Source: an uncultured Pseudomonadota bacterium (GTDB lineage: Bacteria; Pseudomonadota; Alphaproteobacteria; RUG11792). Taken from it: 46,014 nucleotides of DNA. Of this stretch, positions 1 through 46,014 are shown one piece after another (the stretch's first letter is position 1; each line of letters opens with the position of its first letter). The notes under the pieces were generated by a model that saw nothing but the letters and a program-made list of their open reading frames with translations, did no database searches and had not been told where the DNA came from. The stretch is from the NCBI GenBank assembly GCA_902796345.1, contig CADBOF010000041.1:1-46014 (forward strand), in the 5' to 3' direction. Made by a program: the position numbers and the translations under genes.

Positions 1-50
1 ACTCTATTTCAGTACTCTATTTCAGTACTCTATTTCAGTACTCTATTTCA
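1..50. repeat. 13-bp direct tandem repeat at the window edge
   Basis: The unit ACTCTATTTCAGT is repeated head to tail at 1-13, 14-26 and 27-39, with a fourth partial copy at 40-50. The copies are identical, so the array is recent or actively maintained. It begins at the first base of the window, so its true length is unknown. There are no spacers, so it is not a CRISPR array. Confidence 0.9.
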
Positions 51-190
51 TAATAGCATGTTTGAAATCTTAATTCAATAGCATTTGTCCATTCTTGTAT
101 TCTTATATGTTACTTGACTTTCCTGTAAAACTTTTGCTATACTGATAATAGACTGATGAAGTAACAGTATTACTTTAAATTCTGGAAGAT

Positions 191-601
191 ATGCTTGTAG
201 ACTTGTCAGATTTGGATGATTTTGACAAAAACAAAAAAAATATAAAAACTCTTATACGTTTTTCAAAGATTTTGGATGAATCAAAAGAGGCAAATATTAT
301 TAAGCGAATGCAAAAATACTTTAATCGAGCATCCGAAACCGTTAAACCTACAAACCTACGGAGTGACACCCTGTTCAACTTTTTGGATAGAATCGCTTTT
401 TTGGATAGAATCGCTCATCAAAGCAAACCGTATTATGATGCGATAAAATATTCCGAAGAACTCGAAAAAACTAAAAAAGAACAAGAAGCAATTAATGATT
501 TCATGTTTGATATAAAAAAATTTATCGTCCCAATGTATGAAAAATTGAAGGAAACAAAAACTATATTTTTCGAACAACTTAACACGCACGATTATATTTA
601 A
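191..601 (+). CDS. hypothetical protein, 136 aa
   Basis: This charged, Lys/Glu/Asp-rich soluble protein resembles no family I recognise. It has no signal peptide or membrane segment. The C-terminal half (about residues 80-125) is predicted to be helical and coil-like, rich in Glu and Lys. Residues around 64-75 carry a perfect duplicated LDRIAF/LDRIAH block that comes from an 18-bp tandem duplication in frame. A weak GGAAG precedes the ATG at very short spacing, so the start is uncertain. Its stop overlaps the region where the next small ORF begins. The ORF could be real or a decaying accessory gene; the downstream inverted repeat supports transcription up to about 980. Confidence 0.4.
   Translation: MLVDLSDLDDFDKNKKNIKTLIRFSKILDESKEANIIKRMQKYFNRASETVKPTNLRSDTLFNFLDRIAFLDRIAHQSKPYYDAIKYSEELEKTKKEQEAINDFMFDIKKFIVPMYEKLKETKTIFFEQLNTHDYI
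380..415 (+). repeat. perfect 18-bp tandem duplication inside a hypothetical ORF
   Basis: The 18-bp unit TTTTTGGATAGAATCGCT occurs at 380-397 and again at 398-415 with no mismatch. It is a multiple of three, so the reading frame of the 191-601 ORF is kept. This is consistent with a recent slippage event in a sequence that is still translated, or with chance. Confidence 0.9.
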
Positions 602-602
602 T

Positions 603-881
603 GTGCCTAAAGATCGTGCATATCGTTTGTATATTTATTACCCGCAAATCGAACCTGATTCCTCTGTCGCATTCTTTCATTGTAATGATACAAGTTACAA
701 AGATATATTTATACCATCCATAGATGTACTTAGTTATAGAAAACTTTTTGATGGCTATATTAAAAAGAATTATCCAGAAAAAATATCTGTTTGTTATACC
801 CCGCCCTATCAAGATTGCGTCAAAAGACCTACGAAAAGGATAGACCTTTGCTACAAAGAAATTTCAATAGAAAACAATTAA
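603..881 (+). CDS. hypothetical protein, 92 aa
   Basis: A small ORF with a GTG start one base after the preceding stop codon, which would allow translational coupling. The protein is rich in Tyr, Cys, Pro and Ile and has no clear signal peptide or membrane segment. I recognise no family. The frame is open upstream into the previous ORF, so an older single gene broken by a frameshift is possible, but nothing decides it. A convergent inverted repeat about 40 bases downstream would serve as its terminator. Confidence 0.35.
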   Translation: MPKDRAYRLYIYYPQIEPDSSVAFFHCNDTSYKDIFIPSIDVLSYRKLFDGYIKKNYPEKISVCYTPPYQDCVKRPTKRIDLCYKEISIENN

Positions 882-922
882 TCGTTACTTTTATTCATAC
901 CATTTCTTTGCATAAATAGTCT

Positions 923-981
923 GTAATAAAACATCTGACCTAAATATATTTATATTTTACATAAAACCAGATGTTTATTAC
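923..981. terminator. inverted repeat between convergent genes, probable bidirectional terminator
   Basis: The left arm at 923-937 reads GTAATAAAACATCTG and the right arm at 968-981 reads CAGATGTTTATTAC. They pair over 14 bp with one bulged A, around a loop of about 30 bases. It lies between the plus-strand ORF ending at 881 and the minus-strand gene ending at 1042, as expected of a shared terminator. The loop is long and there is no strong T-run, so other roles are possible. Confidence 0.45.
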
Positions 982-1041
982 CTTACAGTAGAGGTTTGTT
1001 GATTAATTATCCTTAAAAAAGTAGTAAAAATTTAAGAAATT

Positions 1042-1419
1042 TTATCTTAAGGATAAATTATTACAGATATAGAACCATTGACAATTTGAACATATATTTG
1101 AAAAAGTTTTGTAATCCAAATACTTTTTAATAAATTGTTTTATATCATTCCAGCTATATACTTTGTTTAAATCCAAACGTAATACTATAAAATAATCACT
1201 ATCGCGTTGAGAGACTTTTAAACATTTTTTCAACTCTTGATTAGGGCACTTGGCGCAGATATTATCTTCATCGAAGGTTATTTTTATTAATTTTTCGTCC
1301 GCATGATTTTTTAAATAACTAATTATGCTTGCCATATTATCAGTAAATTCAGAATTATAGCCTTTACCGATAAAATTTTGCATACATATAAGATGATGCG
1401 GGCGAAGATATATAATCAT
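1042..1419 (-). CDS. DUF1284 family protein, probable Fe-S binding
   Basis: The N-terminus reads LRPHHLICMQNFIGKGY, the hallmark opening of the DUF1284 family. Two cysteine clusters follow, CAKC with a further Cys after eight residues, and CSNC followed by YIC near the C-terminus. That gives six Cys that could hold a metal or Fe-S cluster, which is the usual proposal for this family. The biochemical role is unknown. The ATG overlaps the stop codon of nrdD (ATGA), so the two are translationally coupled and probably co-expressed, which hints at a redox role linked to anaerobic nucleotide reduction. The length of 125 aa is near the family norm. Confidence 0.75.
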   Translation of the reverse strand: MIIYLRPHHLICMQNFIGKGYNSEFTDNMASIISYLKNHADEKLIKITFDEDNICAKCPNQELKKCLKVSQRDSDYFIVLRLDLNKVYSWNDIKQFIKKYLDYKTFSNICSNCQWFYICNNLSLR

Positions 1420-3464
1420 TTTTTTGACTTTAACATTTCGTTATATTTACGTTTTTTTATATCCATATCACATTTAGGGCAATATTTATGTTCACCTTCT
1501 AAATACCCGTGTTTTGGGCATATGGAAAATGTCGGAGTAACTGTTACATAAGGAATTTTATATTTTGTTAAAACGGTACGTATAAGTTTTTTACACGTAG
1601 TTGCATCTGAAATTCGTTCGCCCATATAAAGATGTAAAACAGTGCCACCTGTGTATTTGCGTTGTAACTCTTCCTGGTGATCCAACGCCTCAAATAAGTC
1701 GTCTGTATATCCGACAGGTAACTGAGATGAATTTGTGTAATATGTAGCACCTTTTGGCCCTGCCTGGATTATATCAGGATAAAGCCTTGCATCCGCTTTT
1801 GCAAATCGGTACATACACCCCTCAGCCGGAGTTGCTTCAAGGTTATACATATTACCCGTTTGAACTTGAAAATCTACAAGTCGTGCACGTATAAAGTCAA
1901 GAAATTTTAAAGCAAATGCTTTTCCCTCTTTTGTTGTTATATCTTGTTCATCACGAGAAAAATTTCGGATCATTTCGTTTATTCCATTAACACCTATTGT
2001 TGCAAAATGATTTCTAAATGTTCCTAAGTAACGGCTAGTGTACGGATATAAGCCACGATCTAGTAAATCTTTTATTACTTTTCGTTTTGTTTCAAGACTT
2101 TCCTTTGCAAGCTCCATTAAATCATTAAGATGTTTATACAACCCCTGTTCATCACCCTTATGTAAGTAACCTAATCTTGCGCAGTTTATTGTTACAACAC
2201 CTATTGAACCGGTTTGTTCCGCAGAACCAAATAGACTATTCCCACGTTTTAACAATTCTCTTAAATCAAGTTGTAACCTACAACACATTGAACGGATCAT
2301 ATTTGGACTTAGATCTGAGTTGACGAAATTTTGAAAATACGGGACACCATATTTTGCGGTCATCTCGAAGAGCAAATCAACGTTAGGACTGTCCCAATTA
2401 AAATCCTTCGTTATATTGTACGTAGGAATGGGAAAAGTAAAAACACGTCCTTTTGCATCTCCTGCACTCATTGTTTCGATAAAAGCACGATTTATCATGT
2501 CCATTTCATTTTGTAATTCACCATATGTAAAAGGTTGCTCTTCACCTGCTATTATCGGATGTATATTTTTTAAATCGTCAGGACATGTCCAATCAAAAGT
2601 TAAGTTAGTAAAAGGCGTCTGAGTTCCCCAACGACTTGGAACATTCATATTAAATATGAACGATTGCATATACTGTTTAACTGTTGCATAACTTAAGTTT
2701 TCAAGTCGTATAAACGGAGCCATATACGTATCAAATGAACTAAACGCCTGAGCTCCTGCCCATTCATTTTGAAGTGTTCCTAAAAAGTTCGTCACTTGAG
2801 AAAATGCCGTAAACAGATGTTTAGGAGGATTTGCTTCAGCTTTTCCTCCTACTCCGTTAAATCCTTCTTGTAACAATGTTCGTAATGACCAACCAGCACA
2901 GTATGCACTCAACATATCCAAATCATGTATATGAAAAAAACCATTAACATGAGCGTTAGCTATTTCCTGTGTGTACACACTATTAAGCCAATAATTTGCA
3001 ACTATCTTGCCGGAAAGGTTAAGTATAAGTCCACCAAGAGAATAGTCAAGATTGGCATTTGCTTTAACTCTCCAATCGAGTTTATCTATATATTCATCAA
3101 CGGCATTTATTGCACTTATGTTTGAATGTTTATTAGCCCTTTTTTCTGTCTGTTGTTTTCTATATACCATATAAGATTTTGCCGTTATTACATGTTCCTT
3201 TTCTAACAATGTCTGTTCGACTATATCCTGTATTTCCTCTATACGTGGTGTTGAATTTTCATATCTCTTATTCAAAATAGCGACGATATTTTCAGTTAAA
3301 AACCGTGATTCATTGAGTCCAAATTCTTCTGTCCTTAAAGCAGCTTTGTGTATCGCGTTTACTATTTTTTCTTTATCAAATTTTTCAAATACACCGTTGC
3401 GTTTTATTACATACCGAACTTTATTACTTAGGAATACGCCTGAATTTGTGTTACTACTCTGCAT
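1416..3464 (-). CDS. nrdD: anaerobic ribonucleoside-triphosphate reductase NrdD, lacking the C-terminal glycyl-radical segment
   Basis: Class III ribonucleotide reductases make deoxynucleotides from NTPs without oxygen. An ATP-cone domain (about residues 17-105, VIKRNGVFEKFD) precedes the catalytic barrel, which has the RSMCCRLQLD segment (Cys394/395) and the RNHFATIGVNGINEM segment (from about residue 484). A C-terminal zinc site follows: C649-x2-H652 and C662-x2-C665. In the family, a short segment with a VxGY-type glycine, the site of the stored radical, comes directly after the zinc site. Here only 17 residues follow Cys665, they are Lys-rich, and they contain no glycine. The start overlaps the end of lysS by 11 bases. 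No nrdG activase is seen in the window. The family call is firm; activity as encoded is doubtful. Confidence 0.93.
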   Translation of the reverse strand: MQSSNTNSGVFLSNKVRYVIKRNGVFEKFDKEKIVNAIHKAALRTEEFGLNESRFLTENIVAILNKRYENSTPRIEEIQDIVEQTLLEKEHVITAKSYMVYRKQQTEKRANKHSNISAINAVDEYIDKLDWRVKANANLDYSLGGLILNLSGKIVANYWLNSVYTQEIANAHVNGFFHIHDLDMLSAYCAGWSLRTLLQEGFNGVGGKAEANPPKHLFTAFSQVTNFLGTLQNEWAGAQAFSSFDTYMAPFIRLENLSYATVKQYMQSFIFNMNVPSRWGTQTPFTNLTFDWTCPDDLKNIHPIIAGEEQPFTYGELQNEMDMINRAFIETMSAGDAKGRVFTFPIPTYNITKDFNWDSPNVDLLFEMTAKYGVPYFQNFVNSDLSPNMIRSMCCRLQLDLRELLKRGNSLFGSAEQTGSIGVVTINCARLGYLHKGDEQGLYKHLNDLMELAKESLETKRKVIKDLLDRGLYPYTSRYLGTFRNHFATIGVNGINEMIRNFSRDEQDITTKEGKAFALKFLDFIRARLVDFQVQTGNMYNLEATPAEGCMYRFAKADARLYPDIIQAGPKGATYYTNSSQLPVGYTDDLFEALDHQEELQRKYTGGTVLHLYMGERISDATTCKKLIRTVLTKYKIPYVTVTPTFSICPKHGYLEGEHKYCPKCDMDIKKRKYNEMLKSKK

Positions 3465-5019
3465 GAGTTATCCTTTCATCAATTAAACTAATAATGTTTT
3501 TGATTCCGTAAAGCGATATGAACGATCCCATTTTGGGACCACTTTCTGATCCAAATAACACTCCGTAGAGAGTTTTGAACCATTCTTTAATGTCGGAATA
3601 ATATTGTTTTCCGACCTCAAAAACAATATTTTGTATAACATCTGCCTCTGTGTCTTCTGGCATTTTTGATAATTCGGTTTTCAGTGTGCTTAAAGCGATT
3701 GCTTGTTCTTTAGTTGGTTTTTGCGGTATTCGAGTATTTGCAACAAAATCTTTATAGTAAGCAATTGCATGATCCGCCAATTTTTTCATAAATTCTTTTG
3801 TGCTGGTAGAAGCCTCTTTCAAATATTTATTTATAAATTGCATCAAAATATTAATGTCTGATGTATTACACGCCTGAACAAGGTTGAGAAGCAACGAGAA
3901 TTTTAATACGCCGTCATACTGTGGAGGATTTCCGTCATGTATTTGAAATACAGGATTATCAACTGACGGGTTAATTTTGTATTTTTGTAGAGCGTCTATA
4001 TATTCGTCCATAGTCTCTGGTATTACATCAAAATATAAGCGTTTAGCTCGTTTCGGCGATTGGAACATATAATAAGCCAGGCTTTCTTTTGGTGCATATT
4101 TTAGCCATTCATCTATAGATAAACCATTTCCTTTTGACTTTGATATTTTTTTTGACTCTTCATCTAAAAACAATTCGTACGTAAGATTTTCGGGCGGTGT
4201 GCCACCTATAGTACGGCAGATTTTTGATGAAAGCTTGTAACTATCTATAAGATCTTTACCATTCATTTCGTAATCTACGCCAAGAGCTACCCATCTCATA
4301 CCCCAATCAGCTTTCCACTGCAATTTACAGTTACCATTTAATATTGATACTTCTTCTTTTTTATCAGTATCTGGATTTCTATAAACTACAGAATATGTAT
4401 TTAAATTTATTTCATCTATATGTACTTGTAATACTTTATTTGTTTCAGGGCTTATCGGGAGGATAGGGCTATAACTCTGTTGTCTTTCTTCGCGTAATGA
4501 CGGCAACATTATCGACATGATTTTATCAAAATTTTCTAATACCTTTTTTAGACATTCATTAAACGTGCCTGATTTATATAATTGAGTTGAACTTTTAAAT
4601 TCATATTTAAATCCAAATGAGTTAAGGAAACGTATAAGCATCGCATTATTATGTTCAGCAAAACTACTATATTGTTCGAACGGATCTGGAACTGATGTAA
4701 GAGGATAATCAATATAATTTGCTAGCATTTCTCGGTTAGGGACATTAGTTGGAACCTTTCTAAATCCATCCATATCATCAGAGAATACATATAACTTTGC
4801 TGGAATATCTGACAATCTTTTAAATGCATTCATTACCATTGTTGTCCTGAAAACTTCACCAAAGGTTCCTATATGAGGAAGACCTGAAGGACCGTATCCA
4901 GTCTCAAAAACTATTTCTTTTTTGTCCGTTTTTTTTATTCTGTTAATAATTTTTTTTGCTTCTTCAAATGCCCACGATTTGGCTTCTGTAACATCAACAG
5001 GTTTAGACTTTGAGTTCAT
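3454..5019 (-). CDS. lysS: class I lysyl-tRNA synthetase
   Basis: Charges tRNA-Lys with lysine in the cytoplasm. This is the archaeal-type class I enzyme, which many alphaproteobacteria use in place of the class II enzyme. The HIGH signature appears as HIGT at residues 49-52 inside GYGPSGLPHIGTF. The KMSKS signature appears as KISKSKGNG at 291-299. The length of 521 aa fits the family. The 3' end overlaps nrdD by 11 bases, so it heads a lysS-nrdD-DUF1284 unit. A 92-base gap separates it from pgpA upstream. Confidence 0.95.
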   Translation of the reverse strand: MNSKSKPVDVTEAKSWAFEEAKKIINRIKKTDKKEIVFETGYGPSGLPHIGTFGEVFRTTMVMNAFKRLSDIPAKLYVFSDDMDGFRKVPTNVPNREMLANYIDYPLTSVPDPFEQYSSFAEHNNAMLIRFLNSFGFKYEFKSSTQLYKSGTFNECLKKVLENFDKIMSIMLPSLREERQQSYSPILPISPETNKVLQVHIDEINLNTYSVVYRNPDTDKKEEVSILNGNCKLQWKADWGMRWVALGVDYEMNGKDLIDSYKLSSKICRTIGGTPPENLTYELFLDEESKKISKSKGNGLSIDEWLKYAPKESLAYYMFQSPKRAKRLYFDVIPETMDEYIDALQKYKINPSVDNPVFQIHDGNPPQYDGVLKFSLLLNLVQACNTSDINILMQFINKYLKEASTSTKEFMKKLADHAIAYYKDFVANTRIPQKPTKEQAIALSTLKTELSKMPEDTEADVIQNIVFEVGKQYYSDIKEWFKTLYGVLFGSESGPKMGSFISLYGIKNIISLIDERITHAE

Positions 5020-5111
5020 AATTTAATGAAATGAAATCTCAACTGACTTATGGTATCACGCACAAACTAAATCATAAAGGATTGTTTTTTGACCTGTTTT
5101 ATGCTCTAAAA

Positions 5112-5612
5112 TTAGCCAATCACTCGAATGGCTAAATACGAACAAATTACAGTTGGCACAGTAGCAACAATGTCATCGATCATTATTCCAAACCCGCATA
5201 ATTTTCGTCGGCTCTTGCAATATTTTTCAATTTTGTTAATAGGATATGGTTTCCATATATCAAACAATCTGAAAAGTGCAAAAGTTACTACGTACGTACA
5301 AGCTGTGTATGAAGTTATCAACAAAATAAAAGCATTGCATAAAAATATTGCACATGCTTCATCGATCACTATGTAATGAGGATCTAGATCTTCAAAGTTA
5401 AGATATTCTGATACGTATTTTTGACAAGTCCATATTCCAACTACGAATAAAATCAATGCAATGGTAAAAAACAAATAATAAGATTTTGGGAGAACATATA
5501 AAAATATTGTTGCAACAGCAGAACCAATCGTTCCTGGCATTCTTTTTGATATAAAACCAGAACCGAAAAAAGTAACTATTACTGAAACTGTTTTTTTTAC
5601 AAATGTTTCCAT
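5112..5612 (-). CDS. pgpA: phosphatidylglycerophosphatase A
   Basis: A membrane phosphatase that removes phosphate from phosphatidylglycerophosphate to make phosphatidylglycerol. Family features are present: the N-terminal GSGFISKRMPGTIGS block, an acidic IVIDEACAI block, and the C-terminal RLFDIWKPYP and MIDDIVAT blocks, which carry the conserved Asp and Glu residues. Several hydrophobic segments lie between them. The length of 166 aa is typical. The gene overlaps the 3' end of cysS by 16 bases, so the pair is probably co-translated. Confidence 0.93.
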   Translation of the reverse strand: METFVKKTVSVIVTFFGSGFISKRMPGTIGSAVATIFLYVLPKSYYLFFTIALILFVVGIWTCQKYVSEYLNFEDLDPHYIVIDEACAIFLCNAFILLITSYTACTYVVTFALFRLFDIWKPYPINKIEKYCKSRRKLCGFGIMIDDIVATVPTVICSYLAIRVIG

Positions 5613-6934
5613 TGTGTGCCTGTTGGAGTGTCTTCAAGTGTTATACCTTTGGCTAAAAGTTTTGTGCGTATTTCATCCGCAGTTATATAATCTTTGTTTT
5701 TCTTTGCTAACGTACGTTTAGCAATTTCTTCTTCTATAAGCTTTTTATTTACGACATTGCCTTTAAACCAGTCTTCTGGGCTTAAAGTCATCACTCCTAA
5801 CAAAGAACGAGCGGTATTTACAAATGTCGGAATTAAAAATTTCTGTCCACGATTAATATCGCTTACGATGTCTGACATGTAGGCAATTAACATTGGTGTA
5901 TTCAGGTCATTGGTCAGAGCATCTAACGCTTTTTTATCAATATCATTTCCGCAACGATAATTGTTTTTTATTGCTGTATACCATCTATTGAGTATGTTTT
6001 TCGCTTTAACTAAAAGTTCTTTTGAAAAATTAATAGGACTTCTATAATGTGTCATCAATAATGCTAGGCGTATTACCTCCCCTGGAAATTCATCTAATAA
6101 ATCATTAATTGTGAAGAAATTACCAAGAGATTTTGACATCTTAGTTCCATTTACTGTTACGTGCCCGTTATGTATCCAATACTTAGCAGGCATTTTATCG
6201 TTAACTACATATGACTGAGCAATTTCATTTTCATGATGAGGGAATATAAGATCGCAACCTCCGCCGTGAATATCGAATTGTTTGCCCAAGTATTTGTAAG
6301 ACATTGCAGAGCATTCGATATGCCATCCTGGGCGTCCTTTCCCCCACGGACTATCCCAGCCTATTGGAAAATTGTCATCAGCAGGTTTCCACAAAACAAA
6401 ATCTGCAGAATTACGTTTGTTGTCGGAAACTTCAATTCTTGCCCCGCTTATTCGTTCATTTACGTTTGATAATTGACCGTATTTTTCAAATTTTACTGTG
6501 TCAAAGTATATGTGACCATTTATTTCATATGCATATCCATTGGCAATTATTTTTTTTATAAATTCTATTATTTCAATAATATGATCAGTCGCGTGAGGTT
6601 CGACATCAACGGGGAGCACATTAAGCGCCAACGTGTCGGAGTGATACATCTCTGTTGCTTCATTTGTAATAGTTTTTATATCAACATTTTTTTCTTGTGA
6701 TGCTTTGTAAATTTTATCATCTATGTCTGTTATGTTTCGGACATACGTCACATTTTTATATTTATATTTCAATAGTCTATATAAAACATCAAAAATAACT
6801 GTCGGTCGTGCGTTTCCTATGTGAGGTCTATCGTATACAGTAGGTCCGCAAACATACATTCGTACATTATTGCTATCAATAGGAGTGAATTCTTCTAAAC
6901 GGTGCGTTAGTGAATTATATAATTTAATAATCAT
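5597..6934 (-). CDS. cysS: cysteinyl-tRNA synthetase
   Basis: Charges tRNA-Cys. The class I signatures are HIGN in YDRPHIGNARP near the N-terminus and KMSKSLGN near residue 265. The zinc ligands expected for CysRS are visible: Cys of YVCGPTVYD, Cys of GWHIECSAM, and the His/Glu pair in LIFPHHENE. The length of 445 aa is near the usual 460. Upstream, 48 bases separate it from the DsbA-like gene; downstream it overlaps pgpA. Confidence 0.96.
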   Translation of the reverse strand: MIIKLYNSLTHRLEEFTPIDSNNVRMYVCGPTVYDRPHIGNARPTVIFDVLYRLLKYKYKNVTYVRNITDIDDKIYKASQEKNVDIKTITNEATEMYHSDTLALNVLPVDVEPHATDHIIEIIEFIKKIIANGYAYEINGHIYFDTVKFEKYGQLSNVNERISGARIEVSDNKRNSADFVLWKPADDNFPIGWDSPWGKGRPGWHIECSAMSYKYLGKQFDIHGGGCDLIFPHHENEIAQSYVVNDKMPAKYWIHNGHVTVNGTKMSKSLGNFFTINDLLDEFPGEVIRLALLMTHYRSPINFSKELLVKAKNILNRWYTAIKNNYRCGNDIDKKALDALTNDLNTPMLIAYMSDIVSDINRGQKFLIPTFVNTARSLLGVMTLSPEDWFKGNVVNKKLIEEEIAKRTLAKKNKDYITADEIRTKLLAKGITLEDTPTGTQWKHL

Positions 6935-6982
6935 TATCTTTAGGTAATAGATATTTATAATACATATTTTAGCATCTTAACA

Positions 6983-7795
6983 TCATTGATTTATCGGAAC
7001 ATCTGCAATATTTTTATAACTTTTACCATTTTGAATGATCAATGGTAAATCAAGATTTTTATTAGGACAAAAAGGTTCTAAAATTTTTACTACACTTCTG
7101 TACCAATCCATAACAGCCTTTTCATAGTAAGCATCCATGTCAGGGATTGCAGCAACTATTTTTTCGTTAGAAAAACCAAATGCGGAAGCAATAGCTTGAT
7201 ACTTTATCATTTCTGGATCTGTTGTAGAGCCTTTGTACAAAGCTTGTTGTTGCTCTGTTGGTTTTATTGTTTTTATTGTTGCTAATGTTCGTCTAACGTA
7301 ATTTAGATAAATCATATAATATCCATTCATGTCTTTTGCTTCACTTTGAATTATTTTCATAACAAACAAGTCTTTTGCTGATACAGGTAGTAATCTTATA
7401 CGTATAAAACAATTTTGCGAATGTTTGTCTAAAAAATCTTGTAAGTCATTAACTAAAAATGTTCCGCAGTGCAAACATGACGGAGCAACGTATATGTCAA
7501 TTCGTTCAACGTCGTTGTTATGGACGTTATTTCCTAGAGTTAAATCTAATATTGCATGCACTACTACTTTTTTGTTGAGCTGTCGTTTTTTTTGTGTATT
7601 AATATTTGTTGCACCTTCCGCTTCATTTTCGTTGTTTTGATTCGTTTCAACTGCTTGTTCTTCTTCTGATGTTTTAGTTGAGGCTTGTGGCGATTGTTCA
7701 TTATGATCGTTACGCAAATCAGTATTTAGTACAACTACTTCTCCATAAGCTGTACCCAATGTACACGCCAGTGACAAAATGCTTAAATTTTTCAT
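6983..7795 (-). CDS. exported DsbA-like thiol-disulfide protein
   Basis: A predicted periplasmic thioredoxin-fold protein. It has a short signal peptide (MKNLSILSLACTLGTAYG) and then an acidic, Asn/Glu-rich linker to about residue 70. A thioredoxin-like domain follows, with its CxxC as CLHC in VAPSCLHCGTF. The C-terminal DLPLIIQNG would supply the cis-proline loop next to the active site. The helical insert between them matches the DsbA/DSBA-like layout. The partner and direction (oxidase or reductase) cannot be read from sequence. The window holds a second, unrelated exported CxxC protein at 33120-34562. This gene leads the minus-strand run into cysS and is divergent from holB. Confidence 0.75.
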   Translation of the reverse strand: MKNLSILSLACTLGTAYGEVVVLNTDLRNDHNEQSPQASTKTSEEEQAVETNQNNENEAEGATNINTQKKRQLNKKVVVHAILDLTLGNNVHNNDVERIDIYVAPSCLHCGTFLVNDLQDFLDKHSQNCFIRIRLLPVSAKDLFVMKIIQSEAKDMNGYYMIYLNYVRRTLATIKTIKPTEQQQALYKGSTTDPEMIKYQAIASAFGFSNEKIVAAIPDMDAYYEKAVMDWYRSVVKILEPFCPNKNLDLPLIIQNGKSYKNIADVPINQ

Positions 7796-7887
7796 AAAAA
7801 CGTTTATAATTAGTCTTTACAAGATTTTAACCCAAAAATTTTAATCGGGCGTTAAAAATATCTGTCACAAAAACTTATTATTGTATA

Positions 7888-8643
7888 ATGCAAATGAAGA
7901 TCATTGTATGCAAATCTAACACTGTGGGAACTATATTTTATAGCAATAATGCCAAGTTAAATTTAGAAAAAGCATACGAGTACGCGATACAGTACATGGA
8001 AAATAGCAGTGTTCAGCACATAATGGCAAACACTCATCCTGACTTTATGTTTATTGAAAAATTAGATGAAGAAACGCAAATATCAATTGATATTGCTCGG
8101 CGAATAAATGAATTTGCTTATAAAAAACCTGTTATAGCCACAAAAAAAGCAATAATTATCCATAATATTGAAGATTTATCACTTGCAGCATCAAATTCAC
8201 TTCTGAAGACACTAGAAGAACCGCCAACTGATGTTGAGTTTATATTAACAACAAAATGCTTATCGTCTGTGCTGCCAACAATAAAATCAAGATGTTCAAA
8301 AGTTAAAGTTTTTAAACAGTATAAAACTTATAACAATGTGAAAGAATTCGTTAAAAACAATATTGTTGATATACCTGATATTATCTGTGATATTTTTATC
8401 AAATACTTTGAAAACGATAGAACATTAAATAGTTCATTTGCAAAAGACAATACTGAACATGTTTTTGATTTTATTGATGTTGCAATGCTGTTTCTTTCAT
8501 ACAAACAAAATTTCGAGAATGCTCGTAAAATTCTATGCTTACAAGAACTAAAGAATATTGCAAGAAACACATATCCTGACAAACAAAATTTGCTATTATC
8601 AGTCATGTATATAGCGACGCATAAAATTAATTTATGTATATAA
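7888..8643 (+). CDS. holB: DNA polymerase III delta-prime-like subunit
   Basis: Clamp-loader subunit of the replicative polymerase. The strongest evidence is the block NSLLKTLEEPP followed by FILTT and then LPTIKSRC, the conserved core of the DnaX/HolB AAA+ family containing the SRC arginine-finger motif. No Walker A is present, as is normal for delta-prime. At 251 aa it is shorter than many homologues, and the C-terminal collar domain is weakly conserved. An internal ATG at 7894 is an alternative start. Its 3' end overlaps asd by 10 bases. Confidence 0.8.
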   Translation: MQMKIIVCKSNTVGTIFYSNNAKLNLEKAYEYAIQYMENSSVQHIMANTHPDFMFIEKLDEETQISIDIARRINEFAYKKPVIATKKAIIIHNIEDLSLAASNSLLKTLEEPPTDVEFILTTKCLSSVLPTIKSRCSKVKVFKQYKTYNNVKEFVKNNIVDIPDIICDIFIKYFENDRTLNSSFAKDNTEHVFDFIDVAMLFLSYKQNFENARKILCLQELKNIARNTYPDKQNLLLSVMYIATHKINLCI

Positions 8644-9626
8644 ACAAAATAAAAGTATTAGTTGTTGGAGCAACTGGACTTGTTGGGCGAGAAATATTAA
8701 AAATACTTTCTGAAATAAATGTTCCTATCGAAAATGTATTTGGAGCAGCATCTGCATATTCAGATTATTGTCGTATTTGCTATGGAGCAAATGGTGAAGT
8801 GGTTATTCAAGATTTGGAAAAAGTTAATTTTAAAAACTACGATGTAGCGCTTTTTTCTGCTGGATCTGATGTTTCTGAAAAATATGTACCAAAAGCACTC
8901 AATGCCGGATGCTACGTAATTGATAATACTTCGTTCTTCCGTATGCATGCTGACGTACCACTCATTGTTCCTGAAATAAACATGGAAGCCGTAGGTACAT
9001 CAAAACTCATAGCTAACCCCAATTGTTCAACAATTCAGGCTGTATTGCCACTAAAACCTTTACATGATTTGTACAGTTTAAAAGATGTTGTTTTTTCAAC
9101 TTATCAATCCGCGAGCGGTGCGGGCAAAGACGGTATTCAAGAACTTGAAGATCAATTTAAAGCTTTGAATGAAAAAAAATACATCAAAAATAATATTTTC
9201 AAACATCAGTTAGCTTATAACGTAATCCCTGCTATAGGGAATATAGATATTTCGAATTATACAGCAGAAGAATTAAAAATGATTAATGAAACAAAAAAAA
9301 TCCTAGATCTTCCAAATATTTCTGTAACTGCAACGTGTGTGAGAGTGCCGGTGATGGTAGGACACGCCGTATCGGTTACAGCATACTTTGAACGTAAAGT
9401 GAATATGTTTGAAACGCTAACGGCTTTATCAAGGTATCCAGGTATAAGTTTTTCAGACAATTGTTTTACTCCAATTGATGTTGCTGGAAAAAATGACGTT
9501 TTTGTTACTAGGTTACGCCAAGTACCAGAACTTAATAATGGTGTAACTTTCTGGGTCGTCGCCGATAATCTTCGCAAAGGTGCAGCTCTTAATGCTGTGC
9601 AAATACTGCAAAAACTCTGCGAATAA
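8634..9626 (+). CDS. asd: aspartate-semialdehyde dehydrogenase
   Basis: Reduces aspartyl phosphate to aspartate semialdehyde with NADPH, the branch point towards lysine, diaminopimelate, threonine and methionine. The N-terminal Rossmann motif is VGATGLVGRE at 11-20 and the catalytic cysteine is Cys131 in NPNCSTIQ. The length of 330 aa is typical. Together with dapD at 18534, it indicates that the organism still makes diaminopimelate for peptidoglycan. It overlaps holB by 10 bases, and hemW starts at the next base after its stop, so the three form one translational unit. Confidence 0.95.
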   Translation: MYINKIKVLVVGATGLVGREILKILSEINVPIENVFGAASAYSDYCRICYGANGEVVIQDLEKVNFKNYDVALFSAGSDVSEKYVPKALNAGCYVIDNTSFFRMHADVPLIVPEINMEAVGTSKLIANPNCSTIQAVLPLKPLHDLYSLKDVVFSTYQSASGAGKDGIQELEDQFKALNEKKYIKNNIFKHQLAYNVIPAIGNIDISNYTAEELKMINETKKILDLPNISVTATCVRVPVMVGHAVSVTAYFERKVNMFETLTALSRYPGISFSDNCFTPIDVAGKNDVFVTRLRQVPELNNGVTFWVVADNLRKGAALNAVQILQKLCE

Positions 9627-10766
9627 GTGAGTACAATATATATTCACTACCCTTTTTGTCTTTCAAAGTGTTACTATTGCGATTTCAATAGTATTGCGTG
9701 TAAAAGAACAAACTCAATACTATATTTACCTTTATATGCAAACGTATTAAATTTATTCAATAGAGAATTTTACAAAGGCGAAAAAATTACAAGCATATAT
9801 TTTGGTGGAGGCACTCCATCGTTGTTATCCGTTGAATTTATAGAAGAAATATTAACACACATACATAATACATTTAATATTACATCTGATGCAGAAATAA
9901 CACTTGAAGTAAACCCAAAAACAATAGACAAAAATAAAGCTAAAAGATACAAAGAAGCAGGAATAAATCGTTTATCGATAGGAATTCAGTCATTTATAGA
10001 TGCAGATTTAAAAATTTTGGGTCGTATTCATAACTCATACGATGCATTAACTTGTGTATACGAAATGTGTCATACATTCAATAACGTTTCTATTGATTTA
10101 ATATATAACCGACCTGGTCAAAAGGTCGAAGATTGGGTACAAGAACTTAAAAAAGCATTGCAACTTCCAATTCAGCATGTATCGTTGTACGAACTGATTA
10201 TTGAGGATAACACGTACATGAAACATTTGATTGATAAAGGATTTTTGCCAAAACCGTCCGTATCAGATAAATTCTTAAGAAAAACTTTTGAAATCGCTGA
10301 AGCTAATAACTTCGAAATGTATGAGGTTTCAAACTTTGCAAAAACATGTACTGGCTATAAACCTTTATATAGTCGACACAATTTGTCATATTGGAATTAT
10401 GAAGACTACTACGGTGTCGGAGCTGGGGCTCACTCTAGGGTACACAGCAAAAACGGTAGAAAATGTGCTATATCTCAGTGTTGTAATATAGTCAAATGGT
10501 GCAATTGGGCAAAAAATCCTGTATTTAAAATTGAAGAATTGTTTGATGAAGAAGTATATACAGAAAAATTATTAATGGGACTTAGAACAAAACTTGGCAT
10601 AAATATAAATGATTATGACAAAGAGATACTCAAGACGCATAATTTTTATTTTAAGATTAAGCAACTAATAGACAATGAATACGCCTACCTTAATAAAGGG
10701 CGTATGATTCTTACAGTGGAGGGGATGCTTCGGTTGAATATTATAGTAAGTTATCTTACATCATAA
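9627..10766 (+). CDS. hemW: HemW-type radical SAM protein
   Basis: A radical SAM protein of the HemN/HemW group. The cluster motif is C11-x3-C15-x2-C18 in YPFCLSKCYYCDF, and the GGGTPS SAM-binding glycine motif follows in IYFGGGTPSLLS. The 379-aa length, and the lack of the N-terminal extension of true HemN, favour HemW, a heme-binding chaperone, rather than oxygen-independent coproporphyrinogen oxidase. The GTG start lies directly after the asd stop codon. Confidence 0.88.
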   Translation: MSTIYIHYPFCLSKCYYCDFNSIACKRTNSILYLPLYANVLNLFNREFYKGEKITSIYFGGGTPSLLSVEFIEEILTHIHNTFNITSDAEITLEVNPKTIDKNKAKRYKEAGINRLSIGIQSFIDADLKILGRIHNSYDALTCVYEMCHTFNNVSIDLIYNRPGQKVEDWVQELKKALQLPIQHVSLYELIIEDNTYMKHLIDKGFLPKPSVSDKFLRKTFEIAEANNFEMYEVSNFAKTCTGYKPLYSRHNLSYWNYEDYYGVGAGAHSRVHSKNGRKCAISQCCNIVKWCNWAKNPVFKIEELFDEEVYTEKLLMGLRTKLGININDYDKEILKTHNFYFKIKQLIDNEYAYLNKGRMILTVEGMLRLNIIVSYLTS

Positions 10767-10822
10767 AGGTAGCAGATGCTAACCTATCATTGATGTACAT
10801 TTTCTTAAAAGACAACTAAAAT

Positions 10823-11602
10823 ATGAAAAAAATCTTGATAGGAAACGATGATGGAATATCAGCACCTGGGATCGCGTTGCTAGAAAATATCGCATCTGAA
10901 TTTTCTAACGATATCACTGTTATCGCTCCTGCGATAAACAGAAGTGCTACATCGCATAGTGTTACGCTTATGTCTCCATTGCGTGTAAATAAAACTAAGC
11001 CAAAACATTACATGGTTGAAGGTACTCCAGTTGATTGTATGTTATTCGGATTAAGGCATTTATTTGCAACAGAGAGTTTACCTGATTTAGTGTTATCAGG
11101 AATTAATAACGATACTAACATTGCGGAAGATGTTATATATTCCGGAACTGTTGCCGTTGCAAGAGAAGCATCTTTATTCGGAATTCCAGCAATAGCATTC
11201 AGTCAACAGAGATACCCAGATAGAACAATTTCCTGGGCGGTTGCGGAACGGTATACTAGAATAATACTAAATAAAATTATTAATTCATATATCTTTAAAC
11301 GTGGAGAATATCTATGTGTTAATTTTCCAGCTGTGGAAGTTAATGAAGTTAAAGGAATTAAAGTTGTTCCGCACGGCATACGAACAATTGAAGATAGAAT
11401 GATTAAAGATATTGATCCCCGCGGTTTTCCATATTATTGGCTTGATGTTGGAATGTATTCCTATGATAGAGCATCTAATGAATATACGGATAACTGTGCT
11501 ATCGAGGATGGATACATAACAATTGTTCCATTAACTGTTAACATGACCAATAACAAATCTCTGACTGATTTGAAGGAGCTATGTGATGAACGGTACAAAT
11601 AA
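10823..11602 (+). CDS. surE: 5'/3'-nucleotidase SurE
   Basis: A metal-dependent phosphatase acting on nucleoside monophosphates. The opening KKILIGNDDGISAPGI carries the NDDG metal site, and GTPVDCMLFGL and LVLSGINNDTNIAEDVIYSGTVAVA are further family blocks. The 259-aa length is standard. Its last codons overlap the start of the LysM/M23 gene, the common surE-nlpD neighbourhood, here without pcm in between. Confidence 0.95.
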   Translation: MKKILIGNDDGISAPGIALLENIASEFSNDITVIAPAINRSATSHSVTLMSPLRVNKTKPKHYMVEGTPVDCMLFGLRHLFATESLPDLVLSGINNDTNIAEDVIYSGTVAVAREASLFGIPAIAFSQQRYPDRTISWAVAERYTRIILNKIINSYIFKRGEYLCVNFPAVEVNEVKGIKVVPHGIRTIEDRMIKDIDPRGFPYYWLDVGMYSYDRASNEYTDNCAIEDGYITIVPLTVNMTNNKSLTDLKELCDERYK

Positions 11603-12527
11603 GTATTTAGTCTCAATAATCTGTTGTATATTGTTAACCGCGTGCAGTCGAGAGCACCGCGAATACGAAGAAACTCCAGTTGAGTTGCGACATCATAATA
11701 TAGTGTCAGAGAACGATTTGTACATTGTACAAAACGGTGATACAATCGGTTCTATAGCTACTGCTTATGGGGTGACAAGAGGAGAATTGATTAGAAAGAA
11801 TAATTTGCTTCCTCCTTATTCTTTACATATAGGTCAACGTATTGTTGTACCATGTAAGCCTAGCGGTACAAATTTCACACAAAGTCAAAGCGTTAGTCAA
11901 ACATCTGTTGTTCAAAATTCTAATGTTGCAATAGTTCAAAAAGGTGGACTTGAAACAGAATATGGTATTTCATCAAATGAAACTGTTTTGGACAAAAGTT
12001 TACAAAATGAACCGGTAGAGCAATCATCAAATGATTGTCTAGAACAATCAGAAGAACGTACTGCTATAGAGTTGGGTAACACACAAGAATTAGTCGAAGT
12101 TGACGAAACTCCAATTTCAACAACTACATACGTATGGCCAGTAGCAAATGGTCGTTCACGTATTACGAAAGCATTCGACAGACAATCTGGGAATATCCTA
12201 ATTTCGACGCCTGGGCGCACTCCGGTGAAAGCTATAGCTGACGGTGTTGTTAAAATGGCTGGAAAATCCAATAACGAACAACTTGTACGATTTGGCAATA
12301 TGATAGTCATTCAGCATAAAGAGTTAGAAAAAGTTTCAATATATGCAAACTTGATTGACCTTAAAGTAAAAGCAGGACAAAGAGTATCAGCTGGCGATCA
12401 TGTAGCGTTGGTTTCTCAGTCAGGTATTAGAGGAATGACAACAAATCCAGCTTTGTATTTCGAACTTGATAAAACAACAAACGGTAAAAAGCGTAAGCCA
12501 ATTAATCCATGTGATGTATTACCGTAG
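11586..12527 (+). CDS. nlpD: NlpD-like LysM/M23 lipoprotein, degenerate peptidase
   Basis: A predicted outer-membrane or periplasmic lipoprotein that would regulate cell-wall amidases. The signal sequence ends in a lipobox, LLTAC. One LysM domain follows (YIVQNGDTIGSIATAYGV to IGQRIVVP), then a Ser/Gln/Glu-rich linker, then a C-terminal M23/LytM fold (WPVANGRSRITKAFD to the end). The zinc-binding His residues of active M23 enzymes are absent: the HxxxD site is replaced by ISTPGRTPV context, HxH by LYFEL, and YGH by YAN. It is therefore probably an activator like NlpD rather than a hydrolase. I chose the ATG at 11586 because AAGGAG lies 7 bases upstream; a GTG at 11583 is too close. It overlaps surE by 17 bases. 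Confidence 0.83.
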   Translation: MNGTNKYLVSIICCILLTACSREHREYEETPVELRHHNIVSENDLYIVQNGDTIGSIATAYGVTRGELIRKNNLLPPYSLHIGQRIVVPCKPSGTNFTQSQSVSQTSVVQNSNVAIVQKGGLETEYGISSNETVLDKSLQNEPVEQSSNDCLEQSEERTAIELGNTQELVEVDETPISTTTYVWPVANGRSRITKAFDRQSGNILISTPGRTPVKAIADGVVKMAGKSNNEQLVRFGNMIVIQHKELEKVSIYANLIDLKVKAGQRVSAGDHVALVSQSGIRGMTTNPALYFELDKTTNGKKRKPINPCDVLP

Positions 12528-12631
12528 ATACATTGACAACAGGTTGTTGTTGTGTTGTACAAAGTAAATGTGCTTACGTGCATTATCGCGATATACTGTT
12601 GAAGAAACGATAAAACGTAATTTTAATTAAT

Positions 12632-13954
12632 ATGATATCTTTTTATATAAAAACATATGGCTGTATGATGAATGTATACGACAGCAACAAAATGGCAGAC
12701 CTGCTAGTAAGTAAAGGGTATACACAGGTTTTGAATCCATATGATGCTGATGTATTGATATTTTATACATGTAACGTACGAGAAAAGGCTGTCCATAAAT
12801 TACTATCAGATATTGGTAGGCTTAAATTTGTAAATGCTAAAGTTATAGCTGTTGGTGGATGTATTGCACAATCAGAAGGAAAACGTTTATTTGAAAGAGC
12901 GCCGTCAATTAATATATCTTTTGGTCCTCAGACTTATCATAAGTTACCGGAATATATTGATAAGGTGTTAAAGGGCGAACGTGAACGTATTATTGATAGT
13001 ACATTTTACAAAATGGATAAATTTTTAAGTTGTCCTAAAAAAAGAAATGTTAGCATTAGTGAGCATATAGCGATTCAAGAAGGATGTGATAACTTTTGTA
13101 CGTACTGTATAGTGCCTTATACAAGAGGACGTGAGTACTCGAGACCAGTAAAGGACATATTAGAAGAAGCAAAATGGTTACTTGACAATGGTGCTCAAGA
13201 ATTAGTGTTATGGGGACAAAATGTTAATTCATATCATGGAGAAGCTCCATATATTACTATCGGGCATCACAAAGCAACATGGCGTATTGAACAATTGCTA
13301 CAAGCCGTAGCACAATTACCAGGAATTCGTAGGTTGCGTTATTCAACATCGCATCCGAAAGACTTTAATGAAGCTCTCATGTATGTGCATAATGAAATTC
13401 CATTACTAGTACCTTTTACGCATATACCAGTACAATCAGGTAGCGATCGAATTCTTAAACAAATGAATAGAGGATATACATCTGCAGAATATTTATATAA
13501 ATTAAATAAATTTCGTGAAATATGCCCAGCAATACAGTTTTCATCAGATTTTATAGTAGGGTTTCCTGGCGAAACAGAAGAAGATTTTAAGGATACACTT
13601 AGATTAGTTGAGCAAGTAAAGTACACAATATCGTACTCATTTAAATATAGCCCTCGTTCAGGAACTCCGGCAGCAAAAATGCTTGACCAAGTACCTGAAA
13701 AAATAAAAGAACAACGATTAAAAATACTACAAGATACACTTTTACAGGATCAAATAACTTTTAACAAAGCGTTAGTTGATAAAACACAGGAAGTACTTTT
13801 TTACAAAAAAGGGAAACGGGTAAAACAATACATAGGGAAAAATGTATATATGCAGTCTGTAGTTGTTGAAAGCGAGAAAGATTTAATAGGAAAATTCAAA
13901 GATGTTTTGATAAAATCGGCAGAGGAAAATTGTGTTATCGGGCAAGTTGTATGA
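12632..13954 (+). CDS. miaB: tRNA-2-methylthio-N6-isopentenyladenosine synthase MiaB
   Basis: A radical SAM methylthiotransferase that modifies A37 of tRNAs reading UNN codons. The N-terminal MTTase cluster ligands are Cys11 (KTYGCMMN), Cys47 and Cys77. The radical SAM cluster is C152-x3-C156-x2-C159 in EGCDNFCTYCIVPYTRGRE. A C-terminal TRAM region follows. The length of 440 aa is typical. The stop overlaps the ybeY start as ATGA. The usual alphaproteobacterial neighbour phoH is missing between miaB and ybeY. Confidence 0.96.
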   Translation: MISFYIKTYGCMMNVYDSNKMADLLVSKGYTQVLNPYDADVLIFYTCNVREKAVHKLLSDIGRLKFVNAKVIAVGGCIAQSEGKRLFERAPSINISFGPQTYHKLPEYIDKVLKGERERIIDSTFYKMDKFLSCPKKRNVSISEHIAIQEGCDNFCTYCIVPYTRGREYSRPVKDILEEAKWLLDNGAQELVLWGQNVNSYHGEAPYITIGHHKATWRIEQLLQAVAQLPGIRRLRYSTSHPKDFNEALMYVHNEIPLLVPFTHIPVQSGSDRILKQMNRGYTSAEYLYKLNKFREICPAIQFSSDFIVGFPGETEEDFKDTLRLVEQVKYTISYSFKYSPRSGTPAAKMLDQVPEKIKEQRLKILQDTLLQDQITFNKALVDKTQEVLFYKKGKRVKQYIGKNVYMQSVVVESEKDLIGKFKDVLIKSAEENCVIGQVV

Positions 13955-14442
13955 ACGAAAATATTCTAAACATTTGCGTAAATTTCAATGTTTGGGAAAC
14001 AGAAAAAAATTTTGATGATTGGCAGAATATGTTGCCCAAAATTCTTGATGAAACAGTTAAAACTATGAATTTAAAAAATTGTGAAGTAAATTTACTTCTA
14101 ACAAACAATGACGAAATACATCAACTCAATTACGATTTTAGAAATGTGGATGCTCCTACAAATGTGCTTTCGTTTCCTCAATATGAAACATTTGAAGAAT
14201 TAATTCCGGATCCAAACAACATTTGTATTGGAGACATTGCTATTGCATACGAAACAGTAAAGTTGGAAGCGAAGACGTTCAATAAACCGTTCTTTGATAG
14301 GTGTACACATCTATTCGTACATGGACTTTTACATCTGCTAGGATTAAATCATGTGGAGACGGACGAACGAGCTGAAATGGAGCGATTAGAAACGAACATT
14401 TTAGCTCAATTTGATATAGAAGATCCGTATATCAGGGGTTAA
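13951..14442 (+). CDS. ybeY: endoribonuclease YbeY
   Basis: A zinc-dependent RNase used in rRNA maturation and ribosome quality control. The signature HGLLHLLGLNHVETDE supplies the three zinc-binding His residues (HxxxHxxxxxH). Upstream blocks NYDFRNVDAPTNVLSFP and IGDIAIA are typical of the family. I set the start at the ATG overlapping the miaB stop (ATGA); a TTG further upstream at 13930 is open but adds only seven residues with no family match. Confidence 0.94.
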   Translation: MNENILNICVNFNVWETEKNFDDWQNMLPKILDETVKTMNLKNCEVNLLLTNNDEIHQLNYDFRNVDAPTNVLSFPQYETFEELIPDPNNICIGDIAIAYETVKLEAKTFNKPFFDRCTHLFVHGLLHLLGLNHVETDERAEMERLETNILAQFDIEDPYIRG

Positions 14443-14451
14443 GCACACTAT

Positions 14452-15363
14452 ATGTGTAGTCGACAACGTAGCGAACAAAATAAAAAACGTAATTTTTTAA
14501 TTGACAATGTTTTTAAGTTTTTCAAAAAGAAAGATAGAAAACTTCTATCAAGGGACACAATAGAGGAACTAATAGAAAGTGATGAATCTGATTTAAATCA
14601 ATCTATAGCACGGAATGAACGAGAAATGATTGGAAACGTTCTTGAACTCAGGAATACGCAAGTTCAAGAGGTAATGATACCACGCACATCTATTATTTCG
14701 ATTCCAATAACAGCACCAATTGAGGAAGTTTTGGAAAAATTTGTTGATAATCAAATTTCTGCAATTCTTGTATATCGTGGAACTCTGGATAATGTTGTCG
14801 GTATGCTTCGACTAAAAGATGTTGCGAACTGGATCAATATGAACAAACCGTTTAATGCAAGTAATTTCGTCAAAGAAGTTTTATTTGTTCCGCCAACAAT
14901 GCGTACGCTTGATTTGCTATTTAAAATGAAAGAAAGCGGCATTAAGGTTGCTACTGTAATAGACGAATACGGGGGAGTAGATGGGATTGTATCATTTATA
15001 GATTTGATTGAAGAAATAATTGGAGATATTAAAGATGCATCAGATATAAAACATAATAAAAAAAAGGTTATAAGAAACGCTGATGGAACAGTATCTGTTG
15101 ACGGGCAATCAACATTCGATGAAATAAAAAAATATGGAAATATTGAAATTAAACCTATTGATGACGACATTGATACGATAGGAGGAATGTTATCATCAAT
15201 TCTTGGTCGTGTGCCGACTAAAGGAGAGCTTATAACGTTATCAGAGCAAAACCTCGAATTTGAAGTGTTAGATGCAGATCCACGCAAAGTAAAGATATTA
15301 AAAATAAAACAAATAAAACAGAATATGTCAGAAAATTCTGTTCTGAAATCAATGGCAATGTAA
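14452..15363 (+). CDS. corC: CorC/TlyC-type CBS-domain protein
   Basis: A cytoplasmic CBS-pair protein with a C-terminal CorC_HlyC domain, associated in the family with magnesium/cobalt efflux. The N-terminus lacks the transmembrane DUF21 domain, as in the short CorC form. The conserved block VQEVMIPRTSI precedes the first CBS motif, and VIDEYGGVDGIVS closes the second. The C-terminal IGGMLSSILGRVPTKGE marks the CorC_HlyC domain. It follows ybeY by nine bases; lnt, often next in this cluster, is absent. Confidence 0.92.
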   Translation: MCSRQRSEQNKKRNFLIDNVFKFFKKKDRKLLSRDTIEELIESDESDLNQSIARNEREMIGNVLELRNTQVQEVMIPRTSIISIPITAPIEEVLEKFVDNQISAILVYRGTLDNVVGMLRLKDVANWINMNKPFNASNFVKEVLFVPPTMRTLDLLFKMKESGIKVATVIDEYGGVDGIVSFIDLIEEIIGDIKDASDIKHNKKKVIRNADGTVSVDGQSTFDEIKKYGNIEIKPIDDDIDTIGGMLSSILGRVPTKGELITLSEQNLEFEVLDADPRKVKILKIKQIKQNMSENSVLKSMAM

Positions 15364-15436
15364 CATGTTATGTTTTATTACTTTTAGTATGATGTTTTAT
15401 ATTTATATTATTAATGTATTATAGTTACTTGTAAAA

Positions 15437-17929
15437 ATGAGCAATAAATTAAAACCAAACAAAATATTAATAAGAGGAGCAAAAGTACATAACCTTAAAA
15501 ATATTGATATAGAAATACCTTTAAACAAGATAGTCGGGATAGCGGGGGTTTCTGGCTCAGGAAAGTCCTCGCTTGCGTTGGGCGTTTTGTACGCCGAAGG
15601 ATCAAGAAGGTATCTAGAAGCACTTTCGACTTACACAAGACGAAGAATGAGTCAATCACCAAAAGCCGATGTTGACGAGGTTTTATATATTCCCGCTTCT
15701 CTTGCTCTTCATCAGAGACCTTCAGTTCCTGGAATACGTTCGACATTTGGAACTAGCACTGAATTGCTTAACAATTTAAGACTTATGTTTTCAAGGCTTG
15801 CAAGTCATCGCTGTCCTAACGGTCATTACTCAGAACCTACTTTAGCAGTAGCTTCTGGTAAAGAAATAATTTGTGAAGTGTGTAGTGAGTGTTTTTTTGC
15901 TCCCGGAGCAGAGCAACTAGCTTTCAATAGTCAAGGAGCATGTAAAAAATGTGATGGCACTGGCACTGTTAGAACCGTTGATATATCAACGCTTGTACCA
16001 GATGAAAACTTAAGTATAGATGAAGGAGCTGTTGCACCGTGGAAAACTTTAATGTGGTCTCTAATGATTGATGTGTGTCGAGAAATGGGGGTAAGAACCA
16101 ATATACCATTCAAAAATTTAACCAATGAGGAAAAAGAAATAGTATATAGAGGAAAGCCCGAAAAGAAACATATTTTATACAAGTCAAAAACAACTAATTT
16201 AGCAGGAGAGCTAGATTTTACATATTACAGCGCAATACGTACAGTTGAAAATGCTCTATCAAAAGTACAAGACGAAAAAGGAATGAAGAGAGTTGAAAAA
16301 TTTTTAAAAGAGGAGTTGTGTCCTGATTGCTTCGGGACACGTCTTTCAGAAATTGCACGAATGCCGAAATTAAGAAATATGTCACTTGATGAAGTTTGTA
16401 ATATGACATTATCTGAAGTTGTCGATTGGGTAAACGGTATTCCTAAATCCTTGCCTGAAAAAATGCGTCCGATGGCAGAAGCAATTTGTGAAAGTTTTAA
16501 TGTACCTGCGAAAAAATTAATTGATCTAGGTTTAGATTATATTTCGCTAGATAGAGCAAGCTCTACATTATCGACTGGTGAACGTCAAAGAATGCAGTTA
16601 GCTAGAGTTGTTAGAAACCGTACTACTGGCGTCCTATATATTCTCGATGAACCGTCAATAGGACTACACCCGTCCAATATTGCTGGGTTAATAACAGTAA
16701 TGAACGACCTTGTTTCCGATGGCAATTCGGTTGTTCTTGTTGATCATGATGCTCAAATACTTTCAAAAGCTGATTGGATTGTTGAATTGGGCGAAGGATC
16801 TGGAATTAATGGTGGTAACGTAATAAATACAGGAACTATTGCTGAAACAATAAAAAATCCTTTGTCAAAGATAGGAAGGTTTCTATCTGGCGATTATAAT
16901 CCAAGGGTACGACCAACAGCTACAGACTGTATATTTAAACGCGGTACGATTGATATGAAAATTGACAAAATTCATACTGTCAAGCCTTTAAGTTTAAAAA
17001 TTCCAAAATGTCGATTTACTGTTGTAACAGGAGTTTCAGGGTCCGGTAAAACAACGCTTATTTTAGAAAGTCTTGTTCCTGCAATTGAATGCAACATTTC
17101 AGGCAAGAGGTTACCGCAACATATCATTAATATTAATGCCGACGGAATAAGACAAATAAAACTTATTGACGCAACACCAATCGGTGCAAATGTTCGATCA
17201 ACTGTTGCAACTTATGTAAATGTACACGACGAATTAAGAAAAGTTTTTGCTAAAACTTCCGCACAATATAAAGCTGGTGATTTTTCATATAACACTGGTT
17301 CGCTAAGATGTACTACATGTGACGGAACTGGAATAATAAATCTTGATGTACAGTTTTTACCTGATGTTGAAATTACATGTCCTGAATGTCGTGGATCGCG
17401 ATACTCAAAAACAGTTGAACAAATAAAGTATAAAGATCGTTCTTTATCTGATGTTATGAAATTGGAAATTAATAATGTAATAGATATGTTTCAAGATATT
17501 CCTGTAATTAAACAACGCTTAGAGAAATTGTGTAGTTTAGGTATAGGCTACTTAACTCTTGGAGAAGCAACAACAACACTGTCAGGCGGAGAAGCTCAAA
17601 GATTAAAATTGTCTTTTGAAATTGGCAGAAAACAAGAAAATACTATTTTTGTTTTTGATGAGCCAACTATCGGTTTACATCCTCTTGACGTTCGTTCTTT
17701 ACTAAAAGTATTTCAAAAATTAATTGAAAAAGACGCAACTGTTGTTGTAATAGAGCACGATTTAGATGTTGTTGCAAACGCTGATTACGTTGTGGATATG
17801 GGATTAAATGGAGGAGAAAAAGGCGGAGAAATTATTTTTACTGGAACTCCTGAAGAACTTACAAAATCCACTGTATCAAAAACTGGAAAGTATTTAAAAA
17901 AAGTTATAAACAGTTGCGGGAGCTGTTAA
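15437..17929 (+). CDS. class II UvrA-like ABC ATPase lacking the UvrB-binding domain
   Basis: A tandem ABC ATPase of the UvrA family. First half: Walker [10 protein letters not shown] at 37-45, signature [10 protein letters not shown] near 378. Second half: Walker [10 protein letters not shown] near 532, signature [10 protein letters not shown] near 715. Zinc fingers are visible as CEVCSEC..CKKC and CTTC..CPEC (with HFLPD-like QFLPDV). It has 830 residues against about 940 in housekeeping UvrA. The missing part is the block between the CPNG and CEVC cysteines, where the UvrB-binding domain sits. That is the hallmark of UvrA2/DrrC-type proteins, linked to DNA-damage or drug tolerance. A canonical uvrA would have to lie outside the window. 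Confidence 0.85.
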
Positions 17930-17938
17930 TACCCGCAA
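17914..17938. terminator. hairpin at the uvrA2 3' end, possible bidirectional terminator
   Basis: TTGCGGG at 17914-17920 pairs with CCCGCAA at 17932-17938 around an 11-base loop that includes the uvrA2 stop codon. It sits between two convergent genes (stops at 17929 and 17945). There is no clear T-run on the plus strand, so efficiency is uncertain. Confidence 0.4.
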
Positions 17939-17944
17939 TGTAAA

Positions 17945-18391
17945 TTAGCCAATACTCCACGTAAAATAAATATATTTACATTTACCGGCAAGATCTTTTT
18001 TAACAATATTAATTTCCGGATTTTTTCCTGCATTTTTCAAGATCACATAATCTTTTCGTTGAAAATCTTGTAATAGAACTAAGTTTGGCGTTCCGTTTAT
18101 TTTTACAACAACTCCATCAGTTACATTTTCAGCGGGTATAATCTCGGGCTTAAATATTCCTTCTTTAAGTGGATTTGACCAATAGTCAAAAACTGTGTAC
18201 GAATTTTCTGTCTTCTCTAATACTAATCCCAATGGCTTAGATTTCATTCTGACCTGTTGCCCATCCAAGTTCGATAAAGCTTTTCTTATTTCGCTGTTCG
18301 CGACATCTTCCTGAATGGATTTTTCGCTTGCGATTAATTGATTTGATAACGCAAACGAAGACAATATTATCAATATTGCTCTAAATTTCAT
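17945..18391 (-). CDS. small exported protein of unknown function
   Basis: A 148-aa protein with a clear Sec signal peptide (MKFRAILIILSSFALSNQLIA then SEK), so a mature periplasmic protein of about 127 residues is expected. The mature part is predicted to be mostly beta, with short charged stretches and a single cysteine near the end (GKCKY). I recognise no family. It is convergent with uvrA2 and divergent from dapD, in a single-gene unit. Confidence 0.7.
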   Translation of the reverse strand: MKFRAILIILSSFALSNQLIASEKSIQEDVANSEIRKALSNLDGQQVRMKSKPLGLVLEKTENSYTVFDYWSNPLKEGIFKPEIIPAENVTDGVVVKINGTPNLVLLQDFQRKDYVILKNAGKNPEINIVKKDLAGKCKYIYFTWSIG

Positions 18392-18533
18392 TGAATAATC
18401 CTTAAAATTCCCTTAACATTTGTGATTATATACGACAACTCTCACGGCAAGCAAAATGATAATTTTTGCAAAAGGTGCTCAAAAAAAGGTAAGCTCTAAA
18501 TCTGTGGCAGTGCATATTTGATACATCAAAAAA

Positions 18534-19286
18534 ATGGATATTTTAAAAAATAAAATTGAAAAAATGTTAGAAGAAAAAGATATTGATATTTCAGTTATTC
18601 AAAATGTTCTCAAGCATGTAAGAGACGGTGCTATACGCGTAGCGGAAAAACAAAATGGCAAATGGATCGTGAACACATGGATTAAGCAAGCAATACTACT
18701 TGCGTTTAAATATTTTAAATCACAACCTCAGGAATATGACGCTTTTGATAAATTTGGACTATTACCGTATGATGGAAAATACAGAAAAATTCCAGGAGCG
18801 ATAATAAGAGACTATGCCCACATATCTGAAGGTGCGGTGATAATGCCGAGTTGCATAAATATTGGATCATATATAGGAGCCAAAACAATGATTGATATTA
18901 ACGCTGTTATAGGCTCATGTGCTCAAATAGGAGCAAATTGTCATATATCGGCTCAAGCGTGCATTGGAGGAGTTCTTGAGCCGGCAGTTGCTGTGCCTGT
19001 AATAATAGAAGACAATTGTTTTATAGGAGCCAAAAGTGCGATATTAGACGGAGTTATTGTTTGCGAAAATTCAGTAATTGCGGCAGGCACGATTATTACT
19101 TCGTCAACAAGAATTATTGATCGTACAACTGGCAAAAAAAGTTATGGAAAAATACAGCCTGGATCTGTTGTTGTTCCTGGAAGTTATCAAAGCAATGGAT
19201 GTAATATTAACTGTGCTGTAGTAATAAAACGCGTCACATCCGAGGTTATGTCAAAAACGAAAATTAATGAGCTACTCAGAGATTGA
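18534..19286 (+). CDS. dapD: 2,3,4,5-tetrahydropyridine-2,6-dicarboxylate N-succinyltransferase
   Basis: Succinyltransferase of the lysine/diaminopimelate pathway. The left-handed beta-helix is visible as hexapeptide repeats from about residue 90 to 200 (for example IGSYIGAKTMIDINAVIGS and IEDNCFIGAKSAILDG). The conserved GSCAQIG and IGGVLEP blocks are present. The length of 250 aa is slightly below the usual 275 because the N-terminal helical domain is compact. With asd it supports de novo diaminopimelate synthesis. Confidence 0.94.
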   Translation: MDILKNKIEKMLEEKDIDISVIQNVLKHVRDGAIRVAEKQNGKWIVNTWIKQAILLAFKYFKSQPQEYDAFDKFGLLPYDGKYRKIPGAIIRDYAHISEGAVIMPSCINIGSYIGAKTMIDINAVIGSCAQIGANCHISAQACIGGVLEPAVAVPVIIEDNCFIGAKSAILDGVIVCENSVIAAGTIITSSTRIIDRTTGKKSYGKIQPGSVVVPGSYQSNGCNINCAVVIKRVTSEVMSKTKINELLRD

Positions 19287-19434
19287 TTTACATCGGATTA
19301 CTTGCTGTTTTTCTCCTAAAGTGAGATTTTGTCTAAAAAAACGCGTATTTTTCTGCACGAAGAAAGAAGGTTTGCGGTTTTTTTTGATAAGTGATACAGT
19401 CAATATTGACATGATTAAAAAATAGAAAGAAAAA

Positions 19435-19917
19435 ATGACAATAGAACATAACATTCCAATGACATTGAGGGGATATAACAAGTTGCAGGCTGAATTGCGT
19501 AATTTGAAAAATAATGAACGACCGGCTGTTATAGAAGCTATAGCATCTGCTCGAGAGTTGGGAGATTTGTCGGAAAATGCAGAATATCATGCAGCAAAGG
19601 AAAAACAGGCAGTAATCGAATCTAGAATTCGTATTTTAGAGGATAGATTGGGACGGGCAACAGTTATTGATGCAAGCACAATAACAGCCGATAATGTGAA
19701 GTTTGGAGCAACAGTTAAAATTATGGATGAAGATACGGGAGATGTATCCAAATTTCAAATAGTTGGAAGTGATGAAGCTGATATTAAATCAGGTTTAATG
19801 CCTATAACAGCTCCAATTGCTAAGGCTCTTATTGGAAAAAAAATTAATGATACAATTGATGTTCGGGTGCCTGCTGGTACGAAAAGTTATACGATTGTAT
19901 CAATATGTTATGAGTAA
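19435..19917 (+). CDS. greA: transcription elongation factor GreA
   Basis: Rescues backtracked RNA polymerase by stimulating transcript cleavage. The N-terminal coiled coil carries the tip block ARELGDLSENAEYHAAKE with the acidic residues that act in the polymerase channel. The C-terminal FKBP-like domain follows (VKFGATVKIMDEDTG, SGLMPITAPIAKALIG). The 160-aa length is typical. Confidence 0.96.
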   Translation: MTIEHNIPMTLRGYNKLQAELRNLKNNERPAVIEAIASARELGDLSENAEYHAAKEKQAVIESRIRILEDRLGRATVIDASTITADNVKFGATVKIMDEDTGDVSKFQIVGSDEADIKSGLMPITAPIAKALIGKKINDTIDVRVPAGTKSYTIVSICYE

Positions 19918-19982
19918 CCTGTATGTTAAAATTTAAATAGGTTTACTTGTATACAAAATAGTTTATTAAAAGGTATTTATTA

Positions 19983-22034
19983 ATGAACAAAGTCGAAGAA
20001 AAAATTGAATGGGCTGGGAATACTCTTGTATTAGAAACTGGGCATATTGCAAAACAAGCTGATGGAGCTGTTCTTGTTCGATATGGGAATACTACGATTT
20101 TATGCACGTGCGTTTACTCAAAAGAACAATCGGAAGAAACAGGATTTTTCCCGCTGACAATAAATTATCAGGAACGCTTTTACGCTGCTGGTAGACTTCC
20201 TGGTGGATTTGTAAAAAGAGAAGGAAAACCTTCAGAACATGAAACACTCGTTTCAAGACTTATAGATAGACCGATACGTCCACTATTCAAAGAAGGTTTT
20301 TACAACGAAGTCCAAGTTATATGTACATTATTGAGCTATGACAAAAATTGTCCGCCAGACATTGTTGCAATTATTGGGGCAGCTGCATGTATATCAATAT
20401 CTGGTGTTCCTTTCGAATGTCCAATAGCCGGGTGCAAAGTTGGGTACACAAAAGATAGAGGATATATTTTAAATCCAACAGACAGTACTTTAATGGACTT
20501 AACTGTAGCTGGTAGTAAAGACGGTATTTTGATGGTTGAGTCTCAAATTAGTGAGCTATCTGAAGACATAGTCCTTGACGGTATCATGTTTGGTTTTAAT
20601 GCAATCCAGCCAGTGATTGATATGATATATAGATTAAAAGAAAAAGTAGGCAGACCTGAGTTGTCTGTAACACCACTGAAAGATAAATATCCAGAACTTG
20701 TAAATGAAGTCCGCGAATTTTCATATGACGGTATTGTTAATGCCCTTTCGATACAACAGAAACAAAAACGTCTGTCAGCAATTGTAGAACTGCGAAAAAA
20801 CGTTATTGAGAAAATTGGTGAAGATCAAAAAACTAATGTTGAAATTCTTTTTGAGAAGTTGTTATCTCAGATAATGAGACAAAAAATAATTGAAACACAA
20901 ACAAGAATTGACGGACGTTTATCAACACAAATTAGACCTATAACTTGTGAAATTGACGTAATTCCAAACGTTCACGGAAGTGCCTTATTTACAAGAGGAG
21001 AAACCCAAGCTTTAGTAATTACAACATTGGGCTCATTGTCAGATGTCCAAATTATTGACGATGTCTCTGGAGAAAGCAAAGAAAAGTTCCTATTACACTA
21101 TAATTTTTTACCATTCTCAGTGGGTGAAATTGGAAGGTTGTCCGCTCCTGGCAGGCGTGAAATAGGACACGGAAAACTTGCCTGGAGAGCTTTATCGGCA
21201 GTTATGCCATCAGAGTGTAAGTTTCCGTATACCGTACGTATAGTTTCGGAAATTACTGAATCGAACGGCTCTTCATCTATGGCAACAGTATGTGGAGGAT
21301 CATTATCATTAATGGCTTCAGGTGTGCCAATAAAATCTCCGGTTGCGGGAATTGCTATGGGGCTTATAAAAACAGGTGATAAATATGTCATTTTGTCGGA
21401 CATTATGGGCGATGAAGACCATTTAGGAGATATGGATTTTAAAGTTGCTGGAACTGCAAAAGGCATCACAGCACTTCAAATGGATATTAAAATTGCAAGC
21501 ATTACTAAAGAAATTTTAAAAGACGCATTATCTCAATCACACGAGGGGCGCTTACACATTCTCAAGTTGATTACAGACACAATACCGACGCCGAGACTAG
21601 AATTAAATGAGAATGCTCCGAAAGTCTCAGTTATTACAATAAACAAGGATAAGATACGAGATCTAATAGGTGTTGGAGGAAAGACAATTAAAGATCTCTG
21701 CGATAGGTATGATGCAAAAATTGATATAGCTGACGATGGAAAAGTCACGGTATGTACGTCAACAAAAATATTTCTAGAAAAAGCCATAAATGAAATTGAA
21801 CTTATCTGCAACGTTCCAAAAATCGGTCAAACGTTTCTAGGCACTATTACGCGTATAGCAGACTTTGGAGCTATTGTTTCTATAGGAACTCGTGACGGAA
21901 TGCTTCACATAAGCAAATTAAATATTAAAAAAGGACAATCCGTTTCTAATATCTTATCTGTTGGACAAAAAGTATCGGTTGAAGTCGTTGATGTTGACCA
22001 AAAAGGACGGATAAAATTTAAATTGACAGAATAA
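19983..22034 (+). CDS. pnp: polyribonucleotide nucleotidyltransferase (PNPase)
   Basis: A 3'-to-5' phosphorolytic exoribonuclease of the degradosome. It has two RNase PH domains, with the conserved FFPLTINYQERFYAAGRLPGG-type block near residue 50 and the FLLHYNFLPFSVGE and SSMATVCGGSLSLMASGVP blocks in the second. A KH domain (IGVGGKTIKDLCDRYDAKI) and an S1 domain (GTITRIADFGAIVSI) complete it. At 683 aa it is near the usual 700. Upstream is greA rather than the common rpsO. Confidence 0.96.
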   Translation: MNKVEEKIEWAGNTLVLETGHIAKQADGAVLVRYGNTTILCTCVYSKEQSEETGFFPLTINYQERFYAAGRLPGGFVKREGKPSEHETLVSRLIDRPIRPLFKEGFYNEVQVICTLLSYDKNCPPDIVAIIGAAACISISGVPFECPIAGCKVGYTKDRGYILNPTDSTLMDLTVAGSKDGILMVESQISELSEDIVLDGIMFGFNAIQPVIDMIYRLKEKVGRPELSVTPLKDKYPELVNEVREFSYDGIVNALSIQQKQKRLSAIVELRKNVIEKIGEDQKTNVEILFEKLLSQIMRQKIIETQTRIDGRLSTQIRPITCEIDVIPNVHGSALFTRGETQALVITTLGSLSDVQIIDDVSGESKEKFLLHYNFLPFSVGEIGRLSAPGRREIGHGKLAWRALSAVMPSECKFPYTVRIVSEITESNGSSSMATVCGGSLSLMASGVPIKSPVAGIAMGLIKTGDKYVILSDIMGDEDHLGDMDFKVAGTAKGITALQMDIKIASITKEILKDALSQSHEGRLHILKLITDTIPTPRLELNENAPKVSVITINKDKIRDLIGVGGKTIKDLCDRYDAKIDIADDGKVTVCTSTKIFLEKAINEIELICNVPKIGQTFLGTITRIADFGAIVSIGTRDGMLHISKLNIKKGQSVSNILSVGQKVSVEVVDVDQKGRIKFKLTE

Positions 22035-22144
22035 ATACATATCTTGTTCTGTCTCAATAAATTTTTAATAATTTCATTTTATAAAATGATTGGTAGCTTA
22101 AAAGCGTATCAAAAATCGGTATTGTTTGATTTTTGGTCTGGTGT

Positions 22145-22172
22145 TTGACAGCTACAATTTTGTTTTTATAAA
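22145..22172 (+). promoter_or_regulatory. sigma70-type promoter for solenoid protein A
   Basis: TTGACA at 22145-22150 and TATAAA at 22167-22172 are separated by 16 bases. The elements are near consensus and lie about 40 bases upstream of the start codon at 22215. This is among the strongest promoter matches in the window, consistent with a highly expressed exported protein. Confidence 0.6.
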
Positions 22173-22173
22173 G

Positions 22174-22191
22174 GAAGCAATTATTTGCTTC
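22174..22191 (+). promoter_or_regulatory. hairpin in the leader of solenoid gene A
   Basis: GAAGCAA at 22174-22180 and TTGCTTC at 22185-22191 form a perfect 7-bp stem with a TTAT loop, followed by TTT. It lies between the predicted -10 box and the ribosome binding site (AAAGGA at 22205-22210). It could stabilise the 5' end of the transcript or act as a control hairpin; the sequence alone does not say which. Confidence 0.45.
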
Positions 22192-22214
22192 TTTCGTGTT
22201 TTAGAAAGGAATGT

Positions 22215-23897
22215 ATGAAAAAACTTCTACTCACTGGCATATTTGCAATATTTGGAACAATCATCTACGGAACCACAAACGTTACCCAAGCATCAGCCAT
22301 CCCCATAATAGACGGAGGGGGTGTGGTTCCTTTAACGGATCCTACGGATATAGGAACATTGACTGTAGATGCAGGTGCGGCATCTACATGGGAACAAAAC
22401 CCAGCTGGATATAGGATTAAAGGAACGGTGACGATAAATTTTGAGCCACCGAGTCCGATGATGTCAGGGAATACCGGACTTACAGCCAAACAGAGCGTAA
22501 CAATACTTTCAGGTGGAAAATTAATTGTGAACGGTGGTGATGCATCCTTCGAAGAAGAATTAATTGCAAGCGATCAATCTGAAATAACAACATCCACCAT
22601 AGATCTAGGAGGTAGAATACGTCCTGCAGTAATAAATGTTGACAAAAGATTAAAATTAATAGGAGTGCCTGTTTTAAATGGACAGCCAATAATAAAAGTA
22701 CGAGGACAAGTTTCTGACAACATTCCAAGACGGATAATGAACGGAGAACCTCCGACGGTAACAACAGATGGTATTTTTGATGCTTCAGAAGTTAACGGAG
22801 TTTTGCAAGAAATGACCATTAATGGTGGATATTTGTTAGATAAAACAGTATCAGAGCCCGAAACGAATAGAACAAACACTGCAGAAAAGAACACAGGAAA
22901 TACATTTTTGGGGTACTATAGCACCGAAGATACAGGTGACATGGATTATTTTGCCAATGCAGATTTTCCTCTTCGCCTGTATGACATAGGAGATGAGACA
23001 ACAAGAACAAATTATGCTAACGCAATCAAAGAGCGATTGTCACGTTTAATTTCCAGTAAAAAGCCTAACAATTCTACAAATAATAATGCGAATTATTTAA
23101 AAAATGTAACATTAAATAATGTAAAAATACAAGATCATATAATAGAAAAAGCTGACACTGCTGTTACTTATAATTCAACGAGCAAATCAGTCTCATATGA
23201 TGGAGCTATAAAAACTATAATAACGAATGCAGATGGAGTTTATACACGTTATCAAGCAGAAAAAAAAGGCCTGATAGTAGTTGACGCCCCAAATACAGAA
23301 GTTAATTTCGATTTCTACTCGAACTTTAACACAGAAGAGAAAAACGATAATAAAAATTCGTTTATTAAGTGGCCGGAAAACATTCAGATCGCTTTATCAT
23401 CGTATGATGGTTCTAACACAGAATTTGAATTCAAAACAAAGCTTGCGTACAACAAAGACTTATCTGTAACTAATGGTTCTGTAAGCTTTTCAAAATTAAT
23501 TTTTTCAGGAGATAATACCGGATTCGTAAGCAACAAGGTAAAGTTAAACGACAAACTAAATGAAGTAAACTTTGCTGCATCCAATAGTTATGTTGCTGTA
23601 GATTTTACATCATGCAATCCAGAGAATAAATCGTTTTTATTAAAATTTTTAGACGAGAGCGGAACAAACGATATTAAAAGACCTCCAATTTCTCTTGGAG
23701 ACCAAAAGATAACTTTTGATACTGGAGCAGGAAATAATATAACGTTTAATGAACAAGTTGAAATTCCTACCATAGATTCAGGCTCTGGCATAATTGATGC
23801 TTACCAACCAAAACTTACAAGATATGAATTTGATAGTTTCATTATGGGGGACGCGTCAACTGTTACAGTAAACAGAGGGGCAGAATTAGTTATATAA
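22215..23897 (+). CDS. exported beta-solenoid-like protein A, paralogue of the gene at 41538
   Basis: A 560-aa protein with a Sec signal peptide (MKKLLLTGIFAIFGTIIYG, cleavage near TQASA). I set the start at the ATG at 22215 because AAAGGA lies just upstream; the frame is open to 22185. The N-terminal third alternates short beta strands with Gly/Asn turns (VTILSGGKLIVNGG), like autotransporter passenger or pectate-lyase-type solenoids. A more charged, helical middle follows (TFLGYYSTED, IKERLSRLISS), then a second beta-rich part (NTEFEFKTKL from residue 401, SGDNTGFVSNKVKLN). It ends in ELVI with no outer-membrane beta-barrel or sorting signal. It shares layout and many blocks with the protein at 41538-42977. 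The function is unknown; a surface or secreted structural role is inferred. Confidence 0.8.
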   Translation: MKKLLLTGIFAIFGTIIYGTTNVTQASAIPIIDGGGVVPLTDPTDIGTLTVDAGAASTWEQNPAGYRIKGTVTINFEPPSPMMSGNTGLTAKQSVTILSGGKLIVNGGDASFEEELIASDQSEITTSTIDLGGRIRPAVINVDKRLKLIGVPVLNGQPIIKVRGQVSDNIPRRIMNGEPPTVTTDGIFDASEVNGVLQEMTINGGYLLDKTVSEPETNRTNTAEKNTGNTFLGYYSTEDTGDMDYFANADFPLRLYDIGDETTRTNYANAIKERLSRLISSKKPNNSTNNNANYLKNVTLNNVKIQDHIIEKADTAVTYNSTSKSVSYDGAIKTIITNADGVYTRYQAEKKGLIVVDAPNTEVNFDFYSNFNTEEKNDNKNSFIKWPENIQIALSSYDGSNTEFEFKTKLAYNKDLSVTNGSVSFSKLIFSGDNTGFVSNKVKLNDKLNEVNFAASNSYVAVDFTSCNPENKSFLLKFLDESGTNDIKRPPISLGDQKITFDTGAGNNITFNEQVEIPTIDSGSGIIDAYQPKLTRYEFDSFIMGDASTVTVNRGAELVI

Positions 23898-23917
23898 GAA
23901 TATTTGTTTTTTATTAT

Positions 23918-23954
23918 AAAACCTGTTGACAAAGTTATTTGTTACACAGGTTTT
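23918..23954. terminator. bidirectional terminator between solenoid gene A and dnaA
   Basis: AAAACCTGT at 23918-23926 pairs with ACAGGTTTT at 23946-23954. The stem extends inwards through TGACAAA and TTTGTTA with one bulge and one mismatch, leaving a GTTA loop. A-rich and T-rich flanks on both sides suit termination in both directions between the convergent genes ending at 23897 and 23972. Confidence 0.7.
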
Positions 23955-23971
23955 ATTGTAATTTGTAGCGA

Positions 23972-25465
23972 TTATAAAGATTTTTTTAAACTTTCGATAC
24001 TTTTCAAAAAATTAAAATCCTCCCTAATTCTATTTTTTATTGACTTTACAGCGTAAATAACTGTCGAATGGTTTCTATTTCCGAAAAGTTTACCTATTTC
24101 CGAATAGGAATAATTTGTAAGCTCCTTAGTTAGATACATAGCAACTTGCCTTGCAACCGCAACTGTCTTAATCCGGGTTTGAGATAGCATTTCTGACAAA
24201 CTGATGGAAAAAGAACCACACACCTGGCTTTGTATAGACTGAAGTGAAACAGTGTGTTCTTTAGCAATAGGCAAATCATCTAGTACATCTTTAATCATTT
24301 CCAAAGATATGTTTTTTCCAATAAGTGTTGAGTGTGCAACAAGTCTATTCAAAGCACCTTCAAGCTCCCTGACACTTGACGTTATATTGCAAGCCAATTT
24401 GTCAACAACACATTCAGGAATTTGTATTTTTAATTGTTTTGATTTCTGTTGAAGTATCTTAACTCGTAACTCATACGTTGACGGATGTACATCAACAACG
24501 AGTCCGCCACTGAGTCGGGATTTTAATGTATTACTTAACCCTGTTAACTCTCCTGGGGCCTTGTTTGCGGATAGAATGATTTGGTGATCATCACTAGCGA
24601 ATTTGTTGAATACGTGTAAAAACTCTTCTTGAGTGCTTTCCTTTCCACAAATGAACTGAATGTCATCCATTATAAGAACATCAACATCTTTAAAAAAATC
24701 TTTAAAATTTATTCCGTTTTTCAGACGCAAAGATTTTAAAAATAAATACATAAATCTTTCGGCTGACACGTAAAGAACTTTTTTATTTGATTGATTTTTC
24801 CTTTTATACCAGGCGATTGCTTGAATTAGGTGAGTTTTTCCCATGCCGACGCCACCGTATAAAAATAGTGGGTTAAAATTTACAGTGCTATTTCTAGCTA
24901 CATCTTTTGTTGCGACGTACGCAAATTCATTTGATTGATCTACAACAAAATTTTCAAAAGTGAACTTTTTATCTAATGAAACGTTTTTACTAATAATTTT
25001 AGTTATAGGTTCTGAACTTGCTGTATTTGATAGCTTTGTTTGCCAAGATTTATTAAATAGAGAACCTGGAACTGATAAATAATCGAACTTATTGGATTCT
25101 GTTGCAGAACGATCGACCTTGTTGGAGTTTAATGTGCAATGTTCATGTTGTTTAAATTCATCTTCAATAACAACAATATCAACTGATGTTATTCTAGGTG
25201 CATATACTTGAACACTTTTCAGTATTTCGTCAGAGTATTTCGCTAATATTGTATCTTTTACAAAATTTGAATTAACATATAAATTTAAAGTATTGTTGTC
25301 AAAATTTATTAAGTGTAGCTTTGAAATCCATGTTTTAAATGAAGCGGTGCCCACCGTATTTTGAATATGTAAGAGTGTTTTGCTCCAAATGTCAGAACAT
25401 TCCGTAGTAAGGGTACTATTACCGGAATGAGGCATTCCGGATACGCTATGTTCAAAACCATTCAT
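23972..25465 (-). CDS. dnaA: chromosomal replication initiator protein DnaA
   Basis: Binds the replication origin and opens it. Domain I is visible from about residue 26 (WSKTLLHIQNTVGTASFKTWIS), followed by a linker to about 165. The AAA+ domain has Walker A GGVGMGKT at 204-211 and Walker B LIMDD at 264-268. The DNA-binding domain ends with the GKLFGNRNHSTVIYAVKSI signature. At 497 aa it is slightly longer than usual because of a low-complexity domain II. No clear Shine-Dalgarno precedes the ATG at 25465. It is divergent from ftsZ across 250 bases. Confidence 0.96.
   Translation of the reverse strand: MNGFEHSVSGMPHSGNSTLTTECSDIWSKTLLHIQNTVGTASFKTWISKLHLINFDNNTLNLYVNSNFVKDTILAKYSDEILKSVQVYAPRITSVDIVVIEDEFKQHEHCTLNSNKVDRSATESNKFDYLSVPGSLFNKSWQTKLSNTASSEPITKIISKNVSLDKKFTFENFVVDQSNEFAYVATKDVARNSTVNFNPLFLYGGVGMGKTHLIQAIAWYKRKNQSNKKVLYVSAERFMYLFLKSLRLKNGINFKDFFKDVDVLIMDDIQFICGKESTQEEFLHVFNKFASDDHQIILSANKAPGELTGLSNTLKSRLSGGLVVDVHPSTYELRVKILQQKSKQLKIQIPECVVDKLACNITSSVRELEGALNRLVAHSTLIGKNISLEMIKDVLDDLPIAKEHTVSLQSIQSQVCGSFSISLSEMLSQTRIKTVAVARQVAMYLTKELTNYSYSEIGKLFGNRNHSTVIYAVKSIKNRIREDFNFLKSIESLKKSL
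25422..25440. repeat. perfect GC-rich inverted repeat in the first codons of dnaA
   Basis: CCGGAATG at 25422-25429 and CATTCCGG at 25433-25440 form a perfect 8-bp inverted repeat with a 3-base spacer. In the dnaA transcript it would fold at about codons 9-14, roughly 25 bases after the start codon. It is notably GC-rich for this genome. It could be an mRNA hairpin or a protein-binding palindrome. Confidence 0.6.
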
Positions 25466-25564
25466 GTACTTGTATGTTCAGAGCTACACGACTTAGGCAG
25501 TGTAGCACCTAGAATTTATTTACTCAACATTGTTAATAACCTATTCGTCATGCCATTGTTATGC

Positions 25565-25590
25565 GGTACAATATCGTACCAATGTGGTAC
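25565..25590. promoter_or_regulatory. operator-like palindrome between dnaA and ftsZ
   Basis: GGTACAATATCGTACC at 25565-25580 is a palindrome with arms GGTAC/GTACC and a nearly symmetric centre. A third half-site, GGTAC, lies at 25586-25590, 21 bases (two helical turns) from the first. It sits in the 250-base divergent region shared by dnaA and ftsZ. The arrangement resembles a repressor or activator operator, but the binding protein is unknown. Confidence 0.45.
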
Positions 25591-25701
25591 ATCTTCCAGA
25601 AAAATGTATTAATTTCAATCTTGTTTCCATCGCTTATTTGAAAATGTTAATCACTTTTAATTAATCACAACACACTGTACAATAAAAGTATCTAAGGATA
25701 T

Positions 25702-25716
25702 ATGAATAAAAGATAA
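25702..25716 (+). promoter_or_regulatory. four-codon minicistron overlapping the ftsZ start
   Basis: An ATG at 25702 with AAGGA four bases upstream (25694-25698) opens the frame M-N-K-R-stop. Its TAA overlaps the ftsZ ATG as TAATG. The good ribosome binding site belongs to this minicistron; ftsZ itself has only weak purines before its ATG. Translation of ftsZ may therefore depend on re-initiation after the minicistron. It could also be coincidental. Confidence 0.4.
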
Positions 25717-27080
25717 TGCCCCGTACAATGAACGGTTTAAATGAAATGAATGCTACTGCTGATAGCACTTCGACTTTTGTATCAGATGCAATAAACGACA
25801 CCTCTTTGGGACCAAAAATAATGGTAATAGGAGTTGGTGGCGCAGGTGGAAACGCTGTCAATAATATGATCCGTTCAAATCTTGAAGGGGTTACTTTTTT
25901 TGTCGCAAATACAGACGCTCAAGCCTTAAAACAATCGTTAGTTGACGAAGTTCAACGTTTGCAACTTGGTTTATCTGTAACTCAAGGACTAGGAGCGGGC
26001 TCAAAACCTGGCGTCGGCAAAGCTGCCGCAGAAGAATCCTCAGAGGATATACTTAAAATAATACAAGGGTCAAATATGGTTTTTATTGCCGCAGGCATGG
26101 GGGGAGGTACCGGAACAGGAGCAGCTCCGGTTATTGCCCGAATTGCGAAAGAAAGCGGAATTTTAACGATAGGTGTCGTTACAAAACCATTTTCATTTGA
26201 GGGACCAAATCGTACACGTATTGCAGACGAAGGCATTAAAGAACTTCAACAATATGTAGATACTCTTATCGTTATTCCTAATCAAAATTTGTTCAGATTA
26301 GCAAATGAAAGTACAACTCTAGCAGATGCGTTTAAAATGGCAGATAACGTCCTATATTCCGGGGTAAGAGGTATTACAGATTTAATGACAAAACCAGGGC
26401 TTATTAACCTTGATTTTGCAGATATTCGTGCCGTTATGGGCGAAATGGGGAAGGCAATGATGGGAACGGGGGAAAGCGATGGTGAACGCAGAGCCTTAGA
26501 CGCTGCTGAATCCGCGATTTCAAATCCGCTCCTTGACGATGTGTCTCTAAAAGGGGCTAAAGGCATTCTCATTAGTATAATGGGCGGATACGATATGACC
26601 TTGTATGAAGTAGATGAAGCCGCAAATAAAATTCGTGAAGAAGCAGATCCAGATGCAAATATAATATTTGGTTCCACATTTGATGATCAACTTAATGGAA
26701 GAATCAGAGTTTCCGTTGTGGCAACGGGGATTGGTCCGGAACAAAATTATTCACGGAAGCAATCTGAATTTTCAGACATGTCAAGTGATAATTTAGATAA
26801 GGAGGATTTTGACAACTCAAATTTTGTTCAACAGAAAAATTCAAAAAATTTTGAAAACGCAGACAAAAGTAATGAGTCAGCTTATTCTCAAATAGATCTC
26901 AATAATGGACAACGTGAACCATCTGATAAAAGTTCGCAGCGCAAAGCACGATCTTTTTTCGAAAGGCTTGGAAATAAAAGTGATGCATCGTCGTATAGCG
27001 TTTCGAATGAGCAAGCGACGAGAAAAAAAGACGATGATAAAAATTTTGATATCCCGGCTTGTTTTCGCCGTAGGCGGTAA
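25716..27080 (+). CDS. ftsZ: cell division protein FtsZ
   Basis: The tubulin-like GTPase that forms the division ring. The N-terminal [14 protein letters not shown] and the tubulin signature GGGTGTG at residues 129-135 are intact, as are NTDAQAL and the T7-loop region [11 protein letters not shown]. The C-terminal linker (about 340-440) is acidic, Ser/Asn-rich and disordered. It ends in the conserved peptide [11 protein letters not shown], close to the alphaproteobacterial DIPAFLRR form but with a Cys. At 454 aa it has a slightly long N-terminus, and an in-frame ATG at 25728 is an alternative start. The normal neighbours ftsQ and ftsA are absent. Confidence 0.97.
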
Positions 27081-27082
27081 TA

Positions 27083-27412
27083 GTGCAAAACGATTTTTTT
27101 ATCGTTTTGCTCGTGTGTCTTGGAATATCTGTTTGCGCTATTTCGTTGTCTCAGTTACCTAAATTGACAAATAACGATTGTGTAAAGACGAAGACCGAAC
27201 AAAGAGATCGTTGCGGATATGAGAGCGGTTTTGAAAATTCGAAAAAAAAGTTCATTTACAATAATCAGTTATCTTCGTTTTTATTGCCGTACATTATTTT
27301 TGAAATCTTAATAATGTGGCTTATTTTTAGTTTAGTCATTAAATTTATGTTATTGAGCATTTGTATAGTTGTAACGTTGATTTTTACACTGAGTTTTATG
27401 ACAAGAAGATAA
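27083..27412 (+). CDS. small three-TM protein, probable divergent NuoA-like subunit
   Basis: A 109-aa membrane protein starting with GTG two bases after the ftsZ stop; AGGCGG lies five bases upstream. It has one N-terminal TM segment (about 4-24), a hydrophilic loop and two C-terminal TM segments (about 61-105). That is the topology of NADH-quinone oxidoreductase subunit A. The loop has GYESGFE and TM2 has IIFEILIMW; in NuoA the equivalents are F/Y-E-S/C-G-I/F-D/E and IFDVE, and the spacing between them is the same to within one residue. The second TM2 acidic residue is replaced by Leu. No other nuo gene is nearby. It could be a scattered complex I subunit or a repurposed homologue. Confidence 0.5.
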   Translation: MQNDFFIVLLVCLGISVCAISLSQLPKLTNNDCVKTKTEQRDRCGYESGFENSKKKFIYNNQLSSFLLPYIIFEILIMWLIFSLVIKFMLLSICIVVTLIFTLSFMTRR

Positions 27413-27422
27413 ATTAAAGAAT

Positions 27423-27447
27423 AATAATTAGAAAACAATTATTTTTT
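27423..27447. terminator. weak AT-only hairpin with T-run after the NuoA-like gene
   Basis: AATAATT at 27423-27429 pairs with AATTATT at 27437-27443 and is followed by TTTT. It lies between convergent genes. The stem has no GC pairs, so it is only a candidate. Confidence 0.35.
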
Positions 27448-27508
27448 AAGTAATTTCGGCATCACTTCAAAATAAAATTTGTACCGTTAAAATTATAGCT
27501 ACTTTTAT

Positions 27509-29305
27509 TTATTTCGAAATAACGTTATGTGGACCGAGCCTATAAACAGTTTGTCTTACAGCTTCCGAAAAACTAGGAACAATATACCCGAACACATTCC
27601 CAGAATTGTATTCCTTGGCTTTTCGTTTAAGAAGTTCAAGTAATAGTCCGTTTGTGCCTGTTATCATTACTGTGGTGTGTCGTTCCGAAGCGATTTTTAC
27701 AAAGTCTTTAAGTGCATTAAAAGCATATGCGTCAAAAAACGGTACATTTTTAAAGTAAATAATAGCAACATCCGGAAATTTTCCGCATGAAATAAAGGTA
27801 TCTGAAATATTTTTAATCAAATTAAGACCTAAAATACTATCAAATTGTATAACTTCCGTTTTTTTTAAGATTTTAGACGGTATTCGTTTATTTGATATAT
27901 ATCCATATTTATTGGCAACAAACTCTGTTACATCCGAATTGTGTTCTTTTGTTGTTCCAACGGAGGTTTCTTTTATATCAAGCATTCTTCCGGCGAACTC
28001 CATTAAAGAAATTATAAAACCAATAAAAATTGCAAAAACAAATCCAAATCCAATTGCTACGACGAGAATTAACCAAAATACTTTGGCATCTGCAGTTCTT
28101 ATATTAAAATATTTTGTAGAAAAATATTGACGTAATATGTGAAGCGCCGTATATATTAATATTGAAGACAATGCAAATGATGGAATATATTTAAACGTGC
28201 GATCTTTTACATATAATACAGCTCCTACTGTCACTACTATTGTTATTAAAGTAATAGTTGATTTCGATTTACTTTGAACATTTTTAACTGTAAGATCTAT
28301 GTCTGGTGCAACAAACAATCCGCCTGTTGCTACTGATAGAAAATTTGCTATGCCAACTGATATAAGTTCCATATTAGTTTGAACACCATTGTCACCGGTG
28401 AGGCTTTTTGTCATTCCTGTACAAAAGCAACATTGACAAGCGACAATCATAGCAATTGAAAATGATTGTAGTGTCAAACTTCCGCACACACTTTGGGAAA
28501 ACGGGAATGAAAAAGATATGTTAAATATAGTATTTCTATCTAAATCCTGAAAAAAACTTTGACCGATTGTTTTTAAAGATGACAATATATCAGGAAGTGT
28601 AAAAATATTCCATGTATCGCACCAAACTATGGTCCCCCAACAAATCAAATAAACTATATATACAGTAAAGTGCTTAAAAAATAATCTTAGAATGGCAAAG
28701 CTACCCATGAATATTAAATATCTATATAAAGACGATGTATCAATACATTTTAAAGCGGAAAATAATGCCGTGCAGTTACCATAAAAATTTTGGTAAGAAT
28801 AAGTTATTGGAATATTCAGTAATACTTGTGTTTGTGTTACTATGATTGTTAATGATACACACACAGCGATTGCGCTCAAAAATGTTTTTGGTGTGTATTT
28901 AAGTAACTCTCCTATTCGAATGTTTCCAAATATTACTAAAACGAGAGCAATAAAGAATGACGTTAATAACATACCTTTGTATTGATATTTTGTGAAGATA
29001 TCAAGAGATATTAAACTTACAACCCACGCGATTGAGTTTATTTGATATTTTGAGCCACCTAAAAATACAGATACCGCAGTAGCTATTCCAACAGTGATTA
29101 AACCCTGTATAGGCGATCCTCCACTAAATATTGCGAAAGATATAACAATCGGAAATGCCATAAAAAATATTTTTAACCCTGAAAAAATATCATTAAAAAA
29201 ATGTCCGAATGTGTACTTCGTTAAATTAAAATTTAAGATTGAAGGGCATAACCCTTTTTCTTTTAATCTATCTGTTTTTACGCTTAATGAACGCAAAAAT
29301 TTCAT
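27509..29305 (-). CDS. SulP-family anion transporter with STAS domain
   Basis: An inner-membrane anion permease of the SLC26/SulP family. The first 450 residues hold about ten or more hydrophobic segments, starting near DIFSGLKIFFMAFPIVISFAI. The cytoplasmic C-terminal STAS domain runs from about residue 480 (VIQFDSILGLNLIKN, FKNVPFFDAYAFNALKDF). The substrate (sulfate, bicarbonate or a carboxylate) cannot be told from sequence. At 598 aa it is a normal length. It is convergent with the ftsZ unit and divergent from secA. Confidence 0.85.
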   Translation of the reverse strand: MKFLRSLSVKTDRLKEKGLCPSILNFNLTKYTFGHFFNDIFSGLKIFFMAFPIVISFAIFSGGSPIQGLITVGIATAVSVFLGGSKYQINSIAWVVSLISLDIFTKYQYKGMLLTSFFIALVLVIFGNIRIGELLKYTPKTFLSAIAVCVSLTIIVTQTQVLLNIPITYSYQNFYGNCTALFSALKCIDTSSLYRYLIFMGSFAILRLFFKHFTVYIVYLICWGTIVWCDTWNIFTLPDILSSLKTIGQSFFQDLDRNTIFNISFSFPFSQSVCGSLTLQSFSIAMIVACQCCFCTGMTKSLTGDNGVQTNMELISVGIANFLSVATGGLFVAPDIDLTVKNVQSKSKSTITLITIVVTVGAVLYVKDRTFKYIPSFALSSILIYTALHILRQYFSTKYFNIRTADAKVFWLILVVAIGFGFVFAIFIGFIISLMEFAGRMLDIKETSVGTTKEHNSDVTEFVANKYGYISNKRIPSKILKKTEVIQFDSILGLNLIKNISDTFISCGKFPDVAIIYFKNVPFFDAYAFNALKDFVKIASERHTTVMITGTNGLLLELLKRKAKEYNSGNVFGYIVPSFSEAVRQTVYRLGPHNVISK

Positions 29306-29531
29306 ATTTATTTCTGTGTTTTTTTCGCCACTATCAATAGTAGGGATAATATATTAATTTTATTTAAATTTGGTATCTAACTACACAGAACTATTCTTTG
29401 TTTTTGCAAAAAATTAATACATTGCAAAAACTTGAAGTCCTAGTATTTCACAGCTCTAGTGAAACTCATTTGTTGTTATCGATAGTTTGGTATACCATTA
29501 GTAAGGAATACAATAAGCAAAGTATCTAAAA

Positions 29532-32500
29532 ATGTTAAAATTCTTGTCCGGCTTGATTGGCTCGGCAAATTCGCGGGTTGTTTCCCAGTATTCAAAGATA
29601 GTAAAAAAAATTAATTCGTATGAACCGGAAATTGTGAAACTGACTGATAAAGAGTTATCACATAAAACAATTGAATTTAAAGATGCTCTAGCAAATGGGA
29701 AAACATTAGATGATATATTGCCGGAGGCTTTTGCTACGGTTCGAGAAGTTTCAAAGCGTGTATTAGGTATGAGACACTTCGATGTTCAGCTTATAGGTGG
29801 AATTACATTACATAAGGGGCAGATCGCTGAAATGAAAACAGGTGAGGGTAAAACGCTTGCTGAAACATGTCCTGTGTATCTTAATGCTTTAAGTGGAAAA
29901 GGGGTACATGTTGTTACTGTTAACGATTATTTGGCAAAACGTGACGCTGCCCAAATGAGCGAAATTTACGGTTTTCTTGGATTATCTACCGGAACTATTT
30001 TAAGTGGAATGTTTGACGAACAAAAACGTCAGGCTTATGCGTCTGATATAACATATGGAACTAATCATGAATTTGGATTTGATTATTTAAGGGATAATTT
30101 GAAATTTAGCGTTGAAGAAATGGTCATGCGTCCGTTTAACTACGCTGTAGTTGATGAAATAGATAGCATTTTAATAGATGAAGCTCGCACACCCCTCATC
30201 ATTTCAGGCGAGGACGACAGTGCATCACAAATGTACATTGCTGTTAATGATGTTGTAAAAAACGTTGATGAAGGTGATTACGAACTTGAGTTGAAACACA
30301 AAAACATAACGTTTACTGAAAAAGGAATGGCAAAAATTGAGCAACAACTTATGGAACGCGGACTAATAGACAAACCTTTATACGATCCTAGCAATGTTTC
30401 AATAGTTTACTATGTTAACTGCGCGTTAAAAGCGAATAAGCTTTTTAGACGAGATGTTGACTATATGGTGAGAAACGGTGAAGTTTTAATAATCGATGAA
30501 TTCACTGGTCGTGTTATGCAAGGACGTCGCTATTCTGAGGGATTACATCAAGCACTGGAAGCTAAAGAGGGGGTAAAAGTTCAAGCTGAAAGCCAAACTA
30601 TAGCGTCAATATCATATCAGAACCTTTTCAGGATGTATCCAAAACTTTCAGGTATGACAGGTACAGCAATGACAGAAGAGGCTGAATTTGAAGAAATATA
30701 CAAATTAAAAGTTGTTAGCATTCCACCAAACAAACCAGTAATACGTAAAGATATGGAAGACTCGATATACATGACTATGGAAGAAAAGGATAGAGCGGTG
30801 ATTAAACTTATAAAAGAATGCGTTGGTCGCCGTCAACCGGTTTTAGTAGGAACAACAAATCTTGATCGTTCGGAATACATATCAGAGTTATTAAAGCGAG
30901 AGGGTATTCGTCACAACGTGCTTAATGCTAAACAACATGAGCGTGAAGCTTACATAATATCCGAAGCAGGTGCTCCTGGAGCTGTAACGATTGCAACAAA
31001 TATGGCAGGTCGTGGAACTGATATTAAGCTTGGAGGCTCTGTTGAAACACGCGTTATGTTCGAATGTGCAGACCTCGAAGACGATGATGAACGCAATGCA
31101 AAAATTGAACAAATAAAAAAAGAAGTTGCAGAGGCACATGATGAAGTAGTCAAAGCAGGAGGATTATTTGTTATAGGCACCGAACGCAATGAAGCTAGAC
31201 GTATAGATAATCAGTTACGAGGTCGTTCTGGTCGTCAGGGTGATCCTGGTGCGTCGAAATATTTTCTATCCCTTGAAGATGATTTGATAAAGCGTTTTGG
31301 TTCTCCAAATTTGCAAAAAAATCTTCAAAGACTTGGAATGAAAAAAGATGAAGATTTAACACATCGATGGATTTCGAAAGTTATTAAAAAAGCTCAAGAA
31401 CGAATAGAAGCAATGAATTTTGACATAAGAAAACAGCTTCTTAAGTACGATGATGTAATGAACGAGCAGCGAAAAGAAATATATAACGAAAGGCTTTCTT
31501 TAATGAAATCTGATGACGTGTCAGGTATTGTTAACTCGATGGTTACTAATACAGCAATAGATATTTGTGATAAATATACATCTCCAAACTCAGTGCCCTA
31601 CGAATGGCATTTAAATGAATTACAGCATGATTTGAAATCAATATATGATATAGATATTGATACAAAAGAAGTCTCCGAAGATGTTTCAATAACGTTTGAG
31701 TTGTTTAAGCAGAGACTTGTTGAACAAGTTGAGCAAAAGTATACTGAAGTAATATCAAAAATTCCAGAAGAGTTTTTACGGCAAATAGAAAAGGAGTTAA
31801 CACTGAGAACTCTTGACGGGGCTTGGAAGAAACATTTAGTCGTAATAGAACATCTTCGTCGCAGTATTAATTTACAAGCTTATGCACAAAAAAATCCGTT
31901 GAACGAATACAAAGTTGAAGCGTTCAGAATATTCGAAGAAATGATGAACGGTGTTCGACGAACAATAACGACCGCAGTTATGCATTTATCGATACCAGAT
32001 GAAATATTACACCCAGAGAACTATGAACAACTATCGTTAAAAGAAGACGATGTTCCAAATCCGGAGGCTGATAATTATGAAATCGAACAGAAGGAAGATT
32101 TAATAATGACGAATATCCCAGAACAGCTACCAATTCAGTCACGTAACTCAATGTGTTCATGTGGGTCAGGTCTTCGCTTTAAAAACTGTTGTGGAAAAAT
32201 TGAGGAAGTATCTTTTTCAGATATAGAAGTCAACACGGATTCTGGTACTAAAAGCGCAGATGAAATGCATACTATACAATCAGATGAACCTATAACTCAA
32301 GTTGAGAGTGAGCACAACGACTTGACACCTCAAGATATTCTGGAACACTTTGCACAAGATCAACGAAAAGCAGTACTAACTAATGACGAAAATATGCCAA
32401 GTACCGCAATATCGAAATCTAAACAAGCTCCACAGAAAAAAATAAGTCGAAAAGCTTCTGAAAAAAAATCAATAAATTCTATTGAGGGCAATAGAATAAA

Positions 32501-32846
32501 AGATACTGAAAATAATGGTAAATCCAAAGAAAAAATTCGTAGAAAGTCTACATCTATCGCATCATCCGATACTGAGAAAAAAAGACTTGAAAAAAAAGAA
32601 GTTCGTAAAAAATCTGGCTTAAGTTCAAAACGTTCCGATAAAATAACCTTGGTTAAGCCTAGTTCTGAAGAGGTTGTTCAAAGCATAACAAATGTCAATA
32701 GTAAATCATCTGAAATAAATCAAGATAAAGATAAAAAAACTGTTCGTCGCTCAAAAAAAATATCTTCAGATAAAACATCTACAATTATAAAAAGGACAAC
32801 GCTTAAACGATCAACACATATTGGTCGGAACGATAAAAAAAATTAG
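29532..32846 (+). CDS. secA: preprotein translocase ATPase SecA with a long basic C-terminal extension
   Basis: The motor that drives exported proteins through SecYEG. Walker A is MKTGEGKTLAE near residues 101-111, with the DEID box, the TGRVMQGRRYSEGLHQALEAKE-type region, the GRGTDIKLGG motif and the RGRSGRQGDPG motif all in place. The zinc-binding tail is CSCGSGLRFKNCCG starting at Cys875, where typical SecA ends within a few residues. Here about 210 further residues follow: an acidic part, then a Lys/Arg/Ser-rich, low-complexity, probably disordered stretch to residue 1104. The total of 1104 aa compares with about 900 usually. The ORF is uninterrupted, so this is an extension, not a frameshift. 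Confidence 0.96.
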   Translation: MLKFLSGLIGSANSRVVSQYSKIVKKINSYEPEIVKLTDKELSHKTIEFKDALANGKTLDDILPEAFATVREVSKRVLGMRHFDVQLIGGITLHKGQIAEMKTGEGKTLAETCPVYLNALSGKGVHVVTVNDYLAKRDAAQMSEIYGFLGLSTGTILSGMFDEQKRQAYASDITYGTNHEFGFDYLRDNLKFSVEEMVMRPFNYAVVDEIDSILIDEARTPLIISGEDDSASQMYIAVNDVVKNVDEGDYELELKHKNITFTEKGMAKIEQQLMERGLIDKPLYDPSNVSIVYYVNCALKANKLFRRDVDYMVRNGEVLIIDEFTGRVMQGRRYSEGLHQALEAKEGVKVQAESQTIASISYQNLFRMYPKLSGMTGTAMTEEAEFEEIYKLKVVSIPPNKPVIRKDMEDSIYMTMEEKDRAVIKLIKECVGRRQPVLVGTTNLDRSEYISELLKREGIRHNVLNAKQHEREAYIISEAGAPGAVTIATNMAGRGTDIKLGGSVETRVMFECADLEDDDERNAKIEQIKKEVAEAHDEVVKAGGLFVIGTERNEARRIDNQLRGRSGRQGDPGASKYFLSLEDDLIKRFGSPNLQKNLQRLGMKKDEDLTHRWISKVIKKAQERIEAMNFDIRKQLLKYDDVMNEQRKEIYNERLSLMKSDDVSGIVNSMVTNTAIDICDKYTSPNSVPYEWHLNELQHDLKSIYDIDIDTKEVSEDVSITFELFKQRLVEQVEQKYTEVISKIPEEFLRQIEKELTLRTLDGAWKKHLVVIEHLRRSINLQAYAQKNPLNEYKVEAFRIFEEMMNGVRRTITTAVMHLSIPDEILHPENYEQLSLKEDDVPNPEADNYEIEQKEDLIMTNIPEQLPIQSRNSMCSCGSGLRFKNCCGKIEEVSFSDIEVNTDSGTKSADEMHTIQSDEPITQVESEHNDLTPQDILEHFAQDQRKAVLTNDENMPSTAISKSKQAPQKKISRKASEKKSINSIEGNRIKDTENNGKSKEKIRRKSTSIASSDTEKKRLEKKEVRKKSGLSSKRSDKITLVKPSSEEVVQSITNVNSKSSEINQDKDKKTVRRSKKISSDKTSTIIKRTTLKRSTHIGRNDKKN

Positions 32847-32893
32847 TGTATATTGCAAATGCTGGGTACTTTGTTGGATAATATCCACATGGA

Positions 32894-32970
32894 GTGCCCG
32901 TAGCGCAATTGGATAGAGCGTCAGACTACGGATCTGGAGGTTGAGGGTTCAAATCCTTCCGGGCGCACCA
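32894..32970 (+). tRNA. tRNA-Arg (anticodon ACG)
   Basis: A 77-base cloverleaf with encoded CCA. The acceptor GTGCCCG pairs with CGGGCGC with one G-U pair, and the discriminator is A. The D arm contains GCGCAATTGGATAGAGC. The anticodon stem CAGA/TCTG encloses loop CTACGGA, giving anticodon ACG, which reads CGN codons after A34-to-inosine editing. The T arm has GGTTCAAATCC. It lies 47 bases after secA. Confidence 0.97.
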
Positions 32971-33119
32971 AAAGTATCTCGATTTTCAAAGGCTTTCTAA
33001 AAAAATTTTAATAAATCATTGTGCTAGCATAAAAAAGAGAAGATGTAATTAGTTATTTTTGTGGGCAAAAATGTCTGAGATAAAAAAAATGTACAAAGAA
33101 AATTATTTAAAGGAACGCT

Positions 33120-34562
33120 ATGAATAGAGTTCTAATTCCCAGTTTAGGTTTACTGATACTATCAGATATTTCTAATTCAATGACACCAGTGTATTCAGCT
33201 CAAGCGAGTGCGGATTTTAATAACAACCAAAATGGACAACCATCAAATGGTAATCAAAATGGAAGAAATCAGCAAAATGGAACATTCCAAAATGGTAATT
33301 ATCAAAGCAATACTGGTTATGTGAACTCAAACAATCAGAACGGTTATTCAAATAACAACGGCGTTAACAACGGGCAAATGGGGAACACTCAACCAACGAC
33401 ATTTACGAATAGAAGTAATGGCAATGCTTCCGTAAACAATTATGGACAAAACAGTTTTAACCAAAACAATAATAACGGATACAATAGTAACAGTGATAGA
33501 AACGGAAGCAATACAAATAATCAAAATGCAAATAATAATTTTAACGTTCAATCTAACAATGCGCAGCCTAATACTTTTACAGAAAATTACACATTAAAAG
33601 GAAGGCCGTTTAATGCCTATGTATATAAAAAAGATGCCGACGGTCGTTTATACAAGATGCGTTTAAATTCGCAAGATTTACAAAAAGCAATAATAATATT
33701 TTTTGGGGATTGGTGTCCTCATTGTTCAAGGTTTTTAGGAAATTTTTCAAGAAATATGCCATCGTTAACGCAAGCTGGAGTAAAAATAATATTTATTGGC
33801 GTTCCTTCAATTGATAGATTACAAAATTGGAGAGAACCAACAGATGCCGATTTTAACGAACATTTTCAAAAATTAAGTAGTTTTGGCATTCAACTAGGAA
33901 ATAATTCAGAACTTGTATTGCTTGGTGATAAAGCGAGCTTAAATAATAACGTAGTTGATAGCTTACCGACAATGATGGCTGTCAGTAATGGACGAGAATG
34001 TTTTCGTGGCGGAGCGGATAACTCTATTGAAAAAGTTGAATTTAATAATCAAGACGCAATAGGACAATTTTTACAAGTATTTAATTCATTCGGAAGTCAA
34101 AATGTGGCGAATTCTAATAACTACAATAATAACAATGTTCAACAGCCGTATTCTAACAATATTTATAAGCCGTCAAAAACGCGTAATACTTCAAAAACGA
34201 CGTATCACGGAAAAATTAACGCTGACAGAACTAACATGTTTACAGAAATGCTAAACAATAATTGTAATTGGTCTTGTGCTGTAAAAAAATGGGCTCCGCC
34301 ATCAGTTGTTTATTCTGCACCATCGTTATGTCCTCCATGCCCAGTTTGTCCTGTGTGTCCACAATGTTCCACCCCTGTAAATCAATCTTCAATAGTGCAA
34401 AATCCAGTGCAAGAAATTGATGGAAACTATTCCAAACCTAAAGATATAGACACGTGTACAACATGTGGATGCATGTTAAAACGAGCAATAAAAAAGAGAT
34501 GTAGTTTTGACCAACCGCCTAAGAAATGTCGAACGAGAAAGTGTTGCAAAAAACAATATTAG
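33120..34562 (+). CDS. exported thioredoxin-like protein with Asn-rich linker and Cys-rich tail
   Basis: A 480-aa exported protein. The signal peptide spans about the first 28 residues (ending VYSAQA). Residues about 33-160 are low complexity, dominated by Asn, Gln, Gly and Ser. A thioredoxin-like domain follows (about 165-330) with the active site W198-CPHC in FFGDWCPHCSRF and a DSLPTMMAV cis-proline block. A second Asn-rich linker leads to a basic C-terminal tail with 13 Cys, including CPPCPVCPVCPQC at 404-416 and CTTCGC and KCC further on. It could be an envelope thiol oxidoreductase cross-linked to, or coating, the cell wall. A GGAACG precedes the ATG. No close family is recognised beyond the thioredoxin fold. 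PBP2 starts seven bases downstream. Confidence 0.8.
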   Translation: MNRVLIPSLGLLILSDISNSMTPVYSAQASADFNNNQNGQPSNGNQNGRNQQNGTFQNGNYQSNTGYVNSNNQNGYSNNNGVNNGQMGNTQPTTFTNRSNGNASVNNYGQNSFNQNNNNGYNSNSDRNGSNTNNQNANNNFNVQSNNAQPNTFTENYTLKGRPFNAYVYKKDADGRLYKMRLNSQDLQKAIIIFFGDWCPHCSRFLGNFSRNMPSLTQAGVKIIFIGVPSIDRLQNWREPTDADFNEHFQKLSSFGIQLGNNSELVLLGDKASLNNNVVDSLPTMMAVSNGRECFRGGADNSIEKVEFNNQDAIGQFLQVFNSFGSQNVANSNNYNNNNVQQPYSNNIYKPSKTRNTSKTTYHGKINADRTNMFTEMLNNNCNWSCAVKKWAPPSVVYSAPSLCPPCPVCPVCPQCSTPVNQSSIVQNPVQEIDGNYSKPKDIDTCTTCGCMLKRAIKKRCSFDQPPKKCRTRKCCKKQY

Positions 34563-34568
34563 CGGAAC

Positions 34569-36392
34569 GTGTTCAGTAAAAACGATGAAAAGTCTTTATT
34601 TTCCAGGCGTGTAAAACTTTTCGCACTTCTGAACTTTGCTTTAATTAGCACAATAGTAGTAAGGCTTGTTTATTTACAAATTTATCAGTCTGAAAAATAT
34701 AAGATATTATCGGACAAAAATAGGATAGTTATATCAAGAGTTTTGCCATTACGAGGAAATATAACGGATGAGCGAATGAAAATAATCGCAACTAATACGT
34801 ATTCATATTCTGTAGTACTTGATACATATAAAATTGATAGAAAACAAATTATATCAATAATTGAAAAATTGAAAGATCAATCAATTGATGAGAAGGCACT
34901 AACAAAATTAAAAAATTTACCAGACAAAATTAATAACAACAACCGCTACATTTCTTTAAAAGAAAATGCAAATTGGAGTACGCTTGCACAATATTACATT
35001 TTGTCAAATTTTTATCCAAATATAATAATAAAACAGACTGCATTGCGACATTATATTAATCCATATGAAATGTCACATATTTTGGGTTATATTTCTTCTC
35101 CGAGTAAGTTTGATGTTAAGAATTCTGATAATTTAGCTTTGAGTATTCCAACAGCAAAAATCGGGAAATGTGGAATTGAAAAATATTATGAAAAATCCCT
35201 TTTTGGAAAAATTGGAATAAAAGAGTTAGAAGTAAATTCAAAAAGGCAAATTGTCAGAACGATAAATGAAAAACCGAGTACTCCAGGAGAAACGTTAGAA
35301 CTTACAATAAACGCGGATTTGCAACACTCCGTATATAAAATATTATCCGAGCAAATAAGCGGGGTATGTATTGTAATGGATATTGAAACAGGTGCTATAT
35401 TAGCTTTAGTTTCGTATCCCGGGTATGACATCAATGTATTTTCAAAACAAGTTTCTCATAAATTGTTGCAAAGAATTTATTCTAATCCGGCGAAACCGCT
35501 TATAAATAAAGCTGTTTCTGGATTATATGCACCTGGCTCAACGTTTAAAATAATAACAGCTCTTGCTGGATTACATTACGGAGTTATTACAAAAAAGACG
35601 CGTTTCTTTTGTCCTGGATACTGTTCTCTTGGAAAGCATAAATTTTATTGCTGGAAATGGAAATATGGAGGACACGGCTCACTTACAGTGCAAGAGGCGT
35701 TAGAACAATCATGCGATTGTTTTTTTTATAATCTTTCAAGTCGCCTAAATCCTGATAATATTGCAAAAGTTGCAAACGATTTCGGATTAGGGTGTTCAAC
35801 CGGTATTGATATACCAAATGAACGTTCTGGACTTATACCAACACGAACATGGAAATATGAAAAGAGAAAACAAAAATGGACTACCGGAGATAGCTACAAC
35901 ATGTCAATAGGACAAGGATATGTACTTACAACCCCCATACAACTTGTTAAAATGGTTGCTGTATTTGTAAACGGACTGAGATCGATAACTCCCCATCTAT
36001 ATAAAAATTTTAAATCCGATAGCGTAAAGCCACTTGAATATAATAACGAGCATATCCAAGTTGTGATTGATGGAATGTATGATGTTGTTAATTCACCAAT
36101 GGGGACAGCACGAAAATCTGCTATTAAAGACGAAAGGTTTGAATTTGCGGGGAAAACAGGAAGCTCACAAGTTAGACGAATAAGCTCAGCACAACGTGCT
36201 TTGGGAAAAACGGTATCAGATTTATACGAACAAAAAGATCACGCATTATTTATTGCGTTTGCTCCTGCTGATTATCCTAAATATGCTGTATGCGTTGTAA
36301 TTGAACATGGAGGCGGAGGAGCGTCCGTAGCAGCTCCAATTGCTAGGAATGTGTTACTTGAAACAAGGCGTATTCTCGAAGCAAACAATTAA
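34569..36392 (+). CDS. mrdA: penicillin-binding protein 2 (elongation transpeptidase)
   Basis: A class B PBP that cross-links peptidoglycan during lateral growth. A short cytoplasmic N-terminus and a single TM anchor (LFALLNFALISTIVVRLVYL) lead into the dimerisation domain with RGNITDERMKIIATN. The transpeptidase motifs are STFK at Ser324, SCD (EQSCDCFFYN) and KTGSS at Lys529. The length of 607 aa is typical of PBP2. The GTG start lies six bases after the stop of the Asn-rich thioredoxin gene, so they are probably co-transcribed. rodA and mreBCD are not beside it. Confidence 0.93.
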   Translation: MFSKNDEKSLFSRRVKLFALLNFALISTIVVRLVYLQIYQSEKYKILSDKNRIVISRVLPLRGNITDERMKIIATNTYSYSVVLDTYKIDRKQIISIIEKLKDQSIDEKALTKLKNLPDKINNNNRYISLKENANWSTLAQYYILSNFYPNIIIKQTALRHYINPYEMSHILGYISSPSKFDVKNSDNLALSIPTAKIGKCGIEKYYEKSLFGKIGIKELEVNSKRQIVRTINEKPSTPGETLELTINADLQHSVYKILSEQISGVCIVMDIETGAILALVSYPGYDINVFSKQVSHKLLQRIYSNPAKPLINKAVSGLYAPGSTFKIITALAGLHYGVITKKTRFFCPGYCSLGKHKFYCWKWKYGGHGSLTVQEALEQSCDCFFYNLSSRLNPDNIAKVANDFGLGCSTGIDIPNERSGLIPTRTWKYEKRKQKWTTGDSYNMSIGQGYVLTTPIQLVKMVAVFVNGLRSITPHLYKNFKSDSVKPLEYNNEHIQVVIDGMYDVVNSPMGTARKSAIKDERFEFAGKTGSSQVRRISSAQRALGKTVSDLYEQKDHALFIAFAPADYPKYAVCVVIEHGGGGASVAAPIARNVLLETRRILEANN

Positions 36393-36462
36393 GTATCTTA
36401 GTTATTTTTAAAACTTTTACGGAACTATAAAGATCACTGTTTACATGAATATACTGTATAAA

Positions 36463-36503
36463 TAAAACAACTCTGTATTAACGAGAATACGGAAGTTGTT
36501 TTA
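36463..36503. terminator. bidirectional terminator between PBP2 and the OPA transporter
   Basis: TAAAACAACT at 36463-36472 pairs perfectly with AGTTGTTTTA at 36494-36503. The stem extends inwards through CTGTATT and AATACGG with one G-T pair and one bulged A. The A-run on one side and T-run on the other suit termination on both strands between the genes ending at 36392 and 36527. Confidence 0.8.
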
Positions 36504-36526
36504 TAAAGCACTTATTTTATTTATGT

Positions 36527-37804
36527 TTACTTAATATGTGTTTGTTTATAACTCACAAGCCAAAATAAAATAGACGCAATAAAAGCTGAACTCATTGTAA
36601 ATATTACTACAGAATTCCAACCGAATGCTTCAGCTATGCGAGCGGTTCCAATCCCTGCAAGTGCTGTACCGAAATATCCCATAGTTCCTGAAAAACCTAT
36701 TGCTGTAGCAACAGCTTTTCCATCAATATGTCCTGCTAAAAGTGCATTTATTAGAACAATCGGTGCAGTCATGAACGCTCCTAAACCACTCATACATAAT
36801 AGGTTAAGAATTATCGAATCTTTTGGAATACTGAGGAATAAAACGTTTAGTAATACTACACATATCATACAGAGCATTGCTGGAACAGCACGTTTATTTC
36901 TAAAAAATTTATCTGATAAATACCCAACTATTACAGAACCGATTATACCCGAAAGGTCAAATAATGCCATAGTATTTCCTGATAGGAATGAAGAACTTCC
37001 ACGAGCCTCTTGTAACATTGTAGGTCCCCAATTTATAAACGTCATTCTATTGATGTATATAAACATGTTTGCAAAACCTAAAATCCATACAAACTTGTTT
37101 GCAAGGATTAATTTCGCGGTTTCGATAAAGCCGAGAGAGTTTTTAACTTTTATTTTCGGTTCGGTTCCTTCGATTTCGTCAACAGATGGAAATCCTAAGT
37201 TTTTTGGTGTATCCCTCAAGCGATTGAATACAAAGAAGGATGTCAAAATTGCAATTACGCCAGGAAAGTAAAAAACCATACGCCAGCCTGAATATTCTAG
37301 TAGCCATGGTGATATAAATCCAGCAATGGCACCGCCAACGTGTAGAGATGTGTTCCAAATACTCCATTTGCTACCTTGTTCGCTCTTGCCAAACCAATTT
37401 GCCAGCATTTTTGCACAAGGGGGAGCTCCCATAGATTGAAAGCATTGGTTTAAGGCAAAGAATAAAACAATTAGTGGCAAAAGTGAACTCATACCGAGAA
37501 ATATATTCATTAACCCTGAAGCAAAAAGTCCTATAGCCATAACGTAGCGTGCACTATACCTGTCTCCAACAAGTCCAAAAATAAATTTACCTAAACCATA
37601 TAGAATTGCTCCAATACTCATTACAAAACCGATGTCACTTTTGCTTATACCAAGTTCGGAACACATTGAAGGGACAGCATATGACAAATTCTGTCGAACC
37701 ATATAAAACACACCGTATCCAATCATTATTGAATACATTGTCCGCATTCGCCAATATTTAAATTCCTTGTTTTCTCTGCCATACTGTTTTGCTGTTAAAG
37801 ACAT
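36527..37804 (-). CDS. MFS transporter of the organophosphate:phosphate antiporter type
   Basis: A 12-TM transporter of the GlpT/UhpT/UhpC (OPA) group, which exchange sugar phosphates or glycerol 3-phosphate for phosphate. The N-terminal segment YGVFYMVRQNLSYAVPSM and FGLVGDRYSARYVMAIG (the MFS loop motif) are characteristic, as is NWFGKSEQGSKWSIWNTS. The length of 425 aa is right. UhpC-like sensors share this fold, but no histidine kinase partner is adjacent. An imported host sugar phosphate is a plausible substrate; this is inference. Confidence 0.85.
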   Translation of the reverse strand: MSLTAKQYGRENKEFKYWRMRTMYSIMIGYGVFYMVRQNLSYAVPSMCSELGISKSDIGFVMSIGAILYGLGKFIFGLVGDRYSARYVMAIGLFASGLMNIFLGMSSLLPLIVLFFALNQCFQSMGAPPCAKMLANWFGKSEQGSKWSIWNTSLHVGGAIAGFISPWLLEYSGWRMVFYFPGVIAILTSFFVFNRLRDTPKNLGFPSVDEIEGTEPKIKVKNSLGFIETAKLILANKFVWILGFANMFIYINRMTFINWGPTMLQEARGSSSFLSGNTMALFDLSGIIGSVIVGYLSDKFFRNKRAVPAMLCMICVVLLNVLFLSIPKDSIILNLLCMSGLGAFMTAPIVLINALLAGHIDGKAVATAIGFSGTMGYFGTALAGIGTARIAEAFGWNSVVIFTMSSAFIASILFWLVSYKQTHIK

Positions 37805-38027
37805 TTGACCCCATAAAAACTGATACTCAAAACCTTCTAATGGTAAAACATAAACAAAACTTAATGCAATTTTTATGATTTGCTATCTAACTAACAGCTG
37901 TAAATTTTAACTCCGATCAAGAAGTTAATAGTTGTGTAAAAATTATATGTCAACATACAGATAAAAGCAAAATAATCTTTTATGTTAAAATAAAGCTCGT
38001 TACTAATGACCGGAAAATGTAAAATTT

Positions 38028-39287
38028 ATGTTGAGTATTGGTTTGTTTTCTTTATTTGTATTATTTGGATCTGGGATTGGTTTATTTTTGTATGAACCAA
38101 AGGATACAACAAATGTTTCAAATTCTGAGCCACAGTGCACAAGTAGGCCGTGTGTAGATTCTGTTGCGAAAAATATGCGTACGAACAAAACTGATATTAC
38201 TGTTGTTAACAATGATTGCTCTAAACTTCCGTCATTTTGTGAAAAATTAAAACGGGACGTTAACCAGTTTATGGAATTTAAAACAGAATCTTTAAAAGAC
38301 GTGACAGATCCAAATATAAAAATATGTAGATTTAATTCAGGAAGTGATAATGGTATAACGGCATCATGTTTGAACGCTTTTATACACTTAGATATCGATA
38401 ACGAATGTGACAATCCATTTTTTAAAAAACTTATGGAAAAATTGCGTCAAGAACAAAAATCTGTTAATGATATTTCAACTACTATTAATCCTCATAGCAT
38501 TATTCACGATATCTTTAATGAACTAGGAGAAGATGTTGTATTACAAAATATTGCTGATAATGAACGTAACGCTCTAAAGAATTGTTTACTTAATGGTGGT
38601 AATAATCCGTTTGAATTCATGACTGCGTTGTATAAAATCTGCGGATTGGAACAAAATGAAAGATTTACTCGATCTGTTATTAACAAAGAGAACGGAACAA
38701 AAACTGTGGATTCTCCGTGTCTCCGATTAACGCCACCTCTGTCCCCAGAAGAGATATTGCATGGCTCGAATCAATTTTCTGCACAACAACTGTTCGACAT
38801 CGTTAAATATCAAGGATTTAATAGGGTTGTTTATGTGAACCAAAATGATTACTGGATGCGTGAGTGGAAGCGTAAGCATTCAATAAATTTCCCAACGAGA
38901 TGTTTGTGTTTATCTTTTGACACCCTGTTACCAGCTGTAAATTTAGTCATGGCAAAATTCTATTACAATTATCACATCGGTGAATTTGCTCTATCCGACT
39001 CTAAAGATTATATCCTTAAAGCGTTGATTTGTTGTACTTTGAGCAAAAATGAAATATTAGAAATGAAACAACATAGTATATTAAACATAAACAAAAAGTA
39101 TTCGTGCATTTTGAATAACCCCTCAGGAAAAAACAGTTCAACGCTTGTTGTTATAGATCCAACAAGCGAAAAACTGGTCTTGAATGTAAACACTGGTTTT
39201 ATGCCTATTGAAGCTATGATAGGAGCTTTAAAAATTGACGACAACAATTATCGTGTTCCAATAATGGCATTTTACGAAAAAAAATAA
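38028..39287 (+). CDS. membrane-anchored protein of unknown function, 419 aa
   Basis: One N-terminal hydrophobic segment (MLSIGLFSLFVLFGSGIGLFL) would anchor or export a soluble body of about 395 residues. The body is rich in Cys (over a dozen), with SRPCVDS, NNDCSKLPSFCEK, TASC and RCLCLSF. It looks mixed alpha/beta, with a Tyr/Trp-rich core (FNRVVYVNQNDYWMREWKRK). I recognise no family or catalytic motif. It is flanked by opposite-strand genes, so it is a single-gene unit. An exported effector or enzyme is possible; nothing decides this. Confidence 0.65.
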   Translation: MLSIGLFSLFVLFGSGIGLFLYEPKDTTNVSNSEPQCTSRPCVDSVAKNMRTNKTDITVVNNDCSKLPSFCEKLKRDVNQFMEFKTESLKDVTDPNIKICRFNSGSDNGITASCLNAFIHLDIDNECDNPFFKKLMEKLRQEQKSVNDISTTINPHSIIHDIFNELGEDVVLQNIADNERNALKNCLLNGGNNPFEFMTALYKICGLEQNERFTRSVINKENGTKTVDSPCLRLTPPLSPEEILHGSNQFSAQQLFDIVKYQGFNRVVYVNQNDYWMREWKRKHSINFPTRCLCLSFDTLLPAVNLVMAKFYYNYHIGEFALSDSKDYILKALICCTLSKNEILEMKQHSILNINKKYSCILNNPSGKNSSTLVVIDPTSEKLVLNVNTGFMPIEAMIGALKIDDNNYRVPIMAFYEKK

Positions 39288-39315
39288 AAAATGATAAAAA
39301 TCGTTGATTCAACAC

Positions 39316-41268
39316 CTATTTTATAGCGATAGTATTTAATATTCCGCGTATACTTTCCGGATTGTTTATTGTCGTCAAATCTTCAAAATCTTTTATATTT
39401 CCTGATGCTATATGTCTTAATATGCGACGTAATATCTTTCCCGATCGCGTTTTAGGTAGGTCAGGAACAATTGACACTATATCAGGTTTTGTTATTGGGC
39501 TTATAACATCCTTTACATGCTTGATTATTGCGTCAATATGATTATTTATAACATCTGTTGCTTTTGATTTAATATCATTTGTGACGTCTTTTTTAAGAAC
39601 AACAAAGGCATAAATTCCTTCACCCTTGATTGGGTGAGGGTACCCTACAACACAGACTTCGGCAACGATATCTAACTCAGCTATAACCTCTTCTATCTCT
39701 ATAGGACTTATGCGGTGACCTGAAACGTTTAATACATCATCATTACGCCCTGTGATCCAAAAATTACCATCACAATCAAAATACGCTTCATCTCCACAAC
39801 AGTAGAGTTTTTCAGTAGTTTGAGAATAGTAGAGATTTTTAAGGGAGCCATTAACAACATCAATCAGCATGCCTGGCATTGAATATTGTATAAATAAAGC
39901 TCCTTTTGTTTCTGGTTTTGTTATCGTGACATCGTTTTCATCTTTGAGGATCAACTTACAGCCAAAAAATTGCCTGCCTATATGTCCGTACGTTTTCATT
40001 TCTTCCAAATTGCTGAGTGGAGCAGTTGGAACTCCACCAAGTTCTGTTTGCCCCCACATATTAACTATTGGACAACGTTCTTTACCAATTTTATTAAAGT
40101 ACCAATACCAAGCATCTTTATTTAAAATTTCTCCAAAAACTCCTAAATATTTTAACGAATCAAGCGATACATTATTTAATACTTTGTCGCCATATTGCAT
40201 CATAGCTCTTATTACAGTAGGAGCAGTATTAAATGATGTTATTTTGTGTTTATCGATTATTTCCCACAATATTGAATGTCTAGGATATGTAGGTATGCCT
40301 TCATAAAATACAGATGTAATACCGTTACAAAGTGCGGAATACAGTGCATAAGCATGACCGCCCATCCACCCTATATCTCCCGATCCCCAAAAAATTTCAT
40401 TTTCAAACATATTGAAAAAATATTTCCCAGTTAGCATTGAAAATAGTAAAAAGCCTCCCGTACTCATTACAATTCCTTTAGGTTTTCCAGCAGAACCTGA
40501 AGTATATAAAATAAATAATTTATCAGTTGCTGATGTATCAGTTATAGGACACTTGCATGACATACCATTAGACATATCGTAATAATCAAAATCTTGTTTA
40601 TCATTCCAATCAATATTTATTCCTTTGCGTTTTACAACAAGACATTTAACAGGATAATCTAGAATTTTACGTGCTTCGTCTATATTTAATTTCATTGGGA
40701 TTGTTTTACCACCACGGGTATTGGCATCAACAGTTACTACAAAATTTGACTTACAGTCGTTCATACGCATTGCTACTGCGTTAGGAGAAAAACCAGCAAA
40801 TACAGCGGTATAAGGAATGCCCAAACGTGTACATGCGAGGCATGCATACACAGCTTCGGGCACCATGGGCATATAAACTGTTATGCAATCATCACGTGTT
40901 AACCCAAAAGTTTTGATCGTATTAGCAAATTTACACACTTCATCTTTTAGTTTTTTATATGTTATATATTCACACGTGTCAAAATGCTCGCTTTGCCATA
41001 TTATCGCGATCTTGTCAGGTGAAACTTCAGCATGGCGATCGACGCAGTTGTAGCAGGCATTTATTCGTCCATCAGGAAACCATAGTATTGCTCCATTTTC
41101 GGATTTTTTAGTCGTAATTTTAGGTAACACATTCCAAGACAATCGATCTATTTGTGACATCCAATATGCTTCTGGTTCTGAAAGAGAATAATTGTAAATT
41201 TCTTTGTATATATTAATATTTCTCCAGGCGTTATCATTATGTAATAATTCATAACTTGGAATTTTCAT
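39316..41268 (-). CDS. acs: acetyl-CoA synthetase (AMP-forming)
   Basis: Activates acetate to acetyl-CoA through an acetyl-adenylate. The adenylate-forming motifs are YTSGSAGKPKGIV (core P-loop, with Ala replacing the usual Thr), MWGQTELGG and GRNDDVLNVSGHRISPIEIEE. The C-terminal PKTRSGKILRRIL contains the catalytic Lys that is acetylated in relatives. The length of 650 aa is standard. Propionyl-CoA synthetase is the main alternative; length and N-terminal EAYWMSQIDRLSW favour the Acs/PrpE group in general. Confidence 0.9.
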   Translation of the reverse strand: MKIPSYELLHNDNAWRNINIYKEIYNYSLSEPEAYWMSQIDRLSWNVLPKITTKKSENGAILWFPDGRINACYNCVDRHAEVSPDKIAIIWQSEHFDTCEYITYKKLKDEVCKFANTIKTFGLTRDDCITVYMPMVPEAVYACLACTRLGIPYTAVFAGFSPNAVAMRMNDCKSNFVVTVDANTRGGKTIPMKLNIDEARKILDYPVKCLVVKRKGINIDWNDKQDFDYYDMSNGMSCKCPITDTSATDKLFILYTSGSAGKPKGIVMSTGGFLLFSMLTGKYFFNMFENEIFWGSGDIGWMGGHAYALYSALCNGITSVFYEGIPTYPRHSILWEIIDKHKITSFNTAPTVIRAMMQYGDKVLNNVSLDSLKYLGVFGEILNKDAWYWYFNKIGKERCPIVNMWGQTELGGVPTAPLSNLEEMKTYGHIGRQFFGCKLILKDENDVTITKPETKGALFIQYSMPGMLIDVVNGSLKNLYYSQTTEKLYCCGDEAYFDCDGNFWITGRNDDVLNVSGHRISPIEIEEVIAELDIVAEVCVVGYPHPIKGEGIYAFVVLKKDVTNDIKSKATDVINNHIDAIIKHVKDVISPITKPDIVSIVPDLPKTRSGKILRRILRHIASGNIKDFEDLTTINNPESIRGILNTIAIK

Positions 41269-41389
41269 ACAATTTCCTCATACTTTGTAGTTTTTATATG
41301 ACGTAGTTTAACAACAAAATGCGACTACATAAAATAATTGCTCAAAAAGTGAACAGTGTGAGTACAAAATATAAAATAATCAATTTGTG

Positions 41390-41417
41390 TTTATATTGGC
41401 ATGTTTTTGTATATAAT
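41390..41417 (+). promoter_or_regulatory. possible promoter for solenoid protein B
   Basis: A perfect TATAAT lies at 41412-41417, with TTTATA at 41390-41395 as the -35 at 16-base spacing (a weak match). It would give a leader of about 110 bases before the ATG at 41538. Confidence 0.35.
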
Positions 41418-41537
41418 ATTCATGTATTTTGCTCTAATTAAAGGTTATTTAACTTTTTTACGTTATTAATATAAGTGACATTGCGATAACATATGTTTTT
41501 GCATGCAAAATTTTGTATTTGATAGGAGAATTCAACT

Positions 41538-42977
41538 ATGAACAAAATTTTATTAAAATCTCTAGCTATAGTTTCGCTCATTGAATTAGGACAGGCAGAT
41601 TCCACAACTATCACAGTTCCAATAACAGTAATGGCTGGCAATCACTTAAATTTAGAAAATGCAGACAGTTATGACATCTCAGCTGAAGTTAGAGTAAGTG
41701 GCGACGATGATTACGCAAGTACACTTACAGCAACAAAGCCTGTTACGATAACAACAAATGGATCGTTGCAAATTGCAGGTAATGCAACAGCAACATTTAA
41801 CGATACATTAACAATTGGTAATGGTGGAACAGTAAACTTAATCCCAACAGGTATGAAGGTACCATTAATAAATGTAAAAGATAATCTTACTTACATCGGT
41901 AAAGTCTTTGCGTGGGCAACTGACGGTTCAGAAATCAGCATACACAAAAAAGACGGAAAGCAAAAAGCACTGTTTGACATATCAAGACAAACGTCTGACA
42001 GCTATTGTACTACACCTGTTAACGGAAACAATCAAACATTTTTGGAATATTATAATTCTACAGCCGATCTGACAAGTGCAGGTTACACAGAAGAATTAGA
42101 TTCTCTTGAGAGATTACAAGACTCTAACGATGCCAAAAAGGACGACCTCGTTAACATATTAAGAACTAGGCTAACAAATTATCTTGGTAATACAAACAAC
42201 TCAGTTCTCAAAAATATGAAAATGCAAGATTACCTAGTATCGGTCGGAAACAGCGATATTACTATTTCCGATACAAATGAAGTAAAATATGTAATAGATG
42301 GCACGGAAACATTGATAAGAACCAACGAAAGTACTAAAAATGTCGTAGAAGCAAAAGATGGGCTATCTCTTATTAGGGCTGATGGTACTGGAATATTTGA
42401 CTTTTATACAGCATTTAATACGCAAGGAGAAAACAGCTCAATACCAAATACAGCAGGAAATTCGTTTGTACAATGGTCAGATAATGTACAATTGCCATTA
42501 TCAAATGAAACATCAAACAATACTGAGTTTGATTTTAAAACAAATTTTGCTCCATCTGAAGAATATAAAAATGATTTATATATAACAAATGGAGTTCAAA
42601 ACGTTGAAACAGTAAAATTTACAGGCGATAATAGCACTTTTACAAATAAAGTCGTATTAAATGGGACATTACATAATGTTGAGTTTGGATACCAAAATGG
42701 ATACATATCAATAGATGCCACAAATGTTACTGATGACATAATATTAACAATACAAAATGGAACAAATAGTAATCAAGGAACCAACAATATAACTAACATT
42801 CCAATTGTGCGTGACGAGCAAAAAGTGACGTTCTCGACTGGGGATTACAATACAGTTAATTTCAGCTCTGCCGACGCCACAGAAAAAATTTATCATTTTG
42901 ACACCTTCAATATGGGAACTGGTTCAGTAATAAACATTGGCGATGATGATCATCAAGGTATAACCTTAGTTCTTTAA
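41538..42977 (+). CDS. exported beta-solenoid-like protein B, paralogue of the gene at 22215
   Basis: A 479-aa protein with a short signal peptide (MNKILLKSLAIVSLIELGQA). AGGAG at 41524-41528 supports this start. The order of parts matches protein A: a Thr/Asn-rich beta-solenoid-like N-terminus (VTITTNGSLQIAGNATATF), a helical middle (TFLEYYNST, ILRTRLTNYLG, LKNMKMQDYL), then a beta-rich part. There, DFYTAFN, NTEFDFKTNFA (from residue 328), FTGDNSTFTNKVVLN and YHFDTFNMGTGSV correspond to DFYSNFN, NTEFEFKTKLA, FSGDNTGFVSNKVKLN and YEFDSFIMGDAST in A. It ends in GITLVL and has no beta-barrel. A surface or secreted structural role is inferred; function is unknown. It is divergent from acs and followed by a strong terminator. 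Confidence 0.8.
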   Translation: MNKILLKSLAIVSLIELGQADSTTITVPITVMAGNHLNLENADSYDISAEVRVSGDDDYASTLTATKPVTITTNGSLQIAGNATATFNDTLTIGNGGTVNLIPTGMKVPLINVKDNLTYIGKVFAWATDGSEISIHKKDGKQKALFDISRQTSDSYCTTPVNGNNQTFLEYYNSTADLTSAGYTEELDSLERLQDSNDAKKDDLVNILRTRLTNYLGNTNNSVLKNMKMQDYLVSVGNSDITISDTNEVKYVIDGTETLIRTNESTKNVVEAKDGLSLIRADGTGIFDFYTAFNTQGENSSIPNTAGNSFVQWSDNVQLPLSNETSNNTEFDFKTNFAPSEEYKNDLYITNGVQNVETVKFTGDNSTFTNKVVLNGTLHNVEFGYQNGYISIDATNVTDDIILTIQNGTNSNQGTNNITNIPIVRDEQKVTFSTGDYNTVNFSSADATEKIYHFDTFNMGTGSVINIGDDDHQGITLVL

Positions 42978-43009
42978 CTTACATACACAAAATACATGTG
43001 TTAGTACTT

Positions 43010-43045
43010 TCGGTTCGGATTATTATGTAATGTAATCCGAACCGA
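43010..43045 (+). terminator. strong hairpin terminator after solenoid gene B
   Basis: TCGGTTCGGATTA at 43010-43022 and TAATCCGAACCGA at 43033-43045 form a perfect 13-bp stem with a 10-base loop, followed by TATATTGTATT. It separates the solenoid B gene from tolQRA. Confidence 0.75.
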
Positions 43046-43171
43046 TATATTGTATTAATACGGTATTTTTTACGAAAAAAGAATATAGCAAATCTATTTT
43101 CATAAAGTCATTTATCAGGCAAGTATGCTAATAAACATACTAAAAATTAGAAATAATTTATATTTATGGGT

Positions 43172-43201
43172 TTGACGCGTGATATAATAAAACTATATAA
43201 A
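43172..43201 (+). promoter_or_regulatory. promoter for tolQRA
   Basis: TTGACG at 43172-43177 (five of six consensus bases) is followed by TATATA at 43194 or TATAAA at 43196, with spacers of 16 or 18 bases. It lies about 36 bases before the tolQ start. Confidence 0.55.
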
Positions 43202-43236
43202 TAGTTACATATGGATTTTGCCATATTCTACGTTCA

Positions 43237-44004
43237 ATGAATGATCAGGTATTGCAATCAGCAACTTCATTACAGACTGGACAACAAATCGTTAACGGAA
43301 TTAATGCTAATGGTGTAATTCAACCGGCTGCTGATAGTTCTATTTTTTCTTATTTTTGGCATGCGAGTTTTCTTATTAAAATAGTAATTTTGTCTCTCAT
43401 TATCGCATCTATATATTCGTGGGCGTTGATTATATCTAATCGAATAAAATTAAAACGATTAAACAAAGAAGCTGACTATTTCGAAGAAGAATTTTGGTCT
43501 GGAAATCCGCTTGATAGTTTATATAAACAAGTTCGTAATGTAGCCACAGACCCTATGACAACGGTTTTTTGTGTGGCAATGTCTGAGTGGGAGCAAGCTA
43601 TGCAAGACGGTCATACACAGACAGAAACTTTAATACTACGTGTTGAAAAAGCAATGGAGGTTGCCATTAATCGAGAAACTGCTGATTTAGAAAAAGGTTT
43701 GCCAATGTTATCTGGGATAGGTACGAATGGCGTAATAATAGGATTGTTTGGAACAGTACTTGGAATATTGAACGGATTTAAAACGATTGCAATGCAACAA
43801 AGCGCCTCAATTGCGGTACTTGGTCCAATAATAAGCGAAGCACTTGTAACAACAGCTTTTGGAATAATTACTGCAATTCCTGCAGCGTTTGGTTATAACA
43901 AACAACGTTCAACAATTAATAGATATATAAAACGGTTAGAAATATTTGCTGAGGATTTCAGCTTAATTATTTCGAGACAAACTGGCACTGTTACGGAACA
44001 GTAG
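43237..44004 (+). CDS. tolQ: TolQ proton-channel subunit
   Basis: Inner-membrane component of the Tol-Pal motor, which pulls the outer membrane inwards at division. It has three TM segments: about 45-68, and a pair formed by LSGIGTNGVIIGLFGTVLGILNGF and ISEALVTTAFGIITAIPAAFGYNKQ. The Thr residues in these two helices, which line the proton path in TolQ/ExbB, are kept. The tandem with tolR and tolA favours TolQ over ExbB. The length of 255 aa is slightly above average because of an N-terminal extension. Confidence 0.93.
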   Translation: MNDQVLQSATSLQTGQQIVNGINANGVIQPAADSSIFSYFWHASFLIKIVILSLIIASIYSWALIISNRIKLKRLNKEADYFEEEFWSGNPLDSLYKQVRNVATDPMTTVFCVAMSEWEQAMQDGHTQTETLILRVEKAMEVAINRETADLEKGLPMLSGIGTNGVIIGLFGTVLGILNGFKTIAMQQSASIAVLGPIISEALVTTAFGIITAIPAAFGYNKQRSTINRYIKRLEIFAEDFSLIISRQTGTVTEQ

Positions 44005-44008
44005 TTTT

Positions 44009-44464
44009 ATGAAAATTAAGTATCATGAAAATTCTGAAGTTTTTATAAATGTGGCTCCTCTTGTTGAGGTGATGCTCGTATTAATAATTATATTTATGCT
44101 TACTGCACCAACATTGAATGTTGGAATACAGGTTGACTTGCCAAAATCAGGATCTACTGAAATTAATAATTCTAAAAATACTCCTGTGATAATATCGATA
44201 AACAAATTAGGTGAGTTATTTCTAGAAGAAACGAAGATGTCGATCGAAGAACTTACGGATAAATTACCTCATATATTGCAAGCCGGAAAAACTGATGTGG
44301 TATACATTCGTGGCGATAAGAATCTGCCGTATGGCAAGATTGTTGAAATAATGAGTTTTATATCAATGTCTGGCTTATGTAAAGTATCTCTTATTGCCGA
44401 ACATGATGAAACATTGAATGTTAAGAATTCTGAGAAAGTAACACGATTACCGAAGCTTTCATGA
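44009..44464 (+). CDS. tolR: TolR with Glu at the transmembrane proton-carrying position
   Basis: Partner of TolQ in the Tol motor. It has one TM segment (about 16-35) and a periplasmic domain with DLPKSGSTEI and IRGDKNLPYGKIVEIMSFI, as in TolR/ExbD. The strictly conserved Asp of the TM helix (PxxDVxLVLLIIFM in the family) is Glu20 here, encoded by GAG at 44066-44068 in PLVEVMLVLIIIFM. It starts four bases after tolQ and overlaps tolA as ATGA. Confidence 0.92.
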   Translation: MKIKYHENSEVFINVAPLVEVMLVLIIIFMLTAPTLNVGIQVDLPKSGSTEINNSKNTPVIISINKLGELFLEETKMSIEELTDKLPHILQAGKTDVVYIRGDKNLPYGKIVEIMSFISMSGLCKVSLIAEHDETLNVKNSEKVTRLPKLS

Positions 44465-45423
44465 GACCTATTGCAGTTTGGATATCGATAGTTTTGCATA
44501 TAGTAATACTAGTATTTTCTTATCTTGATTTTTATGATTTCTTTGGCAAACGTCCTATAAAAGATACAGGTCGTACTGTTTTTGATTTTGTGACTATAGG
44601 AGATAAAAGTAAAGCACCTGTTTTGTCTTCCGAAAACTCAAGGGCAACAAGAAAAAAATCTTATACTGAAAATAAAGAGAATAATAAAAAACAAATTAAT
44701 ACTGAACGGTCCGAGTTAACGCAATTGAAAGACGAAGGGTGCACGAGTAAAAAGAACATAGACACACATCATTCAGTCAATAAAAAGAAAACTAACAAAT
44801 CTTTAAACAAAAAAGACAAAATAGCCGACATGTCAAACTCAAAAATCAATAATCAAAAAGCAAAGGATGTTAAAAAAAAACGATCTGATAAATCTTCAAG
44901 TAAAGTTTCGAATAATAAAAAGTCTTTGACAAAACCAAACAAAAAAAGTGTTAAATCAGGGACGAAAGCCTTAGTTGACAAAACTCTTCAAAACAAAAAA
45001 ACGTCTAATATTAAGCAAGGTGAAAAAGGCATTCTTGATAGTATTATAGATAATGCTTTGGCTGATGGAAATTATGAAAACTCTGGAGTAAATGCTGAGG
45101 CAGTTGGGGATACATTAACTGCTACGCAAATAGATCTAGTTCGTGAAACAATTCGCCCGTGTTGGCATTTTCCAGCTGGACTTAAGGATGCTGATACACT
45201 AGTTGTTGATATAAAAATGGAGTTAAATCAAGATGGATATGTGACGTCTGCAAAAATTTCTGATACATCAAGATTACAAAAAGATACGAATTTTAAAACT
45301 GCAGCAGAGAGTGCATTAAGAGCTGTTTTAGATCCTGCATGTAATCCACTGCCTTTGCCTAAAGAAAAGTATAATGAATGGAAAGATTTAGAACTGAGTT
45401 TCAATCCTACGTCTTGGATGTAA
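44461..45423 (+). CDS. tolA: TolA envelope-spanning protein
   Basis: Links the TolQR motor to the outer membrane. A TM anchor lies at about residues 5-24 (WISIVLHIVILVFSYLDFY). A long Lys/Asn/Ser-rich region (about 50-205) follows in place of the usual Ala/Lys helix. The C-terminal TolA domain (about 220-320) is well conserved: CWHFPAGLKDADTLVVDIKM, AAESALRAVLDPACNPLPLPKEKY and DLELSFNP. The length of 320 aa fits. The next gene is not tolB. Confidence 0.92.
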   Translation: MRPIAVWISIVLHIVILVFSYLDFYDFFGKRPIKDTGRTVFDFVTIGDKSKAPVLSSENSRATRKKSYTENKENNKKQINTERSELTQLKDEGCTSKKNIDTHHSVNKKKTNKSLNKKDKIADMSNSKINNQKAKDVKKKRSDKSSSKVSNNKKSLTKPNKKSVKSGTKALVDKTLQNKKTSNIKQGEKGILDSIIDNALADGNYENSGVNAEAVGDTLTATQIDLVRETIRPCWHFPAGLKDADTLVVDIKMELNQDGYVTSAKISDTSRLQKDTNFKTAAESALRAVLDPACNPLPLPKEKYNEWKDLELSFNPTSWM

Positions 45424-45497
45424 CATATTTATTCTCACCATAATTGAAAGCTTTAAAAAATTCGCCAAAAAAAAACCCGCAGAATAGGATAATTTAA

Positions 45498-45530
45498 TGT
45501 TTCTAGGTAATATACAGGGGCTCTGTTGAT
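45498..45530 (+). promoter_or_regulatory. short upstream ORF overlapping the start of the next gene
   Basis: An ATG at 45498 opens a ten-codon frame (MFLGNIQGLC) that stops at TGA 45528-45530. This TGA overlaps the TTG start proposed for the next gene. The arrangement resembles the minicistron in front of ftsZ, but it may be chance. Confidence 0.25.
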
Positions 45531-46014
45531 TACAAGTTTAGTGATATTAACGATAATAGGGTCAGGCGTTATAGCAATATCTGCAATGACCGATGAATCG
45601 ACATACAAACCGAGTAGTACTGATCAAAAATACTTTCAGACAGAAACACAATCTGTGTCTACACAATCTGTGTCTAAGGATAATTTAATTAAAAACAAGT
45701 TGAAAGAACAAATCAAACATGATGAAAAAGTGCCACCAAAGGCAGAACCAGCTAAAGCGGTTTTTGTAAATGGGCTGAAACCCAAAAAGCTAAACCTTCA
45801 GTGGTATGAAAACAAACATGCGCAAAATCCAAATGACGAAAACGAAAATGCGCAAGAAGACAGCAATCAAGAAGACAGCAATAATCAAAATGATAATTCG
45901 TTTATTGATGAAGACAGTGTTTCACAACATCGAAATGAAGAACCAAATAATGAGCAAAATGAAGAACCAAATAATGAACAAAATGAAGAACCAAATAATG
46001 AACAAAATGAAGAA
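45526..46014 (+). CDS. exported repeat-containing protein, truncated by the window end
   Basis: An open frame runs from a TTG at 45526 to the last base without a stop. AGGGG at 45516-45520 gives a ribosome binding site. In-frame alternatives are CTG at 45523 and GTG at 45541; a stop at 45508 limits the upstream side. The N-terminus is a hydrophobic export signal (ITSLVILTIIGSGVIAISA). The mature part has a TQSVS duplication, a Lys-rich stretch (KNKLKEQIKHDEK), then Asn/Gln/Glu/Asp-rich low complexity ending in NEEPNNEQ repeats. It lies where tolB would be expected, and no TolB-like propeller is visible in the 163 residues available. Function unknown. Confidence 0.6.
   Translation, partial: MITSLVILTIIGSGVIAISAMTDESTYKPSSTDQKYFQTETQSVSTQSVSKDNLIKNKLKEQIKHDEKVPPKAEPAKAVFVNGLKPKKLNLQWYENKHAQNPNDENENAQEDSNQEDSNNQNDNSFIDEDSVSQHRNEEPNNEQNEEPNNEQNEEPNNEQNEE
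45646..45675 (+). repeat. 15-bp tandem duplication (TQSVS x2)
   Basis: ACACAATCTGTGTCT occurs at 45646-45660 and 45661-45675 without mismatch, inside the exported repeat protein. Each unit is itself partly palindromic. Confidence 0.9.
45934..46014 (+). repeat. 24-bp coding tandem repeat (NEEPNNEQ)
   Basis: The 24-base unit starting AATGAAGAACCAAATAATGA is present at 45934-45957, 45958-45981 and 45982-46005, and a partial fourth copy runs off the window. Only one base differs between copies (GAG/GAA), indicating recent expansion. Confidence 0.92.

Follow-up and report, generated by a model that had tools for sequence, protein, structure and literature searches.

A family of proteins that is new to the sequence libraries we searched, and that is restricted to a single bacterial genus, is represented twice in the window, as we call the whole stretch of 46,014 nucleotides analyzed here, which comes from an uncultured alphaproteobacterium. 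Its two genes in the window are named B and A (Table 1). Our preferred explanation, to which we give a probability of about one-half, is that B is part of a multigene family, confined to the genus, whose exported products resemble beta-solenoids and which supplies a bacterium of reduced genome with a recombining surface or secreted repertoire at the host-cell interface.

Table 1. Gene B, its parts and surroundings, and the other family members of the same genome (positions are those of the window unless a contig is named)
Feature	Position	Strand	Size or extent	Remarks
Gene B	41538..42977	+	479 aa	ORF and translation; family profile E about 1e-206
Acyl-CoA/acetoacetyl-CoA synthetase-type gene	39316-41268	-		One neighbor of B
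tolQ	43237-44004	+		Other neighbor of B
Signal-peptide-like N-terminus of B, MNKILLKSLAIVSLIELGQA	41538..41597	+	aa 1-20	Translation read directly
N-terminal beta-solenoid-like domain of B (predicted)	41595..41897	+	aa 20-120	AlphaFold2; leave-one-out profile
TFLEYY block and predicted helical linker of B	42036..42185	+	aa 167-172 (block); about aa 168-216 (linker)	pLDDT below 40
C-terminal beta-rich, solenoid-like region of B (predicted)	42483..42974	+	about aa 316-479	Model; shared C-terminal motif
Stretch identical in B and the C32 paralogue	42396..42436	+	41 nt; codons 287-300	Alignment
Longer run shared without change by B and C32; central part of the putative gene-conversion tract	42547..42625	+	79 nt; codons 337-363	Alignment; site patterns
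Transcription-terminator-like hairpin after B	43010..43045	+	13-bp perfect stem	1 found vs 0.7 expected
Gene A, paralogue of B	22215..23897	+	560 aa from internal ATG	Between pnp and dnaA
Hairpin after A	23911..23961	+
C32 member	C32:3901-5415		505 aa	55% identity to B
C25 member	C25:934-2394		487 aa	About 52% identity to B
C22 member	C22:16105-18120		672 aa	About 34% identity; insert of ~160 residues in the N-terminal half
Two C37 members	Tandem on C37		293 and 374 aa	N-terminal half and YY block, without the C-terminal half

Homology of the two genes in the window

The first-pass annotation had described a second, unlinked paralogue of A at the position of B, and an ORF of 479 aa is indeed found there, about 18 kb from A on the same contig. 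For A itself, the ORF caller places the start at TTG 22185; we use the internal ATG. BLASTP with composition-based adjustment aligns B (167-479) with A over 352 columns (126 bits, E=2e-35, 32% identity); the global identity is about 34%. All five blocks that had been recognized by eye are present in this alignment and occur in the same order, namely (B/A) TFLEYY/TFLGYY, DFYTAFN/DFYSNFN, NTEFDFKT/NTEFEFKT, FTGDN/FSGDN, and FDTFNMG/FDSFIMG.

The possibility that these blocks merely reflect composition was addressed with leave-one-out profiles, in which the N- and C-terminal halves were each modeled from the remaining members and the left-out protein was scored against 1000 shuffles of itself. 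Each half of each member exceeded all of its shuffles: the C-terminal half of A reached 141.8 bits against 7.7 for the best shuffle and the N-terminal half of B 125.6 bits, with the weakest scores coming from the N-terminal half of A (18.0 bits against 7.5) and the C-terminal half of the member from the sister species G001 (16.8 against 8.4). At the sequence level we therefore regard the homology of A and B as confirmed and a purely compositional origin of the blocks as refuted. The further claim that the two share their full domain order holds in that both halves beat their shuffles, but for the N-terminal half of A it does so weakly and by way of the wider family. A profile built from the B group alone (B, C32, C25, and the orthologue in the sister species G002) detects the C-terminal half of A and misses its N-terminal half, so that for the first 40% of A the shared order rests on the wider family. 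Membership of the A/B solenoid family is defined by C-terminal homology (TFLxYY, DFYxxFN, NTEFxFKT, F[ST]GDN), which was found, together with N-terminal homology, which was also found by the leave-one-out profiles, weakly in the case of A.

Predicted fold and export

The full-length members open with a signal-peptide-like segment and close with a conserved hydrophobic terminal strand such as GITLVL; in B the C-terminal region terminates in the conserved ...G-x-T-L-[VI]-[LVI], a motif common to the members. The signal-peptide-like pattern recurs in the paralogues of B (e.g., ...GLGQA, ...GTGYA), and the translations of B, C32, and C25 show no lipobox cysteine near the predicted cleavage site.

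The AlphaFold2 model of B, computed from a three-sequence alignment that combined window proteins with one related locus, has a mean pLDDT of 51, which is unevenly distributed. Residues 20-120 form short, regularly spaced strands at pLDDT 70-89 (mostly 80-89), the middle, which includes a helical segment at about 180-216, stays under 50, and the C-terminal part is low before residue 350 and about 55-84 thereafter (about 68-84 at 430-479). The model of A, likewise from three sequences, is poorer (mean pLDDT 46) and displays the same layout of two strand-rich ends flanking a helical middle; the comparison of predicted structures that had been suggested thus yields a common layout between two low-confidence models. 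A Foldseek search of the PDB with the model of B returned no match below E=0.001, with query TM-scores below 0.25. The best-ranked entries, none of them significant, are beta-solenoids: the L. reuteri SRRP adhesin (5nxk), an ice-binding protein, antigen 43 (7koh), and TibA (4q1q). Fold searches in viral libraries gave no significant match. The solenoid of the earlier description is modeled with confidence only for about residues 20-120 of B and with moderate confidence for 430-479, the middle being of low confidence. Judged from the models, a beta-solenoid fold is likely for the family. The earlier proposal that the proteins are envelope-associated or secreted is suggested by the signal-peptide-like N-termini and this partly confident solenoid model.

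A multigene family in one reduced genome

The genome that contains the window (G000), a draft assembly of 747,058 bases in 43 contigs, was searched first with B and then with the family profile. It encodes at least seven members, five of them full length (A, B, C32, C25, and C22) and two consisting of the N-terminal half only; the earlier suspicion that more members might exist elsewhere was thus borne out by three further full-length and two partial copies. The two partial ORFs on C37 could be partial cassettes, but they too have starts and stops of their own. A hairpin of 13-16 bp lies just past the stop codon of each of the five full-length genes, which suggests single-gene transcripts. The members other than B adjoin unrelated housekeeping genes, namely pnp/dnaA, frr, groES, nuoD, and dnaQ. 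As the 0.75-Mb genome keeps seven copies, amounting to about 10 kb of coding sequence, it is probably under selection to hold them.

Distribution and gain of copies

Among 35 genomes of the taxonomic family, members were found in only three, all of the same genus, and in none of the other 32. In G001 and G002, the other two species sampled from the genus, one member apiece was found, a count that may be too low as both genomes are ~93% complete. In G002, an orthologue of B occupies the same place between the synthetase gene and tolQ. It is broken at two contig ends (the end of C2, L011:1255-1842, and the start of C16, L014:1-459), and about 35 residues present in B are missing, in frame, from its C-terminal half. 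Repeat-rich genes break assemblies, and such a break is as expected if paralogous repeats disturb the assembly. In G001, the single member is a diverged protein of 487 aa (about 22% identity) encoded beside a miaB-type gene, and the gene order after the synthetase gene differs.

We located the housekeeping genes that flank the G000 members in both sister species and read the intervening content. In G002, the frr-marR gap measures about 0.3 kb at the site that holds the C22 member in G000, and no more than 0.2 kb separates groES from the next conserved gene at the site of the two C37 members; both are clean empty sites. G002 also has no member beside pnp or dnaQ, but there the neighbor on the other side differs, and these are hence not clean empty sites. 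No member was found beside pnp, nuoD, frr, or dnaQ in G001. The nuoD locus of G002, which stops at a contig end, and the groEL contig of G001, which stops too early, were left uncounted. The C25 and C32 members are also alike outside the genes, over 117 bp on the upstream side (85%) and about 106 bp on the downstream side (76%), and thus look like the products of a duplication that included promoter and terminator; clear flank sharing is otherwise seen only between B and its own orthologue in G002. These observations fit the earlier description of the family as old and expanding, and point to recent duplication as well. The B locus is older than the divergence of G000 and G002, and G001 has a member of about 22% identity; seven members in G000 stand against one found in each sister species, and there are the empty sites.

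Beyond the genus, a class-wide genome sample gave nothing save one marginal match (G043, E=0.001), which was set aside as a single short stretch of a 1525-aa frame; a match in G017 was rejected because the ORF encodes enolase. Scanning genome contigs with the family alignment returned pattern matches and no relatives. Neither Pfam nor NCBIfam lists the family (for A and B, Pfam gave no match even with E allowed up to 10), the PHROGs gave only chance-level matches, and the phage, plasmid, and viral-contig collections contain no match, leaving no relatives outside one genus in the collections searched. A PDB sequence match to a T-cell-receptor chain (E=0.046) was rejected as chance.

Probable gene conversion between B and C32

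An exchange of DNA between copies is a finding that goes beyond the first-pass annotation. The coding sequences of B and C32 are 65% identical overall, yet they contain 79 consecutive identical bases (reached in 0 of 1000 codon shuffles), with a second identical run of 41 bases a little upstream. Where the two genes encode the same residue, they use the same codon at 25 of 26 positions inside the 79-bp run and at 130 of 236 outside it. Separate trees of the N- and C-terminal halves did not resolve, and recombination was thus tested by site patterns with B, C32, and, as the third sequence, the G002 orthologue of B (10000 shuffles). Across the C-terminal half, 27 consecutive sites among 160 informative ones unite B with C32 against the orthologue; the longest such run among the 10000 shuffles was 24, so that none reached 27. 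Across the N-terminal half, B agrees with its orthologue at 80 informative sites and with C32 at 65. Identities follow suit, with B being closer to the orthologue in the N-terminal half (53% vs 45% for C32) and closer to C32 in the C-terminal half (68% vs 64%).

Such a tract is the usual signature of gene conversion, here apparently after the species split. That it might instead stem from an assembly artefact or from strong local purifying selection deserves mention since the window comes from a draft assembly in 43 contigs and the tract lies in the coding region that is best conserved across the family. We nevertheless consider this improbable: purifying selection on the protein does not yield the difference in identical codon choice, B is closer to C32 than to its orthologue mainly within the tract and closer to the orthologue in the N-terminal half, and the downstream flank of B matches that of the orthologue, which argues against a simple misjoin of the contig. 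The tract involves one pair in ten pairwise comparisons, and exchange may therefore be rare.

The bacterium and its likely setting

G000 encodes a complete ATP/ADP translocase (TLC family) at G000:C25:4392-5861 (-) (E=1.7e-190), and 32 of the 35 genomes of the taxonomic family possess one. NTT transporters are commonly regarded as the mark of an intracellular lifestyle, although relatives of such transporters occur in free-living bacteria as well (PMC5381601). The translocase combined with the small genome makes life inside a rumen eukaryote likely, and, as far as gene content can tell, the bacterium with its 0.75-Mb genome is probably intracellular; a ciliate as the host is our guess. The set of metagenome-assembled genomes that includes the records of the genus is of rumen origin. 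We did not adopt an assignment of the lineage to the order Rs-D84, which has been reported to be devoid of respiratory chains (PMC12306168), since G000 has an ORF read as nuoD.

Comparison with known systems

Lineage-specific families of exported repeat proteins are a known kind in intracellular bacteria, and such families usually mark the interface between bacterium and host. The chlamydial Pmps resemble the present family in being lineage-expanded paralogues, and two accounts describe them as having beta-helical passenger domains and as mediating host interaction in an obligate intracellular bacterium (PMC10715098, PMC11166332). They are, however, autotransporters that have a barrel at the C terminus and contain FxxN/GGA[ILV] repeats, whereas the A/B family has neither a barrel nor a Pfam match. 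The Anaplasma MSP2/P44 proteins are also paralogues in an intracellular alphaproteobacterium with a small genome, and undergo segmental gene conversion between copies (PMC11946796), to which the putative B/C32 tract offers a counterpart. They differ in that they are outer-membrane proteins of PF01617 whose genes comprise a single expression site plus silent copies; the A/B family has five full-length open genes, each with its own 3' hairpin, and we saw no single expression site with silent truncated cassettes. Functionally the family resembles both Pmps and MSP2/P44 and is a member of neither, as it lacks the barrel of the former and the layout of silent cassettes and expression site of the latter. 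The beta-solenoid adhesins and ice-binding proteins noted above provide the best-ranked, non-significant structural matches to the model of B, and they show no sequence relation to it.

Nearer at hand, the genus has a type Va autotransporter, which is exported in the same cells, as the A/B family probably is, and has a repetitive, strand-rich passenger; it differs in carrying PF03797 and has no sequence homology to the family detectable by profile. This ORF of 1642 aa lies at G000:C12:30327-35252 (L053:2328-7253), its barrel being recognized by the genome search, and has single orthologues in G001 and G002, so that each genome has one such ORF over the cut-off. When the whole protein was scanned directly against Pfam at E 0.01, no family was returned, in disagreement with the genome search.

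Proposed mechanism and alternatives

We propose that each gene of the family would form its own transcription unit and that its product would be exported by Sec, folding into N- and C-terminal beta-solenoids joined by a helical or coil linker. The host-cell interface would be its site of action, with the protein either displayed on the bacterial surface or located outside the cell. New copies would arise by duplication of the gene along with its promoter and terminator; gene conversion would swap stretches of the C-terminal region between copies, partly homogenizing them, while the N-terminal halves diverge. The set of copies would constitute a repertoire of related yet different binding surfaces. 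Exchange of DNA between copies may let the bacterium change what the host cell sees. Surface exposure is the weakest step, since no member has an outer-membrane anchor or a known secretion domain: no PF03797 barrel was found in A or B, which have no Pfam match, and the members are not among the PF03797 matches of the genome.

For this reason the proteins could stay in the periplasm. The main rival to surface exposure accordingly holds that they are structural proteins of the periplasm or inner envelope, which serve envelope maintenance and whose copies are dosage or condition-specific variants. In its favor are the signal-peptide-like N-termini, unaccompanied by a domain for outer-membrane translocation, and the place of B beside the envelope gene tolQ, which is conserved in G002. 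The other members, however, adjoin unrelated genes, the absence of the family from the other genomes of the taxonomic family speaks against a core envelope function, and low conservation with recombination better fits exposed proteins; we consider a periplasmic role unlikely, though it is a serious competitor. More doubtful is the idea that the family is related to an autotransporter passenger yet barrel-less, or that a partner exports its proteins through two-partner or TolC-type secretion. G000 and both sister species do possess one large PF03797-barrel autotransporter, and a TolC-type protein is present in G000, but the family profile finds no match in the autotransporter ORF, and Pfam detects neither an RTX domain nor the TPS domain (PF05860) that would identify a TpsA protein. 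A search for a ShlB/FhaC-type partner (PF03865) gave no match in G000, but was equally silent in the control genomes. Least credible is cargo of mobile elements or phages. It would account for the patchy insertion between housekeeping genes, but phage, plasmid, and viral collections have no match, nor do the PHROGs, the ORF lists reveal no recognizable transposase beside the members, and flanks are common only to C25 and C32.

A more speculative extension of the surface-repertoire explanation, which we hold only tentatively and think rather unlikely as it stands, is that a barrel-less beta-solenoid family serves as the recombining surface repertoire of an intracellular symbiont of rumen protists, i.e., in a host without antibodies. 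Variation driven by gene conversion would then resemble that of vertebrate pathogens, with a single-celled host as its target. Should the copies be both exposed and recombining in natural populations, they would offer a route to the study of recognition between rumen bacteria and their protist hosts.

Other exported and unusual proteins

Several exported-looking proteins cluster around groEL and the two tandem N-terminal-half members (G000:C37:6562-19100). Some are highly acidic and repetitive (e.g., 421 aa at 6562-7827), and one of the proteins (14779-15906) corresponds, at 45% identity, to a protein encoded beside groES in G002. Unrelated to the A/B family is a second family of exported proteins, about 570-630 aa long, encoded at G000:C22:9457-11334 (-) (L016) and G000:C8:8005-9255 (+) (L054); it has no Pfam match and solenoid-like C-terminal repeats (e.g., SGDLSQYTG). 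G002 also has members of it (C6), and G001 has one of double length (C12). Within the window, positions 38028-39287 (+) encode a protein of 419 aa that starts with a membrane segment and for which Pfam gives no match, and positions 33120-34562 (+) encode a 480-aa protein of unusual architecture, in which a long Asn/Gly/Gln-rich N-terminal region precedes a thioredoxin-like (AhpC-TSA) domain and a cysteine-rich tail.
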